Both the position numbers and the translations under genes were made by a program. This document shows, one piece after another, positions 1 to 50,591 of a stretch of 50,591 bases of DNA. Source of the DNA: a bacterium (lineage in GTDB: Bacteria; Patescibacteriota; CPR2; UBA1875; JAJYID01); assembly GCA_021796415.1 (NCBI GenBank), contig JAJYJC010000006.1:1-50591 (forward strand), written 5' to 3'. How positions within the stretch are numbered: position 1 is the stretch's first letter; each line of letters opens with the position of its first letter. The notes under the pieces are model-generated. The model searched no databases. It was not told the DNA's origin and saw nothing but the letters and a program-made list of their open reading frames with translations.

Positions 1-29
1 CGGATAGTTCGTTTTCTAGAAGACATACA

Positions 30-72
30 AAAAATCACCTCCCTTCTTCCCGGTTGGGGGTGATTTTATTTT
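30..72. terminator. Rho-independent terminator-like hairpin
   Basis: AAATCACC...GGGGGTGATTT inverted repeat with A/T tracts, downstream of minus-strand ORF 141-359. Confidence 0.7.
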
Positions 73-140
73 ACTAGCTTCGCTTTAAACGTACACACCG
101 GCTAACGCCGGTGGTTTAGACCTATAATGAGACGTGGCGG

Positions 141-359
141 CTAAGCCGCCCTGAGGTTCGAGAGCGGCACTATCTCCCTGCCGAGAGCATCGCCGAAGTC
201 GACCTCGGCACCGAACTCCCCCGAGCCATTCTCCATGAAGGTCAGGATCATTCCGTGGTGGGATTCGCCGAACTTCTTCTGGACCTTCTGAAGGCGCCAG
301 AATCCCCCGGCATTCTGAAGCTCGATCGCAGTCCACTCGCTCTTGGTACATTCCATCAT
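141..359 (-). CDS. hypothetical protein (72 aa)
   Basis: ORF with SD-like AAGGGGTG upstream; follows 387-860 on the same strand. Confidence 0.5.
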   Translation of the reverse strand: MMECTKSEWTAIELQNAGGFWRLQKVQKKFGESHHGMILTFMENGSGEFGAEVDFGDALGREIVPLSNLRAA

Positions 360-386
360 TTCACCCCTTACATCGATGCAGAGTTA

Positions 387-860
387 TTAGATGAAGCAGC
401 CGCTCTTTTCGGCCAAACACCCCATGAGGTTGCACTGTCGGCTCTGTTCGAGCGGTGAAACCGTACGCTCAATGAAGCAGTATTCCTTCATCCTCTCGAT
501 GAACATCTTAAGGATGAGCTCGCGGCAGATAGGAAGCATTTGCTTCCGGTACTCCTCAGCGGTTGCCGGCAGATTGTCCTGTCCGAAAACAGCCGATTGC
601 TCCCCGAACCAGGTCTCGACCAACTGCGGGAAACCCTTCCTCGTGTACATGCAGCAGAGCATCTGGCTCCTGTGCTCGGCTTTCAGCTCCGGATCTGCCA
701 TAATGTCACGATATAGCACCTCACGGTGACCAAGGATCGAGTACGACTGGTTGTCGTAGGGTGATCCTTCCGGAAAAGCCTCCTCCGCGACTTTTCGAGC
801 CACGATTTGGAACGCTTCGTAAAACGAAATCCTTCTGTCGTTACTTTGGTTTTCGTCCAC
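387..860 (-). CDS. hypothetical protein, probable GTG start (ORF extends to 944)
   Basis: AAAGGA SD 7 nt before GTG at 860; promoter TTGAAA-17-TATAAT lies inside the longer ORF, arguing for the shorter start. Confidence 0.55.
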   Translation of the reverse strand: MDENQSNDRRISFYEAFQIVARKVAEEAFPEGSPYDNQSYSILGHREVLYRDIMADPELKAEHRSQMLCCMYTRKGFPQLVETWFGEQSAVFGQDNLPATAEEYRKQMLPICRELILKMFIERMKEYCFIERTVSPLEQSRQCNLMGCLAEKSGCFI

Positions 861-950
861 CGAAAATCCTTTCACTCGGAGTACCTGCAAAATAAACCTG
901 CTTATAACCGGGTTTATTATACCATCCCAACAGGATAATTTCAATAATTA

Positions 951-1304
951 TTAAGGTTTGTAGTGCTCTATAAATTCAATCTTGTTTTTGTCGGGGTCTA
1001 AAATTGAGAAATATCTGCCCCAACCTTCCAGCTCTGTTAATTCCTTCCCGAATTCTAAACCCATTTTCTTGTACTTATTAAATGCCTCTTCTGCGTTTTT
1101 AATCGCTATAAATGCTGTCTGATGCCCAGGAATTTCTCTTTCTTCCTTCCGCTGTTTAATCCCGAGCTTCGCGCCGTTTGGAAAAATGAACGACACAAAT
1201 CTTCCTTCTTGTATGTACTCAACCTCAAATCCCATAACATCCCTGTGAAATTCGATGGCCTTTTCTAAATCATTTGAGTAAAATACCGCGCTATCAAGCT
1301 TCAT
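951..1304 (-). CDS. VOC family (glyoxalase-like) protein
   Basis: VOC pattern: FYSNDLEKAIEFHRDVMGFEV ... FSILDPDKNKIEFIE. Confidence 0.85.
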   Translation of the reverse strand: MKLDSAVFYSNDLEKAIEFHRDVMGFEVEYIQEGRFVSFIFPNGAKLGIKQRKEEREIPGHQTAFIAIKNAEEAFNKYKKMGLEFGKELTELEGWGRYFSILDPDKNKIEFIEHYKP

Positions 1305-2014
1305 TCATCCTCCTTCATTAGCTTCTTTACCTCAACGTGATCCATAATCACATCATCGGGTTGGCATAATATAAAATGAACGATGCGCGCCACGTCTTCC
1401 TTTTTCATCATCCAATCGGTTTCGCCCTTCGGGAATCCGGCGGTGTCAAATATTTTTGTATCCATTCCGCCGGGAAAGAACCCCATTATTTTAATGCCGG
1501 ATCCTTGCATGCTAGCGCGAAGTGAATCCGTTAACCCCTTTAGAGCGTGTTTTGTCGCAACATAAATCGGCCAATCAACCTCTGCGTCCACTCCTGCTGT
1601 TGAGATTACGTTAAAAATCTGCCCTTCCTTGTTCTGCCTCATCTTCGGTAAGACTTCTTGAGTGGTATGAATCGGCCCTTTTACGTTTGTGTCGAATAAA
1701 TTGTCAACTGCTTCCTCGGGATGATCCTCAATCTCACCTTCAAACCATATCCCAGCGTTATTCACCAAGATGTCAATATTGCCATACTCTTTATAAATCT
1801 TTTCAAAAGCCTTCTCAACCTGATCCTTTTTCCGAATGTCACAGACGAACCCTTGCGCATTCTTCCCTAATTCTCTCGCTGCAGCTTTCGTCAATTCCTC
1901 ATTTAACGCCAGAATAACCACTTTGGCGCCGTCTTTAAGGACTTCCTTGGCAATCGATTTGCCCAAGCCTTCGCTTCCGCCTGTTATAGCTATGACTTTA
2001 TCTTTTAACTTCAT
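1301..2014 (-). CDS. SDR family oxidoreductase
   Basis: GGSEGLGKSIA nucleotide motif, NNAG, YVATK catalytic motif. Confidence 0.9.
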   Translation of the reverse strand: MKLKDKVIAITGGSEGLGKSIAKEVLKDGAKVVILALNEELTKAAARELGKNAQGFVCDIRKKDQVEKAFEKIYKEYGNIDILVNNAGIWFEGEIEDHPEEAVDNLFDTNVKGPIHTTQEVLPKMRQNKEGQIFNVISTAGVDAEVDWPIYVATKHALKGLTDSLRASMQGSGIKIMGFFPGGMDTKIFDTAGFPKGETDWMMKKEDVARIVHFILCQPDDVIMDHVEVKKLMKEDE

Positions 2015-2695
2015 TTAAACCTCCAAAGATTCCCCGTCATTTAGCATTTTTACTTCAATCCCGGTTCCTTCCATCGCTCTTACAAAGTCTTTCACATCAA
2101 CCGGATATATTGGATTGTCATAATGAATTGGGATAGCAACTTTGGGCTTTAACTTAGTTAATTGCTCTTTTGCTTGATCGATATTTAGGACGACTTTTCC
2201 GCAAATCGGTGCGGCAATAATGTCATCGTTTGAATTTAAAACAATGCTATCACCCGGATCGTAGAAACTTGGGCCATTCTCTTCTTCGATTAAAACTCCG
2301 CAAACTTTTGGAGGCTCATCCCCGCTTGGCAGCGGACCGTGCTCTGATGGTACGCCGGTAAGAGCAATGTCTTTCCCTGATCCTAAACCGCTAACCTTTT
2401 CTGTGTCTTCTAAATCATTTGGTACGACTCCGATCTCTTGAGAAATATCATCCTTAAGGGCTTCCGTCGAAAAGATCTGAATTCCCGGTTGGTTCTCTAC
2501 AATCTTTTTGACGCTTGGAATGTCAAAATGATCCGAATGCTCATGGGTGATAATTAAGATATCAATATCTGGAAAATCTGCCGGCGTCAGGGTTTCTTTC
2601 CCGCCAAAAACATAAGTTCCCGGGTCGATTAAAATTCGCGAGCCCTTATCGCTTTCAATCAAAAAACAAGATTGCGCATGTTTTGTAATTTTCAT
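2015..2695 (-). CDS. MBL fold metallo-hydrolase
   Basis: THEHSDHFD metal-binding motif; UPF0173-like layout. Confidence 0.85.
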   Translation of the reverse strand: MKITKHAQSCFLIESDKGSRILIDPGTYVFGGKETLTPADFPDIDILIITHEHSDHFDIPSVKKIVENQPGIQIFSTEALKDDISQEIGVVPNDLEDTEKVSGLGSGKDIALTGVPSEHGPLPSGDEPPKVCGVLIEEENGPSFYDPGDSIVLNSNDDIIAAPICGKVVLNIDQAKEQLTKLKPKVAIPIHYDNPIYPVDVKDFVRAMEGTGIEVKMLNDGESLEV

Positions 2696-3165
2696 TTCTT
2701 TCTATCCTTTCCAATATTAGATGATCCCAAAAGCTCAATTGCTTCCAGTGAAAGCGCCTTTACGCTCATGGGCGCTTCCTCAAATGCTTGCACTTCTTCA
2801 TCGGTAAACCACTTAAGGTTAGTGGTTTCACCTGCCTGGGGAGCAAGCTTGTCGGTATCTGATGTGGCGTAATATATGAGGTCAATATGCTGATGAAACT
2901 GATTGATATCCTCAAGCAAGATGTGCATGGGCCTTACTAATTGCTCAACGTCATCCATGTCCGTTTTCTTTCCTGGGTTGCATAGCTTTACGGTCAAGCC
3001 GGCTTCTTCCTGAGCTTCACGGACCGCTGCGTCCTCGGGCAGCTCGTCGCGATCAATGTGTCCGCCTATGGGGAGCCAAATGCCAAGCTTCTTGTGCAAA
3101 TGCAGAAGCACTTTTCCGTCATGCACGATGAATGTTGTTGCTGTAAAATGTTTAGTTATTTCCAT
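2692..3165 (-). CDS. NUDIX hydrolase
   Basis: GGHIDRDELPEDAAVREAQEEAGL Nudix box. Confidence 0.9.
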   Translation of the reverse strand: MEITKHFTATTFIVHDGKVLLHLHKKLGIWLPIGGHIDRDELPEDAAVREAQEEAGLTVKLCNPGKKTDMDDVEQLVRPMHILLEDINQFHQHIDLIYYATSDTDKLAPQAGETTNLKWFTDEEVQAFEEAPMSVKALSLEAIELLGSSNIGKDRKK

Positions 3166-3177
3166 TTTGTCCCTTTT

Positions 3178-3243
3178 GTCATTCCGGACTTGATCCGGAA
3201 TCTATACAATAAATCTGGATTCTGAATCAAGTTCAGAATGACA
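3178..3243. repeat. dispersed hairpin repeat GTCATTCCGG...CAGAATGAC
   Basis: Two back-to-back imperfect palindromes, same family as other intergenic copies. Confidence 0.8.
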
Positions 3244-3606
3244 TTAAGTAATTTCAAAGTCTTTCGTTTTCTTCTTCCCCACTTTAGTCGTGTCAAACTT
3301 CGGGTCAAAGGCAGGTGAGTTTATAATCACTGCCTTGAATGTCCCTTCGAAATAGTATTCTGTGCCTCGCGGAATATACATCACATCCCCAGGCAAGCAC
3401 TCCTTGCCGTCCAAGATCATTTTGCCTTCAAGCATAAAGTAAGCCCTGTCGCTTGCTGAATTTGCGGTGGTTTCGGCATGATCCACGGCCTCACCGACAA
3501 CCACGGTAATAGTTTCCGAGTCCGGCCTTGAAAGCAGGTTATGAATCTTGTAGCTTGGCGCTATTTCCCTAATGAACGCATCCTTTGATTTGAAGTATTT
3601 AATCAT
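3244..3606 (-). CDS. cupin domain-containing protein
   Basis: LPGDVMYIPRGTEYYFEG cupin motif. Confidence 0.75.
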   Translation of the reverse strand: MIKYFKSKDAFIREIAPSYKIHNLLSRPDSETITVVVGEAVDHAETTANSASDRAYFMLEGKMILDGKECLPGDVMYIPRGTEYYFEGTFKAVIINSPAFDPKFDTTKVGKKKTKDFEIT

Positions 3607-3627
3607 TAGCGGTCTCCTCCAAAACTC

Positions 3628-3957
3628 TCAGGCATTGGCCCTTGCAAGATAGTTAAAAGCGTAAAAATATTTTTGCCAGCTCTCGTCAGTGGATGAATAT
3701 TCGTTATCAAATGCAAAATGATCGGCTAAAAGCTCCCGAAGCCGTACCAGCTCCTTTAGACGGATATTTTGCTGGCTCTTTATGGTTAGATCCAGCAGCT
3801 CGAGCGCTCTTTCGAATGCTAAACGGCTGTATTCGCCATTGCCTTTGTTTCTCCATGAAATGGTCCGCTCCACTTCACTGCCAACATTTGCCATTTGTTC
3901 GGCTAATGTCATTTCCGCCCATCTTCCGCTTGCTAAATTTTTATGCGCAATGGTCAT
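3628..3957 (-). CDS. hypothetical protein
   Basis: ORF overlapping the adjacent gene by ATGA; no family recognised. Confidence 0.6.
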   Translation of the reverse strand: MTIAHKNLASGRWAEMTLAEQMANVGSEVERTISWRNKGNGEYSRLAFERALELLDLTIKSQQNIRLKELVRLRELLADHFAFDNEYSSTDESWQKYFYAFNYLARANA

Positions 3958-4301
3958 TTTGTTACCAGTTTATTCACTATCTTAATAATTGTCTTTTGAG
4001 TTTCCGGGTTTTCTACGCTTCTGCTTCGATTGTTTTGGCTTGGTCGGAGATTTATCATGGAATCAAATTCAATAAAATCGCTTCCTTCCAGATCCGGATA
4101 TAAGTTTATACCCCAAAGATTTTCTTGTTTTGACCCTTTTTCTATCAAAAGAGCCTCCTGGTCTGCATGCAATTCGGCGTCAACCGCCATTATCTCGTTT
4201 TTCGTATCTACTACGGCCTTGACAAGATTGCCAAACATCTTTTGAGCCATTTCCTTCAACTCGTTAACTGAGATCTGGGATTCTTTAGATATAACTTTCA
4301 T
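3954..4301 (-). CDS. DUF5674 family protein
   Basis: FGNLVKAVVD ... LHADQEALLIEKGSKQENLWGINLYPD ... FDSMINLRPSQNNRSR. Confidence 0.75.
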   Translation of the reverse strand: MKVISKESQISVNELKEMAQKMFGNLVKAVVDTKNEIMAVDAELHADQEALLIEKGSKQENLWGINLYPDLEGSDFIEFDSMINLRPSQNNRSRSVENPETQKTIIKIVNKLVTK

Positions 4302-4343
4302 GAGGTTATTTTAGCATAATCAGGGCAAAAAGGACATTGGATC

Positions 4344-4613
4344 CTATTTCCCTTCCCAATACGACTCGCCTTCTTCTTCCATTTTTTCAAGGCGAGTATA
4401 GTAGTCTCGTATTTCATTTAAGTGAGCCAGGGCGATCTTGCCGGTTAGAAGAGGGTCATCATCTGTTACATTCGTATGCGGATCAACCATTCCATGTTCA
4501 AGCTCTACGTCCATTCCCATTCTAAATTGCTCAACATCAAACATGCTCCAGTCTATGCCGAGCATTTCCCCGACTTTCTTTGCATCCTCAGATGTAAAAC
4601 TTTCCTTCGCCAT
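4344..4613 (-). CDS. DUF5661 family protein
   Basis: FTSEDAKKVGEMLGIDWSMFDVEQFRMGMDVELEHG ... TGKIALAHLNEIRDYYTRL. Confidence 0.75.
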   Translation of the reverse strand: MAKESFTSEDAKKVGEMLGIDWSMFDVEQFRMGMDVELEHGMVDPHTNVTDDDPLLTGKIALAHLNEIRDYYTRLEKMEEEGESYWEGK

Positions 4614-4621
4614 GCTTCCTC

Positions 4622-5551
4622 CTAATAAATTATTGTTTTATGACTAAACATAGATTTCACTTTTACCAGACCACTGCCGTTTTTTGCTCTGCCAATAATG
4701 TCTGTTTTTGTATACTTTTTTATGATTGCCTTTGCATCTCTTGGGCTAACTGAAACTATAAACCCAATGCCGCAATTAAAGGTTTTGTACATATCTTCAT
4801 CACTGACACCCATTTTGTAAATATCTTTAAATATCTTTTGAGGCGCCAACTTGTGATTCCTTTCGATAACCAAATCGATATTTTTTTCAATAATATCCTT
4901 TAGCTTTGTATAGGAACCGCCTGTCATATGCATCATTCCGTGAATCTCGTATTTCTTATCGATATCTAAGATTTTTTCTAGGTAAATATCCGTTGGGTCA
5001 GTGAATTCTTTTCTAAAGCCTAAACCAAATACCTCCCTCACCTTCGAAAATCCGTTTGAATGAAGCCCGTTGGACTTAAATCCAACCAAAACATCACCGG
5101 TCTTAATCCGATTTGGTTTGTTATTTTCGACGACACCCGAGACGGTTATACCTATATCCATGCCACTTAATGTGTTTTGAATAGAGGTTTCGCCGCCGGT
5201 TATTGAAATGTTTCTTTTTATGCCTTCCTCTGACAGTGCGCTGATTATCTGCAAGATGGCTTCATTGTCGTCCTTGGGAATAATGATGTGATTTTGAAGT
5301 TTATACGGCCTAGCGCGCATCAAGGCTAGGTCATTTAGATTCATGGCCAAGGCATCAAGAACGGCATTCTTGAAAGTTCGCTTGTCCCAGTGATAGACAC
5401 CCTTTGTCCCAATGCCATCAGAATGGTCCACCTCAGGTTTCTTTTTCAGGACAGTGTAAACATCTTTTTCCAGCACTATATAGGGATTACCCCATGTCTT
5501 TTCAACGAGATCCGCTATCTGTTTTTTGTAGGGCTTAGTGGTATCATACAT
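4622..5551 (-). CDS. PurM/AIR synthase-like protein (orphan)
   Basis: DGIGTK, GGETS, GDVLVGFKSNGLHSNGFSKVR, HMTGGSYTKL, FNCGIGFIVSV; start set at MYDTT. Confidence 0.75.
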   Translation of the reverse strand: MYDTTKPYKKQIADLVEKTWGNPYIVLEKDVYTVLKKKPEVDHSDGIGTKGVYHWDKRTFKNAVLDALAMNLNDLALMRARPYKLQNHIIIPKDDNEAILQIISALSEEGIKRNISITGGETSIQNTLSGMDIGITVSGVVENNKPNRIKTGDVLVGFKSNGLHSNGFSKVREVFGLGFRKEFTDPTDIYLEKILDIDKKYEIHGMMHMTGGSYTKLKDIIEKNIDLVIERNHKLAPQKIFKDIYKMGVSDEDMYKTFNCGIGFIVSVSPRDAKAIIKKYTKTDIIGRAKNGSGLVKVKSMFSHKTIIY

Positions 5552-5573
5552 AACTACATTATAGCAGAATTTT

Positions 5574-6182
5574 TTAATAAAAAATCCACTTTGAAATGTT
5601 TGGCGAGAATCCAACGATGCAATCAAGCGGTTCAGGTATATGGTTGTAAGCCAAAAAATACGAGGTAAGCCGAACATGTCCTTCCAAAAGGACCAATTGG
5701 CTTTCCTTATTCTTGCCCACAAAAATCAGTTCCGGCATTTTCACACCGCTCTTGATTGCTTCTGCCGCGTTGAAGTAGATTTCATTCGATTGGCCAAAGA
5801 TTTCTACTCCGCTCTTTATCGTTTTTGCCGCATCGGCTGCCTTCCTGCTTCCGTTTGAAACCTTTATCCAATAGCTGTATTTTAAGAATTTTGAATTCCG
5901 CAAATCTTCTTTTGTGAGCTTTGCTCTGAACCATTTGACTTCATTGGGAAAATTCACAAATAAAAATTTGTTTATCTTATAGCCCCTCGCCTTTCCCAAT
6001 AAAAATTTTCTGTACTCGTTTTCTTCCTTGTTTGAACAGTCTGGATTATCGACAATTTTCCTGTCACGTCCGTCCTTTTCAATCTGTGGCAAATAACGGT
6101 TTCCAAATCTCTCCGAATCGATTTCCATCTTTAAAAATGCTGCTACGAATTCATCTTCCGAGATCTCACTGACTATTTCCAT
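5574..6182 (-). CDS. hypothetical protein, possible ParB/Srx-like fold
   Basis: ELIFVGKNKESQLVLLEGHVRLTSY resembles ParB-like motif; weak. Confidence 0.5.
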   Translation of the reverse strand: MEIVSEISEDEFVAAFLKMEIDSERFGNRYLPQIEKDGRDRKIVDNPDCSNKEENEYRKFLLGKARGYKINKFLFVNFPNEVKWFRAKLTKEDLRNSKFLKYSYWIKVSNGSRKAADAAKTIKSGVEIFGQSNEIYFNAAEAIKSGVKMPELIFVGKNKESQLVLLEGHVRLTSYFLAYNHIPEPLDCIVGFSPNISKWIFY

Positions 6183-6185
6183 AGT

Positions 6186-6674
6186 TTATACTTTTACCAA
6201 TCTTTGCCCGTAATCCTGAGCTAAGTACTTTTTGCCTTTTCGGACGATTTTATGGCCCTCGGACTCCAGCAATTTGCGCTGGAAGTCTGGATAGCCTGGA
6301 AACTTTTCCGACAAAAAACCGCCGGTTTTGAGCGTCCTCCACCAAGGTGTGATACCCTCCGAGCCGTCCTTGCCCTGAGATTCTAAGATTTCTCTCTCCT
6401 CTTCCGCTGCATTTGCACTGATCCAAGAGAATATACCGCAAGTGAGCGGACAGCCGATGTCAGAACCGTGCTTTTTCGCTATCTTCTGCCTTATCTCAGC
6501 TATTGTAATTAACTTTCCTTCCGGCACCTCTCGCATAATCGTATCCACTTCAAGCGGCGCAGGAACCGTCATGGTATGCCCGCCCCAATGCTCCGCCGCA
6601 TTCGGAGCCAGCTCCACAACCTTTGGCAGATCTTTTGAATCATGCAATTTTTCAACCCAAGTTTTCTTCGCCAT
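6186..6674 (-). CDS. MGMT-family (alkyltransferase-like, ATL type) protein
   Basis: VPEGKLITIAEIRQKIA; TPWWRTLKTGG in place of PCHRV, so the alkyl-acceptor Cys is absent. Confidence 0.7.
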   Translation of the reverse strand: MAKKTWVEKLHDSKDLPKVVELAPNAAEHWGGHTMTVPAPLEVDTIMREVPEGKLITIAEIRQKIAKKHGSDIGCPLTCGIFSWISANAAEEEREILESQGKDGSEGITPWWRTLKTGGFLSEKFPGYPDFQRKLLESEGHKIVRKGKKYLAQDYGQRLVKV

Positions 6675-6740
6675 TTTTTTCCTTTCAAATTCAATTTAAC
6701 ATGCGGTAATTTTGCTTTCAAGTATACAAAACACAAAATC

Positions 6741-6795
6741 ACTACGCTAATACAGTTTAGTGTAGTACTAAAAAAACTAGACTAAAGTAGTTTAG
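6741..6795. repeat. CTAAT-TTAG palindromic repeats (two copies)
   Basis: ACTACGCTAA-TACAGT-TTAGTGTAGT and GACTAAAGTAGTTTAG. Confidence 0.6.
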
Positions 6796-6871
6796 CAAAT
6801 TAACTTTCATGCTTTTAACCCTAAATTGCAAACCTATAAACCCCATTAACCTACTTGCCCACAAGCCATTC

Positions 6872-8461
6872 CTATGTTTCTTCTTCCTTTAAATCATTAA
6901 CTGCCGGGCCGTGCAGAACTTTCCCGTCATAGTTAAACCTCGAGCCATGGCACGGGCAGTCCCACGTCTTTTCCAAATTATTCCACTTTACCGAGCAGCC
7001 CATGTGAGTGCACTTTGGTGAAAGTTTATAGATCTCGCCGGCCTTATCCCGATATACCGCCACTTTTTTGCCGCCAACTTCTATAATGCGCGCTTCGCCT
7101 CGCTGGAACCCCGTCGGGAGACCAAACTTTCTGCCGACAGATCCGGGCCGTTTGCTTTTTAGAAAATTTAATCCGCCGTAAAATATTTTTCCGGGAGACT
7201 TGACCAAGTCTTTCCTGGAAGGGTCAAAGAGGCTCACCCAAGGATTTCCCTTTCCTAAAATCATATCGGATATAACCATTCCCGCCACAGTGCCATTTGT
7301 CATGCCCCACCCGTCAAAACCGCAGGCAAGATATATTTTCTTGGATTTGGGCGACAGCCCGATATAGGGAAGCCCGTCAGCCGTCGCATAATCCTCATTA
7401 TCCCAATAATACTCGGTGAAGCGCAGCGAAAACCTTTCCTTGGCGTAACTTCTCACATTTCTCAGATATTTTACCGCATTGCTAGCCCCGTCGCCCAAAG
7501 GATGGTCCTCGCCTCCCACCAAAAGTATCCGGCCATTTTTTAGCATTTGGGTCCGAAAAGAATGGGTATTGTCATCTAGGGAATAAAACATGCCTTCGGG
7601 CAAATTTTCGCGAACCCTTACGCCTATAACATTTGAGCGGTACGGCGAGAGTCTGGCGTAAAATCGCCCCTTGTCATAGAAGGGGAAATGCGTCGCCAAC
7701 ACAACATTTTTTGCCTTGATGTTTCCTTTGTTTGTTTTCACAAGGATGTTTTCCTCATTTTCAACAATGTCCAAGGCCCTTATATTTTCATAAATCCGAC
7801 AGTTCTTCTTTCTGCTTATCAATTTTGCCATGGCGAGCAGGTACTTTCGCGGGTGAAACTGCGCTTGGTTTTCAAACCTCACTGCCCCTTGCATAAAAGG
7901 GAATGGTGTCTCGCGAACGAAACTAGCGGGCAGGCCAAGCTTTCTCACCGCTTTTGCTTCTTCTCTCAATTTCTCGATATTTTCAGTTTTTTCCGTGTAC
8001 GTGTAGGCAGGTTCCCGCGTGAGATCAGCGTCAATTTTTTTCTTCTCGATAATTTCGACTATTTTCTCAAGCCCGGCTTGTTGCGCTTCGCCGTATAATC
8101 TCGCCTTGCCTTCACCGTGTTTTTCGATTAATTCCTTATAAATCAAGCCATGAAGTGAAGTTATTTTGGCCGTTGTGTTGCCTGTCACGTCGCTGGCTAT
8201 CCGCTTTGAATCAATTAGAACAATTTCTTTTCCTTCTTCCACGAGCAGCATGGCAGTGGTCAACCCGGCGATGCCGGCGCCAATCACAAGAGTCTCCGTT
8301 TCTATATCGCCCGGCAACGATTTATAATTAGTCTCGGGGGTGGTATCCAGCCAAACCGAAATAGGCCTGCCGGAAAACTGGCCTTCTTTTTCCTTATATC
8401 TTTTCTCTTCTATATCCATAGGCAAAATATAGCACCAGCCGTTACCCTTTTCTTTAGGCAT
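6872..8461 (-). CDS. FAD-dependent oxidoreductase with C-terminal Rieske [2Fe-2S] domain
   Basis: VIGAGIAGLTTAMLL; CTHMGCSV...CPCHGSRFNYDGKV; alternative start at 8416 (MDIEE). Confidence 0.9.
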   Translation of the reverse strand: MPKEKGNGWCYILPMDIEEKRYKEKEGQFSGRPISVWLDTTPETNYKSLPGDIETETLVIGAGIAGLTTAMLLVEEGKEIVLIDSKRIASDVTGNTTAKITSLHGLIYKELIEKHGEGKARLYGEAQQAGLEKIVEIIEKKKIDADLTREPAYTYTEKTENIEKLREEAKAVRKLGLPASFVRETPFPFMQGAVRFENQAQFHPRKYLLAMAKLISRKKNCRIYENIRALDIVENEENILVKTNKGNIKAKNVVLATHFPFYDKGRFYARLSPYRSNVIGVRVRENLPEGMFYSLDDNTHSFRTQMLKNGRILLVGGEDHPLGDGASNAVKYLRNVRSYAKERFSLRFTEYYWDNEDYATADGLPYIGLSPKSKKIYLACGFDGWGMTNGTVAGMVISDMILGKGNPWVSLFDPSRKDLVKSPGKIFYGGLNFLKSKRPGSVGRKFGLPTGFQRGEARIIEVGGKKVAVYRDKAGEIYKLSPKCTHMGCSVKWNNLEKTWDCPCHGSRFNYDGKVLHGPAVNDLKEEET

Positions 8462-8520
8462 TTTTGAGAAACCGTTTCATAGCCCCATCCCAAACCATAT
8501 TCCTGATGTGTCTATATAAC

Positions 8521-8558
8521 CACACACCTGGTGTGTGTTGAGTAGAGACACCTGGTGT
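8521..8558. repeat. paired ACACCTGGTGT palindromes
   Basis: CACACACC-T-GGTGTGTG and ACACC-T-GGTGT; 8524-8551 repeated inverted and exact at 27954-27981. Confidence 0.8.
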
Positions 8559-8605
8559 GTACCGGCGAAATGGCAAAACGCACATGCAATTTTACGCCCC
8601 CAAGC

Positions 8606-8634
8606 TTTACAAGAATAGATTTTTATGTTAGAAT
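8606..8634 (+). promoter_or_regulatory. sigma70-type promoter
   Basis: TTTACA-17 bp-TAGAAT upstream of the ORF at 8738. Confidence 0.65.
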
Positions 8635-8655
8635 AGCTACCGCACCTTGAAAAAC

Positions 8656-8716
8656 TTCCGGGATTTTACTCGGCCATTTACGAGTTCTAAGCTCGTGGCT
8701 GGATTTCATCCCGGAA
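8656..8716 (+). promoter_or_regulatory. structured 5' leader hairpin
   Basis: TTCCGGGAT (8656-8664) pairs with ATCCCGGAA (8708-8716); inner ACGAG/CTCGT. Confidence 0.5.
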
Positions 8717-8737
8717 AACAATAGAATTGGAGGAAAA

Positions 8738-9043
8738 ATGATAACTTTACCGGAATTCTGTGTGTTTTTGTTCCTACTAACTGCAGTGGTCGAGGCTTTG
8801 ACGTATGACGCCTTTCGCAAGAACGAATTCCAAGCCGGCCTCATACTGCTTTACAGTGTCCACTTGGCCACAACCTTCATTTGGATGTTTCTTGTCGGCG
8901 TCGAAATCCTGTCCAGATTTCAGTTATCGGCTATGATGGGCGCTTATCGCTTCATCCTGGGAATAATCATCGGCACAACAGTACTCGTATCCCTTACGTC
9001 AGCCTGCATGATTAACGAACCCACAACGCTCGAAAGGAGTTGA
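8738..9043 (+). CDS. small membrane protein, hypothetical
   Basis: Strong SD (GGAGGAAAAATG), hydrophobic segments; similar to the next ORF. Confidence 0.7.
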   Translation: MITLPEFCVFLFLLTAVVEALTYDAFRKNEFQAGLILLYSVHLATTFIWMFLVGVEILSRFQLSAMMGAYRFILGIIIGTTVLVSLTSACMINEPTTLERS

Positions 9044-9046
9044 GAC

Positions 9047-9370
9047 ATGAAGGATATCGGCCTATTTGTGATTTTTGCGATTCTGTTGTCGGTTTTGGCC
9101 ATCGCTGAAATTGCAACTCACACGAACTATAAGAAAGGATACAGGGAAAACGCCGCATTCCTCTGGAGATTCCATATAGCCACTGGCATCATCTGGATAT
9201 CGATATTTTGCACAGCTGCCATATTCGGCCAGCTAACCGATACGAGAAACGAACTGAACATGCAAAATCTATCCAGACTGATTTGGGCTATACCCACAAT
9301 CATCGTAATGATCGCCTGGGCTTTATCAGCCATCGCCCTGGCGCCCCCTGATAATTCCGAAGGGAGTTGA
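9047..9370 (+). CDS. small membrane protein, hypothetical (paralog of previous)
   Basis: SD AAAGGAGTTGAGACATG; FHIATGIIWI matches VHLATTFIWM of the preceding ORF. Confidence 0.7.
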   Translation: MKDIGLFVIFAILLSVLAIAEIATHTNYKKGYRENAAFLWRFHIATGIIWISIFCTAAIFGQLTDTRNELNMQNLSRLIWAIPTIIVMIAWALSAIALAPPDNSEGS

Positions 9371-9375
9371 TCGAA

Positions 9376-9648
9376 ATGCTAAACGCAGATGAGTTCTGGT
9401 TTTTCATGATCTACTTCATTATTCCGACCGGGGTAATGGAAGCCGGATACAAGCTCATTGAGAACTTCATATACCAACCGCCGACGTGGCTCGATGTCTC
9501 TGTCGCAGCTGTAATCCCCGTGGCGGCTCTTCCTGTGGCGTTCTTTGCCCTGTGGGCATTCACTGGGATAGCGGCGCTCTGCGTAGACATTCCTTACTAT
9601 ACCGAGTGGTTGCGTTCGCGGTTTAGCCGCGCAACACAGAAGGCGTAG
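9376..9648 (+). CDS. small membrane protein, hypothetical
   Basis: SD GAAGGGAG before ATG 9376 (track start at TTG 9367); hydrophobic. Confidence 0.65.
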   Translation: MLNADEFWFFMIYFIIPTGVMEAGYKLIENFIYQPPTWLDVSVAAVIPVAALPVAFFALWAFTGIAALCVDIPYYTEWLRSRFSRATQKA

Positions 9649-9704
9649 AATAATTCCTACAAACCAATCTGAGATCCGTATATCTCAAAGACAAAATACG
9701 GCAT

Positions 9705-9747
9705 TGCCCCGGGGCGGATTTATTTCCGCCGCCGGGGTTTTGGTTTT
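9705..9747 (+). terminator. Rho-independent terminator
   Basis: CCCCGGGGCGGA-TTTATT-TCCGCCGCCGGGG followed by TTTTGGTTTT. Confidence 0.8.
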
Positions 9748-9782
9748 ATAAATGAGCTGAGAATAATTTTGAATGCCTCTGA

Positions 9783-9820
9783 CCCAGCGCTTTACTAATG
9801 TAGCTTAGCAAAGCGCTGGG
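9783..9820. repeat. hairpin with CTAATGTAGCTTAG core
   Basis: CCCAGCGCTTT/AAAGCGCTGGG 11-bp stem around the core motif. Confidence 0.7.
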
Positions 9821-9854
9821 CTTTCAGATTTTCTCGACTTCATACTATCTTTTT

Positions 9855-9932
9855 GTCATTCCCGCGCAGGCGGGAATCTATATAATCTGGATTCCCGCCT
9901 GCGCGGGAATGACAAATTTGGGCGGGAACGAC
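9855..9932. repeat. dispersed hairpin repeat GTCATTCCCGCGCAGGCGGGAATC
   Basis: Two inverted palindromes plus a third partial copy. Confidence 0.85.
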
Positions 9933-9991
9933 AAGGCACTAAACATAATAATCATTAAATGAAAAAGTCGTGATCTCATGTAAGGCGGTTC

Positions 9992-10441
9992 TTAAAATTT
10001 CAGCTTATCGCCGATTTTTATACCCATGGAGTCTGCCGCGCCTGCGTTTATCTCGAGAACGTATTTCGCATCGGATTTAGGGGAATAGGTTTCGCACATC
10101 TCTTTTTTACAAGGTTTGGCATCTTCCTTTATATCAACAATCTTTTTATCCCGGTCTATCCATATCATATCAAGCGGGATAAGCGTGTTTTTCATCCAGA
10201 AAGAATATTTGCCCGGAGAATCAAAAACAAACAGCATTCCCTTATTTAAATCCAATTTTGACCGATTCATCAGACCCGTTTCTCTCTCTTTTTCGGTTTT
10301 GGCAATCTCAACATGAAAGCATACGTTTTTATCACAAACTGTTTTTCCGGTTTGGCGCGAAATTAAAAAAAATAACCCTGAAACAATTATCAGAATTAAA
10401 CCAGCTAACAAGAAAATTTTGTTGTTTTTTGCTGCTTTCAA
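9992..10441 (-). CDS. DUF192 domain-containing protein
   Basis: ERETGLMNRSKLDLNKGMLFVF ... FWMKNTLIPLDMIWID. Confidence 0.9.
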   Translation of the reverse strand: MKAAKNNKIFLLAGLILIIVSGLFFLISRQTGKTVCDKNVCFHVEIAKTEKERETGLMNRSKLDLNKGMLFVFDSPGKYSFWMKNTLIPLDMIWIDRDKKIVDIKEDAKPCKKEMCETYSPKSDAKYVLEINAGAADSMGIKIGDKLKF

Positions 10442-10746
10442 TCTTCTTTCACTTCAGTTGTCTGGCCGGGCAAAAGAAGCTCAAAGTCTGCGCCTTCCTC
10501 CTGCTCTACTGTTATAAAAAAAGGACAATCTAAGCATGTGATTTCCTTTTGCGCATATGTCCCTTGTATCTCGCCGCCGCAAAAAGTTCCTGTCACGGCC
10601 CAGCAAATCCTGCCACTGTGTTTGCCGCTGTTGATGCCTTCGCCAATCCCCTCTTCAGCTGCGGGACAGACGCCTAAATGTTCGACATTTGCCCCTCCGG
10701 GCTCCCGGCCGCATTCTTTATACTCCCAGCAGTTTTCTTTTTCCAT
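10438..10746 (-). CDS. two-CW domain-containing protein
   Basis: CWEYKECGREPGG...LGVCPAA...GRICWAVTGTFCGGEIQGTYAQKEITCLDCPFF. Confidence 0.8.
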   Translation of the reverse strand: MEKENCWEYKECGREPGGANVEHLGVCPAAEEGIGEGINSGKHSGRICWAVTGTFCGGEIQGTYAQKEITCLDCPFFITVEQEEGADFELLLPGQTTEVKED

Positions 10747-10801
10747 AAATTTACCTTTCTAAAGAGATAATACTATGGGTAAATTTAGGAAGCAATGCTT
10801 T

Positions 10802-11944
10802 TTATTGAGTTTGTCCGAGAGTTACTCCGACAGTTATTTCTTTATTGTCCCTCATAATTTTCAAGCTAACTTTGTCTCCCGGCGAATACTTTTGCAGTAT
10901 CCCTGTGACGCTGTGATTTTCGTCAATTTGGTCGCTCCCGATCGATAGAATTATGTCATTTTCTTTTATTCCTGCTTTATCAGCGGCAGACCCAGGAAGC
11001 ACCGCCAAATCACTGCCCCCATAAACCAGAACCCCCTTATCAGTTTTTAAGTTGTTGCGAGCGGCAAACTCTTTGGTTATGGGAATGTATCTAATGCCAA
11101 GCACCGGCCTTGATATGACACCCTTAACCTTTACGTCATTTATCTGATTTTTAATCATATTTATAGGAATGGCAAAACCGATGGATTGGCCCTGCTGGTC
11201 CACGGCTGTATTTATGCCTATGACCTGGCCGTCGATGTTTACAAGCGGGCCGCCTGAGTTTCCGGGATTAATCGCGGCGTCTGTTTGAATGACATTCTGC
11301 AAGCTTTCAGAAGAGCTTCCGCTGGAGTCCCCTGCTTGTATAGCTCGGCCGATGCCGCTCACCACACCCTCGGTTACAGAATTCTGATACTGCCCCAAGG
11401 CATTGCCTATGGCGATGACTGTTTGCCCGACTTGAAGCTTCGAAGAGTCACCGATGGTCACAGTGGGCAGATTTTTGGCATCAATTTTAAGAAAGGCTAT
11501 GTCATTCAAGGGGTCTTGAGCTTGCACCTTACCCTTGTATTCCTTGCCGTCGCTTGTGAATACACTATATTGCACGCTCTTGTCCGGCACCACATGCTTG
11601 TTTGTGACGATTAGTCCGTCAGAAGTGACAATAAATCCCGTACCGGAACTCTTTGTCTGAGACACTGCACCAAAAAAGTCCTCGGTTGATTGAACGCTGG
11701 TTATACTAACAACAGCGGGCGTTACCTTTTTCACCGCATCCACTGTGGCAGATTGCTCGGTGACATTATATGTTTTATTTCCGATAACACCGCCGCTTCC
11801 CTGATTATTAAATAGGGTGCCGCTGGCCAAGTTGTAGCCAAACATACCGCCGATAGAACCCATTACAAAAGAAATTAAAATCATGGCGATGTATTTTTTC
11901 GGCATTATAAACCTCGGATTTTTGCTGTTGCCTTCAGGATCCAT
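10802..11944 (-). CDS. HtrA/DegP-type trypsin-like serine protease with PDZ domain
   Basis: TNKHVV, NDIAFLKID, GNSGGPLVN triad motifs; C-terminal PDZ; N-terminal TM. Confidence 0.95.
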   Translation of the reverse strand: MDPEGNSKNPRFIMPKKYIAMILISFVMGSIGGMFGYNLASGTLFNNQGSGGVIGNKTYNVTEQSATVDAVKKVTPAVVSITSVQSTEDFFGAVSQTKSSGTGFIVTSDGLIVTNKHVVPDKSVQYSVFTSDGKEYKGKVQAQDPLNDIAFLKIDAKNLPTVTIGDSSKLQVGQTVIAIGNALGQYQNSVTEGVVSGIGRAIQAGDSSGSSSESLQNVIQTDAAINPGNSGGPLVNIDGQVIGINTAVDQQGQSIGFAIPINMIKNQINDVKVKGVISRPVLGIRYIPITKEFAARNNLKTDKGVLVYGGSDLAVLPGSAADKAGIKENDIILSIGSDQIDENHSVTGILQKYSPGDKVSLKIMRDNKEITVGVTLGQTQ

Positions 11945-11994
11945 CTATAAATACTCCTTTATTTAGCTGATAATTTGCTGAGTTTTTTGCTTTT

Positions 11995-12816
11995 TTAGGC
12001 AAACCATTTGATCGTAATGAAGAGCGTAACGATTATTACTCCTGAGATTGCAAGATATTCCAAAATGAGTTTTGGATACAGCCTCTTTTCTATCTTATGT
12101 ATCAAAAGCCCATAGAGCATGTAGTATATCACTACCATAAACAGAGAAGCTGTCGTTATTGCAATTCCTGATGCACTGTCGCTTTTGTAGAGATTTGGGT
12201 ATTTTTCCAGGTAAAACCCCGAGAGCAAGCTTATCTCTGACAAAACCAGCGCCAGAACCACAGCATAAACTTTGGCCCATTTCTTTGCAACTTTATTTTT
12301 TACAAAGTTATAGAATGATAGAAGATAGACAAACATAAAGAGCAGAACAGACCCGGCAAGAACGACAAAACCGGTTCCTTTTTCAACGATAACGGCCAGG
12401 TTGGTTATGAGATTTCCGCCCAAAAATATGGTAAGCAGCACCGAAAGATTTAGGGCATTTTTCTCAATCTGATTTAAAGACTCTTTCTCAAACGTTCCGA
12501 CAACAAATCGAAATCCCAGATAATATGCAACGAGAATAACGATTAATATAAGCCGGTTGGACAAAACAGAGATATTTGCGTTTAGCATGGCCGTCATCAT
12601 GACAGCCGCAAAAACATCATATTTTCTTTTGTCCTCCAGGAGCTCTTTAGGAGATATTCCTAATTTCAAGATAAGGTAAAATACAACCGTCAGGATGGAG
12701 AAGACATACAGCACCCAAAAGGAGCTCATATTTGTAACAAGCAAGGAAAGGAGCAAACTTTCAATAAATAAAAATCCAATTAAAATATCAGGCTTGTTTT
12801 TTTCAATTAGCTTCAT
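11995..12816 (-). CDS. polytopic membrane protein, hypothetical
   Basis: Multiple hydrophobic segments. Confidence 0.7.
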   Translation of the reverse strand: MKLIEKNKPDILIGFLFIESLLLSLLVTNMSSFWVLYVFSILTVVFYLILKLGISPKELLEDKRKYDVFAAVMMTAMLNANISVLSNRLILIVILVAYYLGFRFVVGTFEKESLNQIEKNALNLSVLLTIFLGGNLITNLAVIVEKGTGFVVLAGSVLLFMFVYLLSFYNFVKNKVAKKWAKVYAVVLALVLSEISLLSGFYLEKYPNLYKSDSASGIAITTASLFMVVIYYMLYGLLIHKIEKRLYPKLILEYLAISGVIIVTLFITIKWFA

Positions 12817-12817
12817 G

Positions 12818-14182
12818 CTAGTTTTTGTTTAGCTGGTCTTTTCCTACGATGATTGTGAAATCGTATCCGCTGCCATCGGCCGGCTGTTGCGATGACTTTA
12901 CGCAGAGTTTGTCTTCGAGGTATTTTACCGTATTGGGTTTTGCGCCTGAAGTGTGGTCGTATATAACAGTGGTGGAAGCTAGGCTGTCCGCGTTGCCTAT
13001 ATTGCCAATGGTAAATCCAAGGCCACTCATATTATCGGCGACTTTCTTGGCTTCACCCGTTGCGCCGGAGGCATTTAGAACTTCTATCTTCGCTGCTTCT
13101 GTTTTTAATGGCCCGATGGTAAAGATATTTTTGGCAATATTCTGGATGTCCGAATAGTCATAAAATCCAGCTTTCGGCAGAAGAACATAAGCTCCGCCTA
13201 TATTGCTTGACCTAAGCACATTGTCAGGGCTGTCATCCAAAACAAGATTAATCATCTTGCCCTGATCGACCTTCTTTACCAAATCAAAAGCGCGGATAGC
13301 CTCGCTTATCTGCATATCGGTACGTATATGGTCACCCAATGCATTTAGGATATCGTTCATTTTTGCCGGATTTAGGAGAGTGCTCGCGCTCATTACTTTA
13401 TCACGGGTTGCGACTAAAATCTGCTGCTGCCTCCTTGCCCTATCGAAGTCAGATGTGGTTTCACGGCTTCTGGCATACTTTAGAGCTTCATCACCATTCA
13501 TGTGATGCATGCCTTTTGATATTGAATATGTCCCATCCGGATAATACGGATCATAAAGGTCCTTTTGCACATTTACGTCCACGCCTCCTACCGTATCGAT
13601 TATTTTTTTAAATCCGGAGAAGTCAGCCAAGACGTAATATTGTATAGGGATTCCCAATACCTTGCTAACGGTAGCCTCCGCAAGCGCCGCACCGCCGCCC
13701 TGATATTGATACTGTTCTCCAAGAGCGTTAGCAGAGTTTATCTTCCCTTCACCGTAATCACCGATTTTTACGTAAAGATCACGAGGCACTGACAGCATCG
13801 CCACTTCATTGGTGCGGGTGTTTATGCTTAGAACCATCATAGTATCGGTGAGCAGCGGTCCGTCATGGCCGGCCCCTCCATCTCCCATGAGAAGGATATT
13901 TACCCTGCCGTCAGCTTCGCCCTTCAGCTGGCCCTGCGAGAAGAATCCAAGAAGGCCGGGAACTCCCCCGCCTTGGAACACTTTCTGCGCCAATGTGTAT
14001 GCCTTATAGCCCAGAACACCGCCTGTTATCAAGAACAAAACAAGTAGGCTTAAAATTATTCGCCTTTTCCAGTGCTTTTTCTTCTTTTTCTTAAACTTCA
14101 CGGCCGTTTTGGCCGGTTCGCTTGGTTTCTTATCTCCGTTTTCCATGTCGCTTAAAATATCTTCAATAGATTTTTTGCTCAT
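12818..14182 (-). CDS. LCP (LytR-CpsA-Psr) family protein with LytR_C-like C-terminus
   Basis: VNILLMGDGG, MMVLSINTRTNEVAMLSVPRDLYV, YARSRETTSDFDRARRQQ. Confidence 0.93.
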   Translation of the reverse strand: MSKKSIEDILSDMENGDKKPSEPAKTAVKFKKKKKKHWKRRIILSLLVLFLITGGVLGYKAYTLAQKVFQGGGVPGLLGFFSQGQLKGEADGRVNILLMGDGGAGHDGPLLTDTMMVLSINTRTNEVAMLSVPRDLYVKIGDYGEGKINSANALGEQYQYQGGGAALAEATVSKVLGIPIQYYVLADFSGFKKIIDTVGGVDVNVQKDLYDPYYPDGTYSISKGMHHMNGDEALKYARSRETTSDFDRARRQQQILVATRDKVMSASTLLNPAKMNDILNALGDHIRTDMQISEAIRAFDLVKKVDQGKMINLVLDDSPDNVLRSSNIGGAYVLLPKAGFYDYSDIQNIAKNIFTIGPLKTEAAKIEVLNASGATGEAKKVADNMSGLGFTIGNIGNADSLASTTVIYDHTSGAKPNTVKYLEDKLCVKSSQQPADGSGYDFTIIVGKDQLNKN

Positions 14183-14293
14183 TGCCTTGCTTTTATTTTT
14201 GATAATGCTTACACGAGAAAAATTATACAAAAAAATATATTGCCCGCCAAGTGTTTTATTGCTAAACTGTTTGAGAGTTTAACGAATATTTTT

Positions 14294-14953
14294 ATGGAAA
14301 AGGCAAATCCCAAAGAAGGCGCATTGTTTGCAAAAGAGTTTGTGAAAACAGTTCTTGTCATTGTTGGTACATTGATTATAATCAAGCTTTTTATATTGGA
14401 GCCATTTCTGGTCCAAGGGTCGTCAATGGAACCCAATTTTCAGAACAACAACTACATACTGGTTGAGAGCTTGTCCTACGCTTTTGGCGGCCCAAAACGC
14501 GGCGATGTGGTCGTTTTCGAACATCCGGAGAACACATGCGATACTTATGTACAAAAACACCCAATTAAAAATTTTCTCGACAGGCTTTACTTTATCGGAA
14601 GCGTCCCTCCGGCAAATCCTTGTGTTGACTTCATCAAAAGAGTCGTCGGCCTGCCCGGTGAAACGGTCATAATCAAAAATGGAACCGTAACCATCAAGAA
14701 TAATGAGCACCCGGATGGATTTGTACTGAATGAGTCATACATTCCTGATTCGGCAAATTTCAAACTCCAGGGCGATATGACCAGGACTCTCGGCAAAGAT
14801 GAATACTTTACTCTTGGCGACAACAGGCAGCCAAATGCCAGCCTTGATTCGCGCGAATGGGGAGCGCTTCCCAAAAGCCACATAGTCGGCAAAGCTTGGC
14901 TAAGGCTTGTGCCTACCAATGAAGCCGGCCTCATCCCCGAACCAAAGTACTAA
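14294..14953 (+). CDS. lepB: signal peptidase I
   Basis: GSSMEPNF, RGDVVVFEHP, FIKRVVGLPGETV, GDNRQPNASLDSREWG. Confidence 0.95.
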   Translation: MEKANPKEGALFAKEFVKTVLVIVGTLIIIKLFILEPFLVQGSSMEPNFQNNNYILVESLSYAFGGPKRGDVVVFEHPENTCDTYVQKHPIKNFLDRLYFIGSVPPANPCVDFIKRVVGLPGETVIIKNGTVTIKNNEHPDGFVLNESYIPDSANFKLQGDMTRTLGKDEYFTLGDNRQPNASLDSREWGALPKSHIVGKAWLRLVPTNEAGLIPEPKY

Positions 14954-14955
14954 AA

Positions 14956-15471
14956 TTATAAGATTTTTCTGGCGATTTCTTCCGATAAAACTTGGTAGCC
15001 GTCATCATTTAAGTGGATGCCATCATCTTCGTGGTAATCCTTTATGTTTGCAAATATCTTAGGGCAATCGACAATCTTGGTGTCGTAGTGTTCCGACAGT
15101 TTTTTAATTAGCCTGCCGTATTCATCCATTTTTCCATTAAAATCTGATTCTTCCTTGAAGCTTGCTCCGGCTTCCGGATAGATAACCATAATAATTTTCG
15201 AGTCCTTAAGTATCTCTAAAATCTTCTTTAGGTTTTGCTTGGTTTCGTCCATCGGAATCTCATTAAAGTCATTTCCCGGCAAAGAAAACACAATGCAATC
15301 AGCATTCAGCTTGGCTATAAAACTTGCCATCTTCAAAGCATCACGAGAGTTTAGTCCGCCAACCGCACAGTTATAGACATCAACATTGCCGGCAGCCTCC
15401 TCAAGCTTTCGAATGCGATCACGGTTAAATCTCCCGAGACAGCTATCACCGAAAAGAACTACAGATTTCAT
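14956..15471 (-). CDS. SGNH/GDSL hydrolase family protein
   Basis: FGDSCLGRF, VFSLPGNDFN, DDGIHLNDDGYQVL. Confidence 0.85.
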   Translation of the reverse strand: MKSVVLFGDSCLGRFNRDRIRKLEEAAGNVDVYNCAVGGLNSRDALKMASFIAKLNADCIVFSLPGNDFNEIPMDETKQNLKKILEILKDSKIIMVIYPEAGASFKEESDFNGKMDEYGRLIKKLSEHYDTKIVDCPKIFANIKDYHEDDGIHLNDDGYQVLSEEIARKIL

Positions 15472-16133
15472 TTCTTATTATCATCTCTGATATTATAATA
15501 TTTCACGGCAACCCCATCGAATCTTTCTTCTAAACCTTCATATATTAGATCTTTGAGCGGCTCATAATCTCCCGCGGCATCGATCTGAGAAAGTGCTTTT
15601 CGATATCTATTTTTGTTCTCTTTCTCAACCTTAACTGATATCCCCATCAATCCGAATCTTTCTAAAACGAGATTTGCTGTTAGCCTGGCCGTTCGGCCAT
15701 TTCCTTCACGAAATGGATGTATATAAGTAATCTTGTGATGAACCCAAGCAGCTACAGTAACAACCGACTCAATAGTTTTTAGCATTTTCTCTACACTTTG
15801 ATCTCCGTCATGTAGAATCCCATCTGCGATACCAAGTTTACCCAGCTTCTTTTGAAGCTCGGAATCCACATCGCTCATAAGGTTGGGTACTTTCGAAAAA
15901 TGCGGAGGCAAATGCTTAGAGTCTGATATTCTCAAGTCTTCTTTACGATACTCGCCGGCAATTTCATGCCAAGCATCATTAAAAATTTCCTTATGAATTT
16001 TCTTTATAGTTTCTACGTTTATCTCCTTGCGAGAATGTGCGTATTTTCTAACAAAACGAGAAGCGCGAATAATTCCTATGGCCTCTCGTTTTTGAAGTTC
16101 TTTTTTATCGCTCGGTCTAGCCTGGCGAGACAT
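15468..16133 (-). CDS. Fic family protein
   Basis: HPFREGNGRTAR Fic motif. Confidence 0.93.
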   Translation of the reverse strand: MSRQARPSDKKELQKREAIGIIRASRFVRKYAHSRKEINVETIKKIHKEIFNDAWHEIAGEYRKEDLRISDSKHLPPHFSKVPNLMSDVDSELQKKLGKLGIADGILHDGDQSVEKMLKTIESVVTVAAWVHHKITYIHPFREGNGRTARLTANLVLERFGLMGISVKVEKENKNRYRKALSQIDAAGDYEPLKDLIYEGLEERFDGVAVKYYNIRDDNKK

Positions 16134-16134
16134 C

Positions 16135-16329
16135 TCAGTCTACCCTTTTTGCCAAATTTTCAAATTCTTTACGATCTATCCTGCTCCCTTCTAGGGTATT
16201 TGAATAGTAAGCATGCTCAACATCCCATCTCTTTTCGAGAGCTGCTTTTTGTTTTGGCGTAAATTCCGAGATTCTTGCTTGCGTTACCTCGGCTTTTTTC
16301 GCAAATTGTTTAAGTCTTGCTTTTGTCAT
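16135..16329 (-). CDS. Fic-associated micro-ORF with inhibitory-helix motif (candidate antitoxin or split N-terminus)
   Basis: YYSNTLEGSRID matches (S/T)xxxE(G/N); 1 nt upstream of fic. Confidence 0.6.
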   Translation of the reverse strand: MTKARLKQFAKKAEVTQARISEFTPKQKAALEKRWDVEHAYYSNTLEGSRIDRKEFENLAKRVD

Positions 16330-16486
16330 GGTAGGTTATTTTATCACATGTGTCTTAAATTGGCAAAGGTATTTTTTACAATATTGCAATCTTAGACAAA
16401 CGTGATTTTTTTGTCAAATATTGATTTTAAATCCTTGGATTCTGGACAAGCCAGAATGACGTTAACAAAGGGCTTGCATAAATGAT

Positions 16487-16840
16487 TTATTTTCTTTCAC
16501 CCACTCTGGCATAAGATTCGAAATAAATTTTGTTGTCTTTAAAGGCCTCGACGATTTTATATTTTCCTTTTGTCCAATTTTCTCCGTTACTTAAAAAATG
16601 AGTTGCCTCTTCTATAATAATGCTTGCAATCGGGCGGGAAAGTACAGCATTTCCCTTAGTTTCGAGTAATGGCAATTCCCCGTGAAGCCAATAGTTTCTT
16701 TGTCCGCTTTTTAGGAAATCATACACTTTTCCGGCCTCAATCTTTTCCGGCAAACATTCTTCTTTTTTTCTGTTCCCTTTTTCAAACTCTGAAAAACTTC
16801 GCAGAGCAAGATCGGGGTTAAACTCTATCTCAATACCCAT
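16487..16840 (-). CDS. hypothetical protein
   Basis: ORF directly downstream of parB. Confidence 0.6.
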   Translation of the reverse strand: MGIEIEFNPDLALRSFSEFEKGNRKKEECLPEKIEAGKVYDFLKSGQRNYWLHGELPLLETKGNAVLSRPIASIIIEEATHFLSNGENWTKGKYKIVEAFKDNKIYFESYARVGERK

Positions 16841-16842
16841 AC

Positions 16843-17709
16843 CTATTCCTTCAACTGATTGATAATTTTGTCCATTTCTTCTTGAGAATTGTAATCTATG
16901 ACGATGGAGCCGCCTTTTCGTTTCGGGCGAATTGTCACCTTTGAGCCGACCGCTTCGCGCAATTCCTTTTCAATCGAGGCGATGTTTGGATCGGTTTCCT
17001 TTTTGCCGGATTTAATTTTTTGACCCGAAAGAATCTCGTTGACCTTTTTCTCGGTCTCGCGAACCGATAGTTTGCGGGCAATGATAAGGCCAAGCAAGAG
17101 ATGTATTTGCTCTGTGTTGTCGAGCCCCAAAAGCGTCCTGGCGTGGCCCTCGGATATCTGATCGTTGTTTAGCGCCCTCTTTGCCTCGACGGGCAACCCA
17201 AGAAGGCGAATCTTGTTTGCTATCTGGCTTCTCGACTTCCCCACTTTTTTCGCCACGTCATCCTGAGTCAGTGAGAAATCCTGCATAAGCTTTTGATAAC
17301 CGAGCGCTTCCTCTATGACGTTTAAGTTGTCCCTTTGGATATTTTCAATCAAGGCGATCTCAAGCTTTTTCAATTCCTCGGCGTCGCGAACTATAACGGG
17401 CACTTGTTCCAGTCCGATAACCTTTGAGGCGCGCAGTCGTCTCTCACCGGCAACCAGCTCGTAACCATCGCTTGCCTTTGTGACGATAAGCGGCTGGATG
17501 ATGCCATGCTCCTCTATCGACCTTGCCAGATCCGCCAGGGATTCGTCATTAAATGTCTGTCTCGGCTGCATCGGATTTGGATGAACGGAATTTGTGGGAA
17601 CCTTTACAAGCCGCTCGCCGGCCTGAGTCTCGTTTGACTGATCATCGCTTGTCGGGATCAAGGCGTCAAGCCCGCGCCCCAAGCCTCTGGAATTTTGTTT
17701 TACTGACAT
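16843..17709 (-). CDS. parB: chromosome partitioning protein ParB
   Basis: NPMQPRQTF, GERRLRASK, ALIENIQRDNLN. Confidence 0.95.
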   Translation of the reverse strand: MSVKQNSRGLGRGLDALIPTSDDQSNETQAGERLVKVPTNSVHPNPMQPRQTFNDESLADLARSIEEHGIIQPLIVTKASDGYELVAGERRLRASKVIGLEQVPVIVRDAEELKKLEIALIENIQRDNLNVIEEALGYQKLMQDFSLTQDDVAKKVGKSRSQIANKIRLLGLPVEAKRALNNDQISEGHARTLLGLDNTEQIHLLLGLIIARKLSVRETEKKVNEILSGQKIKSGKKETDPNIASIEKELREAVGSKVTIRPKRKGGSIVIDYNSQEEMDKIINQLKE

Positions 17710-18464
17710 TTTATGTGCACCTCCTTTGCTAAATTTTTATAAGCGTTTGCGCCCTTTCCAAGCTTATCGTAGCCAAATATGCTCTTGCCAAAACTCGGAG
17801 CCTCAGCCAACCGGACATTTCTGGGAACGATAGTTTCGAAAACCTTTCCCGGGAAATGCCTTTTTATCTCTTGCTCGACCTGGCGGGACAAGATAGTCCT
17901 CTTATCATACATCGTTATCAAAACTCCCAAAAGGTCGATTTTTGGGTTTAGGCTGGTTTTTATCCTTTGCACCGTGTGGAGCAGCTGGCCTAAGCCCTCC
18001 AAAGCGAAGTACTCGGCCTGTACCGGAATTAATATTTTGTCGGAGGCAGTCAGCCCATTTACCGTAAGCAAGCCCAAAGAAGGCGGGGAATCCAGAAAAA
18101 TGTAGTCGTAATCCTGTGAAATGGAGTTTAGGGCGTTTTTCAGCTTGTGCTCTCGGGCCAGGTGCGAGACAAGCTCTACTTCCGCGGCCGCCAAGACAAC
18201 CGCCGAAGGAATAATGTCGAGGTTTGCATATCTGGTCTTGTATATCGCTTCGCGCGGATTTATCTCGTTAATTAAAATATCATAAAGCGAGCGATTTATG
18301 TCACTTCTCTTGACTCCGAGGCCGCTGGTTGAGTTTCCCTGCGGATCCAAATCAACCAAAAGGATTTTCTTGCCCTCGTTTGCGAGATAGGCAGACAAGT
18401 TCATAGTCGTGGTGGTTTTGCCCACGCCGCCCTTTTGATTGGTGATTGTTATTATCTTGCCCAT
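17700..18464 (-). CDS. parA: chromosome partitioning ATPase ParA/Soj
   Basis: TNQKGGVGKTTTTMNL, LLVDLDPQGNSTSGLG. Confidence 0.95.
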   Translation of the reverse strand: MGKIITITNQKGGVGKTTTTMNLSAYLANEGKKILLVDLDPQGNSTSGLGVKRSDINRSLYDILINEINPREAIYKTRYANLDIIPSAVVLAAAEVELVSHLAREHKLKNALNSISQDYDYIFLDSPPSLGLLTVNGLTASDKILIPVQAEYFALEGLGQLLHTVQRIKTSLNPKIDLLGVLITMYDKRTILSRQVEQEIKRHFPGKVFETIVPRNVRLAEAPSFGKSIFGYDKLGKGANAYKNLAKEVHIKCQ

Positions 18465-18512
18465 GGTACTTTCATCATAGCAGAAAATGCCTCTGTCGGG
18501 AATAAAAATAAT

Positions 18513-18604
18513 GTCATTCCGGACTATTCCTTAAAAAATATAATCAGTTGATCCGGAATCCAGAAAATTATAGAAATGGATTCTGAATCAAGTTCAGAAT
18601 GACA
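18513..18604. repeat. dispersed hairpin repeat with internal A/T insert
   Basis: GTCATTCCGGACTATTCC...CAGTTGATCCGGAATCC, similar to the copy at 39413-39465. Confidence 0.75.
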
Positions 18605-18612
18605 ATGATTGT

Positions 18613-18643
18613 TCTAAAAAAACTTCCGGGTTCGGAAGTTTTT
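18613..18643 (-). terminator. Rho-independent terminator of rplU
   Basis: AAAAAACTTCCG-AACC-CGGAAGTTTTTTT on the minus strand. Confidence 0.9.
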
Positions 18644-18972
18644 TAGCTTATTTTTTCTATTTGGACTTTTGTCAGTTTTTGCCTGTGTCCTGTCTTCTTT
18701 CGATAATTTTTTTTCGGTTTGTATTTAAAGACCACAACCTTATCGGCTTTTTCCTGGGCTACAACCTTTGCTGTTACTTTTGCTTTTTCGATTTGCGGTG
18801 TACCGATCTCAACCCTGTCGCCTTCCGCAACCAGCATTACTTCGTCAAATGCTATGCTCTTGCCTTCTTCGGCTTCGATTTTCTCAACACTCAAAACATC
18901 ACCTTCGGAAACCTTGTATTGCTTTCCGCCGGTCTTAATAACTGCAAATTTTGATTTTTTTTCTTCAGCCAT
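18643..18972 (-). CDS. rplU: 50S ribosomal protein bL21
   Basis: FAVIKTGGKQYKVSEGD ... FKYKPKKNYRKKTGHRQ; start could be 18984. Confidence 0.95.
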   Translation of the reverse strand: MAEEKKSKFAVIKTGGKQYKVSEGDVLSVEKIEAEEGKSIAFDEVMLVAEGDRVEIGTPQIEKAKVTAKVVAQEKADKVVVFKYKPKKNYRKKTGHRQKLTKVQIEKIS

Positions 18973-19022
18973 AATATTTACCAACTAGTAAAGTTTAGCA
19001 GAATACCCTGCTTTGGTCAAGG

Positions 19023-19892
19023 CTAAAAGTCGGAGACATTTTCAAGAAAATCCCAGAATTGCGGCCAGGTTTTATTCACAGCTTTCGGAAACCGGAATTG
19101 AACCTTCTTCTTATCAACCATGCCCTTCATCGCAATCGCTTGTACGACCCTATGGTCCTGTGACTCGATGGTTCTTTCTTGGTTATAATTTCTTAGCTCC
19201 TTTTCCATTTCGTTTATTCGATCGCTTTCGTGACCTCGCAGGCTGGGCCACATTTTCTCGCCCGCTTCTTTTGTTATAAGATTAAAGGCTCTTGCAAAAC
19301 AGTAGTCTTCTGCCTGTTTTGGGATAAATGTTATTTTTCCTTTTTTTATAAAGTCCAGAAGGGATTTTGCTTGCTCGAAGATAGTCTGATCAAAGCGAAA
19401 TTCCCAATCCTGGTTATACAGGTTTTTCTTATTCCAGTAGTCAATCGCTTCATAGGTTAAAGCTAGTTTGAAAGGAGGATTTTCTATTCTCTCTTGATCA
19501 CCGCAAAGCGCTGAGATGCTGGCCCACTGTGAAGTTCCATTATCTAATGTGAGGAGTTTACTTTGAGAATAAAATACAATTTCCGGATTATTGGTTATTT
19601 TCCTATTTTTTAGGGTCTTATGAGTATGAAACTCTTTTATAAGTCCCTCTTTCCAAGAGATAAACTGCAAATATCTATATATAGTGCCCGATTCGCCGAC
19701 ATCGATTACCTCTTCCTTATCCCATTCCACCAGAATTCTCTTCAGTGCTCTTAAGTCGTCACTCAGGAGCTCTTGTTCATCCAGTAGCCTTTCTGCTCTA
19801 TCAGATTTTCCATGCAATAAATCAAGAATAGCCATCCTCATTGCCCACGATTTATCAAGAGGAATATATTTTTTGAGTTCTTTTTTTAACAT
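19023..19892 (-). CDS. divergent, shortened EPSP-synthase-like (enolpyruvyl transferase family) protein
   Basis: LDKSWAMR, DVGESGTIYRYL, GTSQWASISALCG, LRGHESDRINEMEKELR, DHRVVQAIAMKG, NKTWPQFWDFL. Confidence 0.7.
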   Translation of the reverse strand: MLKKELKKYIPLDKSWAMRMAILDLLHGKSDRAERLLDEQELLSDDLRALKRILVEWDKEEVIDVGESGTIYRYLQFISWKEGLIKEFHTHKTLKNRKITNNPEIVFYSQSKLLTLDNGTSQWASISALCGDQERIENPPFKLALTYEAIDYWNKKNLYNQDWEFRFDQTIFEQAKSLLDFIKKGKITFIPKQAEDYCFARAFNLITKEAGEKMWPSLRGHESDRINEMEKELRNYNQERTIESQDHRVVQAIAMKGMVDKKKVQFRFPKAVNKTWPQFWDFLENVSDF

Positions 19893-19893
19893 T

Positions 19894-20994
19894 TTAAAAA
19901 TCAATTTTCTTGTGCCTGATGTGGATACTTTCCAAAATTCCAAGCGTCACGAAAGTAACAACGATCGATGAACCTCCAAGGCTGATTAAGGGCAAAGGGA
20001 TACCTGCAACCGGCGCAATGCCCAGATTCATGCCGACATTTAAAAATACATGGAAGGCGAGCATGGCGGCAATGCCAGTCGACAAATACATGCCGAAGTA
20101 GTCGCGTGACTTAGCCGCTATCATAATCCCTCTGGCTATCAGGACCGCGAATAGCAAAAGTACTATCGCGGCGCCTAAAAATCCCATTTCTTCCGCAAGC
20201 GCCGCAAATATAAAGTCGGTGTTTTTTTCGGGAATAAAGTTGAGCTGAGATTGGGTGCCACGACCCAGGCCTTGCCCGAGCATCTGGCCGGAACCAATGG
20301 CGATAATTGCCTGACTCACATTGTACCCCGTTCCTTTAGGATCACTTGCCGGATTTACAAGCGAGATGATTCTCTTTTTTTGATAACTATGCATAAATGT
20401 CCAGCTGACCGGCAAAAGAAGCAATGCCGCCGTTGCCAATATAATGAAGTGCTTTAGCTTGATCCTGCTGACGGCAAGCATTGCTATCCATATCACAATC
20501 AAAACCAGCGCCGTGCCAAGATCAGGCTGCAAGAGGACCATTACCGCCGGAATAAGAAAGTAGATCCCGGAAACGACAATACGTTTGAACTGATGCATAT
20601 CTTCGGCAAATTCACTGAAGTACTTTGCCATTATCACAATAAGGAAAAGCTTGGCAAACTCAGACGGCTGAAATTGAAAACCGGCAATGCTTATCCAGCG
20701 CGTCGCGCCGAGGGCAGTCTTGCCCAAGATGAGAACCACCGCAAGAGAAAGGATAGTTAAAACATACAAAACGCGGCTCCAGCCTTTCATGGTCCTATAA
20801 TCAAAAAAGGCCGCCGCCAGAAACCCTATCACGCCGATTAAGCCAAAAACGCCCTGCTGGATAGCCTCCTTGGCGCTTCCCGAGGTGCCAAATGTTGTGG
20901 AGTAAATAGTGGCAACACCGATTGAGAAAAGCAAAAGGGCTGTGATTATAATAACCCAGTCAAAGTTTCTAAAATTTCTTAAGTTAAAAAACAA
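19894..20994 (-). CDS. rodA: SEDS family protein RodA
   Basis: GFQFQPSEFAK, LQPDLGTALVL, PLPLISLGGSS. Confidence 0.93.
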   Translation of the reverse strand: MFFNLRNFRNFDWVIIITALLLFSIGVATIYSTTFGTSGSAKEAIQQGVFGLIGVIGFLAAAFFDYRTMKGWSRVLYVLTILSLAVVLILGKTALGATRWISIAGFQFQPSEFAKLFLIVIMAKYFSEFAEDMHQFKRIVVSGIYFLIPAVMVLLQPDLGTALVLIVIWIAMLAVSRIKLKHFIILATAALLLLPVSWTFMHSYQKKRIISLVNPASDPKGTGYNVSQAIIAIGSGQMLGQGLGRGTQSQLNFIPEKNTDFIFAALAEEMGFLGAAIVLLLFAVLIARGIMIAAKSRDYFGMYLSTGIAAMLAFHVFLNVGMNLGIAPVAGIPLPLISLGGSSIVVTFVTLGILESIHIRHKKIDF

Positions 20995-21041
20995 ATCTAT
21001 AACCTCACTTATTGTATTGATACGTCATGAACATCCGCCAC

Positions 21042-21200
21042 TTGTCATCCCCGCTTTTTTGTCATCCCCGCTTTTTTTGTCATTCCCGCGAAGGCGGGAA
21101 TCTATATAATAAAATCGCAATTCTGAATTCTGGATTCCCGCCGGAGTTTATGCTGAACTCTGATTCAGTGCGGGAATGGCAAATTAGGGCGGAAATGACG
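21042..21200. repeat. cluster of dispersed hairpin repeats
   Basis: GTCATCCCCGC tandem fragments, then GTCATTCCCGCGAAGGCGGGAATC ... GATTCCCGCC...GCGGGAATGGC. Confidence 0.8.
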
Positions 21201-21214
21201 GCGGCGCGCGCCCT

Positions 21215-24214
21215 CTACTGAATCTTTTTTACGCCGAGCTTAATCTCTGAACCCTCGATTTTCGCTTCTTCACTATAATCCGCTTTTTGAATGTCTCCAA
21301 GGGTAACCTCTTTTGCCAAGGTCTCTTTTGCAATGTATTTTCCTTCTTGCTCAAAAACGGATTGCAACAATTTATCGCTTGTATCCCAATAAAGATTAAT
21401 GCGATCCTCGACATTAAATCCCGCTTTCTTTCGCATCGACTGGACTTGCCGGACGATTTCGCGCGCCAGTCCCTCTAGCTTTAACCTATCGGTAATCTTG
21501 GTGTCAAGCACAATGGCAGTTTTCAGTTTCGATTCAAATGAAACCTCCTTAACATTTGCCTCTTCAGCGATAATGCTCTCTAGCTCGGAGTCAAGTTTCA
21601 TTCCGCCATAACTTAATAACTGTAATGGTTGGCGAACCCTGATGCTGCTTTCATTTCTCTCTGATAAGCCCGCTTCAACAATTTTTCGGACAGCTTCCAT
21701 TTTTTCCGCCAATTCCCTATCAATCAAGTTCTTGTCGGCTTGCGGGTAATCAGTCAAGTGCACCGATTTCTCACCGGTTAAATTACGGTAAATTTCCTCA
21801 GCCACAAATGGCGTAAACGGCGCCATCAGCTTTACCAAAGTCGTCAAAACATCATAAAGTGTCTGATAGGCGTTTTCTTTATCACTATCGTTTTCACTCT
21901 TCCAAAATCGCTTTCTGCTCCGCCGAATGTACCAGTTGCTCATGTCGTCGATAAACCTCTGGAAAAGGCGAGAAGTCTTTGCCAGCTGGTAGCTCTCCAT
22001 TCCCTTATTTACTTCTTGAATGAGAATATTTAATTCGGAAACAATCCACTTGTCGAGCAAATTCTCCGACTTTTCACTTCCTGCCCGTCCGGCAGGCGGG
22101 TTAACCTTTGACTTTGAATTATTTTGCCAGCCGTCTATATTTGCATATAGAACAAAAAATGAATATGAGCTCCAAAGCATGCGGAAAAGGCCGCGCTGGA
22201 TCTCGGAAAGCTCAGACTCCTTGAAGTTTAGGTTTTCTGCCATCACAACCGGCGACGACATGAGATAGTATCTCAAAATGTCCGCGCCGTATTTATCAAA
22301 AATGGCTGTCGGGTCGGGGTAGTTTTGCAGTTTTTTTGACATTTTCTTGCCGCCTTCTGCTAAAACGATGCCGTTCACGATGACATTTTTAAAAGCAGCC
22401 TTGTCCTTGATAGCCGTTGCAATCACGTGCAGGTAATAGAACCACGCCCTGGTTTGGTCGATGCCTTCTGCGATGAAATCCGCAGGGAAACTTTCTTGAA
22501 ATTTCTTGTCATTTTCAAAAGGATAGTGCATCTCGGCATACGGCATAGACCCGGAGTCAAACCATGTGTCCAAGACGTCCGGCACGCGTTTCATTTCGCC
22601 TTTGCATTTTTCACAAGGAATTTTTATTTTATCGACAACATGCTTGTGGAGGTCGGTAATTTTTCCCCCGCTTGCTTTTTCTAAATCTTTGACGCTTCCA
22701 AACACTTTCTTTTCCCCGCACTTGCATTCCCAAACTGGGATTACAGATGCCCAATATCTTTGCCTTGATATCGACCAGTCGCGGGCTCCTTCGAGCCAGT
22801 TGCCAAATCTGCCGTCTTTAATGTACTTTGGCGTCCAACTTAAGTTTTTCGCTAAATGGAGCATTTCGGGTTTTATTTTTGTAATATTCACAAACCACGA
22901 TGAGGTCGCATAATTTAAAAGGGGGGAGTCGCAACGCCAGCAGTGCGGGTATGAATGCTCAAACTTCTCTTTGGCAAATATCAAATTCTTCTTCGTCAAA
23001 TACTTTAAAACCTCAATGTCGGTTGTCTGGTGCTCGTCTTTTGCCTTCACATCAAGTCCGGCAAAGTCCTTGGCTTCTTTCTTAATTCGCCCGTCCATAC
23101 CGACATGCTGGACAAACGGCAAATTACACTTTTCGCCAAGCTTCATGTCATCCTCGCCAAATGCCGGCGCAATGTGCACGACACCCGTGCCTTCCTCGGT
23201 TGTCACAAAACTTGCCGGGTAAATCTTCCATCCGTTTTCCCTATTTTTTAGCTTTTGGTCTTTTTCATAATATCCAAAAACTGGTTTGTAGCTTTTGCCA
23301 ATCAGCTCTTTGGCGGAAATTTCAGACACAACCGCGTAATCCGACAGCTTCACTTCCTTTTCTTTTTCCTCGACAGAAGCCGATAAATATTTTGCTAGCG
23401 CGTCATTTGCCCGCTCCTTGGCGATGATGTAGGTTTCGCCTTTGTGCGGGCCCTTTGTCATCTGAATTTTTTGATATTTTATCTTTTCGCCGATTGCTAG
23501 AGCCACATTTGCAATCAATGTCCACGGCGTGGTAGTCCATGCCAAAACAAATGTATTTGGCTCATCGGTTAATTCAAATTTAGCGATGACGGAAATGTCT
23601 TTGATGTCCTTATACCCTTCCGAGACCTCCATTTGCGAGAGTGTCGTTTCGCACCGCGGACAAATGTGCATAGATCGATAACCTTCGTAAATTAATCCTT
23701 TATCCCAAAGCTCCTTAAAGACCCACCAAACGCTCTCCATATATTCCAAATCCATCGTTTTGTAGGCGTTTTTCATGTCAGCCCAGCGGCCGAGCCGGCG
23801 GATGACCCGCTCCCATTCCTTCACATAGGTCAGAACCTTTGACCGGCAATATTCATTAAACTTCTCGACGCCTATTTCCTCTTCGATCTGCTTCTTGCGC
23901 TTTACTTTCAAATCTTTCTCGGCAATGTTCTCGATTGGCAGGCCATGGCAATCCCAGCCCCATTTCCTTTCCACATAATAGCCGCGCATCGTCCAATATC
24001 TCGGCACAACATCCTTCATAGTGTTTGCCACCAAGTGGCCGTAGTGAGGAGTCCCTGTGGCAAAAGGCGGACCATCATAAAAACTATAAATCGGCGCTTT
24101 TTTGCGATTTTCCAGAGTTTTCTCAAATGTTTTGTCTTGATCCCAATATTCGTTTACTTTCCGCTCGGTCTCCGGGAAGTTAGCTTTCGGGTCAACTGCC
24201 TCAAATTTTCTCAT
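21215..24214 (-). CDS. ileS: isoleucyl-tRNA synthetase
   Basis: PYGPPFATGTPHYGH-type HIGH region (GTPHYGHLVA), KMSKKLQNYPDP, tRNA-editing and C-terminal domains. Confidence 0.97.
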   Translation of the reverse strand: MRKFEAVDPKANFPETERKVNEYWDQDKTFEKTLENRKKAPIYSFYDGPPFATGTPHYGHLVANTMKDVVPRYWTMRGYYVERKWGWDCHGLPIENIAEKDLKVKRKKQIEEEIGVEKFNEYCRSKVLTYVKEWERVIRRLGRWADMKNAYKTMDLEYMESVWWVFKELWDKGLIYEGYRSMHICPRCETTLSQMEVSEGYKDIKDISVIAKFELTDEPNTFVLAWTTTPWTLIANVALAIGEKIKYQKIQMTKGPHKGETYIIAKERANDALAKYLSASVEEKEKEVKLSDYAVVSEISAKELIGKSYKPVFGYYEKDQKLKNRENGWKIYPASFVTTEEGTGVVHIAPAFGEDDMKLGEKCNLPFVQHVGMDGRIKKEAKDFAGLDVKAKDEHQTTDIEVLKYLTKKNLIFAKEKFEHSYPHCWRCDSPLLNYATSSWFVNITKIKPEMLHLAKNLSWTPKYIKDGRFGNWLEGARDWSISRQRYWASVIPVWECKCGEKKVFGSVKDLEKASGGKITDLHKHVVDKIKIPCEKCKGEMKRVPDVLDTWFDSGSMPYAEMHYPFENDKKFQESFPADFIAEGIDQTRAWFYYLHVIATAIKDKAAFKNVIVNGIVLAEGGKKMSKKLQNYPDPTAIFDKYGADILRYYLMSSPVVMAENLNFKESELSEIQRGLFRMLWSSYSFFVLYANIDGWQNNSKSKVNPPAGRAGSEKSENLLDKWIVSELNILIQEVNKGMESYQLAKTSRLFQRFIDDMSNWYIRRSRKRFWKSENDSDKENAYQTLYDVLTTLVKLMAPFTPFVAEEIYRNLTGEKSVHLTDYPQADKNLIDRELAEKMEAVRKIVEAGLSERNESSIRVRQPLQLLSYGGMKLDSELESIIAEEANVKEVSFESKLKTAIVLDTKITDRLKLEGLAREIVRQVQSMRKKAGFNVEDRINLYWDTSDKLLQSVFEQEGKYIAKETLAKEVTLGDIQKADYSEEAKIEGSEIKLGVKKIQ
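22079..22103. repeat. in-frame palindromic repeat inside ileS
   Basis: CCTGCCCGTCCGGCAGGCGGG encodes ...NPPAGRAGS... in a linker. Confidence 0.6.
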
Positions 24215-24236
24215 AAGCTCTCAGGTGTCATTCTGA

Positions 24237-24293
24237 ACTTGATTCAGAATCCAGTTTTATTTATATAGATTCCGGATCAAGTCCGGAATGACA
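24237..24293. repeat. dispersed hairpin repeat in ileS leader
   Basis: GTCATTCTGAACTTGATTCAGAATC ... GATTCCGGATCAAGTCCGGAATGAC. Confidence 0.85.
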
Positions 24294-24324
24294 ATGCTAA
24301 AAATGCGCCTACCTAGGCACAAAT

Positions 24325-24353
24325 ATTATACTTTCTTTACCCCTGCCGGTCAA
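24325..24353 (-). promoter_or_regulatory. putative ileS promoter
   Basis: TTGACC-17-TATAAT; 31-bp segment nearly identical to 25450-25480. Confidence 0.7.
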
Positions 24354-24375
24354 TTACGAAAGAATATAAAATTGC

Positions 24376-24555
24376 GCGCTACGCTAATCTGTATTAGTGA
24401 AGCGCTTCAACTAGAAATCGCGAACCGCTTTACTAATGTAGTTTAGTAAAGTAACACGATAAAAATTCTTTTAATAATTCCTGTTAAACCTGACTAAACT
24501 AATGTAGTTTAGTAAAGTAAAACATGCTGTTACACTAATACATATTAGTGTAACA
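24376..24555. repeat. cluster of four CTAAT/TTAG palindromic repeats
   Basis: 24376-24405, 24428-24451, 24494-24517, 24528-24555 (last: 13-bp perfect stem TGTTACACTAATA-CA-TATTAGTGTAACA). Confidence 0.75.
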
Positions 24556-24587
24556 AAACCGAATAAAAGTTAGGAAAAGAGAAGCGG

Positions 24588-24610
24588 GCGGCGCTTTCGC
24601 GCCGCCGCCA
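24588..24610 (-). terminator. hairpin GGCGGCGC-GAAA-GCGCCGCC
   Basis: GC-rich stem, tetraloop, downstream of the 24629-25363 ORF; weak T tail. Confidence 0.6.
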
Positions 24611-24628
24611 TATTGCCCTTATTGAAAG

Positions 24629-25363
24629 TCAGAACGGGATGTCATCATCCGGTGATGATGCGGGCGTGTCAAAATCCGAGGTATCAACATCGCTTTCATT
24701 GTTTTCAGTATCCCAGATTGTGCTGATTGTGATGTTTACCTCCTTTATAATCATATCCAGATGGCTGCTTTCTTTTTCCAGTACGGCTATCTCTTTTTCG
24801 ATTTTCCCCTTACACACCTCTGTTCTTCCATGAAATTCCCTAAGTGCCGCTTGGAAAATTTCATAAAGCAGAGGAGTCTCAAGGTTATTGAGGACATGTT
24901 TGTCAGCAACCATGGTCTTTTTTTTACAAAAAACCACAAAGCCATTATCCTCATCAAATGCCCATAACCATGGCTCTCTGCCAAAGGTGTCTTTCAGAAG
25001 TTCGATAATTAATCTGACTTTGCTAATCTCTTCCTCTGTCAGATTTGCGTCCATTGTTCCGACGGCTAGATTTAAAACGGACTCAAGCAGTTCACGATCC
25101 AGCGCTTTTATGATTTCCGCTCTGACCCTGGCATTGGGACCCTTGAGAGAAACAATATTAGACCCCTTGTCATCCTGTACATGGTATGTTTCATCCCCTT
25201 CGCCCAAATGGGTTACCGCAATGCTTCGCGCGCCCGGAGATTGCTCTTTCAGAGCCGAGAGCAAATCCCAAACCTTCGTTGTTAATGATTGCCGAGCTTC
25301 AGCCTCTCTGTCTCTTTCTTTCTGAGCTGCTTCCAAACCAACATCTCCAAATCCCCTTGCCAT
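24629..25363 (-). CDS. hypothetical protein (acidic C-terminus)
   Basis: Long ORF with promoter and SD (GAAAGGGGAAAGTTATG). Confidence 0.7.
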   Translation of the reverse strand: MARGFGDVGLEAAQKERDREAEARQSLTTKVWDLLSALKEQSPGARSIAVTHLGEGDETYHVQDDKGSNIVSLKGPNARVRAEIIKALDRELLESVLNLAVGTMDANLTEEEISKVRLIIELLKDTFGREPWLWAFDEDNGFVVFCKKKTMVADKHVLNNLETPLLYEIFQAALREFHGRTEVCKGKIEKEIAVLEKESSHLDMIIKEVNITISTIWDTENNESDVDTSDFDTPASSPDDDIPF

Positions 25364-25403
25364 AACTTTCCCCTTTCATCAAAGGTTTTATTGTCCAAGT
25401 TGC

Positions 25404-25443
25404 AAAAAAAATCGGAAAAGCTGTTACCCCACCCCTCCGATTT
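25404..25443 (-). terminator. promoter-proximal attenuator-like terminator
   Basis: Minus strand AAATCGGAGGGG...CTTTTCCGATTT followed by T tract, starting at the predicted +1. Confidence 0.6.
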
Positions 25444-25449
25444 AAGAAC

Positions 25450-25478
25450 ATTATACTTTCTTTCCTACTGCCGGTCAA
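25450..25478 (-). promoter_or_regulatory. sigma70-type promoter
   Basis: TTGACC-17-TATAAT on the minus strand. Confidence 0.75.
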
Positions 25479-25525
25479 TTCTTGCTACCGTGAATCCGGA
25501 AATTCAATTTGATTTCACCCACGCT

Positions 25526-25636
25526 GTCATTCCGACCGACTCCACGCTAGTGGCGACCGGCGGAATCCATTTTCTTTATATCCAAACTAACTTTTAAGGG
25601 ATCCCTCGACTCCGCTATCGCTACGCTCGGGATGAC
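25526..25636. repeat. dispersed hairpin repeats
   Basis: GTCATTCCGACCGACTCCACGCTAGTGGCGACCGGCGGAATCC and GGGATCCCTCGACTCCGCTATCGCTACGCTCGGGATGAC. Confidence 0.75.
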
Positions 25637-25666
25637 AGAGAAGAACACGGTTGCTATAATAGTTTT

Positions 25667-26080
25667 ATGGAATACGGCAAGGCTATCGTGGCAATAGTTG
25701 AATACGAAGGGAAGATTTTGGTTGGTAAGAAGATAAAAAAACCAGGGCATCCTTTAAGCGAGCATTGGCATATACCGGGTGGCAGAGTCCGCGACGACGA
25801 AACTAACGAGGAAGCAATTTCAAGAGAGCTTAAAGAAGAAGCTGGACTTGATGTAAAAATCATTAAATTTATTGAAGAACGGCAAGTGGAAGAAAACAAA
25901 ATGAGAGCCAGATGGTATCTTTGCAGAGCCCTGCACAATAATCTAGAGACTGGCGATGACCTCTCGGATGTTAAATTTATTGAAAAAGACAAGGTAAAAT
26001 CCCTTTGCTCAGAGATTGGCGTCTCGCTTTGGCCTCCGAAGGTTGTTGATTATTTCAGCCGAGAATCTCGAATATCTTAA
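25667..26080 (+). CDS. NUDIX hydrolase
   Basis: GGRVRDDETNEEAISRELKEEAGL. Confidence 0.9.
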   Translation: MEYGKAIVAIVEYEGKILVGKKIKKPGHPLSEHWHIPGGRVRDDETNEEAISRELKEEAGLDVKIIKFIEERQVEENKMRARWYLCRALHNNLETGDDLSDVKFIEKDKVKSLCSEIGVSLWPPKVVDYFSRESRIS

Positions 26081-26279
26081 TCTTTGACTTTTGACCTGTT
26101 ACCAGATTTATCTGCGATTTCGGCACTTTGAAATGCTCGGCCAGCAGCTTAATAATCGCAGCATTTGCCTTGCCCTCAATTGGCCGCGCTTTCACAGAAA
26201 CCACATAGATATTGCTTCCTTCATCAAAACTGACGCAATTTTCCCTTGCACCAGTTTTGACTTTCACCTGTATTTTCAT
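26055..26279 (-). CDS. DUF167 (YggU) family protein
   Basis: IQVKVKTGARENCV ... VSVKARPIEGKANAAIIKLLAEHFKVPKSQINLVTGQKSKIK. Confidence 0.9.
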   Translation of the reverse strand: MKIQVKVKTGARENCVSFDEGSNIYVVSVKARPIEGKANAAIIKLLAEHFKVPKSQINLVTGQKSKIKIFEILG

Positions 26280-26282
26280 AAT

Positions 26283-26558
26283 TTAAGCAGCTTGCTCGAT
26301 CTGCTGGTTATCGAACTCTTTATCTATCTTGTCCATGTTGTCCAAGAGAGTTTTTAAATTCTGATATTGCTCCTGCCAATTTTCGCCCGGCATCTTGTCT
26401 ATCAGCTGCCTAAGGAGGCTTATCTGTTCTGCTGCCTCCTCCCTTTCCGGACCCATAAAGGGATGGGCTTCTGCTTCAATTTCTCTGACTCTATCCATCT
26501 GGCCAGATGTCCCTTCTAGTTCTTCGGGTGTCCATTCACTGCCTTCTGCTTGGTTCAT
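26283..26558 (-). CDS. hypothetical protein
   Basis: SD AAAGGAG upstream of ATG. Confidence 0.6.
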   Translation of the reverse strand: MNQAEGSEWTPEELEGTSGQMDRVREIEAEAHPFMGPEREEAAEQISLLRQLIDKMPGENWQEQYQNLKTLLDNMDKIDKEFDNQQIEQAA

Positions 26559-26594
26559 GTTTACTCCTTTCTTAAATAAGTTTAGGTTAATAGC

Positions 26595-26909
26595 TTAAGA
26601 GGCTTGCTTACCTTCTAGTTTATCAACGCGTGCCTGGAGTGCTCGATTTTCGTCTTCCAGCGTAGCAATTCTTTTTGCATTCCAGTCTTGTTCCTTTGTG
26701 TAACCCTCACCCCGTTTCTTTGCCCTCCTTATTTTGTCTTCCGCTATTCGAGGATATTCGTCTGCCTCCTCAAAATCCCAAGGTTCAGTGTTTTCCCTGT
26801 GACGTCCTTGAGCATTCGCAAGATCACCAACTGTCTCCTGCAACTTTAGAGCATCTTCTTGCGCTTCCTCTAGGCTCATTCTATCTTCGTTTGGAGTTTC
26901 TGCTCCCAT
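26595..26909 (-). CDS. hypothetical coiled-coil-like protein
   Basis: SD GAAAGGAAG; heptad-like C-terminus. Confidence 0.6.
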   Translation of the reverse strand: MGAETPNEDRMSLEEAQEDALKLQETVGDLANAQGRHRENTEPWDFEEADEYPRIAEDKIRRAKKRGEGYTKEQDWNAKRIATLEDENRALQARVDKLEGKQAS

Positions 26910-26924
26910 GTTTCTTCCTTTCTT

Positions 26925-27179
26925 TTAAATAAACCTTTCAATTATATTTTTTAAAATCTCGATTGCAAAGATTACGATTATCGGCGAGAAGTCTATGGGC
27001 GAGCTTTTGGGATTGAATATGCGAAATGGCTTAAGTATCGGCTCGGTTATGTCCCAGACAAATTGCGTTATGGAATTTCTCGCGCTCGGTATCCAGGAGA
27101 GTATTACGCGCACAAATATCAAAACAAATAGAGCAGAGGATATAAAGTCTACCAGGTTAAATAAAAATGTTTGGCTCAC
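26925..27179 (-). CDS. YggT family membrane protein
   Basis: VRVILSWIPSARNSITQFVWDITEPILKPFR. Confidence 0.9.
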   Translation of the reverse strand: MSQTFLFNLVDFISSALFVLIFVRVILSWIPSARNSITQFVWDITEPILKPFRIFNPKSSPIDFSPIIVIFAIEILKNIIERFI

Positions 27180-27436
27180 GCGCTCAATACCCCTTTCAGC
27201 TCAAACTCCGCCGGAATCTTACCGATCCAAGAGTCCAAGACCACCCCCTCGTCTGTCGTGATGAGCAATGACGGCGTTGTGTAGATGTCATAGACTTCCG
27301 CCACTTCCTTGCCGTTTCGGTCTTCTGTGTCTAAAAATTCGACATGCACCCCGTAGTCGTCTTTTATTCTGTTGGCTAGATCCTTCGCCTCGCGCGCCTC
27401 AGGATCGTCGCCTTGTGTAAAAACTCTCATAAGCAT
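27176..27436 (-). CDS. thioredoxin-fold-like small protein lacking CxxC
   Basis: VEFLDTEDRNGKEVAEVYDIYTTPSLLIT, cis-Pro region of thioredoxin-like fold. Confidence 0.6.
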   Translation of the reverse strand: MLMRVFTQGDDPEAREAKDLANRIKDDYGVHVEFLDTEDRNGKEVAEVYDIYTTPSLLITTDEGVVLDSWIGKIPAEFELKGVLSA

Positions 27437-27510
27437 AGCTTTATTTTAGCACATTTGAGAGTGCCGGCAAGTGCCGGAAGGTTGTTTATTTAGAATTGAA
27501 TTAATTACCC

Positions 27511-27897
27511 TCATTTCAATTTCATGGGCTTTTTGGGAGTTTTGAAGGAATGCCTCGTTTTTACCCTTCTTCGTACCAAAATAGAGTATGTTGCCCCGCC
27601 AATGCCTATGGCAAGCGCGGCGATAAGCAATTCCTCGACATAGGACAATCGGTGCGTCTCCTTGCTATCATAGGCGCCCTTGACCATTTGGTTGTACTGA
27701 TTGTAAGCATTTTGATATTCCTTGTCTTGCATGTATTCACGGATGCCGATAAAGGAGCCCCCGGCAAGATTAACCGCAACAAACATTAGCAGGAATATTT
27801 TGATGACTTTGTTTTTCTTCAAAATGCCCCCCTGAGAATTATTAAATAAATAATAGCACGAAACAAAAAGATTATGCCAGCAATTGTTTTGCTGCAC
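27511..27897 (-). CDS. small membrane protein, hypothetical
   Basis: Two hydrophobic segments; start uncertain. Confidence 0.55.
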   Translation of the reverse strand: MQQNNCWHNLFVSCYYLFNNSQGGILKKNKVIKIFLLMFVAVNLAGGSFIGIREYMQDKEYQNAYNQYNQMVKGAYDSKETHRLSYVEELLIAALAIGIGGATYSILVRRRVKTRHSFKTPKKPMKLK

Positions 27898-27953
27898 TAC
27901 CCGAATCGCCCTAAATCGCCCTTAAACCCGCCTTATCGCCTCTTTAAAACCAA

Positions 27954-28006
27954 GTGTCTCTACTCAACACACACCAGGTGTATGTTTATATTGACACACC
28001 TGGTAG
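27954..28006. repeat. paired ACACCAGGTGT palindromes
   Basis: 28-bp exact inverted copy of 8524-8551 plus a second degenerate site. Confidence 0.8.
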
Positions 28007-28043
28007 TGATAGGCTTGCCTAATCCTCACCCAGAAGAAAAATC

Positions 28044-28427
28044 CTACATTTGATTGAGGCCCAAGATGTTTCCTTCCGTGTCCTTAAACCAAGCCGATTT
28101 CGTGCTGCCCATTTCTGCTATGCCTTTGTCATTTGTCTTTATCCCCATCTCCGGCATATCGTAGTGTTCGAATGCCACACCCTTGCCGGTTAAATCCTCC
28201 ACTTCGCTTTCTATGTCGCTAACCTTAAAGCTGACTTGGGTATTTTCCGCTTTTGGAGCCTCATCTTTCAGGTAGATGTAAATGGCCGTACCGCCGCCGG
28301 CTTCAACCGAAAAGGACCAATCGTCCTCTTTTGTAAGCTTTAAGCCAAGGTTTTCAGTATAGAATTTTTTGGCTCTTTCCAGATCTGTTGCCGTCATCAC
28401 GGCGTAAACTTTTTTGTCGCTAAGCAT
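28044..28427 (-). CDS. VOC family protein
   Basis: MTATDLERAKKFYTENLGLKL ... AWFKDTEGNILGLNQ; strong SD AAAGGAGGTGC. Confidence 0.9.
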   Translation of the reverse strand: MLSDKKVYAVMTATDLERAKKFYTENLGLKLTKEDDWSFSVEAGGGTAIYIYLKDEAPKAENTQVSFKVSDIESEVEDLTGKGVAFEHYDMPEMGIKTNDKGIAEMGSTKSAWFKDTEGNILGLNQM

Positions 28428-28513
28428 GTCGCACCTCCTTTCTTCAATTAAGTTAAATCTATCACGGTACGGAGACGCAGATAACAGACAAGTTTACAAA
28501 TATTTTATTTTTT

Positions 28514-29086
28514 CTATGCTCGTACTTTGACGGCTGACAATCTCTGCTTTAGCTGGGGCAGGAAGTATCTGACGGCTTCATAACTGCCAAAAAGCACGCC
28601 GACGTAGAAAAAGTCCCCAAGCACGGTGCCGCGAAAGAACGGCAGCCCCATTACGTAGCATTCCAGCATTCCTTGAAATGTTTTTGCGTAAAGCGGGGTA
28701 AATGCCCACACGGCGCCATTTGTAATGAAGTAGAAAAGCAGCGAACCGGTCAAAGTGCCAAACACAACATTTTTGACATTTTTTCTGCCCCGAATCCAGA
28801 GTCCGATAAATGAGATCAATATGAAACTTCCCCAGGTAAAAAATATTAAGTTGTGTAAGCCAATTATGGCATCCGATACCATCATGGCGGCAAGAGGCAG
28901 CCAGAGGGCGTATTTTTTATTCAGATAAGTCCCCGAGAAAAGCGCCACCGCGCCGACAGCGGCAAAGTTTGCCGGATGAGGAATCAATCTTGTGAATACC
29001 GCCAGCACCACCAGAAGTATTGCGATGATATTCTCGTCAATCAGTGATAATAACTTTTCTTTTTTTACCATGTCTCGAGCCTCCAT
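28514..29086 (-). CDS. DUF6580/ECF transporter S-component-like membrane protein
   Basis: TRLIPHPANFAAVGAVALFSGTYL...WLPLAAMMVSDAIIGLHN ... GSLLFYFITNGAVW. Confidence 0.75.
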   Translation of the reverse strand: MEARDMVKKEKLLSLIDENIIAILLVVLAVFTRLIPHPANFAAVGAVALFSGTYLNKKYALWLPLAAMMVSDAIIGLHNLIFFTWGSFILISFIGLWIRGRKNVKNVVFGTLTGSLLFYFITNGAVWAFTPLYAKTFQGMLECYVMGLPFFRGTVLGDFFYVGVLFGSYEAVRYFLPQLKQRLSAVKVRA

Positions 29087-29703
29087 TCGGTTACGTCATT
29101 ATTGTTTATTTTTAAATCTCCCGCGCCGACATCTGAATATGCGCCGTTGTAGTACAGCGCCCAGTAGGTTCCCCAAGTTACGTGGTCTTCAGCGGCAATG
29201 CTGCCTATTTTTGTAATCATCGGGCCAAAGGAATACATTTTGTAGTCTATCGGGAATCCATTTTGGCTGGACGCCCTGCCCAAGATATCAAATCCCGTAT
29301 CACCGCTTTTTAACGGCACGCTATAGCTCCCAAGCCCATCAATTTTTACGGTAGCGGTTTGGGCAACCGCGTCTTTTGCAACAGAAACCGTCTGCTTGTT
29401 TCCGGCAGCTGCCGCCTGTGCCGTTGCGGTAGTGGCTTTGCCCTCATCGTTTGTCTGCGCCGGCGCGTTTTGAGCGCTCGGCTTGGTCGTGCTGGTGGTT
29501 TTGGCTGCGCCGCTTGCGGCCGCTTGATTTCCGGTGCCGCTCTTTGTGGTTTGTGTTGTTTGCGTGCTGTTTGCCTGCTCTGACTTCGCCCGCATCTCTA
29601 AAACCTTGTTTGAGTTGGCAAAAAGGAGCGCGAATGCGGCAATCAGAACAATTCCGAGGGCATACACCCAATTTTTCCCTAACATTTTCATCTTCTCCTT
29701 CAT
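29065..29703 (-). CDS. DUF4430 (transcobalamin-like C-terminal domain) protein, membrane anchored
   Basis: N-terminal TM, Ser/Thr/Ala/Gln linker, then GFDILGRASSQNGFPIDY...YWALYYNGAYSDVGAGDLKINNNDVTEWRLE. Confidence 0.75.
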   Translation of the reverse strand: MKEKMKMLGKNWVYALGIVLIAAFALLFANSNKVLEMRAKSEQANSTQTTQTTKSGTGNQAAASGAAKTTSTTKPSAQNAPAQTNDEGKATTATAQAAAAGNKQTVSVAKDAVAQTATVKIDGLGSYSVPLKSGDTGFDILGRASSQNGFPIDYKMYSFGPMITKIGSIAAEDHVTWGTYWALYYNGAYSDVGAGDLKINNNDVTEWRLETW

Positions 29704-30197
29704 GATTCGATTCCTTTCCTGGCTTTTACGCCTTTTTTGTAATAATGTTTAATCTCTTTCATTTCCGTCACCAGATCAGCTCTTTCGATCAAGTCTTTTG
29801 TCGCGCCCCTGCCGGTCAATACAACCTCGACATTCTCAGGAACCTTGTTGAGTAAATCCAAAACGGCATTTTCCGGGATTATTTTCAGATTCACGGCGGT
29901 TACAAGCTCATCGATTATAATCACTTGAAAATCCGAATAACTTTTTTCTGCAAAGTCGATTGCCTCAAGGACTTTCGCCTTCTCCTTTTCCCTATCGCTT
30001 TCTTTAAATATCCAGGTGCCGTTTCCAAAGTTTCTTGCGGTTATTTTGCCTATTTTTTTCAAGGATTCTATCTCTGAACTGCTGCCATCCTTTATAACCT
30101 GTAGAAATAAAACTTCGTAATATTTTGAAGCTCGCGCAGCTAACCCAACTGCGGCTGTCGTTTTCCCCTTTCCATCACCTGTATAAATTTGAATCAT
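29700..30197 (-). CDS. cobO: cob(I)yrinic acid a,c-diamide adenosyltransferase, CobO type
   Basis: IYTGDGKGKTTAAVGLAARA, VIIIDELVTAV, VLTGRGATKDLIERADLVTEM. Confidence 0.93.
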   Translation of the reverse strand: MIQIYTGDGKGKTTAAVGLAARASKYYEVLFLQVIKDGSSSEIESLKKIGKITARNFGNGTWIFKESDREKEKAKVLEAIDFAEKSYSDFQVIIIDELVTAVNLKIIPENAVLDLLNKVPENVEVVLTGRGATKDLIERADLVTEMKEIKHYYKKGVKARKGIES

Positions 30198-30273
30198 CTC
30201 ACTCCTTGGTTGGCGGTTTTGTGCTAATCGAAAAGTCGACTCACCCATACGCCAATTTACCCATTCGCCTATT

Positions 30274-32574
30274 TTATCCGCACTCCGAGTAGCCGCAACT
30301 TCGGCAAACCATGCAGCCGCCCTCGTATTCAATGGGTCCGCCGCACTCCCTGCAAATGCCTCCGATGTAGTTGCCTTCCTTGGACTCCTTGACCGCCGCT
30401 TGTGTGTCCGGTACTTCTATTTTTAGCGTTTGGCCGTTGGCCGCATTCTCCTCTTTCACTATGCCAAGCGTCGGTGGAGATGTGAACATCTCAAGCGCCT
30501 TTGCTATTGCGTCAGAGCAGGACGTAACTCTCTCCGGCCCGAAGCCAAACGGCCTATGACAAGTGATGTTTTTCAGGTGTTTTATGATGATTTTTGGATC
30601 AATATCGCTGCGAAGAGCAGTAGATACCATACGGCTGATCGCTTCTGCCTGAGAAGCAGCGCAGCCTCCGGCCTTGCCCATGGCGGAAAAGAGCTCAAAC
30701 GGTTTGCCGTTTTCGTCCTCATTTACCGTCACGTATAGCTTACCGCAACCTGTCATTATCTGGATGGTCTTACCAAATGTTACTTTATTTCTCTGGCGGA
30801 CAATTCTATGTTCGTTTGAGATCTGTATCGCTTCTTGTTCACCTTTTTTGTTCACTTTTCCGATGTTTAGAACCTGCTCATCTCTGCTGCCGTCGCGATA
30901 AATGGTAACCCCCTTGCAATCCAAGCTATACGCAAGTTTGTAAACTTCGGCGACATCTTCTTTTGTAGCCGAATTTGAGAAATTAACTGTTTTGGATACT
31001 GCATTATCCGTGTATTTCTGGAAAGCTGCCTGAATCTTGATGTGCCAGATCGGAGATACATCATGAGCCACCACAAACACATCCTGCACCTCTTCGGGAA
31101 CACCTCCCGCACCCTTCACGGTTCCGCTTTTTGCTATCTCCTTCATGAGCTCTTCTGAGTAGAATCCCATTTTCTTTGCAATACTTAAAAATATCGGATT
31201 CGTCATGACAAGCTCATCCTTGTCCATTACGTTTTTAATGAAGCTAACGGCAAAAAGAGGCTCAACACCGCTTGAAGCATCTGCAATCATGCTTATTGTA
31301 CCTGTTGGCGCGATTGTTGTGATGGTGGCATTTCTGACCCTCTGGCCTTTTTTCTCGTAAGCACTGCCTTTCCAGTTCGGAAACACTCCTCGCTCTTTTG
31401 CCAGCTCCATAGACATCGCTCTGCCCTCGCTTTGGATAAAGCTCATGACTTCTTCCGCCGCATTCACTGCTTCTTCTGAGTTGTATGGCACTTGAAGCTG
31501 AACCAGCATGTCGGCAAAACCCATGACGCCAAGGCCTATTTTCCGGTTTGCTCGCGTCATGTTGCCAATGGCTTCAATGGGATACTTATTTACATCAATT
31601 ACATCATCCAGAAATCGAACGGCAAGACGGGTAATTTCCCTTAGCCTCACCCAGTCAATTTTTCCATCTTCGACAAATTTAGCAAGGTTGATAGATCCCA
31701 GGTTGCATGATTCGTATGGCAAAAGCGGCTGCTCTCCGCAAGGATTTGTGCTTTCTATGTCACCGATGTGCGGAGTGGGGTTTTCTTTGTTTATTCTGTC
31801 TATAAAAACTATACCCGGCTCGCCGTTTTTCCATGCCTGCTTAACGATAAGATCAAATGTCTCTCTGGCAGATAGTGAACCTGCCTTTTTGCCGGTGCGC
31901 GGAGAGATGAGGTCATACTCACCATCTTTTTCAACAGCTTTCATAAATTTTTCCGTTACCGCTACCGAGATATTGAAGTTGTTCAAGGAGCCGTTATCTT
32001 CTTTACAGGTAATAAACTCTAAAATGTCAGGATGATCTACGCGAAGCATTCCCATATTTGCCCCGCGCCTGGTGCCGCCCTGCTTTACCGTTTCCGTTGA
32101 TGCGTTATAGGCTGTCATGAAGGTAATCGGGCCCGATGCTACTCCGCTGGTTGATTTAACCCTTGAACCTTTCTCGCGAAGCCTTGAAAATGAAAATCCT
32201 GTACCGCCGCCGCTTTGATGTATGAGGGCAGTATCTCGGAGTGTACCGAAAATTCCTGCCATATCGTCCTCTACCGGCAAAACAAAGCACGCAGACAACT
32301 GGCCCAAATCCTTGCCGGCATTCATTAGTGTGGGCGAGTTGGGCAAAAAATCAAGAGAGGAGATCATATCATAAAATGCACGCGCTACTTCCTTTTCTCC
32401 TGGACTTTTGGGATATTTTCGCTCCGCTTTTGCCACAGATGAGGCAACACGCCCAAAAAGCTCTTCCGGCGTTTCTATAACCTTCCCTTTGTCATCTTTT
32501 AAGAGATAACGCCTCTTTAAAACCTCCGTAGCTGCCTGAGACAACCTTACCCGCGTTTTTGTGTTTGTTTTCAT
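30274..32574 (-). CDS. nrdJ: adenosylcobalamin-dependent (class II) ribonucleotide reductase
   Basis: NSPTLMNAGKDLGQLSACFVLP, NPCGEQPLLPYESCNLGSINL, C-terminal CxxC-rich tail; SD GGAAGGAG. Confidence 0.95.
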   Translation of the reverse strand: MKTNTKTRVRLSQAATEVLKRRYLLKDDKGKVIETPEELFGRVASSVAKAERKYPKSPGEKEVARAFYDMISSLDFLPNSPTLMNAGKDLGQLSACFVLPVEDDMAGIFGTLRDTALIHQSGGGTGFSFSRLREKGSRVKSTSGVASGPITFMTAYNASTETVKQGGTRRGANMGMLRVDHPDILEFITCKEDNGSLNNFNISVAVTEKFMKAVEKDGEYDLISPRTGKKAGSLSARETFDLIVKQAWKNGEPGIVFIDRINKENPTPHIGDIESTNPCGEQPLLPYESCNLGSINLAKFVEDGKIDWVRLREITRLAVRFLDDVIDVNKYPIEAIGNMTRANRKIGLGVMGFADMLVQLQVPYNSEEAVNAAEEVMSFIQSEGRAMSMELAKERGVFPNWKGSAYEKKGQRVRNATITTIAPTGTISMIADASSGVEPLFAVSFIKNVMDKDELVMTNPIFLSIAKKMGFYSEELMKEIAKSGTVKGAGGVPEEVQDVFVVAHDVSPIWHIKIQAAFQKYTDNAVSKTVNFSNSATKEDVAEVYKLAYSLDCKGVTIYRDGSRDEQVLNIGKVNKKGEQEAIQISNEHRIVRQRNKVTFGKTIQIMTGCGKLYVTVNEDENGKPFELFSAMGKAGGCAASQAEAISRMVSTALRSDIDPKIIIKHLKNITCHRPFGFGPERVTSCSDAIAKALEMFTSPPTLGIVKEENAANGQTLKIEVPDTQAAVKESKEGNYIGGICRECGGPIEYEGGCMVCRSCGYSECG

Positions 32575-32592
32575 AACTCTCCTTCCGCCTGC

Positions 32593-32620
32593 AACAGAAA
32601 ATTAGCCCCCTCTTTCTGTT
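32593..32620 (-). promoter_or_regulatory. hairpin immediately upstream of nrdJ SD
   Basis: AACAGAAA/TTTCTGTT perfect 8-bp stem, no T tail. Confidence 0.4.
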
Positions 32621-32677
32621 AATTTTATTTAAACTTTTATATGTTCCTTACCGCCCAGTCACCCAATCCCTAACTGC

Positions 32678-33124
32678 CTAACTTATGTTTTCCAATTCTT
32701 TCTTGAAGCTATCTATCGTTTCAAATGACTTGTATACCGATGCGAAGCGTAAATATGCCACGTCATCCAACTCTTTTAATTTGCTTAATACAATGTCGCC
32801 CACTTCTGTGCTTTTTATCTTTGTTATCCCCTTTGAATAGATCTCTTTCTCTATCCGGGAAATAAACTCCTCTATCCGAACTTCTGAAATAGGCCTTTTT
32901 TCAAGGGCCTTTTCAATCCCGCTTCTCAACTTTTCTTTTGAAAAGATTTCTTTCTGGCCGTCCTTTTTTACGACCACAAGAGTAGCAGACTCAATCCTCT
33001 CATAAGTTGTAAACCTGAAGCCGCAAGCTTCGCATTCCCTTCGCCTTCTGATAGTTTGGTCTCCCTCTGCGTTTCTCTTTTCCAAAACCCTTATTTTGTT
33101 TGCCTTGCATTCGGGACAATTCAT
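32678..33124 (-). CDS. nrdR: transcriptional regulator NrdR
   Basis: MNCPECKANKIRVLEKR zinc ribbon plus ATP-cone. Confidence 0.96.
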   Translation of the reverse strand: MNCPECKANKIRVLEKRNAEGDQTIRRRRECEACGFRFTTYERIESATLVVVKKDGQKEIFSKEKLRSGIEKALEKRPISEVRIEEFISRIEKEIYSKGITKIKSTEVGDIVLSKLKELDDVAYLRFASVYKSFETIDSFKKELENIS

Positions 33125-33145
33125 GCTTATCTCGTTTATTAAATT

Positions 33146-33198
33146 ACTCTACCGCTAGCGTTTAGAAAAATGATAAGACGCTAGATATAGTGTGTCAA
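33146..33198 (-). promoter_or_regulatory. nrdR promoter with tandem NrdR boxes
   Basis: TTGACA (33193-33198)-17-TATCAT (33170-33175); ACACTATATCTAGCGT (33178-33193) and ACGCTAGCGGTAGAGT (33146-33161), 16-bp gap. Confidence 0.8.
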
Positions 33199-33375
33199 GA
33201 CTTTTATTTTTCCACAAGTTTTACCCAATATTTTAAGCACGTTTTGGGATAATCAACACACGGTAGTACACAGCCTCGCTCCTAATTTTCAAATTTACGC
33301 GATAGCAAAATCTTGAAAATGTCCTGACTTTAGGCAAGCCACATCAGGCACTAGAATGACATAATCCCATCAAAA

Positions 33376-33404
33376 AAAGCCCCGTTACCGAAGCTTTTTC
33401 AAAT
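33376..33404 (-). terminator. terminator of ftsZ
   Basis: AAGCTTCG-GTAA-CGGGGCTT then T7 on the minus strand. Confidence 0.75.
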
Positions 33405-33431
33405 TTCAAATTGTAAATTTTAAATTCTTTA

Positions 33432-34508
33432 CTATTCCATCCTCTTTCTGATGAACGCCGGTATTTCCAGATCGTCCTCTATCTCATCTTCGAATGTGTC
33501 ATCTGGCTCAAACATCGTTTTTGAGGTGTCAATGGCACCGACAGATGTCGTCTTCGGTCCCTCAAATCCGGTTGCGATAACAGTAATTTGGAGCTCGTTC
33601 GAAAGGCTTGGGTCTATAACCGCGCCAAATATGATATTTGCGTCCGGATCAACTGCTTCAGTAATGATTTTGGCTGCTTCGTCTATTTCGAACATACCTA
33701 AATCGTTTCCGCCTGTTACATTAAAGAGGACTCCCTTGGCGCCATTAATTGAAAGTTCAAGAAGCGGGGAGTTGATGGCTTTTCTTGCTGCCTCAACGGC
33801 CCTGTTTTCACCGCTGCCCATGCCGATACCCATCAGAGCTGAGCCGGCATCAGACATTATCATCTTTACATCGGCAAAGTCGACGTTGATAAGGCCGTGG
33901 ATGGTGATTAAGTCGGATATGCCCTGCACACCCTGTCTCAAAACATCATCAACAACAGAGAAAGCTTCGAGCATTGTGGTTTTCTTTTCTATAGTTTGGA
34001 GCAATCTATCGTTTGGGATTGTGATTAAAGTGTCTACGTGCTCATTTAGGTCTTCTATACCTTCATCAGCGGATCTTTTTCTCTTTTCTCCTTCAAAGGC
34101 AAACGGCTTGGTTACAAATCCTACTGTGAGCGCGCCAACCTGCCTGGAAATAGATGCCACCACCGGTGCAGCACCGGTTCCTGTCCCGCCGCCTTCACCG
34201 CAAGTTACAAAAACCATATCTGCGCCTTTTAGCGCTTCTTCTATATCTTCGCTTGATTCCTCGGCGGCCTTTTTCCCGACTTCGGGATCGCTGCCTGCGC
34301 CAAGACCTCTTGTAATGGTTTTTCCAATATGAATTTTCTTTTTTGCTTTGCTGGCTTGAAGGCTTTGCGCATCTGTATTTACACCTATAAACTCAACGCC
34401 TTTTACGCCTGTGTCGACCATTCTGTTTATAACATTGATACCACTGCCACCTACGCCGACAACTTTTATTTGCGCAAATGATTCCATACTCGGCTTTATT
34501 TCAGCCAT
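33432..34508 (-). CDS. ftsZ: cell division protein FtsZ
   Basis: [28 protein letters not shown] tubulin signature. Confidence 0.98.
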
Positions 34509-34584
34509 CTGATTTACCTCCTATTTTGTTTAGATTTCCCAAACATTTAAGTCCAATATTTTTTTCCAACATCCAATGGATTTT

Positions 34585-34613
34585 ATTGTATAGCTTTTTT
34601 ATACTCGATGCAA
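34585..34613 (-). promoter_or_regulatory. putative ftsZ promoter
   Basis: TTGCAT-17-TACAAT. Confidence 0.5.
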
Positions 34614-34766
34614 TACTTTTTTTGTGTTTGTTCTATATTGTTATTCAACATAGCCTCAGAAAAGGTTATTTTATCAATTTTGCATTTTAAAAATTTGCTG
34701 GGAATTTAGAGTTTTTGGTTCGCTTTCCACATAGTTATAATGCTGTCTTTTTATAAAAAATAACAA

Positions 34767-34797
34767 AAAAGGCCCATGTATTTGGGTCCTTTTTATT
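34767..34797 (-). terminator. terminator of ftsA
   Basis: AAAAGGACCCAA-ATACA-TGGGCCTTTTTT on the minus strand. Confidence 0.8.
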
Positions 34798-34805
34798 GGG
34801 AAATA

Positions 34806-36032
34806 CTAGGGTAAAAAGGTCTTAAAGACTTTCCTTATTTTATTTATGGCCACGCCCACCTGTTTGCTGCCGCCCGAGTTCTCTGCTTCTTCAAATTGAT
34901 AGAGCATCAGCCCAACGGCCGTAGAAAACCTGGGATCGTATATCTTGTCAACTATTCCCTTGAGGTTGTGCGGTTTGCCGATAATGCAAGGGAGCTTCAG
35001 GATAGATTTAGCAACACTATCTATATCTTCGAGCTTCGCGCCGCCGCCCGTCAGAATCGCTCCCCCGGGAAGCTGCCCATCTCTGTTTATTTTCCTCAGC
35101 TCGCCTTTTATAAGCATAAACATCTCATGCAGCCGCGCTTCTATAATCTCTGCCACATGTTTTCTGGGAATTATACCATCTTCGTTTATATCAATCTCTG
35201 ATAAATCTATCTTTTCCTTTTCAGCCACTGATTTTGCCAAAGAAGTGCCGTACTTTATCTTTACTTTCTCCGCCACATCTATAGATGTCCTTAGGCCAAT
35301 GGCGATGTCGTTTGTGATATGCATGGCGCCAATCGGCAGCACGCTTGTATATAATGGCTTTTCATCTTCATAAACTATAATGCCCGTTGTGCTGGCGCCG
35401 ATATCGAGAACCACGCAGCCTAATTCCTTCTCTCTTTTTGACGCTACTGCTTTTGAAGCGGCCAATGGACCTGCGATTATATCTTCTATGGCTATGCCGG
35501 CTTGCGAAACGCTTTTTTGCAAATTTTTGACAGCAGGCTGGGAAACCGCGATTATCTGCACTTCTCCTTCCAGCCTTATGCCTGTCATGCCCACCGGATC
35601 TTTAACCCCTTCCTGGCCGTCTACGCTGTAAATACGCGGAATAATGTGCAAAATCTCTTTATTGGTCGGTACTTGTATCGCCTGAGCTGCTTCTTCTACT
35701 CGAATGGTATCCTCGTATGTCACCTCCTGATTCGCCTTGCCCACGGCAACCACGCCCTTTGAGGTCATGGAGCCAATGTGGCTACCATTGATATTCACTG
35801 TTGCGCTATCTAGCTGTATTCCAGCCATGCGCTCCGCTATTTCCATACTTTCTGAGATACCGCTAACCGTTTCCTCTATCTCATTTACAAGGCCTTTTCT
35901 GACACCCGTTGTAAATGATGTTCCAAGGCCTATAACATCCAGCGTCCCTTCCTCATTTACCATTCCGACAACACTAGAGATTTTGAAGCTTCCTATATCA
36001 AGGCCGACATATATTTCTTCTTGCTTTGCCAT
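34806..36032 (-). CDS. ftsA: cell division protein FtsA
   Basis: VGLDIGSFKISSVVG, VVLDIGASTTGI, LPGGAILTGGGAKL. Confidence 0.97.
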   Translation of the reverse strand: MAKQEEIYVGLDIGSFKISSVVGMVNEEGTLDVIGLGTSFTTGVRKGLVNEIEETVSGISESMEIAERMAGIQLDSATVNINGSHIGSMTSKGVVAVGKANQEVTYEDTIRVEEAAQAIQVPTNKEILHIIPRIYSVDGQEGVKDPVGMTGIRLEGEVQIIAVSQPAVKNLQKSVSQAGIAIEDIIAGPLAASKAVASKREKELGCVVLDIGASTTGIIVYEDEKPLYTSVLPIGAMHITNDIAIGLRTSIDVAEKVKIKYGTSLAKSVAEKEKIDLSEIDINEDGIIPRKHVAEIIEARLHEMFMLIKGELRKINRDGQLPGGAILTGGGAKLEDIDSVAKSILKLPCIIGKPHNLKGIVDKIYDPRFSTAVGLMLYQFEEAENSGGSKQVGVAINKIRKVFKTFLP

Positions 36033-36206
36033 TTACGTTTTATATTCCAGGTTAACTTATAACTTTGATTATTATATAAACTTAACTGCGCCTTTGCAAA
36101 CAATTAAGCTAATTTTCAAGTGCCAATTTTCAGTTTTCAATAAATTTTCAATGATGCAATGATGCAATGTAGAATCACTGAAAATTATAAATTGTGAATT
36201 AAAAAT

Positions 36207-36953
36207 TCACGCAGTGAGTATATCGTACCCGCGCTTTGTTACCGCAATAGTGTGCTCAAAATGCGACGACATGCCCCCATCGATCGTGCTGTAAGTCCAG
36301 CCGTCATCCCCAAGCCTTAAATCAAATCCCTTTTCTGCAAGCATGGGCTCAATGGCCAGGGTCATGCCTTCTTTTAAGATTACGCCCGTGCCTTTTTTAC
36401 CAAAATTCGCAATCGAAGGCTCTTCGTGTATTTCTCTTCCTATGCCATGTCCTGCAAGGCTCCGAATTACGGAAAAATCTTTGGATTCAATGTACTTTTG
36501 TATCTCGGCCGAAACATCGCCAAGATAAGCGCCATCTTTAATTTTTTTCGCGCCTTTGAAGAATGACTTTTCCGCCGCATCTATCAATTTCTTTTTAATG
36601 GGGTCAATTTTCCCAATGCCGAATGTTATGGCGGCATCAGTATTAAAACCCTTGTGCAAGACCCCAAAATCAAGCGACAGCATATCCCCTTCCTTCAAAA
36701 TTTTGTCTTTTTTGGGCACACCATGGACGATCTCATCATTTACGGAAGCGCAGACATTGTATCCATAGTTCTGGTAACCCCTAAAGGCCGGCATTACCTT
36801 GTATTTCAAGCAAAGCCTGCCGACATACTTGTCGATGTCAAGGGTGCTCATCCCGGGACGCGAAAAATCCTTCGCCTCTTTCAAAACGAGAGCTAGGATA
36901 TGCCCGCCCTCTCGCATTATTTCAATTTCCTTTTTTGTTTTAATACTTATCAT
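36207..36953 (-). CDS. map: methionine aminopeptidase type I
   Basis: NDEIVHGVPK, SLDFGVLHKGFNTDAA, GHGIGREIHEEP. Confidence 0.97.
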   Translation of the reverse strand: MISIKTKKEIEIMREGGHILALVLKEAKDFSRPGMSTLDIDKYVGRLCLKYKVMPAFRGYQNYGYNVCASVNDEIVHGVPKKDKILKEGDMLSLDFGVLHKGFNTDAAITFGIGKIDPIKKKLIDAAEKSFFKGAKKIKDGAYLGDVSAEIQKYIESKDFSVIRSLAGHGIGREIHEEPSIANFGKKGTGVILKEGMTLAIEPMLAEKGFDLRLGDDGWTYSTIDGGMSSHFEHTIAVTKRGYDILTA

Positions 36954-37600
36954 TGTGCTTTTAGTGCATGGCGTCGATCCAGTACATCAAATATCCTTTG
37001 TGTAATCTCGTCATACGACCCTATCCCGTTTATCTCTTCGAACTCGCCTTTTTCCTTAAAGTATTTTACGAGTGGGGTTGTTTCCTTGTTGAATATTGCT
37101 ATCCTTTGCTTTACCGCCTCCTCTGTGTCGTCTTTCCTTCTTATCATTTCTGTCCCACACTTACATTTTCCTGGCGCATCGCCGATGGCGCCACATTCTG
37201 GACATGTATACCTAGTGCTGATTCTTTTTATAGCCTCCTCTTCGGTTATATTAATCATTAACGCAAGGGTCTTAAACTCGTGCCTGCCAGCAATCCTTTT
37301 ATACATCTCTAGTTGTCTTTCGGAACGAGGAAATCCATCAAACAATACTTTCTGACTTGCATCTAAACTTTCAATTTTTTCTTCTACTGTAGCCTCAACG
37401 ATATCGTCAGGTACTAAGACACCTTTTTGCTGAGCTTCGCTTATCCTTGGCTCAGTTTCAGCCTTTTCTCTTAGAAGCTGTCCAACAGATATTCCTTCGT
37501 ACTGATATTTTTCCATAACCCTCTCGGCTTGCGTGCCTTTTCCTGAACCTTGCATTCCAAAAAGCAAAAGAACTTCTCTCATTTTGATAATTTCCTCCAA
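36950..37600 (-). CDS. adk: adenylate kinase
   Basis: LLFGMQGSGKGTQAE, DGFPRSERQ, zinc-finger LID; start may be 37582. Confidence 0.95.
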   Translation of the reverse strand: MEEIIKMREVLLLFGMQGSGKGTQAERVMEKYQYEGISVGQLLREKAETEPRISEAQQKGVLVPDDIVEATVEEKIESLDASQKVLFDGFPRSERQLEMYKRIAGRHEFKTLALMINITEEEAIKRISTRYTCPECGAIGDAPGKCKCGTEMIRRKDDTEEAVKQRIAIFNKETTPLVKYFKEKGEFEEINGIGSYDEITQRIFDVLDRRHALKAQ

Positions 37601-37980
37601 GTTTTATTTTCTAACTCATTCATTATAGCACGGTCGCCTTCATTTTCATGGGTTTCGCCAAGCAGATGCAAGACACCGTGAATGATTGTCTTCTGGGTGG
37701 CTTCGGCTAAACTCTCTTCTTTCTCTTTTAATTTCTCAATGTCGGCAAGGGAAATCATTATATCGCCCTCATCGCCGTAATCGAAGGAAAGTATATCAGT
37801 TGTGGTATTCTTTTTCCGATATTCTCTGTTTCTGAGCTGCATTGCGCCCGAATCCACAAAAGCAATGTTTACGTTCTTTTCCTTGCCCGCAATTTGAAAA
37901 GCGGCCTTAACCGCTTCTTCTATATCTGCTTCCTTAAGCCCACTTTCGCCAAAATTTCCGATTGTTTTTATTTCTGCCAC
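37579..37980 (-). CDS. ybeY: endoribonuclease YbeY
   Basis: HGVLHLLGETHENE metal motif; NREYRKKNTTTDILSF. Confidence 0.95.
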   Translation of the reverse strand: MAEIKTIGNFGESGLKEADIEEAVKAAFQIAGKEKNVNIAFVDSGAMQLRNREYRKKNTTTDILSFDYGDEGDIMISLADIEKLKEKEESLAEATQKTIIHGVLHLLGETHENEGDRAIMNELENKTWRKLSK

Positions 37981-37981
37981 T

Positions 37982-38422
37982 TTATTTGCCCAGCTCCTCT
38001 TGCAATATCTGCCTTACAGCTCCTCCGTCTGCCTTCTGGCCGATTTCTTTCATTACCATTCCCATGATGCGGCCGAAGTTTTGGTCATCTCCCGCTTCAC
38101 TGATTTTTTCCCGGACAACCCTTCTTATGTCTTCTTCCGGCATTTGCTCGGGCAAATATGTTTGCAGTACGGCAAGCTCGGCCTTTTCCTTGTCTGCCAG
38201 ATCGGCTCTCCCGCCCTGTTCAAATTGCGAAATGGCATCTTTTCTCTGCTTCGCTTGGGTTGCAACAACCTTTGCCGCATCTTCCTCGCTCAAGCTTCCT
38301 TTGGCGGCTATCTCGGCATTTTTCAGAGCAGTTTTTAGCATCCGAAGTACTGACAACTCAAGTTCCTTTTTGTCCTTGAGCGCCTGTTTTAGGTCATTAT
38401 CGATTTGTTCTTGAATTCCCAC
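37982..38422 (-). CDS. GatB/YqeY domain-containing protein
   Basis: DLKQALKDKKELELSVLRMLKTALKNAEI ... QTYLPEQM. Confidence 0.95.
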   Translation of the reverse strand: MGIQEQIDNDLKQALKDKKELELSVLRMLKTALKNAEIAAKGSLSEEDAAKVVATQAKQRKDAISQFEQGGRADLADKEKAELAVLQTYLPEQMPEEDIRRVVREKISEAGDDQNFGRIMGMVMKEIGQKADGGAVRQILQEELGK

Positions 38423-38436
38423 AGATTCTCCAACGC

Positions 38437-38460
38437 GTCATTCTGGCCTGCCCAGAATCT
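38437..38460. repeat. dispersed hairpin repeat GTCATTCTGGCCTGCCCAGAATC
   Basis: Same class as 16438-16461, 39383-39406 and 50169-50192. Confidence 0.7.
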
Positions 38461-38591
38461 TTAACAATGAATCGAGATTAGTCGAATAATTGAATAATGG
38501 AATGTGAATTTCTGAATCTCGAATAAACTGCCATTCCGTATTCTTTATTCTAATTCGATTATTCCACTATTCTATTATTCAAAATTCTAAG

Positions 38592-38804
38592 CTACAACCC
38601 TTTATATAGCTGCTGCTTTATTTTGTAGTCTTTGCGAGCCCTTTTTCGGATCGCTATCTCGCGCTGTTCTCTTTTTGAGAGCGCTTTGGCGTGGTATTGT
38701 TTTTTTCTTGCTGTTGTCAGCGTACCACTTTGCAGGACTTTACGATTAAATCTGCGCATCAGATTTTCAAAAGTCTCTTTGTCTTTTCGGATAACAGTCT
38801 GCAA
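38592..38804 (-). CDS. rpsU: 30S ribosomal protein bS21 (TTG start)
   Basis: ETFENLMRRFNRKVLQSGTL ... KALSKREQREIAIRKRARK; SD AAGGAGGTG. Confidence 0.93.
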   Translation of the reverse strand: MQTVIRKDKETFENLMRRFNRKVLQSGTLTTARKKQYHAKALSKREQREIAIRKRARKDYKIKQQLYKGL

Positions 38805-38884
38805 ATGTATTCACCTCCTTCAAAAGTGTTTTCTTTACTGAGTGCCTATAATATCACGTATTTCGCCTTATTTCAAGCGTATTT

Positions 38885-39283
38885 TTAATTTAGGCTTCCT
38901 AGTTTTTCTCCACCCAAAACATGCAAATGCAGGTGCTCAAAGTCGGCTCTGGCATCTTTTCCTGTGTTTATAATAATCCTATAGCCGGAATCTTTTATAC
39001 CCTTGATTTCCGCTGCCTCTCTGGCTTTGATCATCAGTCTACCGAGCAACTCCTCACTGTCCTGTAGTGAATTTAAGACAATATGATTTTTAGGTATCAC
39101 AAGCACATGAACCTTGGCTTCGGGATAGATATTCTCAATTGCCATTATTTCATCATCTTGAAATAAATAGGTGGCAGGCAATTTGCCGTCTGCAATTTTA
39201 CAAAACACACAACCCTCAGCTCTTATTTTCTCAACTTTACCATTACTCATCATTTTATCCTCTTTACCTATTTTATCCCGCAT
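38885..39283 (-). CDS. HIT family protein
   Basis: CVFCKIADGKLPATYLFQDDEIMA ... HLHLHVLGG. Confidence 0.95.
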   Translation of the reverse strand: MRDKIGKEDKMMSNGKVEKIRAEGCVFCKIADGKLPATYLFQDDEIMAIENIYPEAKVHVLVIPKNHIVLNSLQDSEELLGRLMIKAREAAEIKGIKDSGYRIIINTGKDARADFEHLHLHVLGGEKLGSLN

Positions 39284-39382
39284 TCCACATTTTTCAATTC
39301 CTAAATCCTAATTTCTAATTCCTAGGCAAATTCCAAATTTCAAAATTCAAAATAAAGAAACTACTAACAACTAATTTGGGTC

Positions 39383-39465
39383 GTCATTCTGGCTTGGCCA
39401 GAATCTTTTTATATCTGGATTCCGGATCAACTGAATTATATTTAAAATGAATAGCCGGAATGACA
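39383..39465. repeat. dispersed hairpin repeats
   Basis: GTCATTCTGGCTTGGCCAGAATC plus GGATTCCGGATCAACTG...CCGGAATGAC. Confidence 0.75.
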
Positions 39466-39516
39466 TGTGTTCTAAGTCCAGAGTTTGACAGGCTCTCAAA
39501 ATCCCTGAAAAAAGCA

Positions 39517-39545
39517 TTGACAAACTTTTACGGTTGTGCTATACT
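39517..39545 (+). promoter_or_regulatory. sigma70-type promoter
   Basis: TTGACA-17-TATACT. Confidence 0.8.
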
Positions 39546-39578
39546 ACCCTGTTCCTGAGAAATCAGGGATTTTGTTTA

Positions 39579-39763
39579 GAACCTGTCTGGAAATCTCATG
39601 TCGAGCATGAAACCTCAGAATTTCGAGCGAAAGGCGTGAAAATCGAGGAAGGATATTGAAATATTCTGACGAGATTTGAGCGGCTTGCAGCCGAAACTCT
39701 GAGGTTTAGGCCGACAAGCTAAGTTTTATCTTTTTAAAATGCGGTGAGATTTATAGCAGGTTC
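39579..39763. mobile_element. MITE-like non-autonomous element
   Basis: GAACCTG...CAGGTTC termini flanked by TTA on both sides; nested pairs AAATCTCA/TGAGATTT and AAACCTCAGA/TCTGAGGTTT. Confidence 0.6.
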
Positions 39764-39796
39764 TTAGAGGGTAGAAAGGATGGTAGTAAATACCAA

Positions 39797-40381
39797 ATGC
39801 GTAACAAAATTCTTGCTGCATTGGTCGGGATACCGATGCTTGCAAGTACAGGCTCTGCAATTGCACAGCCCATAAACATCCCCAAAACAGAAACACAAAA
39901 TGTAGTAAAAATTGACAAAATAGTAGAAACCAAGATTAACGATCAGCCCACTCAGGATGATATCGCCGCAAAGCAGATCGCTAATTACCAAGCTGAGCTT
40001 TCCAAACAAGCTGCGGCCGAAAACTTGAAAATTCAACAGGAACAAGCCAATGCCCAAGCCGCTGCCGCCGCTGCCGCACAAACGGCCCAAAAGGCAGTTA
40101 CACAAACGGTCAGCTACAATGTTGAGCAGTGGAGGCCTATCGTCGCCAAGTATCCTTGGCCGGTAGACCAGGCTATGCTGGTCCTTTCCAGAGAGTCACA
40201 CGGTAATCCGAATGCCGTATCTCAGACTGATGACTATGGCCTCTTCCAGATCCACCACGGTCTGGAGACATACGGCCAGAAAATCTTCGACCCCGAGTTC
40301 AATGTATGGTTAGCTTATAACTATTACTACAAAGACCGAGGTTGGACACCCTGGTACTCAGTACGAGGCATCCTCTGGTAA
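39797..40381 (+). CDS. secreted SLT/lysozyme-like domain protein
   Basis: Signal peptide; LSRESHGNPNAVSQTDDYGLFQIHHG ... PEFNVWLAYNYYYKDRGWTPW. Confidence 0.85.
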   Translation: MRNKILAALVGIPMLASTGSAIAQPINIPKTETQNVVKIDKIVETKINDQPTQDDIAAKQIANYQAELSKQAAAENLKIQQEQANAQAAAAAAAQTAQKAVTQTVSYNVEQWRPIVAKYPWPVDQAMLVLSRESHGNPNAVSQTDDYGLFQIHHGLETYGQKIFDPEFNVWLAYNYYYKDRGWTPWYSVRGILW

Positions 40382-40418
40382 CCTGTTAAGCAACTGACTA
40401 AATAGCCGTTAAGGCGTT

Positions 40419-40446
40419 AAAAACCACCCGAAAGGGTGGTTTTTAG
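40419..40446 (+). terminator. Rho-independent terminator
   Basis: AAAAACCACCC-GAAA-GGGTGGTTTTTA. Confidence 0.92.
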
Positions 40447-40509
40447 TATTATTTATGGTAAACTACAAATAGTTGGTTCTATCATTCGAATTCAGAGAGG
40501 TGAGATAAA

Positions 40510-40968
40510 TTGCAGATTTCGAAGACATTAGAGGGTATTTTTAATATTTGTGGCGCTGAACATTCAGTAGCTTTAATCCCCATACCAAAATCCAGCGATA
40601 GTGTCCTTTTCTTATTAGAAACTGAGTTAAAGGGCCTTCAGAATACCCAAGCTATTATTGGGATCGAGTATCTCGAGGTTTTGAAGGCGGTTGCCGATGA
40701 TCCCCCCTCCGAGGGAACTATTTTTGTAGACCTTATGCGAAAAGGAGCTCTTGGCAAGAATGTCAAAACCTTCATGGAATTATGGGTCTACGCTGATGGG
40801 GATACGGTTACGCTGCGTTCTAACAAGTGGTTTCTCTTTGCCCAAATAAAGTTACCTGAGGCTAAGTTTGCTCAGATGATGAGTGAAATCATAGCCTTTC
40901 AGAAGGAGTTCCGAAAGATTGAGGGCTCGCCCGAGCAACTGGGCAGACTGCTCAAATCACTCTCGTAA
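40510..40968 (+). CDS. hypothetical protein (TTG start)
   Basis: SD GAGAGGTGAG before TTG; terminator follows. Confidence 0.65.
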   Translation: MQISKTLEGIFNICGAEHSVALIPIPKSSDSVLFLLETELKGLQNTQAIIGIEYLEVLKAVADDPPSEGTIFVDLMRKGALGKNVKTFMELWVYADGDTVTLRSNKWFLFAQIKLPEAKFAQMMSEIIAFQKEFRKIEGSPEQLGRLLKSLS

Positions 40969-41007
40969 CCAACCAACTTGCCACACTAAACTTGAACCTA
41001 TCCAAAA

Positions 41008-41034
41008 AGGGCCCGCCGCCAGGCGGGCCTTGAG
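41008..41034 (+). terminator. Rho-independent terminator
   Basis: GGCCCGCC-GCCA-GGCGGGCC with short T-rich tail. Confidence 0.75.
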
Positions 41035-41038
41035 ATTT

Positions 41039-42610
41039 CTAGTTTGCCAATAATTCATTTTTACTGGCGTCACCTATTTGGGCAGTTTGGATTTGATTTG
41101 TTAAATCTGTAGCGCTTTTTTTGAAGACTTTAATGTAATTTGAGGTGTAGCCTGAGTAAATAGATCCCCGCCTACGCGAGGATGACAAAGGAATAGACTC
41201 AAACAGCACTTCAACTTCTTTTCCAATATAACCTTTTAATATTTCTTGCCTTATTTCAGACTCTAATTTTTGAAGCTTTACGGCTCTTTCTTTTTTAATC
41301 TTTTCGCTGACTTGATCGGGCATCTTAGCCGCTCGCGTGCCTTCGCGGGGCGAATAGCGGAAAACATGAACTTTCAGAAACTTCATTTTCTTTACAAATT
41401 TTAGCGTTTCGGCAAACTCCTCGTCTGTCTCACCTGGAAATCCCACGATTATGTCTGTGGTAATTTGGACTTCTGGGATCTTTCTCCTCAACTTAGCGAT
41501 TAAGCTGGCATACTGCTCAGTGTCGTACTTGCGGCCCATTCGTTTTAGGACGCTGTCTGAGCCGCTCTGAAGCGATATGTGAAAATGAGGACACAGTCGC
41601 GATCTAGATCGTGCTCCTTGGATTCCCGCCGGATGTTTACCCGACCTTTGGCGGGCGGGAATGACAGAAGGATGAGCCCATAAATCGATTAACTCATCTG
41701 AAAAATCGTCAGGATTAATAGAACTAATTCGAATGCGCGGAAATGAGGTGTTTTCAAGAATGTGTCTGATCAACCAAACTAAATTACGATTATGAGCAAT
41801 CGTCTGGATTCCCACCGGATGTTTACCCGACCCTTGGCGAGCGGGAATGACGGGGAGAGTAGAATTTTCATTTATGTCGACACCTGGTGTCGACATGCAG
41901 TGATATTTGCCAATATTCACTCCGCACAAGACAACCTCTTTATACCCTTGTTTTTCGGCCTCCCTTAAGTCTTTTATGATCATTTCAGGCGCAAAACTGC
42001 GCTCTCTGCCTCTTAAATAAGGGACGATACAGTATGAACAAAAATTATTGCACCCTTCCTGCACCTTAACCATCAAGCGAGTCCTGCCACACATTTCGTC
42101 ATCCTGAGGAGGAACGACGAAGGATCTCTGAGATTCTTCACTTTGTTCAGAATGACGAGAAGCGGGTTTAAAACAACACTTCGTGGACTGTTGTAATAAT
42201 ACTGAGAATAAATTCTCCTTATCCTTGTTCTTTACAACAACCGCATACTTTTTGTGTTCATCGTGGGCCCCGCATCCGGTAATTATGATGCTTTCTTTTG
42301 GGTGGCTATTATTTAATCTTTTCAATAATTTGTTTACTTCTTTTTGAGCCTTATCCGTTACTGAGCAAGAGTTAATCAATATAAAATCAGCGTCAGTCTC
42401 ACTTTTTGCAAGCCCTAACCCGCTTTCAAGCGCTTTGGTTTTCAGGCTTGCCGTCTCAGCTTGATTCAATCGACAACCGAAGGTGATGAAGAATATTTTT
42501 TGAATCTTGGAATTTAAAATTTGATTGAACATTGAAAATTGGTAACTGGAGATTATGTGTAAATGGATTCCTCCGCTCGCCATTTCATGGTGTCGGTCGG
42601 AATGACACAC
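41039..42610 (-). CDS. mtaB: MtaB-like tRNA methylthiotransferase carrying in-frame repeat insertions; true start probably downstream of 42610
   Basis: FITFGCRLNQAE, QEGCNNFCSYCIVPYLRGRERS radical-SAM motif, TDIIVGFPGETDEEF. Confidence 0.9.
   Translation of the reverse strand: MCHSDRHHEMASGGIHLHIISSYQFSMFNQILNSKIQKIFFITFGCRLNQAETASLKTKALESGLGLAKSETDADFILINSCSVTDKAQKEVNKLLKRLNNSHPKESIIITGCGAHDEHKKYAVVVKNKDKENLFSVLLQQSTKCCFKPASRHSEQSEESQRSFVVPPQDDEMCGRTRLMVKVQEGCNNFCSYCIVPYLRGRERSFAPEMIIKDLREAEKQGYKEVVLCGVNIGKYHCMSTPGVDINENSTLPVIPARQGSGKHPVGIQTIAHNRNLVWLIRHILENTSFPRIRISSINPDDFSDELIDLWAHPSVIPARQRSGKHPAGIQGARSRSRLCPHFHISLQSGSDSVLKRMGRKYDTEQYASLIAKLRRKIPEVQITTDIIVGFPGETDEEFAETLKFVKKMKFLKVHVFRYSPREGTRAAKMPDQVSEKIKKERAVKLQKLESEIRQEILKGYIGKEVEVLFESIPLSSSRRRGSIYSGYTSNYIKVFKKSATDLTNQIQTAQIGDASKNELLAN
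41163..41188. repeat. in-frame repeat in mtaB (C-terminal)
   Basis: GATCCCCGCCTACGCGAGGATGAC, translated SSSRRRGSI. Confidence 0.75.
41620..41666. repeat. in-frame repeat in mtaB
   Basis: GATTCCCGCCGGATGTTTACCCGACCTTTGGCGGGCGGGAATGAC, translated VIPARQRSGKHPAGIQ. Confidence 0.9.
41807..41851. repeat. in-frame repeat in mtaB (second copy)
   Basis: GATTCCCACCGGATGTTTACCCGACCCTTGGCGAGCGGGAATGAC, translated VIPARQGSGKHPVGIQ. Confidence 0.9.
41876..41894. repeat. perfect palindrome GTCGACACCTGGTGTCGAC in mtaB
   Basis: Shares the ACACCTGGTGT core with 8521-8558 and 27971-28006. Confidence 0.75.
42098..42157. repeat. in-frame repeat in mtaB (RHSEQSEES type)
   Basis: GTCATCCTGAGGAGGAACGACGAAGGATCTC...CAGAATGAC. 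Confidence 0.85.
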
Positions 42611-42618
42611 AATAATTT

Positions 42619-43890
42619 TCAGGCAGACCTGAGCCTTTTTGCTATTACTTTCACCACCTTCTCATAGGGGAAAATTTCTTGATTGCCGGAGGCCATGTCT
42701 TTTATTATCACCGTACCATCAAAGGCCTCTCTTTGGCCGATAAGAAGCGTGTATTCCACCCCTAGCTTTGAGGCCGTTTTTAGCTGGTCGCCGATACCGC
42801 CCTTGTCAAAGCGCGCCTCGGCGCCAATGCCGGCATCTAGTAAATCATTTAGAAGCTTGAAACATTTTTTCCTGGCTTTGTTGCCGAGTTGAGCAACAAA
42901 TATATTCACATTTTTCTTTTGTTCAAATTCTATTTCTTCCTTTTCCATTTCCTCAATCGTTCTATCGACACCGACACCGAAACCCATAGCCGGAGTCTTA
43001 CTGCCGCCAAGAAGTTCTACAAGCAGGTCATATCTGCCGCCGCCGCCCAGAGAATTCTGCGCCCCTTCCTTGGCATTCCAAACTTCGAAGACCGTTCCGG
43101 TGTAGTAATCAAGTCCGCGAACAATCTTTGGATTTAGCTCATAGTCAATTTCGAGCTCATCTACGTACTCAAGGACGGTTTTGAAGTGATCGTGGCATGC
43201 GCTGCAAAGGTTGTTAATAATCTGAGGCGCTTCCTTTTGAATTTCGAGGCATTTGTCATTCTTGCAATCCAGGAGCCTGAGAGGGTTCACTTTGTACCGT
43301 TTTTTACAGTCCGCGCACACCTTTGTCAGCTTGCCGGAATAATATTTCTTAAGGAGTTTCACATACTTCGGCCTGCAAACGCTGCAACCGATAGAATTTA
43401 CCTGTATGCTTATATCGGTCAGGTTGAGCTTTTTGTACATTCTCCACACAGTTGCGATGATGTTCGCGTCAACCAGCGGACTTTTATCCCCTATAACTTC
43501 TAGTCCAAACTGCCACAATTCCCGATATCTGCCGGCTTGAGGCCTCTCATATCTGAAGAAGTTGCTCAAATAGTACAGGCTTACCGGCTGGGGAAGGCTC
43601 TGCATGCCATCTTCAAGATATGCGCGGACTATTGGCGCAGTACCCTCCGGCCTCAGAGCCAAAGAATTGCCGGACTTGTCCTTAAAAACATACATGTCCT
43701 TGGTAACTTCTGCTTCTTTCCCTACACCCCTAACAAACAGCTTTGAATCCTCGAAGGTAGGAGTTGTAATCTTTTGAAATCCGGCTTCTTCTGCAACTGT
43801 TTCAAAGATGTTTTGGACATACTTAAAATACTTCTGCTCCACCGGCAGAATGTCTCGTGTCCCTCTTGGTCTCTGAAATTTCTTGCCCAT
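42619..43890 (-). CDS. hisS: histidyl-tRNA synthetase
   Basis: RPRGTRDILP, RPEGTAPIVRAY, RYERPQAGRYREL, GLDYYTGTVFEVW. Confidence 0.97.
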   Translation of the reverse strand: MGKKFQRPRGTRDILPVEQKYFKYVQNIFETVAEEAGFQKITTPTFEDSKLFVRGVGKEAEVTKDMYVFKDKSGNSLALRPEGTAPIVRAYLEDGMQSLPQPVSLYYLSNFFRYERPQAGRYRELWQFGLEVIGDKSPLVDANIIATVWRMYKKLNLTDISIQVNSIGCSVCRPKYVKLLKKYYSGKLTKVCADCKKRYKVNPLRLLDCKNDKCLEIQKEAPQIINNLCSACHDHFKTVLEYVDELEIDYELNPKIVRGLDYYTGTVFEVWNAKEGAQNSLGGGGRYDLLVELLGGSKTPAMGFGVGVDRTIEEMEKEEIEFEQKKNVNIFVAQLGNKARKKCFKLLNDLLDAGIGAEARFDKGGIGDQLKTASKLGVEYTLLIGQREAFDGTVIIKDMASGNQEIFPYEKVVKVIAKRLRSA

Positions 43891-43958
43891 TTGTAAAGCT
43901 AAATTAGCACAACTTACGGGTGAAATCAACTACTTATCGCTTATACTGCCGCTAATTT

Positions 43959-44003
43959 GTCATTCCGGATTTGCCTGTCCGCCTTTGACTGGAATCCGGA
44001 ATC
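43959..44003. repeat. dispersed hairpin repeat
   Basis: GTCATTCCGGATTTGCCTGTCCGCC...GGAATCCGGAATC. Confidence 0.65.
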
Positions 44004-44230
44004 TATTTAAATAAACTTTCTTTTTCACTTTTTTAGAAAAAGTGAAGCAAAAATCGCGGCCAAAACGGATTCTCAAAGTGGCACTCAAAGCTTTACTCAA
44101 ATTTGAAAAATGACAACAAGCCGATTCCGGAAGTCATATTTTCAAAATTTCTTTCAGCTTTTCGTTTTCTTTTCGAACCGATAGCCGCAAACACGAATTC
44201 AATTCACATGAAAGAGTTGGGATTATAATC

Positions 44231-45979
44231 CTATGTATTTTTCATTGATAGGCATCTCATTTCATAACTAACTTTCCCGCCCCATTCATTTTGATTAATG
44301 GAAAAAAGTGCATCAACCGGCTTTTGCAGGTCAATCTCCCTATCAAAATATGAGAAAAATATCGCATTTCGCTTCTCGCTGCCGTCTGCGAGAGCTAACT
44401 TCAAATGCTCGCCTTCCTTTCCTACTTTTCTAAAACTTTCGACTTTTAGGCCCCATGCGACAAACCTCGGCGAGGGATTACCCATGCCATAAGGCTCGAG
44501 TCTTTGCAAAAAATTATAATTTTCTTCATCTACATCACTTAGATTTACCTCGGCTTCCACTTCTAGCTCGGGTTGCAAATCTTCTTCTGTAATCTTATTT
44601 CCGGCAATTTCAATTAACTTTTCCTCGAGAAGCACGAAGTGTTCCTTTTTAACGGTTGCTCCCGCCGCCCTGGCGTGCCCCCCGCAGCGCACCAAAATTT
44701 CGGAATTTTTCTCTAAAGCCTCGATGATATTAAAACACTTAGGCGAACGGGCCGATCCTTGGCAGCGGTCTCCCTTGTCTTCAAAGACAATCACCGGACG
44801 CGCGTATTTATCGACGAGCTTTGAAGCAATAATGCCCACCACGCCCGCCGGCCAATTTTCGTTTGCCAGCAGAAATATCTTTGAATCCTTGTCCTTCTTT
44901 TCAATCTCTTCTATTGCTTCACTTAAAATCCTTTGAGTCAAATCCTGGCGTTCTTTGTTTAAATTATCCAGGTCCAAGGCTAGCATCCTCGCTTCATTCT
45001 CATCACTAGAAAGAAGAAGTTGGATGCTTTTCTCGGCCGTCTCCAGCCTGCCCGCTGCATTCAACCTAGGGCCAAGCTGAAATCCTAGGTTGTATGACTT
45101 CATTTCTCTCAAACTCACTCCGCTTGCCTCAGCCAGAAGCTTCAGTCCGACCCTTTTGGTCTTTGCAAGCACCTTGAGGCCAAAGTGCGAAATGATGCGG
45201 TTCTCGCCAGTTAGAGGCACCATGTCGCAAACCGTACCGAGCGCCGCCAGATCAAGCAGCCATTTCTCCTGGCCGAAGATTAGCTTTTCGGGAAATGTTG
45301 CATACAAAGCCTGCGCAAGCTTAAACGCGATACCCGAACCTGAAAGCTCGCCGTACGGATACTTGCAGGAGTTTTGCTTGGGGTTTATGACAATCGTTTC
45401 GGGAATAATTTGTTTGCCTGACTTCACGGGAACGTTGTGGTGGTCGGTAATGATAATATCGAGCCCAAGCTCCTTGGCGTATTTCACCTCCTCCACGCCG
45501 GTGATACCGCAATCGACTGTTACAACAAGATTTGCGCCGTTTTCGGCGATTTCTTTAAGCGCATCCTTGTTTAGCCCGTAGCCTTCCGTATCTCTTTTGG
45601 GGATGTAGTAGCTGGCGCTTATGTCCAAGGCGCTAAAGGTATCATGTAAAATCGCCGTTGCCGTTATGCCGTCCACGTCATAATCGCCATAAATTACAAC
45701 CTTTTCCTTATTTTCAAGCGCTGTTTGAATCCGCTTCACCGTTTCCTCCATGCCTTTCATCAAAAACGGGTCGTGGAGGCGGTCGTACTTCGGATCGAGA
45801 AAATCTTCGGCCTCTTTGGCATCTTTAATCCCGCGGTTAAAAAGCAGCTGGCGCTCTAAATCTGAAAAATCTGAATCCTTTAGATAGTCATTGGGAAATT
45901 TTTTCCCGAAAATCCACTTTTCCGTCTGCTTGCCTCGCACTTCAGATCGGCGCGTAAGGTTTAAATCCTGTTTTGGCAT
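44231..45979 (-). CDS. recJ: single-stranded-DNA-specific exonuclease RecJ
   Basis: VIYGDYDVDGITATAIL, TVDCGITG, ITDHHNVP, GGHARAAG. Confidence 0.96.
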   Translation of the reverse strand: MPKQDLNLTRRSEVRGKQTEKWIFGKKFPNDYLKDSDFSDLERQLLFNRGIKDAKEAEDFLDPKYDRLHDPFLMKGMEETVKRIQTALENKEKVVIYGDYDVDGITATAILHDTFSALDISASYYIPKRDTEGYGLNKDALKEIAENGANLVVTVDCGITGVEEVKYAKELGLDIIITDHHNVPVKSGKQIIPETIVINPKQNSCKYPYGELSGSGIAFKLAQALYATFPEKLIFGQEKWLLDLAALGTVCDMVPLTGENRIISHFGLKVLAKTKRVGLKLLAEASGVSLREMKSYNLGFQLGPRLNAAGRLETAEKSIQLLLSSDENEARMLALDLDNLNKERQDLTQRILSEAIEEIEKKDKDSKIFLLANENWPAGVVGIIASKLVDKYARPVIVFEDKGDRCQGSARSPKCFNIIEALEKNSEILVRCGGHARAAGATVKKEHFVLLEEKLIEIAGNKITEEDLQPELEVEAEVNLSDVDEENYNFLQRLEPYGMGNPSPRFVAWGLKVESFRKVGKEGEHLKLALADGSEKRNAIFFSYFDREIDLQKPVDALFSINQNEWGGKVSYEMRCLSMKNT

Positions 45980-46016
45980 GTTGCCATTATAAGCCATTTG
46001 GAACATAAGAAATACC

Positions 46017-46045
46017 TTGACATTCTGAATGTTTTGTGGTATTAT
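46017..46045 (+). promoter_or_regulatory. sigma70-type promoter
   Basis: TTGACA-17-TATTAT. Confidence 0.8.
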
Positions 46046-46083
46046 CTCGACAGCACATTGTAAAACAACTGAAGGGAGATCTT

Positions 46084-46488
46084 ATGACAACAAATCTTGT
46101 TCCGTATGACATTCCCTTCAGGATTGAGGGAAAGCCCGGAAAAATTCTGAAGGGCATACTGTGCATCGAGGGTCTGGTGCGAGCAGCCCAAACATGCGCG
46201 CCAGAATTTCAACAAGCGGCAAGGAGACGAGCCACCCAAAGTCTTCTCGAGGACAAGAAAAACCGAAAAAAGTTTCCACCCAAAGCCGCAGAAATACTGC
46301 TGAGGGCAAGCAAAAGAACAATCAAAGAATCCTCTCGGCAAGTTTCGGGGTTTATCGATTGGGACGGCGTAAAAAAATCCGCCTCTTACATACCTGGTAC
46401 CTGTCCCAAATGCGAGTTTCAACATCCCTCCTGGGAAAGGGGATCGAGCTTTAAATGCCCCCGATGTGGGGAGATGATCTCCGGCTAA
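46084..46488 (+). CDS. hypothetical protein with C-terminal zinc ribbon
   Basis: SD GAAGGGAGATCTTATG; CPKCEFQHPSWERGSSFKCPRCG. Confidence 0.7.
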   Translation: MTTNLVPYDIPFRIEGKPGKILKGILCIEGLVRAAQTCAPEFQQAARRRATQSLLEDKKNRKKFPPKAAEILLRASKRTIKESSRQVSGFIDWDGVKKSASYIPGTCPKCEFQHPSWERGSSFKCPRCGEMISG

Positions 46489-46504
46489 TCCCCGACGAAT
46501 TTTG

Positions 46505-46536
46505 GCCCCGGCGCGCGCCAGCGCGCCGGGGCTTCT
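46505..46536 (+). terminator. Rho-independent terminator-like hairpin
   Basis: GCCCCGGCGCGC-GCCA-GCGCGCCGGGGC. Confidence 0.75.
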
Positions 46537-46555
46537 GCATCTCCTAAAAATTTTA

Positions 46556-46583
46556 TTTACAAAATCTGATTTTTAGATATAAT
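46556..46583 (+). promoter_or_regulatory. sigma70-type promoter
   Basis: TTTACA-16-TATAAT. Confidence 0.65.
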
Positions 46584-46641
46584 CAAAAATGCACTCTGGA
46601 AAAATTTTTCCCAATTTTGGGATTAGATGGAGGTTGTACAT

Positions 46642-46917
46642 ATGAAAAAGGAACAGATAAACCTGCGTGCCATGACTAGTGAAGGCTATCAGGAATGTGT
46701 TGTCACTATGACGTCAAAACAACACACCATTCTTATAGCCATGAAAGGTCCCGCCAAAACCCGCGAGCTCATCCGGCTTTTTGAGAAGAAAACCGGCAAT
46801 GAAGTCCTACGCGAAGCCATCTTCTTCGAAGGTACCATTAGCGAAGTTCGGAGAAAAGAAGATGAAAGGTTTGTGCGTCTAAGCCGGCATTTGATGCAAG
46901 CATTCCAAACCAGCTAG
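46642..46917 (+). CDS. hypothetical protein (track start 46627)
   Basis: SD GGAGG before ATG 46642 (MKKEQINLRAM). Confidence 0.6.
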   Translation: MKKEQINLRAMTSEGYQECVVTMTSKQHTILIAMKGPAKTRELIRLFEKKTGNEVLREAIFFEGTISEVRRKEDERFVRLSRHLMQAFQTS

Positions 46918-46926
46918 GGAGGAACT

Positions 46927-47256
46927 ATGCCTTGTGCCACGAGGGATGTGAAGTATTTCTTATGGCCGGATTATGTACGAGCTGTTGCAATCCCCCTTGC
47001 AACCATAGAGGAGTTTGAGGCTGGAAAAACTTTTCGATCGGCCAGAGAAATTCTCGAACTAGCAGTTGAGGGGTGCTCGAGCCACTTTGACTTTGGCACT
47101 CCCCGCATAATCATCCCCCGCCTTGTTTTTCTCAGGAAAAATGCCCGACTTTCTACGCATAAATTTCCACCGAAAATCAGGAATATCTTCGTTCCAACAT
47201 CAAACCCCGCCTTATCAGGGAAAACCTGCTGCCAGGCGGGTTTTCCTTTTGTTTAA
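46927..47256 (+). CDS. hypothetical protein, ORF end overlaps terminator
   Basis: SD GGGAGG; stop at 47254-47256 lies after the hairpin. Confidence 0.5.
   Translation: MPCATRDVKYFLWPDYVRAVAIPLATIEEFEAGKTFRSAREILELAVEGCSSHFDFGTPRIIIPRLVFLRKNARLSTHKFPPKIRNIFVPTSNPALSGKTCCQAGFPFV
47202..47250 (+). terminator. Rho-independent terminator inside ORF 46927-47256
   Basis: AAACCCCGCC...GGCGGGTTTT then TTTTCCTTTT. Confidence 0.75.
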
Positions 47257-47356
47257 GAATAAAAAAATTCAAGCCTTTACCGCTCAAAAATTCACATTTA
47301 TAATCAACCCATAGCATCACCAAACCATTTTAGACCCAGAAAAGGGGGCATAAAAA

Positions 47357-47758
47357 ATGGCTAATATAGAAGTAGTGCATTGGGTCGTGTATCGAGGCAT
47401 TTTTTGGACCAAGGGTCCGATCTACTGCCGCCTCGACTCAAATGACCTAAAACTCCTCTTGAATAGTCGGAGCCTCCTGTGCCGAGAACTGGCAAAAGCG
47501 GAACCGAATCAGGATGCGGTAGACGGCCATGTAGGCGCTATGAGAATAGCGGCTCGCAATATTTACATTGCCGCCTTCGGCCGCAAACCACCCTTCTATT
47601 TTTATCCCGGAAGGATTATGGTTTCGGCCAATGCACCACCGACAAAGAACCGCCCCTTGAGACATGCGCTCATACGGCTCCTGCACCAGCCGCATCCGGC
47701 ACACTCTTCCATGGTGATGTCAGCCCCGCCTCCCGGCGGGGCTTCACCATTTATTTAG
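47357..47758 (+). CDS. hypothetical protein, ORF end overlaps terminator
   Basis: Start ATG 47357 after AAGGGGGC; stop at 47756-47758 after the hairpin. Confidence 0.5.
   Translation: MANIEVVHWVVYRGIFWTKGPIYCRLDSNDLKLLLNSRSLLCRELAKAEPNQDAVDGHVGAMRIAARNIYIAAFGRKPPFYFYPGRIMVSANAPPTKNRPLRHALIRLLHQPHPAHSSMVMSAPPPGGASPFI
47723..47742 (+). terminator. terminator-like hairpin inside ORF 47357-47758
   Basis: GCCCCGCC-TCCC-GGCGGGGC. Confidence 0.7.
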
Positions 47759-48635
47759 CCCTTTTATTCTTAAAATTCTGCCAGACCACAAGCATTGGCG
47801 AGGCATTGAATATCGATGAATATGTTCCGGTGGCGATACCGACGAGCAATGCCAAAACGAATATCTTCGTTGACTGGCCGCCCAAAAGATACAGCGTCAG
47901 AAGCACTAAAAATGTGAGAAATGAAGTATTTAATGATCTGGAGAATGTCTCGAGCACGCTTTGATTTGCCAGTTCTTCGAAATTGCTCGACCCCCGGCGA
48001 ATTAGATTCTCGCGTATTCTGTCAAAAACGACAATGGTGTCATGCACCGAGAAGCCGATAACGGTTAGCGCCGCCACCACAAACATGCTGTCAATTTCGA
48101 TATTCAGAAAATGCCCCAGAATAGAGAAAACGCCAAGCATTACAAGCACATCGTGCAAGAGCGCTATGATGGCGCACACCCCAAACTGCCATGAGCTGAC
48201 GGGCTTTGGCACTTTGCGGAAAGAATACGCCAAAAAAAGCACTATTAAAACCGATGCGGCAGCAATCAGTTCAAAAGCTTTAAATGTAATGTCGGCTGAC
48301 ACCGTCGGCCCCACCGTCTCAAAGCTCGTCTCTTTGACATGCAGCTGATTCTGCAGATCTTTCACAACCTTTCTATGTAAATCCTCTGAGATTTGTTTGC
48401 TCCGGATAGACAATGAGTCGCCGCCCAGCTTCTGGGTGACAGGATCCTGAACGCCGTCTTTTTTGACTATTTCTATTACTTTCTGGTCATTCTGTGTCCC
48501 CTGCACCTCTATGACCGATCCGCCGGTGAAATCAATCCCAAGGCGAAGGCCCCACAAAATCATCGAGATAACTCCAGGAATGATAATGGCAAGCGATATG
48601 CCAAACCAGATTTTTTTGTGCCCCATTATATTCAT
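47751..48635 (-). CDS. secF: protein translocase subunit SecF
   Basis: GIDFTGGSVIEV, IGFSVHDTIVVFDRIREN. Confidence 0.97.
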   Translation of the reverse strand: MNIMGHKKIWFGISLAIIIPGVISMILWGLRLGIDFTGGSVIEVQGTQNDQKVIEIVKKDGVQDPVTQKLGGDSLSIRSKQISEDLHRKVVKDLQNQLHVKETSFETVGPTVSADITFKAFELIAAASVLIVLFLAYSFRKVPKPVSSWQFGVCAIIALLHDVLVMLGVFSILGHFLNIEIDSMFVVAALTVIGFSVHDTIVVFDRIRENLIRRGSSNFEELANQSVLETFSRSLNTSFLTFLVLLTLYLLGGQSTKIFVLALLVGIATGTYSSIFNASPMLVVWQNFKNKRAK

Positions 48636-48739
48636 CTTTTTTCCCTTTTTCCCATCAAATCTTATCCCCTTATCTTACTATTACATTTTATTTCTCCGTC
48701 ATTCCTATTCATTTTCACGCCATTCCCGCACATTTCCCT

Positions 48740-48806
48740 GTCATTCCCGCATAGGCGGGAATCTATACAAATAAAATTCTGGATTCCTGCCTTCGCGGGA
48801 ATGACA
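48740..48806. repeat. dispersed hairpin repeat
   Basis: GTCATTCCCGCATAGGCGGGAATC...GGATTCCTGCCTTCGCGGGAATGAC. Confidence 0.85.
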
Positions 48807-48822
48807 AAACGGATACCCACAT

Positions 48823-50127
48823 TCATTTGTCTGCCTCCTTTGGCGCGCCCAGATAAAGCGCCGATTTTGTAAATATCTTTCTCTTTACAACAATTCGCAG
48901 CAAAGTCCGCGAGACATTAACTGCCGTAAACATACTTGTCAAAACACCGATGATAAGAACTACCGCAAATCCTCGTATCATTCCGGATCCAAATGCGAAC
49001 AAGATCGTTGCGGTAATAATGGACGCCAGGTTTGAGTCGCGGATAGACGTCCAGGCCCGCTTGAATCCTACCTCTACGGCGCTTGCCAGGCTCTTGCCTG
49101 AGTGCAGCTCTTCTTTCATTCTCTCAAAGATAAGGACATTTGCATCGACCGCCATACCAATAGAGAGGATAAAGGCAGCCACGCCGGCAAGCGTTAACGT
49201 CACTCCAAAAACCTTAAATATCGCAAGGACAAATACGGAGTATAGGAGCAGGGCAATGTCTGCGATTACGCCCGGCAGGCGATAGTATAGCGCCATAAAG
49301 AGCATTACCAAAAGAACGCCCACAATGCCGGCAAAGAGGCTTTCCTTAATGGCCGTTTGCCCAAGAGTTGCTCCTACCGTTTGCTGCTGAATGACCGAGA
49401 TCGGCACCGGCAGGGCGCCGGCATTTAGCTGGATAGCTAAATTCTTTGCGTCTTTTAATGTAAATTGGCCGGATATAACAGCTTTGCCGCCGGCGATTTT
49501 CTCATTTACCTTTGGAGCCGATATTACCTGACCATCTAAGAATATGTAAATCGGTTTGCCGACATTTGCCGCTGTAGCAGCCTCGAATTTCTTCGCGCCG
49601 TCGCCATTGAATGTAATCGAAACTTCCGGCTGGTTCGTGTTCGGATCATACACCTGCGTTGCTTGGGATAAATCCTTTCCCGTGAGCCCGATGCTTTGCG
49701 GCTGGCCCGTCGGCCCCAGAGTTTTAAAATCCAGCTGGGCCGTTTTCCCTATCAAATCCATTGCTTCATTTACATCTGAAACGCCGGGAAGCTCCACAAC
49801 CAGCCTATTCTCCGAGCCAACCTTCGTCGTCTGGATAACCGGCTCTTTAACACCGAAGGCATTAATCCTGTTTTCGATAACCTTCTGCAGAGAGCTCATG
49901 GCGTCCGCCTGCTGATTTCCCGGAGTCTTTGACAAATCCGCCTTGTAGGTGATACTGGTTCCTCCCTGCAAATCCAAGCCCTGTTTTATAGAAAAATGCG
50001 GCGCTTTTACGTCAATCTTCCACGGCTTGTATTGAATTTTCAAACCGCCCGGCCAATCGATAACAACGGCAACCAAAAGCAGCGCCAAAATAAAAACAAC
50101 CTTTATCCAATTTCTGCGTTTCTTCAT
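48823..50127 (-). CDS. secD: protein translocase subunit SecD
   Basis: GLDLQGGTSITYKAD, GMAVDANVLIFERMKEEL. Confidence 0.97.
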   Translation of the reverse strand: MKKRRNWIKVVFILALLLVAVVIDWPGGLKIQYKPWKIDVKAPHFSIKQGLDLQGGTSITYKADLSKTPGNQQADAMSSLQKVIENRINAFGVKEPVIQTTKVGSENRLVVELPGVSDVNEAMDLIGKTAQLDFKTLGPTGQPQSIGLTGKDLSQATQVYDPNTNQPEVSITFNGDGAKKFEAATAANVGKPIYIFLDGQVISAPKVNEKIAGGKAVISGQFTLKDAKNLAIQLNAGALPVPISVIQQQTVGATLGQTAIKESLFAGIVGVLLVMLFMALYYRLPGVIADIALLLYSVFVLAIFKVFGVTLTLAGVAAFILSIGMAVDANVLIFERMKEELHSGKSLASAVEVGFKRAWTSIRDSNLASIITATILFAFGSGMIRGFAVVLIIGVLTSMFTAVNVSRTLLRIVVKRKIFTKSALYLGAPKEADK

Positions 50128-50168
50128 TAAATTCCAATCGCTTGCCCGCACTTTGAAATAGTGCGTGG

Positions 50169-50192
50169 GTCATTCTGGCCTGGCCAGAATCT
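50169..50192. repeat. dispersed hairpin repeat GTCATTCTGGCCTGGCCAGAATC
   Basis: Palindromic copy of the same class. Confidence 0.75.
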
Positions 50193-50261
50193 AAATCCAA
50201 ATAATTACTAAAAAATTGTAGCCTATTTAAGGATTTTAGTAAAGGAATCAGCCGAAAGAAA

Positions 50262-50290
50262 TTGCATAATGCCTTACAAAATGCGATAAT
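50262..50290 (+). promoter_or_regulatory. sigma70-type promoter
   Basis: TTGCAT-17-GATAAT. Confidence 0.55.
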
Positions 50291-50310
50291 ATTGCAGAAC
50301 ACACAAACCG

Positions 50311-50336
50311 GAGGGCCTCTTGGCCCTTGTATTTTT
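50311..50336 (+). terminator. leader terminator/attenuator-like hairpin
   Basis: AGGGCC-TCTT-GGCCCT then TGTATTTTT, between promoter and ORF. Confidence 0.55.
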
Positions 50337-50354
50337 GACAAAGGAGTTGATCGT

Positions 50355-50489
50355 ATGCATGCATCCAATCCTTCACTGTACGAGTTGAGCTGGGATACCA
50401 AGAACACAGCCCTACTATTAAACATTCCCAAGGAAGTCGTAGAGAAGATAGTCAAGCCGTTGGAGGCTCTTCGCCGATTAGCGGGGTAA
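50355..50489 (+). CDS. small hypothetical protein (44 aa)
   Basis: SD AAAGGAGTTGATCGTATG. Confidence 0.55.
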   Translation: MHASNPSLYELSWDTKNTALLLNIPKEVVEKIVKPLEALRRLAG

Positions 50490-50591
50490 AAACAAGGAAG
50501 AAATAACAAGAAACGGCAGAAAAGAAAGCATCATTTTCTTGATATAAATATCTATGTTTCTGAAACCGAAGGATGTTCTTTTAAGCATCTT

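Follow-up and report, generated by a model that had tools for sequence, protein, structure and literature searches.

The gene analysed here lies at positions 19023..19892 on the minus strand of the window, i.e., the whole stretch of 50,591 nucleotides that was analysed, and its translation yields 289 amino acids without an internal stop, terminated by a TAG codon (19023-19025). Homologues were found in genome scans, and the gene is referred to as mini-EPSPS-like (EPSPS: EPSP synthase) and its relatives as the mini family. Its neighbours, given for context only, are rodA upstream (19894..20994, minus strand; PF01098, E 2.2e-100) and rplU, encoding the ribosomal protein bL21, downstream (18643..18984, minus strand; PF00829, E 3.6e-39). 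The original prediction placed the start of the gene one nucleotide after the rodA stop, and the coordinates agree, as the ATG is at 19892 and rodA ends at 19894, which leaves a single base in between. A functional link to rodA, also predicted, found no support. The gene order around the mini gene differs between lineages and is kept only inside one CPR family (f1), to which the adjacency is restricted, so that the rodA link is a matter of local position. A general functional coupling to rodA or to peptidoglycan was rejected, as the neighbours vary in each lineage beyond this family, including archaea without MurA. The host genome (903 kb, 49 contigs, 90% complete) encodes a proper full-length MurA elsewhere (L001).

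Other neighbourhoods show features of their own. Genes similar to purD (PF01071/PF02843/PF02844) are located directly upstream of the mini gene in a CPR contig (L021:4677-6020) and approximately 1.4 kb upstream of it in a DPANN contig (L017:3293-4612), and purD was seen in no neighbourhood besides these two; on these grounds a link of the mini gene to purine synthesis was set aside. In a nanoarchaeal contig (JAHJRB010000108.1; L023:1330-5942) a run of TrpRS/TyrRS-like genes lies directly upstream of the mini gene; two of these match PF00579 and the two proteins of ~333 aa encoded between them appear TyrRS-like without a Pfam match, so that the run is possibly a cluster of aminoacyl-tRNA-synthetase paralogues. 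The window contains REP-like palindromes (GTCATTCCCGCG..GCGGGAATC) at 9853-9915, 21077-21102 and 48738-48807, with five matches vs none in shuffled sequences, and in two other loci (L108 and L014) a transposase-like gene resembling REP-associated ones is found near rplU.

Distribution, loss and selection

The mini family comprises 17 intact members of 282-318 aa and is known to date from Patescibacteria (CPR) and Nanoarchaeota/Woesearchaeota (DPANN) alone. Outside the family of the window, the CPR copies stem from Yanofskybacteria and further bins resembling Patescibacteria (L016, L018, L020, L021, G366, G082, G321), the DPANN copies from Woesearchaeota/Nanoarchaeota (L017, L019, L023, G655, G413, G667, G732, G592, G725). 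The gene is rare: the phylum of the window yielded it in 8 of 382 genomes sampled, five of these from its own family, the phylum of G383 in 8 of 380, and the class of G387 in 1 of 387, namely G387 itself. Weak matches in these samples in frames of ~390 aa or longer represent AroA-like proteins and not mini members. The profile sampling covered two phyla and was accompanied by one pattern scan of all species. An alignment-based scan of the genome contigs returned ten loci, a single-sequence scan no match. Carriage by phages or plasmids was rejected, as tblastn gave no match among 50,697 records of the former and 72,556 of the latter. No description of the family was found in the open-access literature, with subscription papers and preprints outside the scope of this search.

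Within the family of the window four other genomes carry the mini gene, flanked by rodA and rplU in every case in which the neighbouring genes can be seen. Complete copies occur in G000, G007 and G009; in G008 the gene lies in two parts at contig ends, in G005 three in-frame stops break it, and G006 and G004 have none, so that it was lost or broken in three of seven family genomes. The rodA gene of G006 shows 95% DNA identity, and in place of the mini gene ~190 nt of unrelated sequence, part of it a repeat, lie between rodA and rplU there. Decayed copies with in-frame TAG/TGA codons are located at G005:C6:76904-77755 (L004), L023:6298-6300 and L087:6462-7408; next to the three stops in G005, a single TAG was found in L023, and a TAG together with a frame break in G321. 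These three copies are consistent with frequent loss. Recoding of the stops in G005, L023 and G321 was considered and rejected in favour of decay, G321 also having the frame break. The intact copies are under purifying selection (dN 0.26-0.35, dS above 1.1 or saturated). In a tree of the 17 proteins CPR and DPANN sequences are separated, with weak support (60/84), and the most divergent member is archaeal; a transfer of the gene from archaea to bacteria is possible.

Relationship to AroA and predicted fold

The motifs of EPSP synthase that had been noted in the protein, i.e., DKSWAMR, GESGTIYR, TSQ, HESDR, DHR and NKTWPQFW, are all present in this order and are collinear with Escherichia coli AroA (EC 2.5.1.19) in an HMM-HMM alignment. 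In hhalign, a profile of the 17 mini members matched a profile built from CPR/DPANN AroA and E. coli AroA with an E-value of 1e-11 over 273 columns, collinear across AroA columns 16-430, and if the C-terminal block was dropped the N-terminal match was still collinear (7e-6, 50 bits). As controls for this match, 20 column shuffles stayed at or below 18 bits and the reversed profile gave 17 bits. MurA (UDP-N-acetylglucosamine 1-carboxyvinyltransferase) shares one superfamily and the PEP chemistry with AroA, and the AroA and MurA profiles match one another at 3.5e-29. The mini profile matched the MurA profile with 15.7 bits and a probability of 0.1%, which is the level of the shuffles. As the AroA match exceeds the controls while the MurA match does not, the mini protein is specifically AroA-like.

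Searches with existing models point to aroA and not to murA, with weak scores for the individual proteins. The window protein is matched by TIGR01356 (aroA) with an E-value of 3e-10 and 39.4 bits, not reaching the equivalog cut-off of 287 bits; of seven mini proteins compared with NCBIfam each matches this model, the six others with 27-39 bits, far below the cut-off, and none of the seven matches TIGR01072 (murA). PF00275 reaches 23.7 bits at a gathering cut-off of 22.8 with the C-terminus alone (residues 240-282), and in genome scans most mini relatives score under this cut-off. The protein being a MurA paralogue was rejected on the basis of the MurA profile at shuffle level, the lack of a TIGR01072 match and the DKS..R / DHR / KSWP signature, which is of the AroA type and unlike MurA. 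Homology to the EPSPS superfamily is near certain. In full-length AroA of CPR/DPANN (L031-L044, L072-L084) the C-terminal signature NKSFPxFW is very close to NKSWPQFW of the mini family, which suggests a derivation of the mini family from this AroA type. In contrast to the mini proteins these enzymes have ~390 aa or more, and none of the genomes in which a mini member was confirmed was found to encode a recognised full-length AroA of this type.

AlphaFold2 models the window protein (12 sequences; mean pLDDT 93.8, pTM 0.90) with 17 helices and only two strands of at least three residues, and with an archaeal member as query the model (pLDDT 89.6, pTM 0.87) again is nearly all helix. For both models the sole high-probability Foldseek matches in the PDB were EPSP synthases, among others 2o0b, 7m0o, 8umm, 1mi4, 1rf4 and 2gg6, over the full chain with gaps (TMq 0.46-0.61), and no other fold in the PDB exceeded a probability of 0.06. 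With E-values of 0.04-1 these matches are not significant alone and back the sequence result, and AlphaFold may lean on memorised EPSPS structures. No match was obtained against viral models. An unrelated fold or the lack of any enolpyruvyl transferase profile match would have spoken against the original prediction; both were looked for, and neither was found.

The predicted shortening by more than 100 residues was likewise borne out, with 289 aa compared to 427 aa in AroA. In E. coli AroA the segments between the anchor motifs alternate between 26-28 and 42-71 residues. The mini family keeps the short segments (~27 residues), and its long segments are cut throughout to ~24-27 residues, corresponding to losses of 24, 22, 10+15, 44 and 19 residues. 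The simplest reading is that the outer strands were systematically removed and the inner helices kept.

Active site and pathway context

The equivalents of E. coli K22, R27, D49, R100, R124, Q171, E341, R344, D384, H385, R386 and K411 are present in 17 of 17 mini proteins, which includes the complete PEP-site set K22, R124, Q171, E341, R344, H385, R386 and K411. DKSWAMR (residues 13-19; 19836..19856, minus strand, as for all following positions) corresponds to K22/S23/R27 at the PEP and acceptor carboxylate sites, with K14 and R19 in 17/17 and S15 in 16/17 members. GESGTIYR (66-73; 19674..19697) corresponds to GNAGTAMR 93-100 of E. coli; G69 is found in 14/17 (Ala in the other three, G96 in E. 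coli) and T70 in 16/17 (T97), and E67 is found in 17/17 at the position of N94, which in AroA is Asn in 17/26 and Glu in 2/26. The exchange G96A renders E. coli EPSPS glyphosate-insensitive (PMC8983318). R97 (19602..19604; 17/17) is equivalent to R124, in E. coli a contact of PEP and glyphosate (PMC3411725). T120-S121-Q122 (19527..19535; 16/17, 15/17 and 17/17) corresponds to S169-S170-Q171, i.e., the phosphate side of shikimate-3-phosphate (S3P) plus Q171, and the position of Y200 is Phe or Tyr in 15/17. DHR (246-248; 19149..19157) is equivalent to D384-H385-R386, each 17/17, and K274 within NKTWPQFW (273-280; 19053..19076) is equivalent to K411 (17/17).

Two further positions differ from AroA. 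E195, followed by D196 (19305..19310), is located at the position of D313, the acceptor hydroxyl contact, which is Glu in 16/17 and Asp in 1/17 mini proteins vs Asp in 26/26 AroA, an equivalence taken from the profile alignment and less certain than those of the motif-embedded positions. In HESDR (221-225; 19218..19232), equivalent to K340-E341-T342-D343-R344, H221 is found in 17/17 vs Lys in 26/26 AroA, and E222 and R225 are 17/17. Three changes mark the mini family, N94 to Glu (17/17), D313 to Glu (16/17) and K340 to His (17/17). EPSPS contacts both hydroxyls of S3P through its terminal domain, whereas the carboxylate and the phosphate of S3P are bound by the central domain (PMC8983318). D313 and K340 both sit in the terminal domain. 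The mini family retains the S3P carboxylate and phosphate contacts S23, R27, S169 (conservatively Thr), S170 and Q171, and has other residues where AroA uses D313 and K340 for the hydroxyls; the acceptor would therefore be expected to carry a carboxylate and a phosphate and to present its hydroxyls differently.

The original prediction had pointed out that no other shikimate gene is nearby; this holds, and neither aroC nor aroE occurs anywhere else in the genome, which is 90% complete. None of 20 holder genomes searched contains aroE; aroC was found in two, G725 and, damaged or masked, G667, and not in the other 18. No recognised full-length AroA was found in the holders. The full-length PF00275 proteins of the bacterial holders are MurA-like, two by TIGR01072 and the others by sequence (one copy in G321, L051, lies outside this classification), and the DPANN holders have no full-length PF00275 protein except for a MurA in G725. 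With DPANN bins of uncertain completeness, the absence of a single gene carries little weight and the joint absence more. G725 is a case of its own: chorismate synthase is encoded there as a stand-alone gene, together with full-length MurA (L105:6373-7494 and L101), and aroE and full-length AroA are missing, which points to an unusual remnant of the pathway or else to contamination of the bin.

Proposed function and its alternatives

The best explanation, with a probability of roughly 0.6, is that the product of the mini gene is an enolpyruvyl (carboxyvinyl) transferase that arose from an AroA-type EPSP synthase by miniaturisation and has as its acceptor a phosphorylated carboxylate, probably not S3P. 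Those helices that face the interdomain cleft with their N-termini would have been kept, and most of the β-strands outside them lost. PEP would be bound in the ancestral way and the enolpyruvyl group passed to a hydroxyl of a small acceptor bearing a carboxylate and a phosphate, the hydroxyls of which would be presented unlike those of S3P (D313 to Glu, K340 to His), and the enzyme would act as a stand-alone accessory in CPR and DPANN cells. Catalysis as enolpyruvyl transferase is likely, and an acceptor different from S3P is moderately favoured. The originally proposed uncharacterised branch of enolpyruvyl transferases is thus backed by profiles, structure prediction and active-site conservation; its different acceptor is plausible, given the replaced hydroxyl-binding residues and the pathway missing in the holders. 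An even chance is given to the full description as a new family that uses neither S3P nor UDP-GlcNAc as acceptor and is built on an EPSPS fold reduced, by deletion of most β-strands, to an almost all-α active-site shell, occurring sporadically in CPR and DPANN as a solitary accessory gene.

The protein could instead be a minimal EPSP synthase, which forms EPSP from PEP and S3P that is host-derived or made via an unrecognised route. The retained PEP site and S3P contacts (S23, R27, S170, Q171, Phe/Tyr for Y200) fit this, E195 and H221 might be two mutually compensating changes with which S3P is still accepted and could stand in for D313 and K340 via a reciprocal length swap, and G725 combines a chorismate synthase with a mini protein and MurA as its only candidates in place of AroA. 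However, D313 and K340 are invariant in the 26 compared AroA and replaced in the mini family, and as aroE is missing from 20/20 and aroC from 18/20 holders, EPSP would lead nowhere in the majority of them, which makes this reading unlikely. Reuse of the fold for binding PEP or another phosphorylated metabolite without enolpyruvyl transfer, as sensor, binding protein or in another PEP reaction such as hydrolysis, is quite unlikely. The loss of the β-sheets is drastic and could reflect a switch to a binding or regulatory role, the three acceptor-side changes are fixed and no pathway partner was found, but the catalytic cleft is invariant in both its halves across bacterial and archaeal members, the equivalents of K22, E341, H385 and K411 included, which goes beyond what binding should require. 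That the gene is a functionless, decaying AroA remnant would account for the in-frame stops in G005, L023 and G321 and the clean absence from G006 and G004; this reading, already disfavoured, is very improbable, as length and motifs are held in all 17 intact copies, bacterial as well as archaeal, the same shortening recurs throughout and dN is far below dS in the closest pairs.

In EPSP synthase, the enzyme blocked by glyphosate, and in MurA, both textbook enzymes, size and fold hardly vary. A natural and conserved version that is one third smaller, with the sheets largely gone and the active site kept, would show the minimal fold needed for catalysis. The mini family further suggests a gene passed between bacterial and archaeal radiations with similar lifestyles, and an unknown enolpyruvyl metabolite in two ultra-small, probably symbiotic groups without aromatic biosynthesis.
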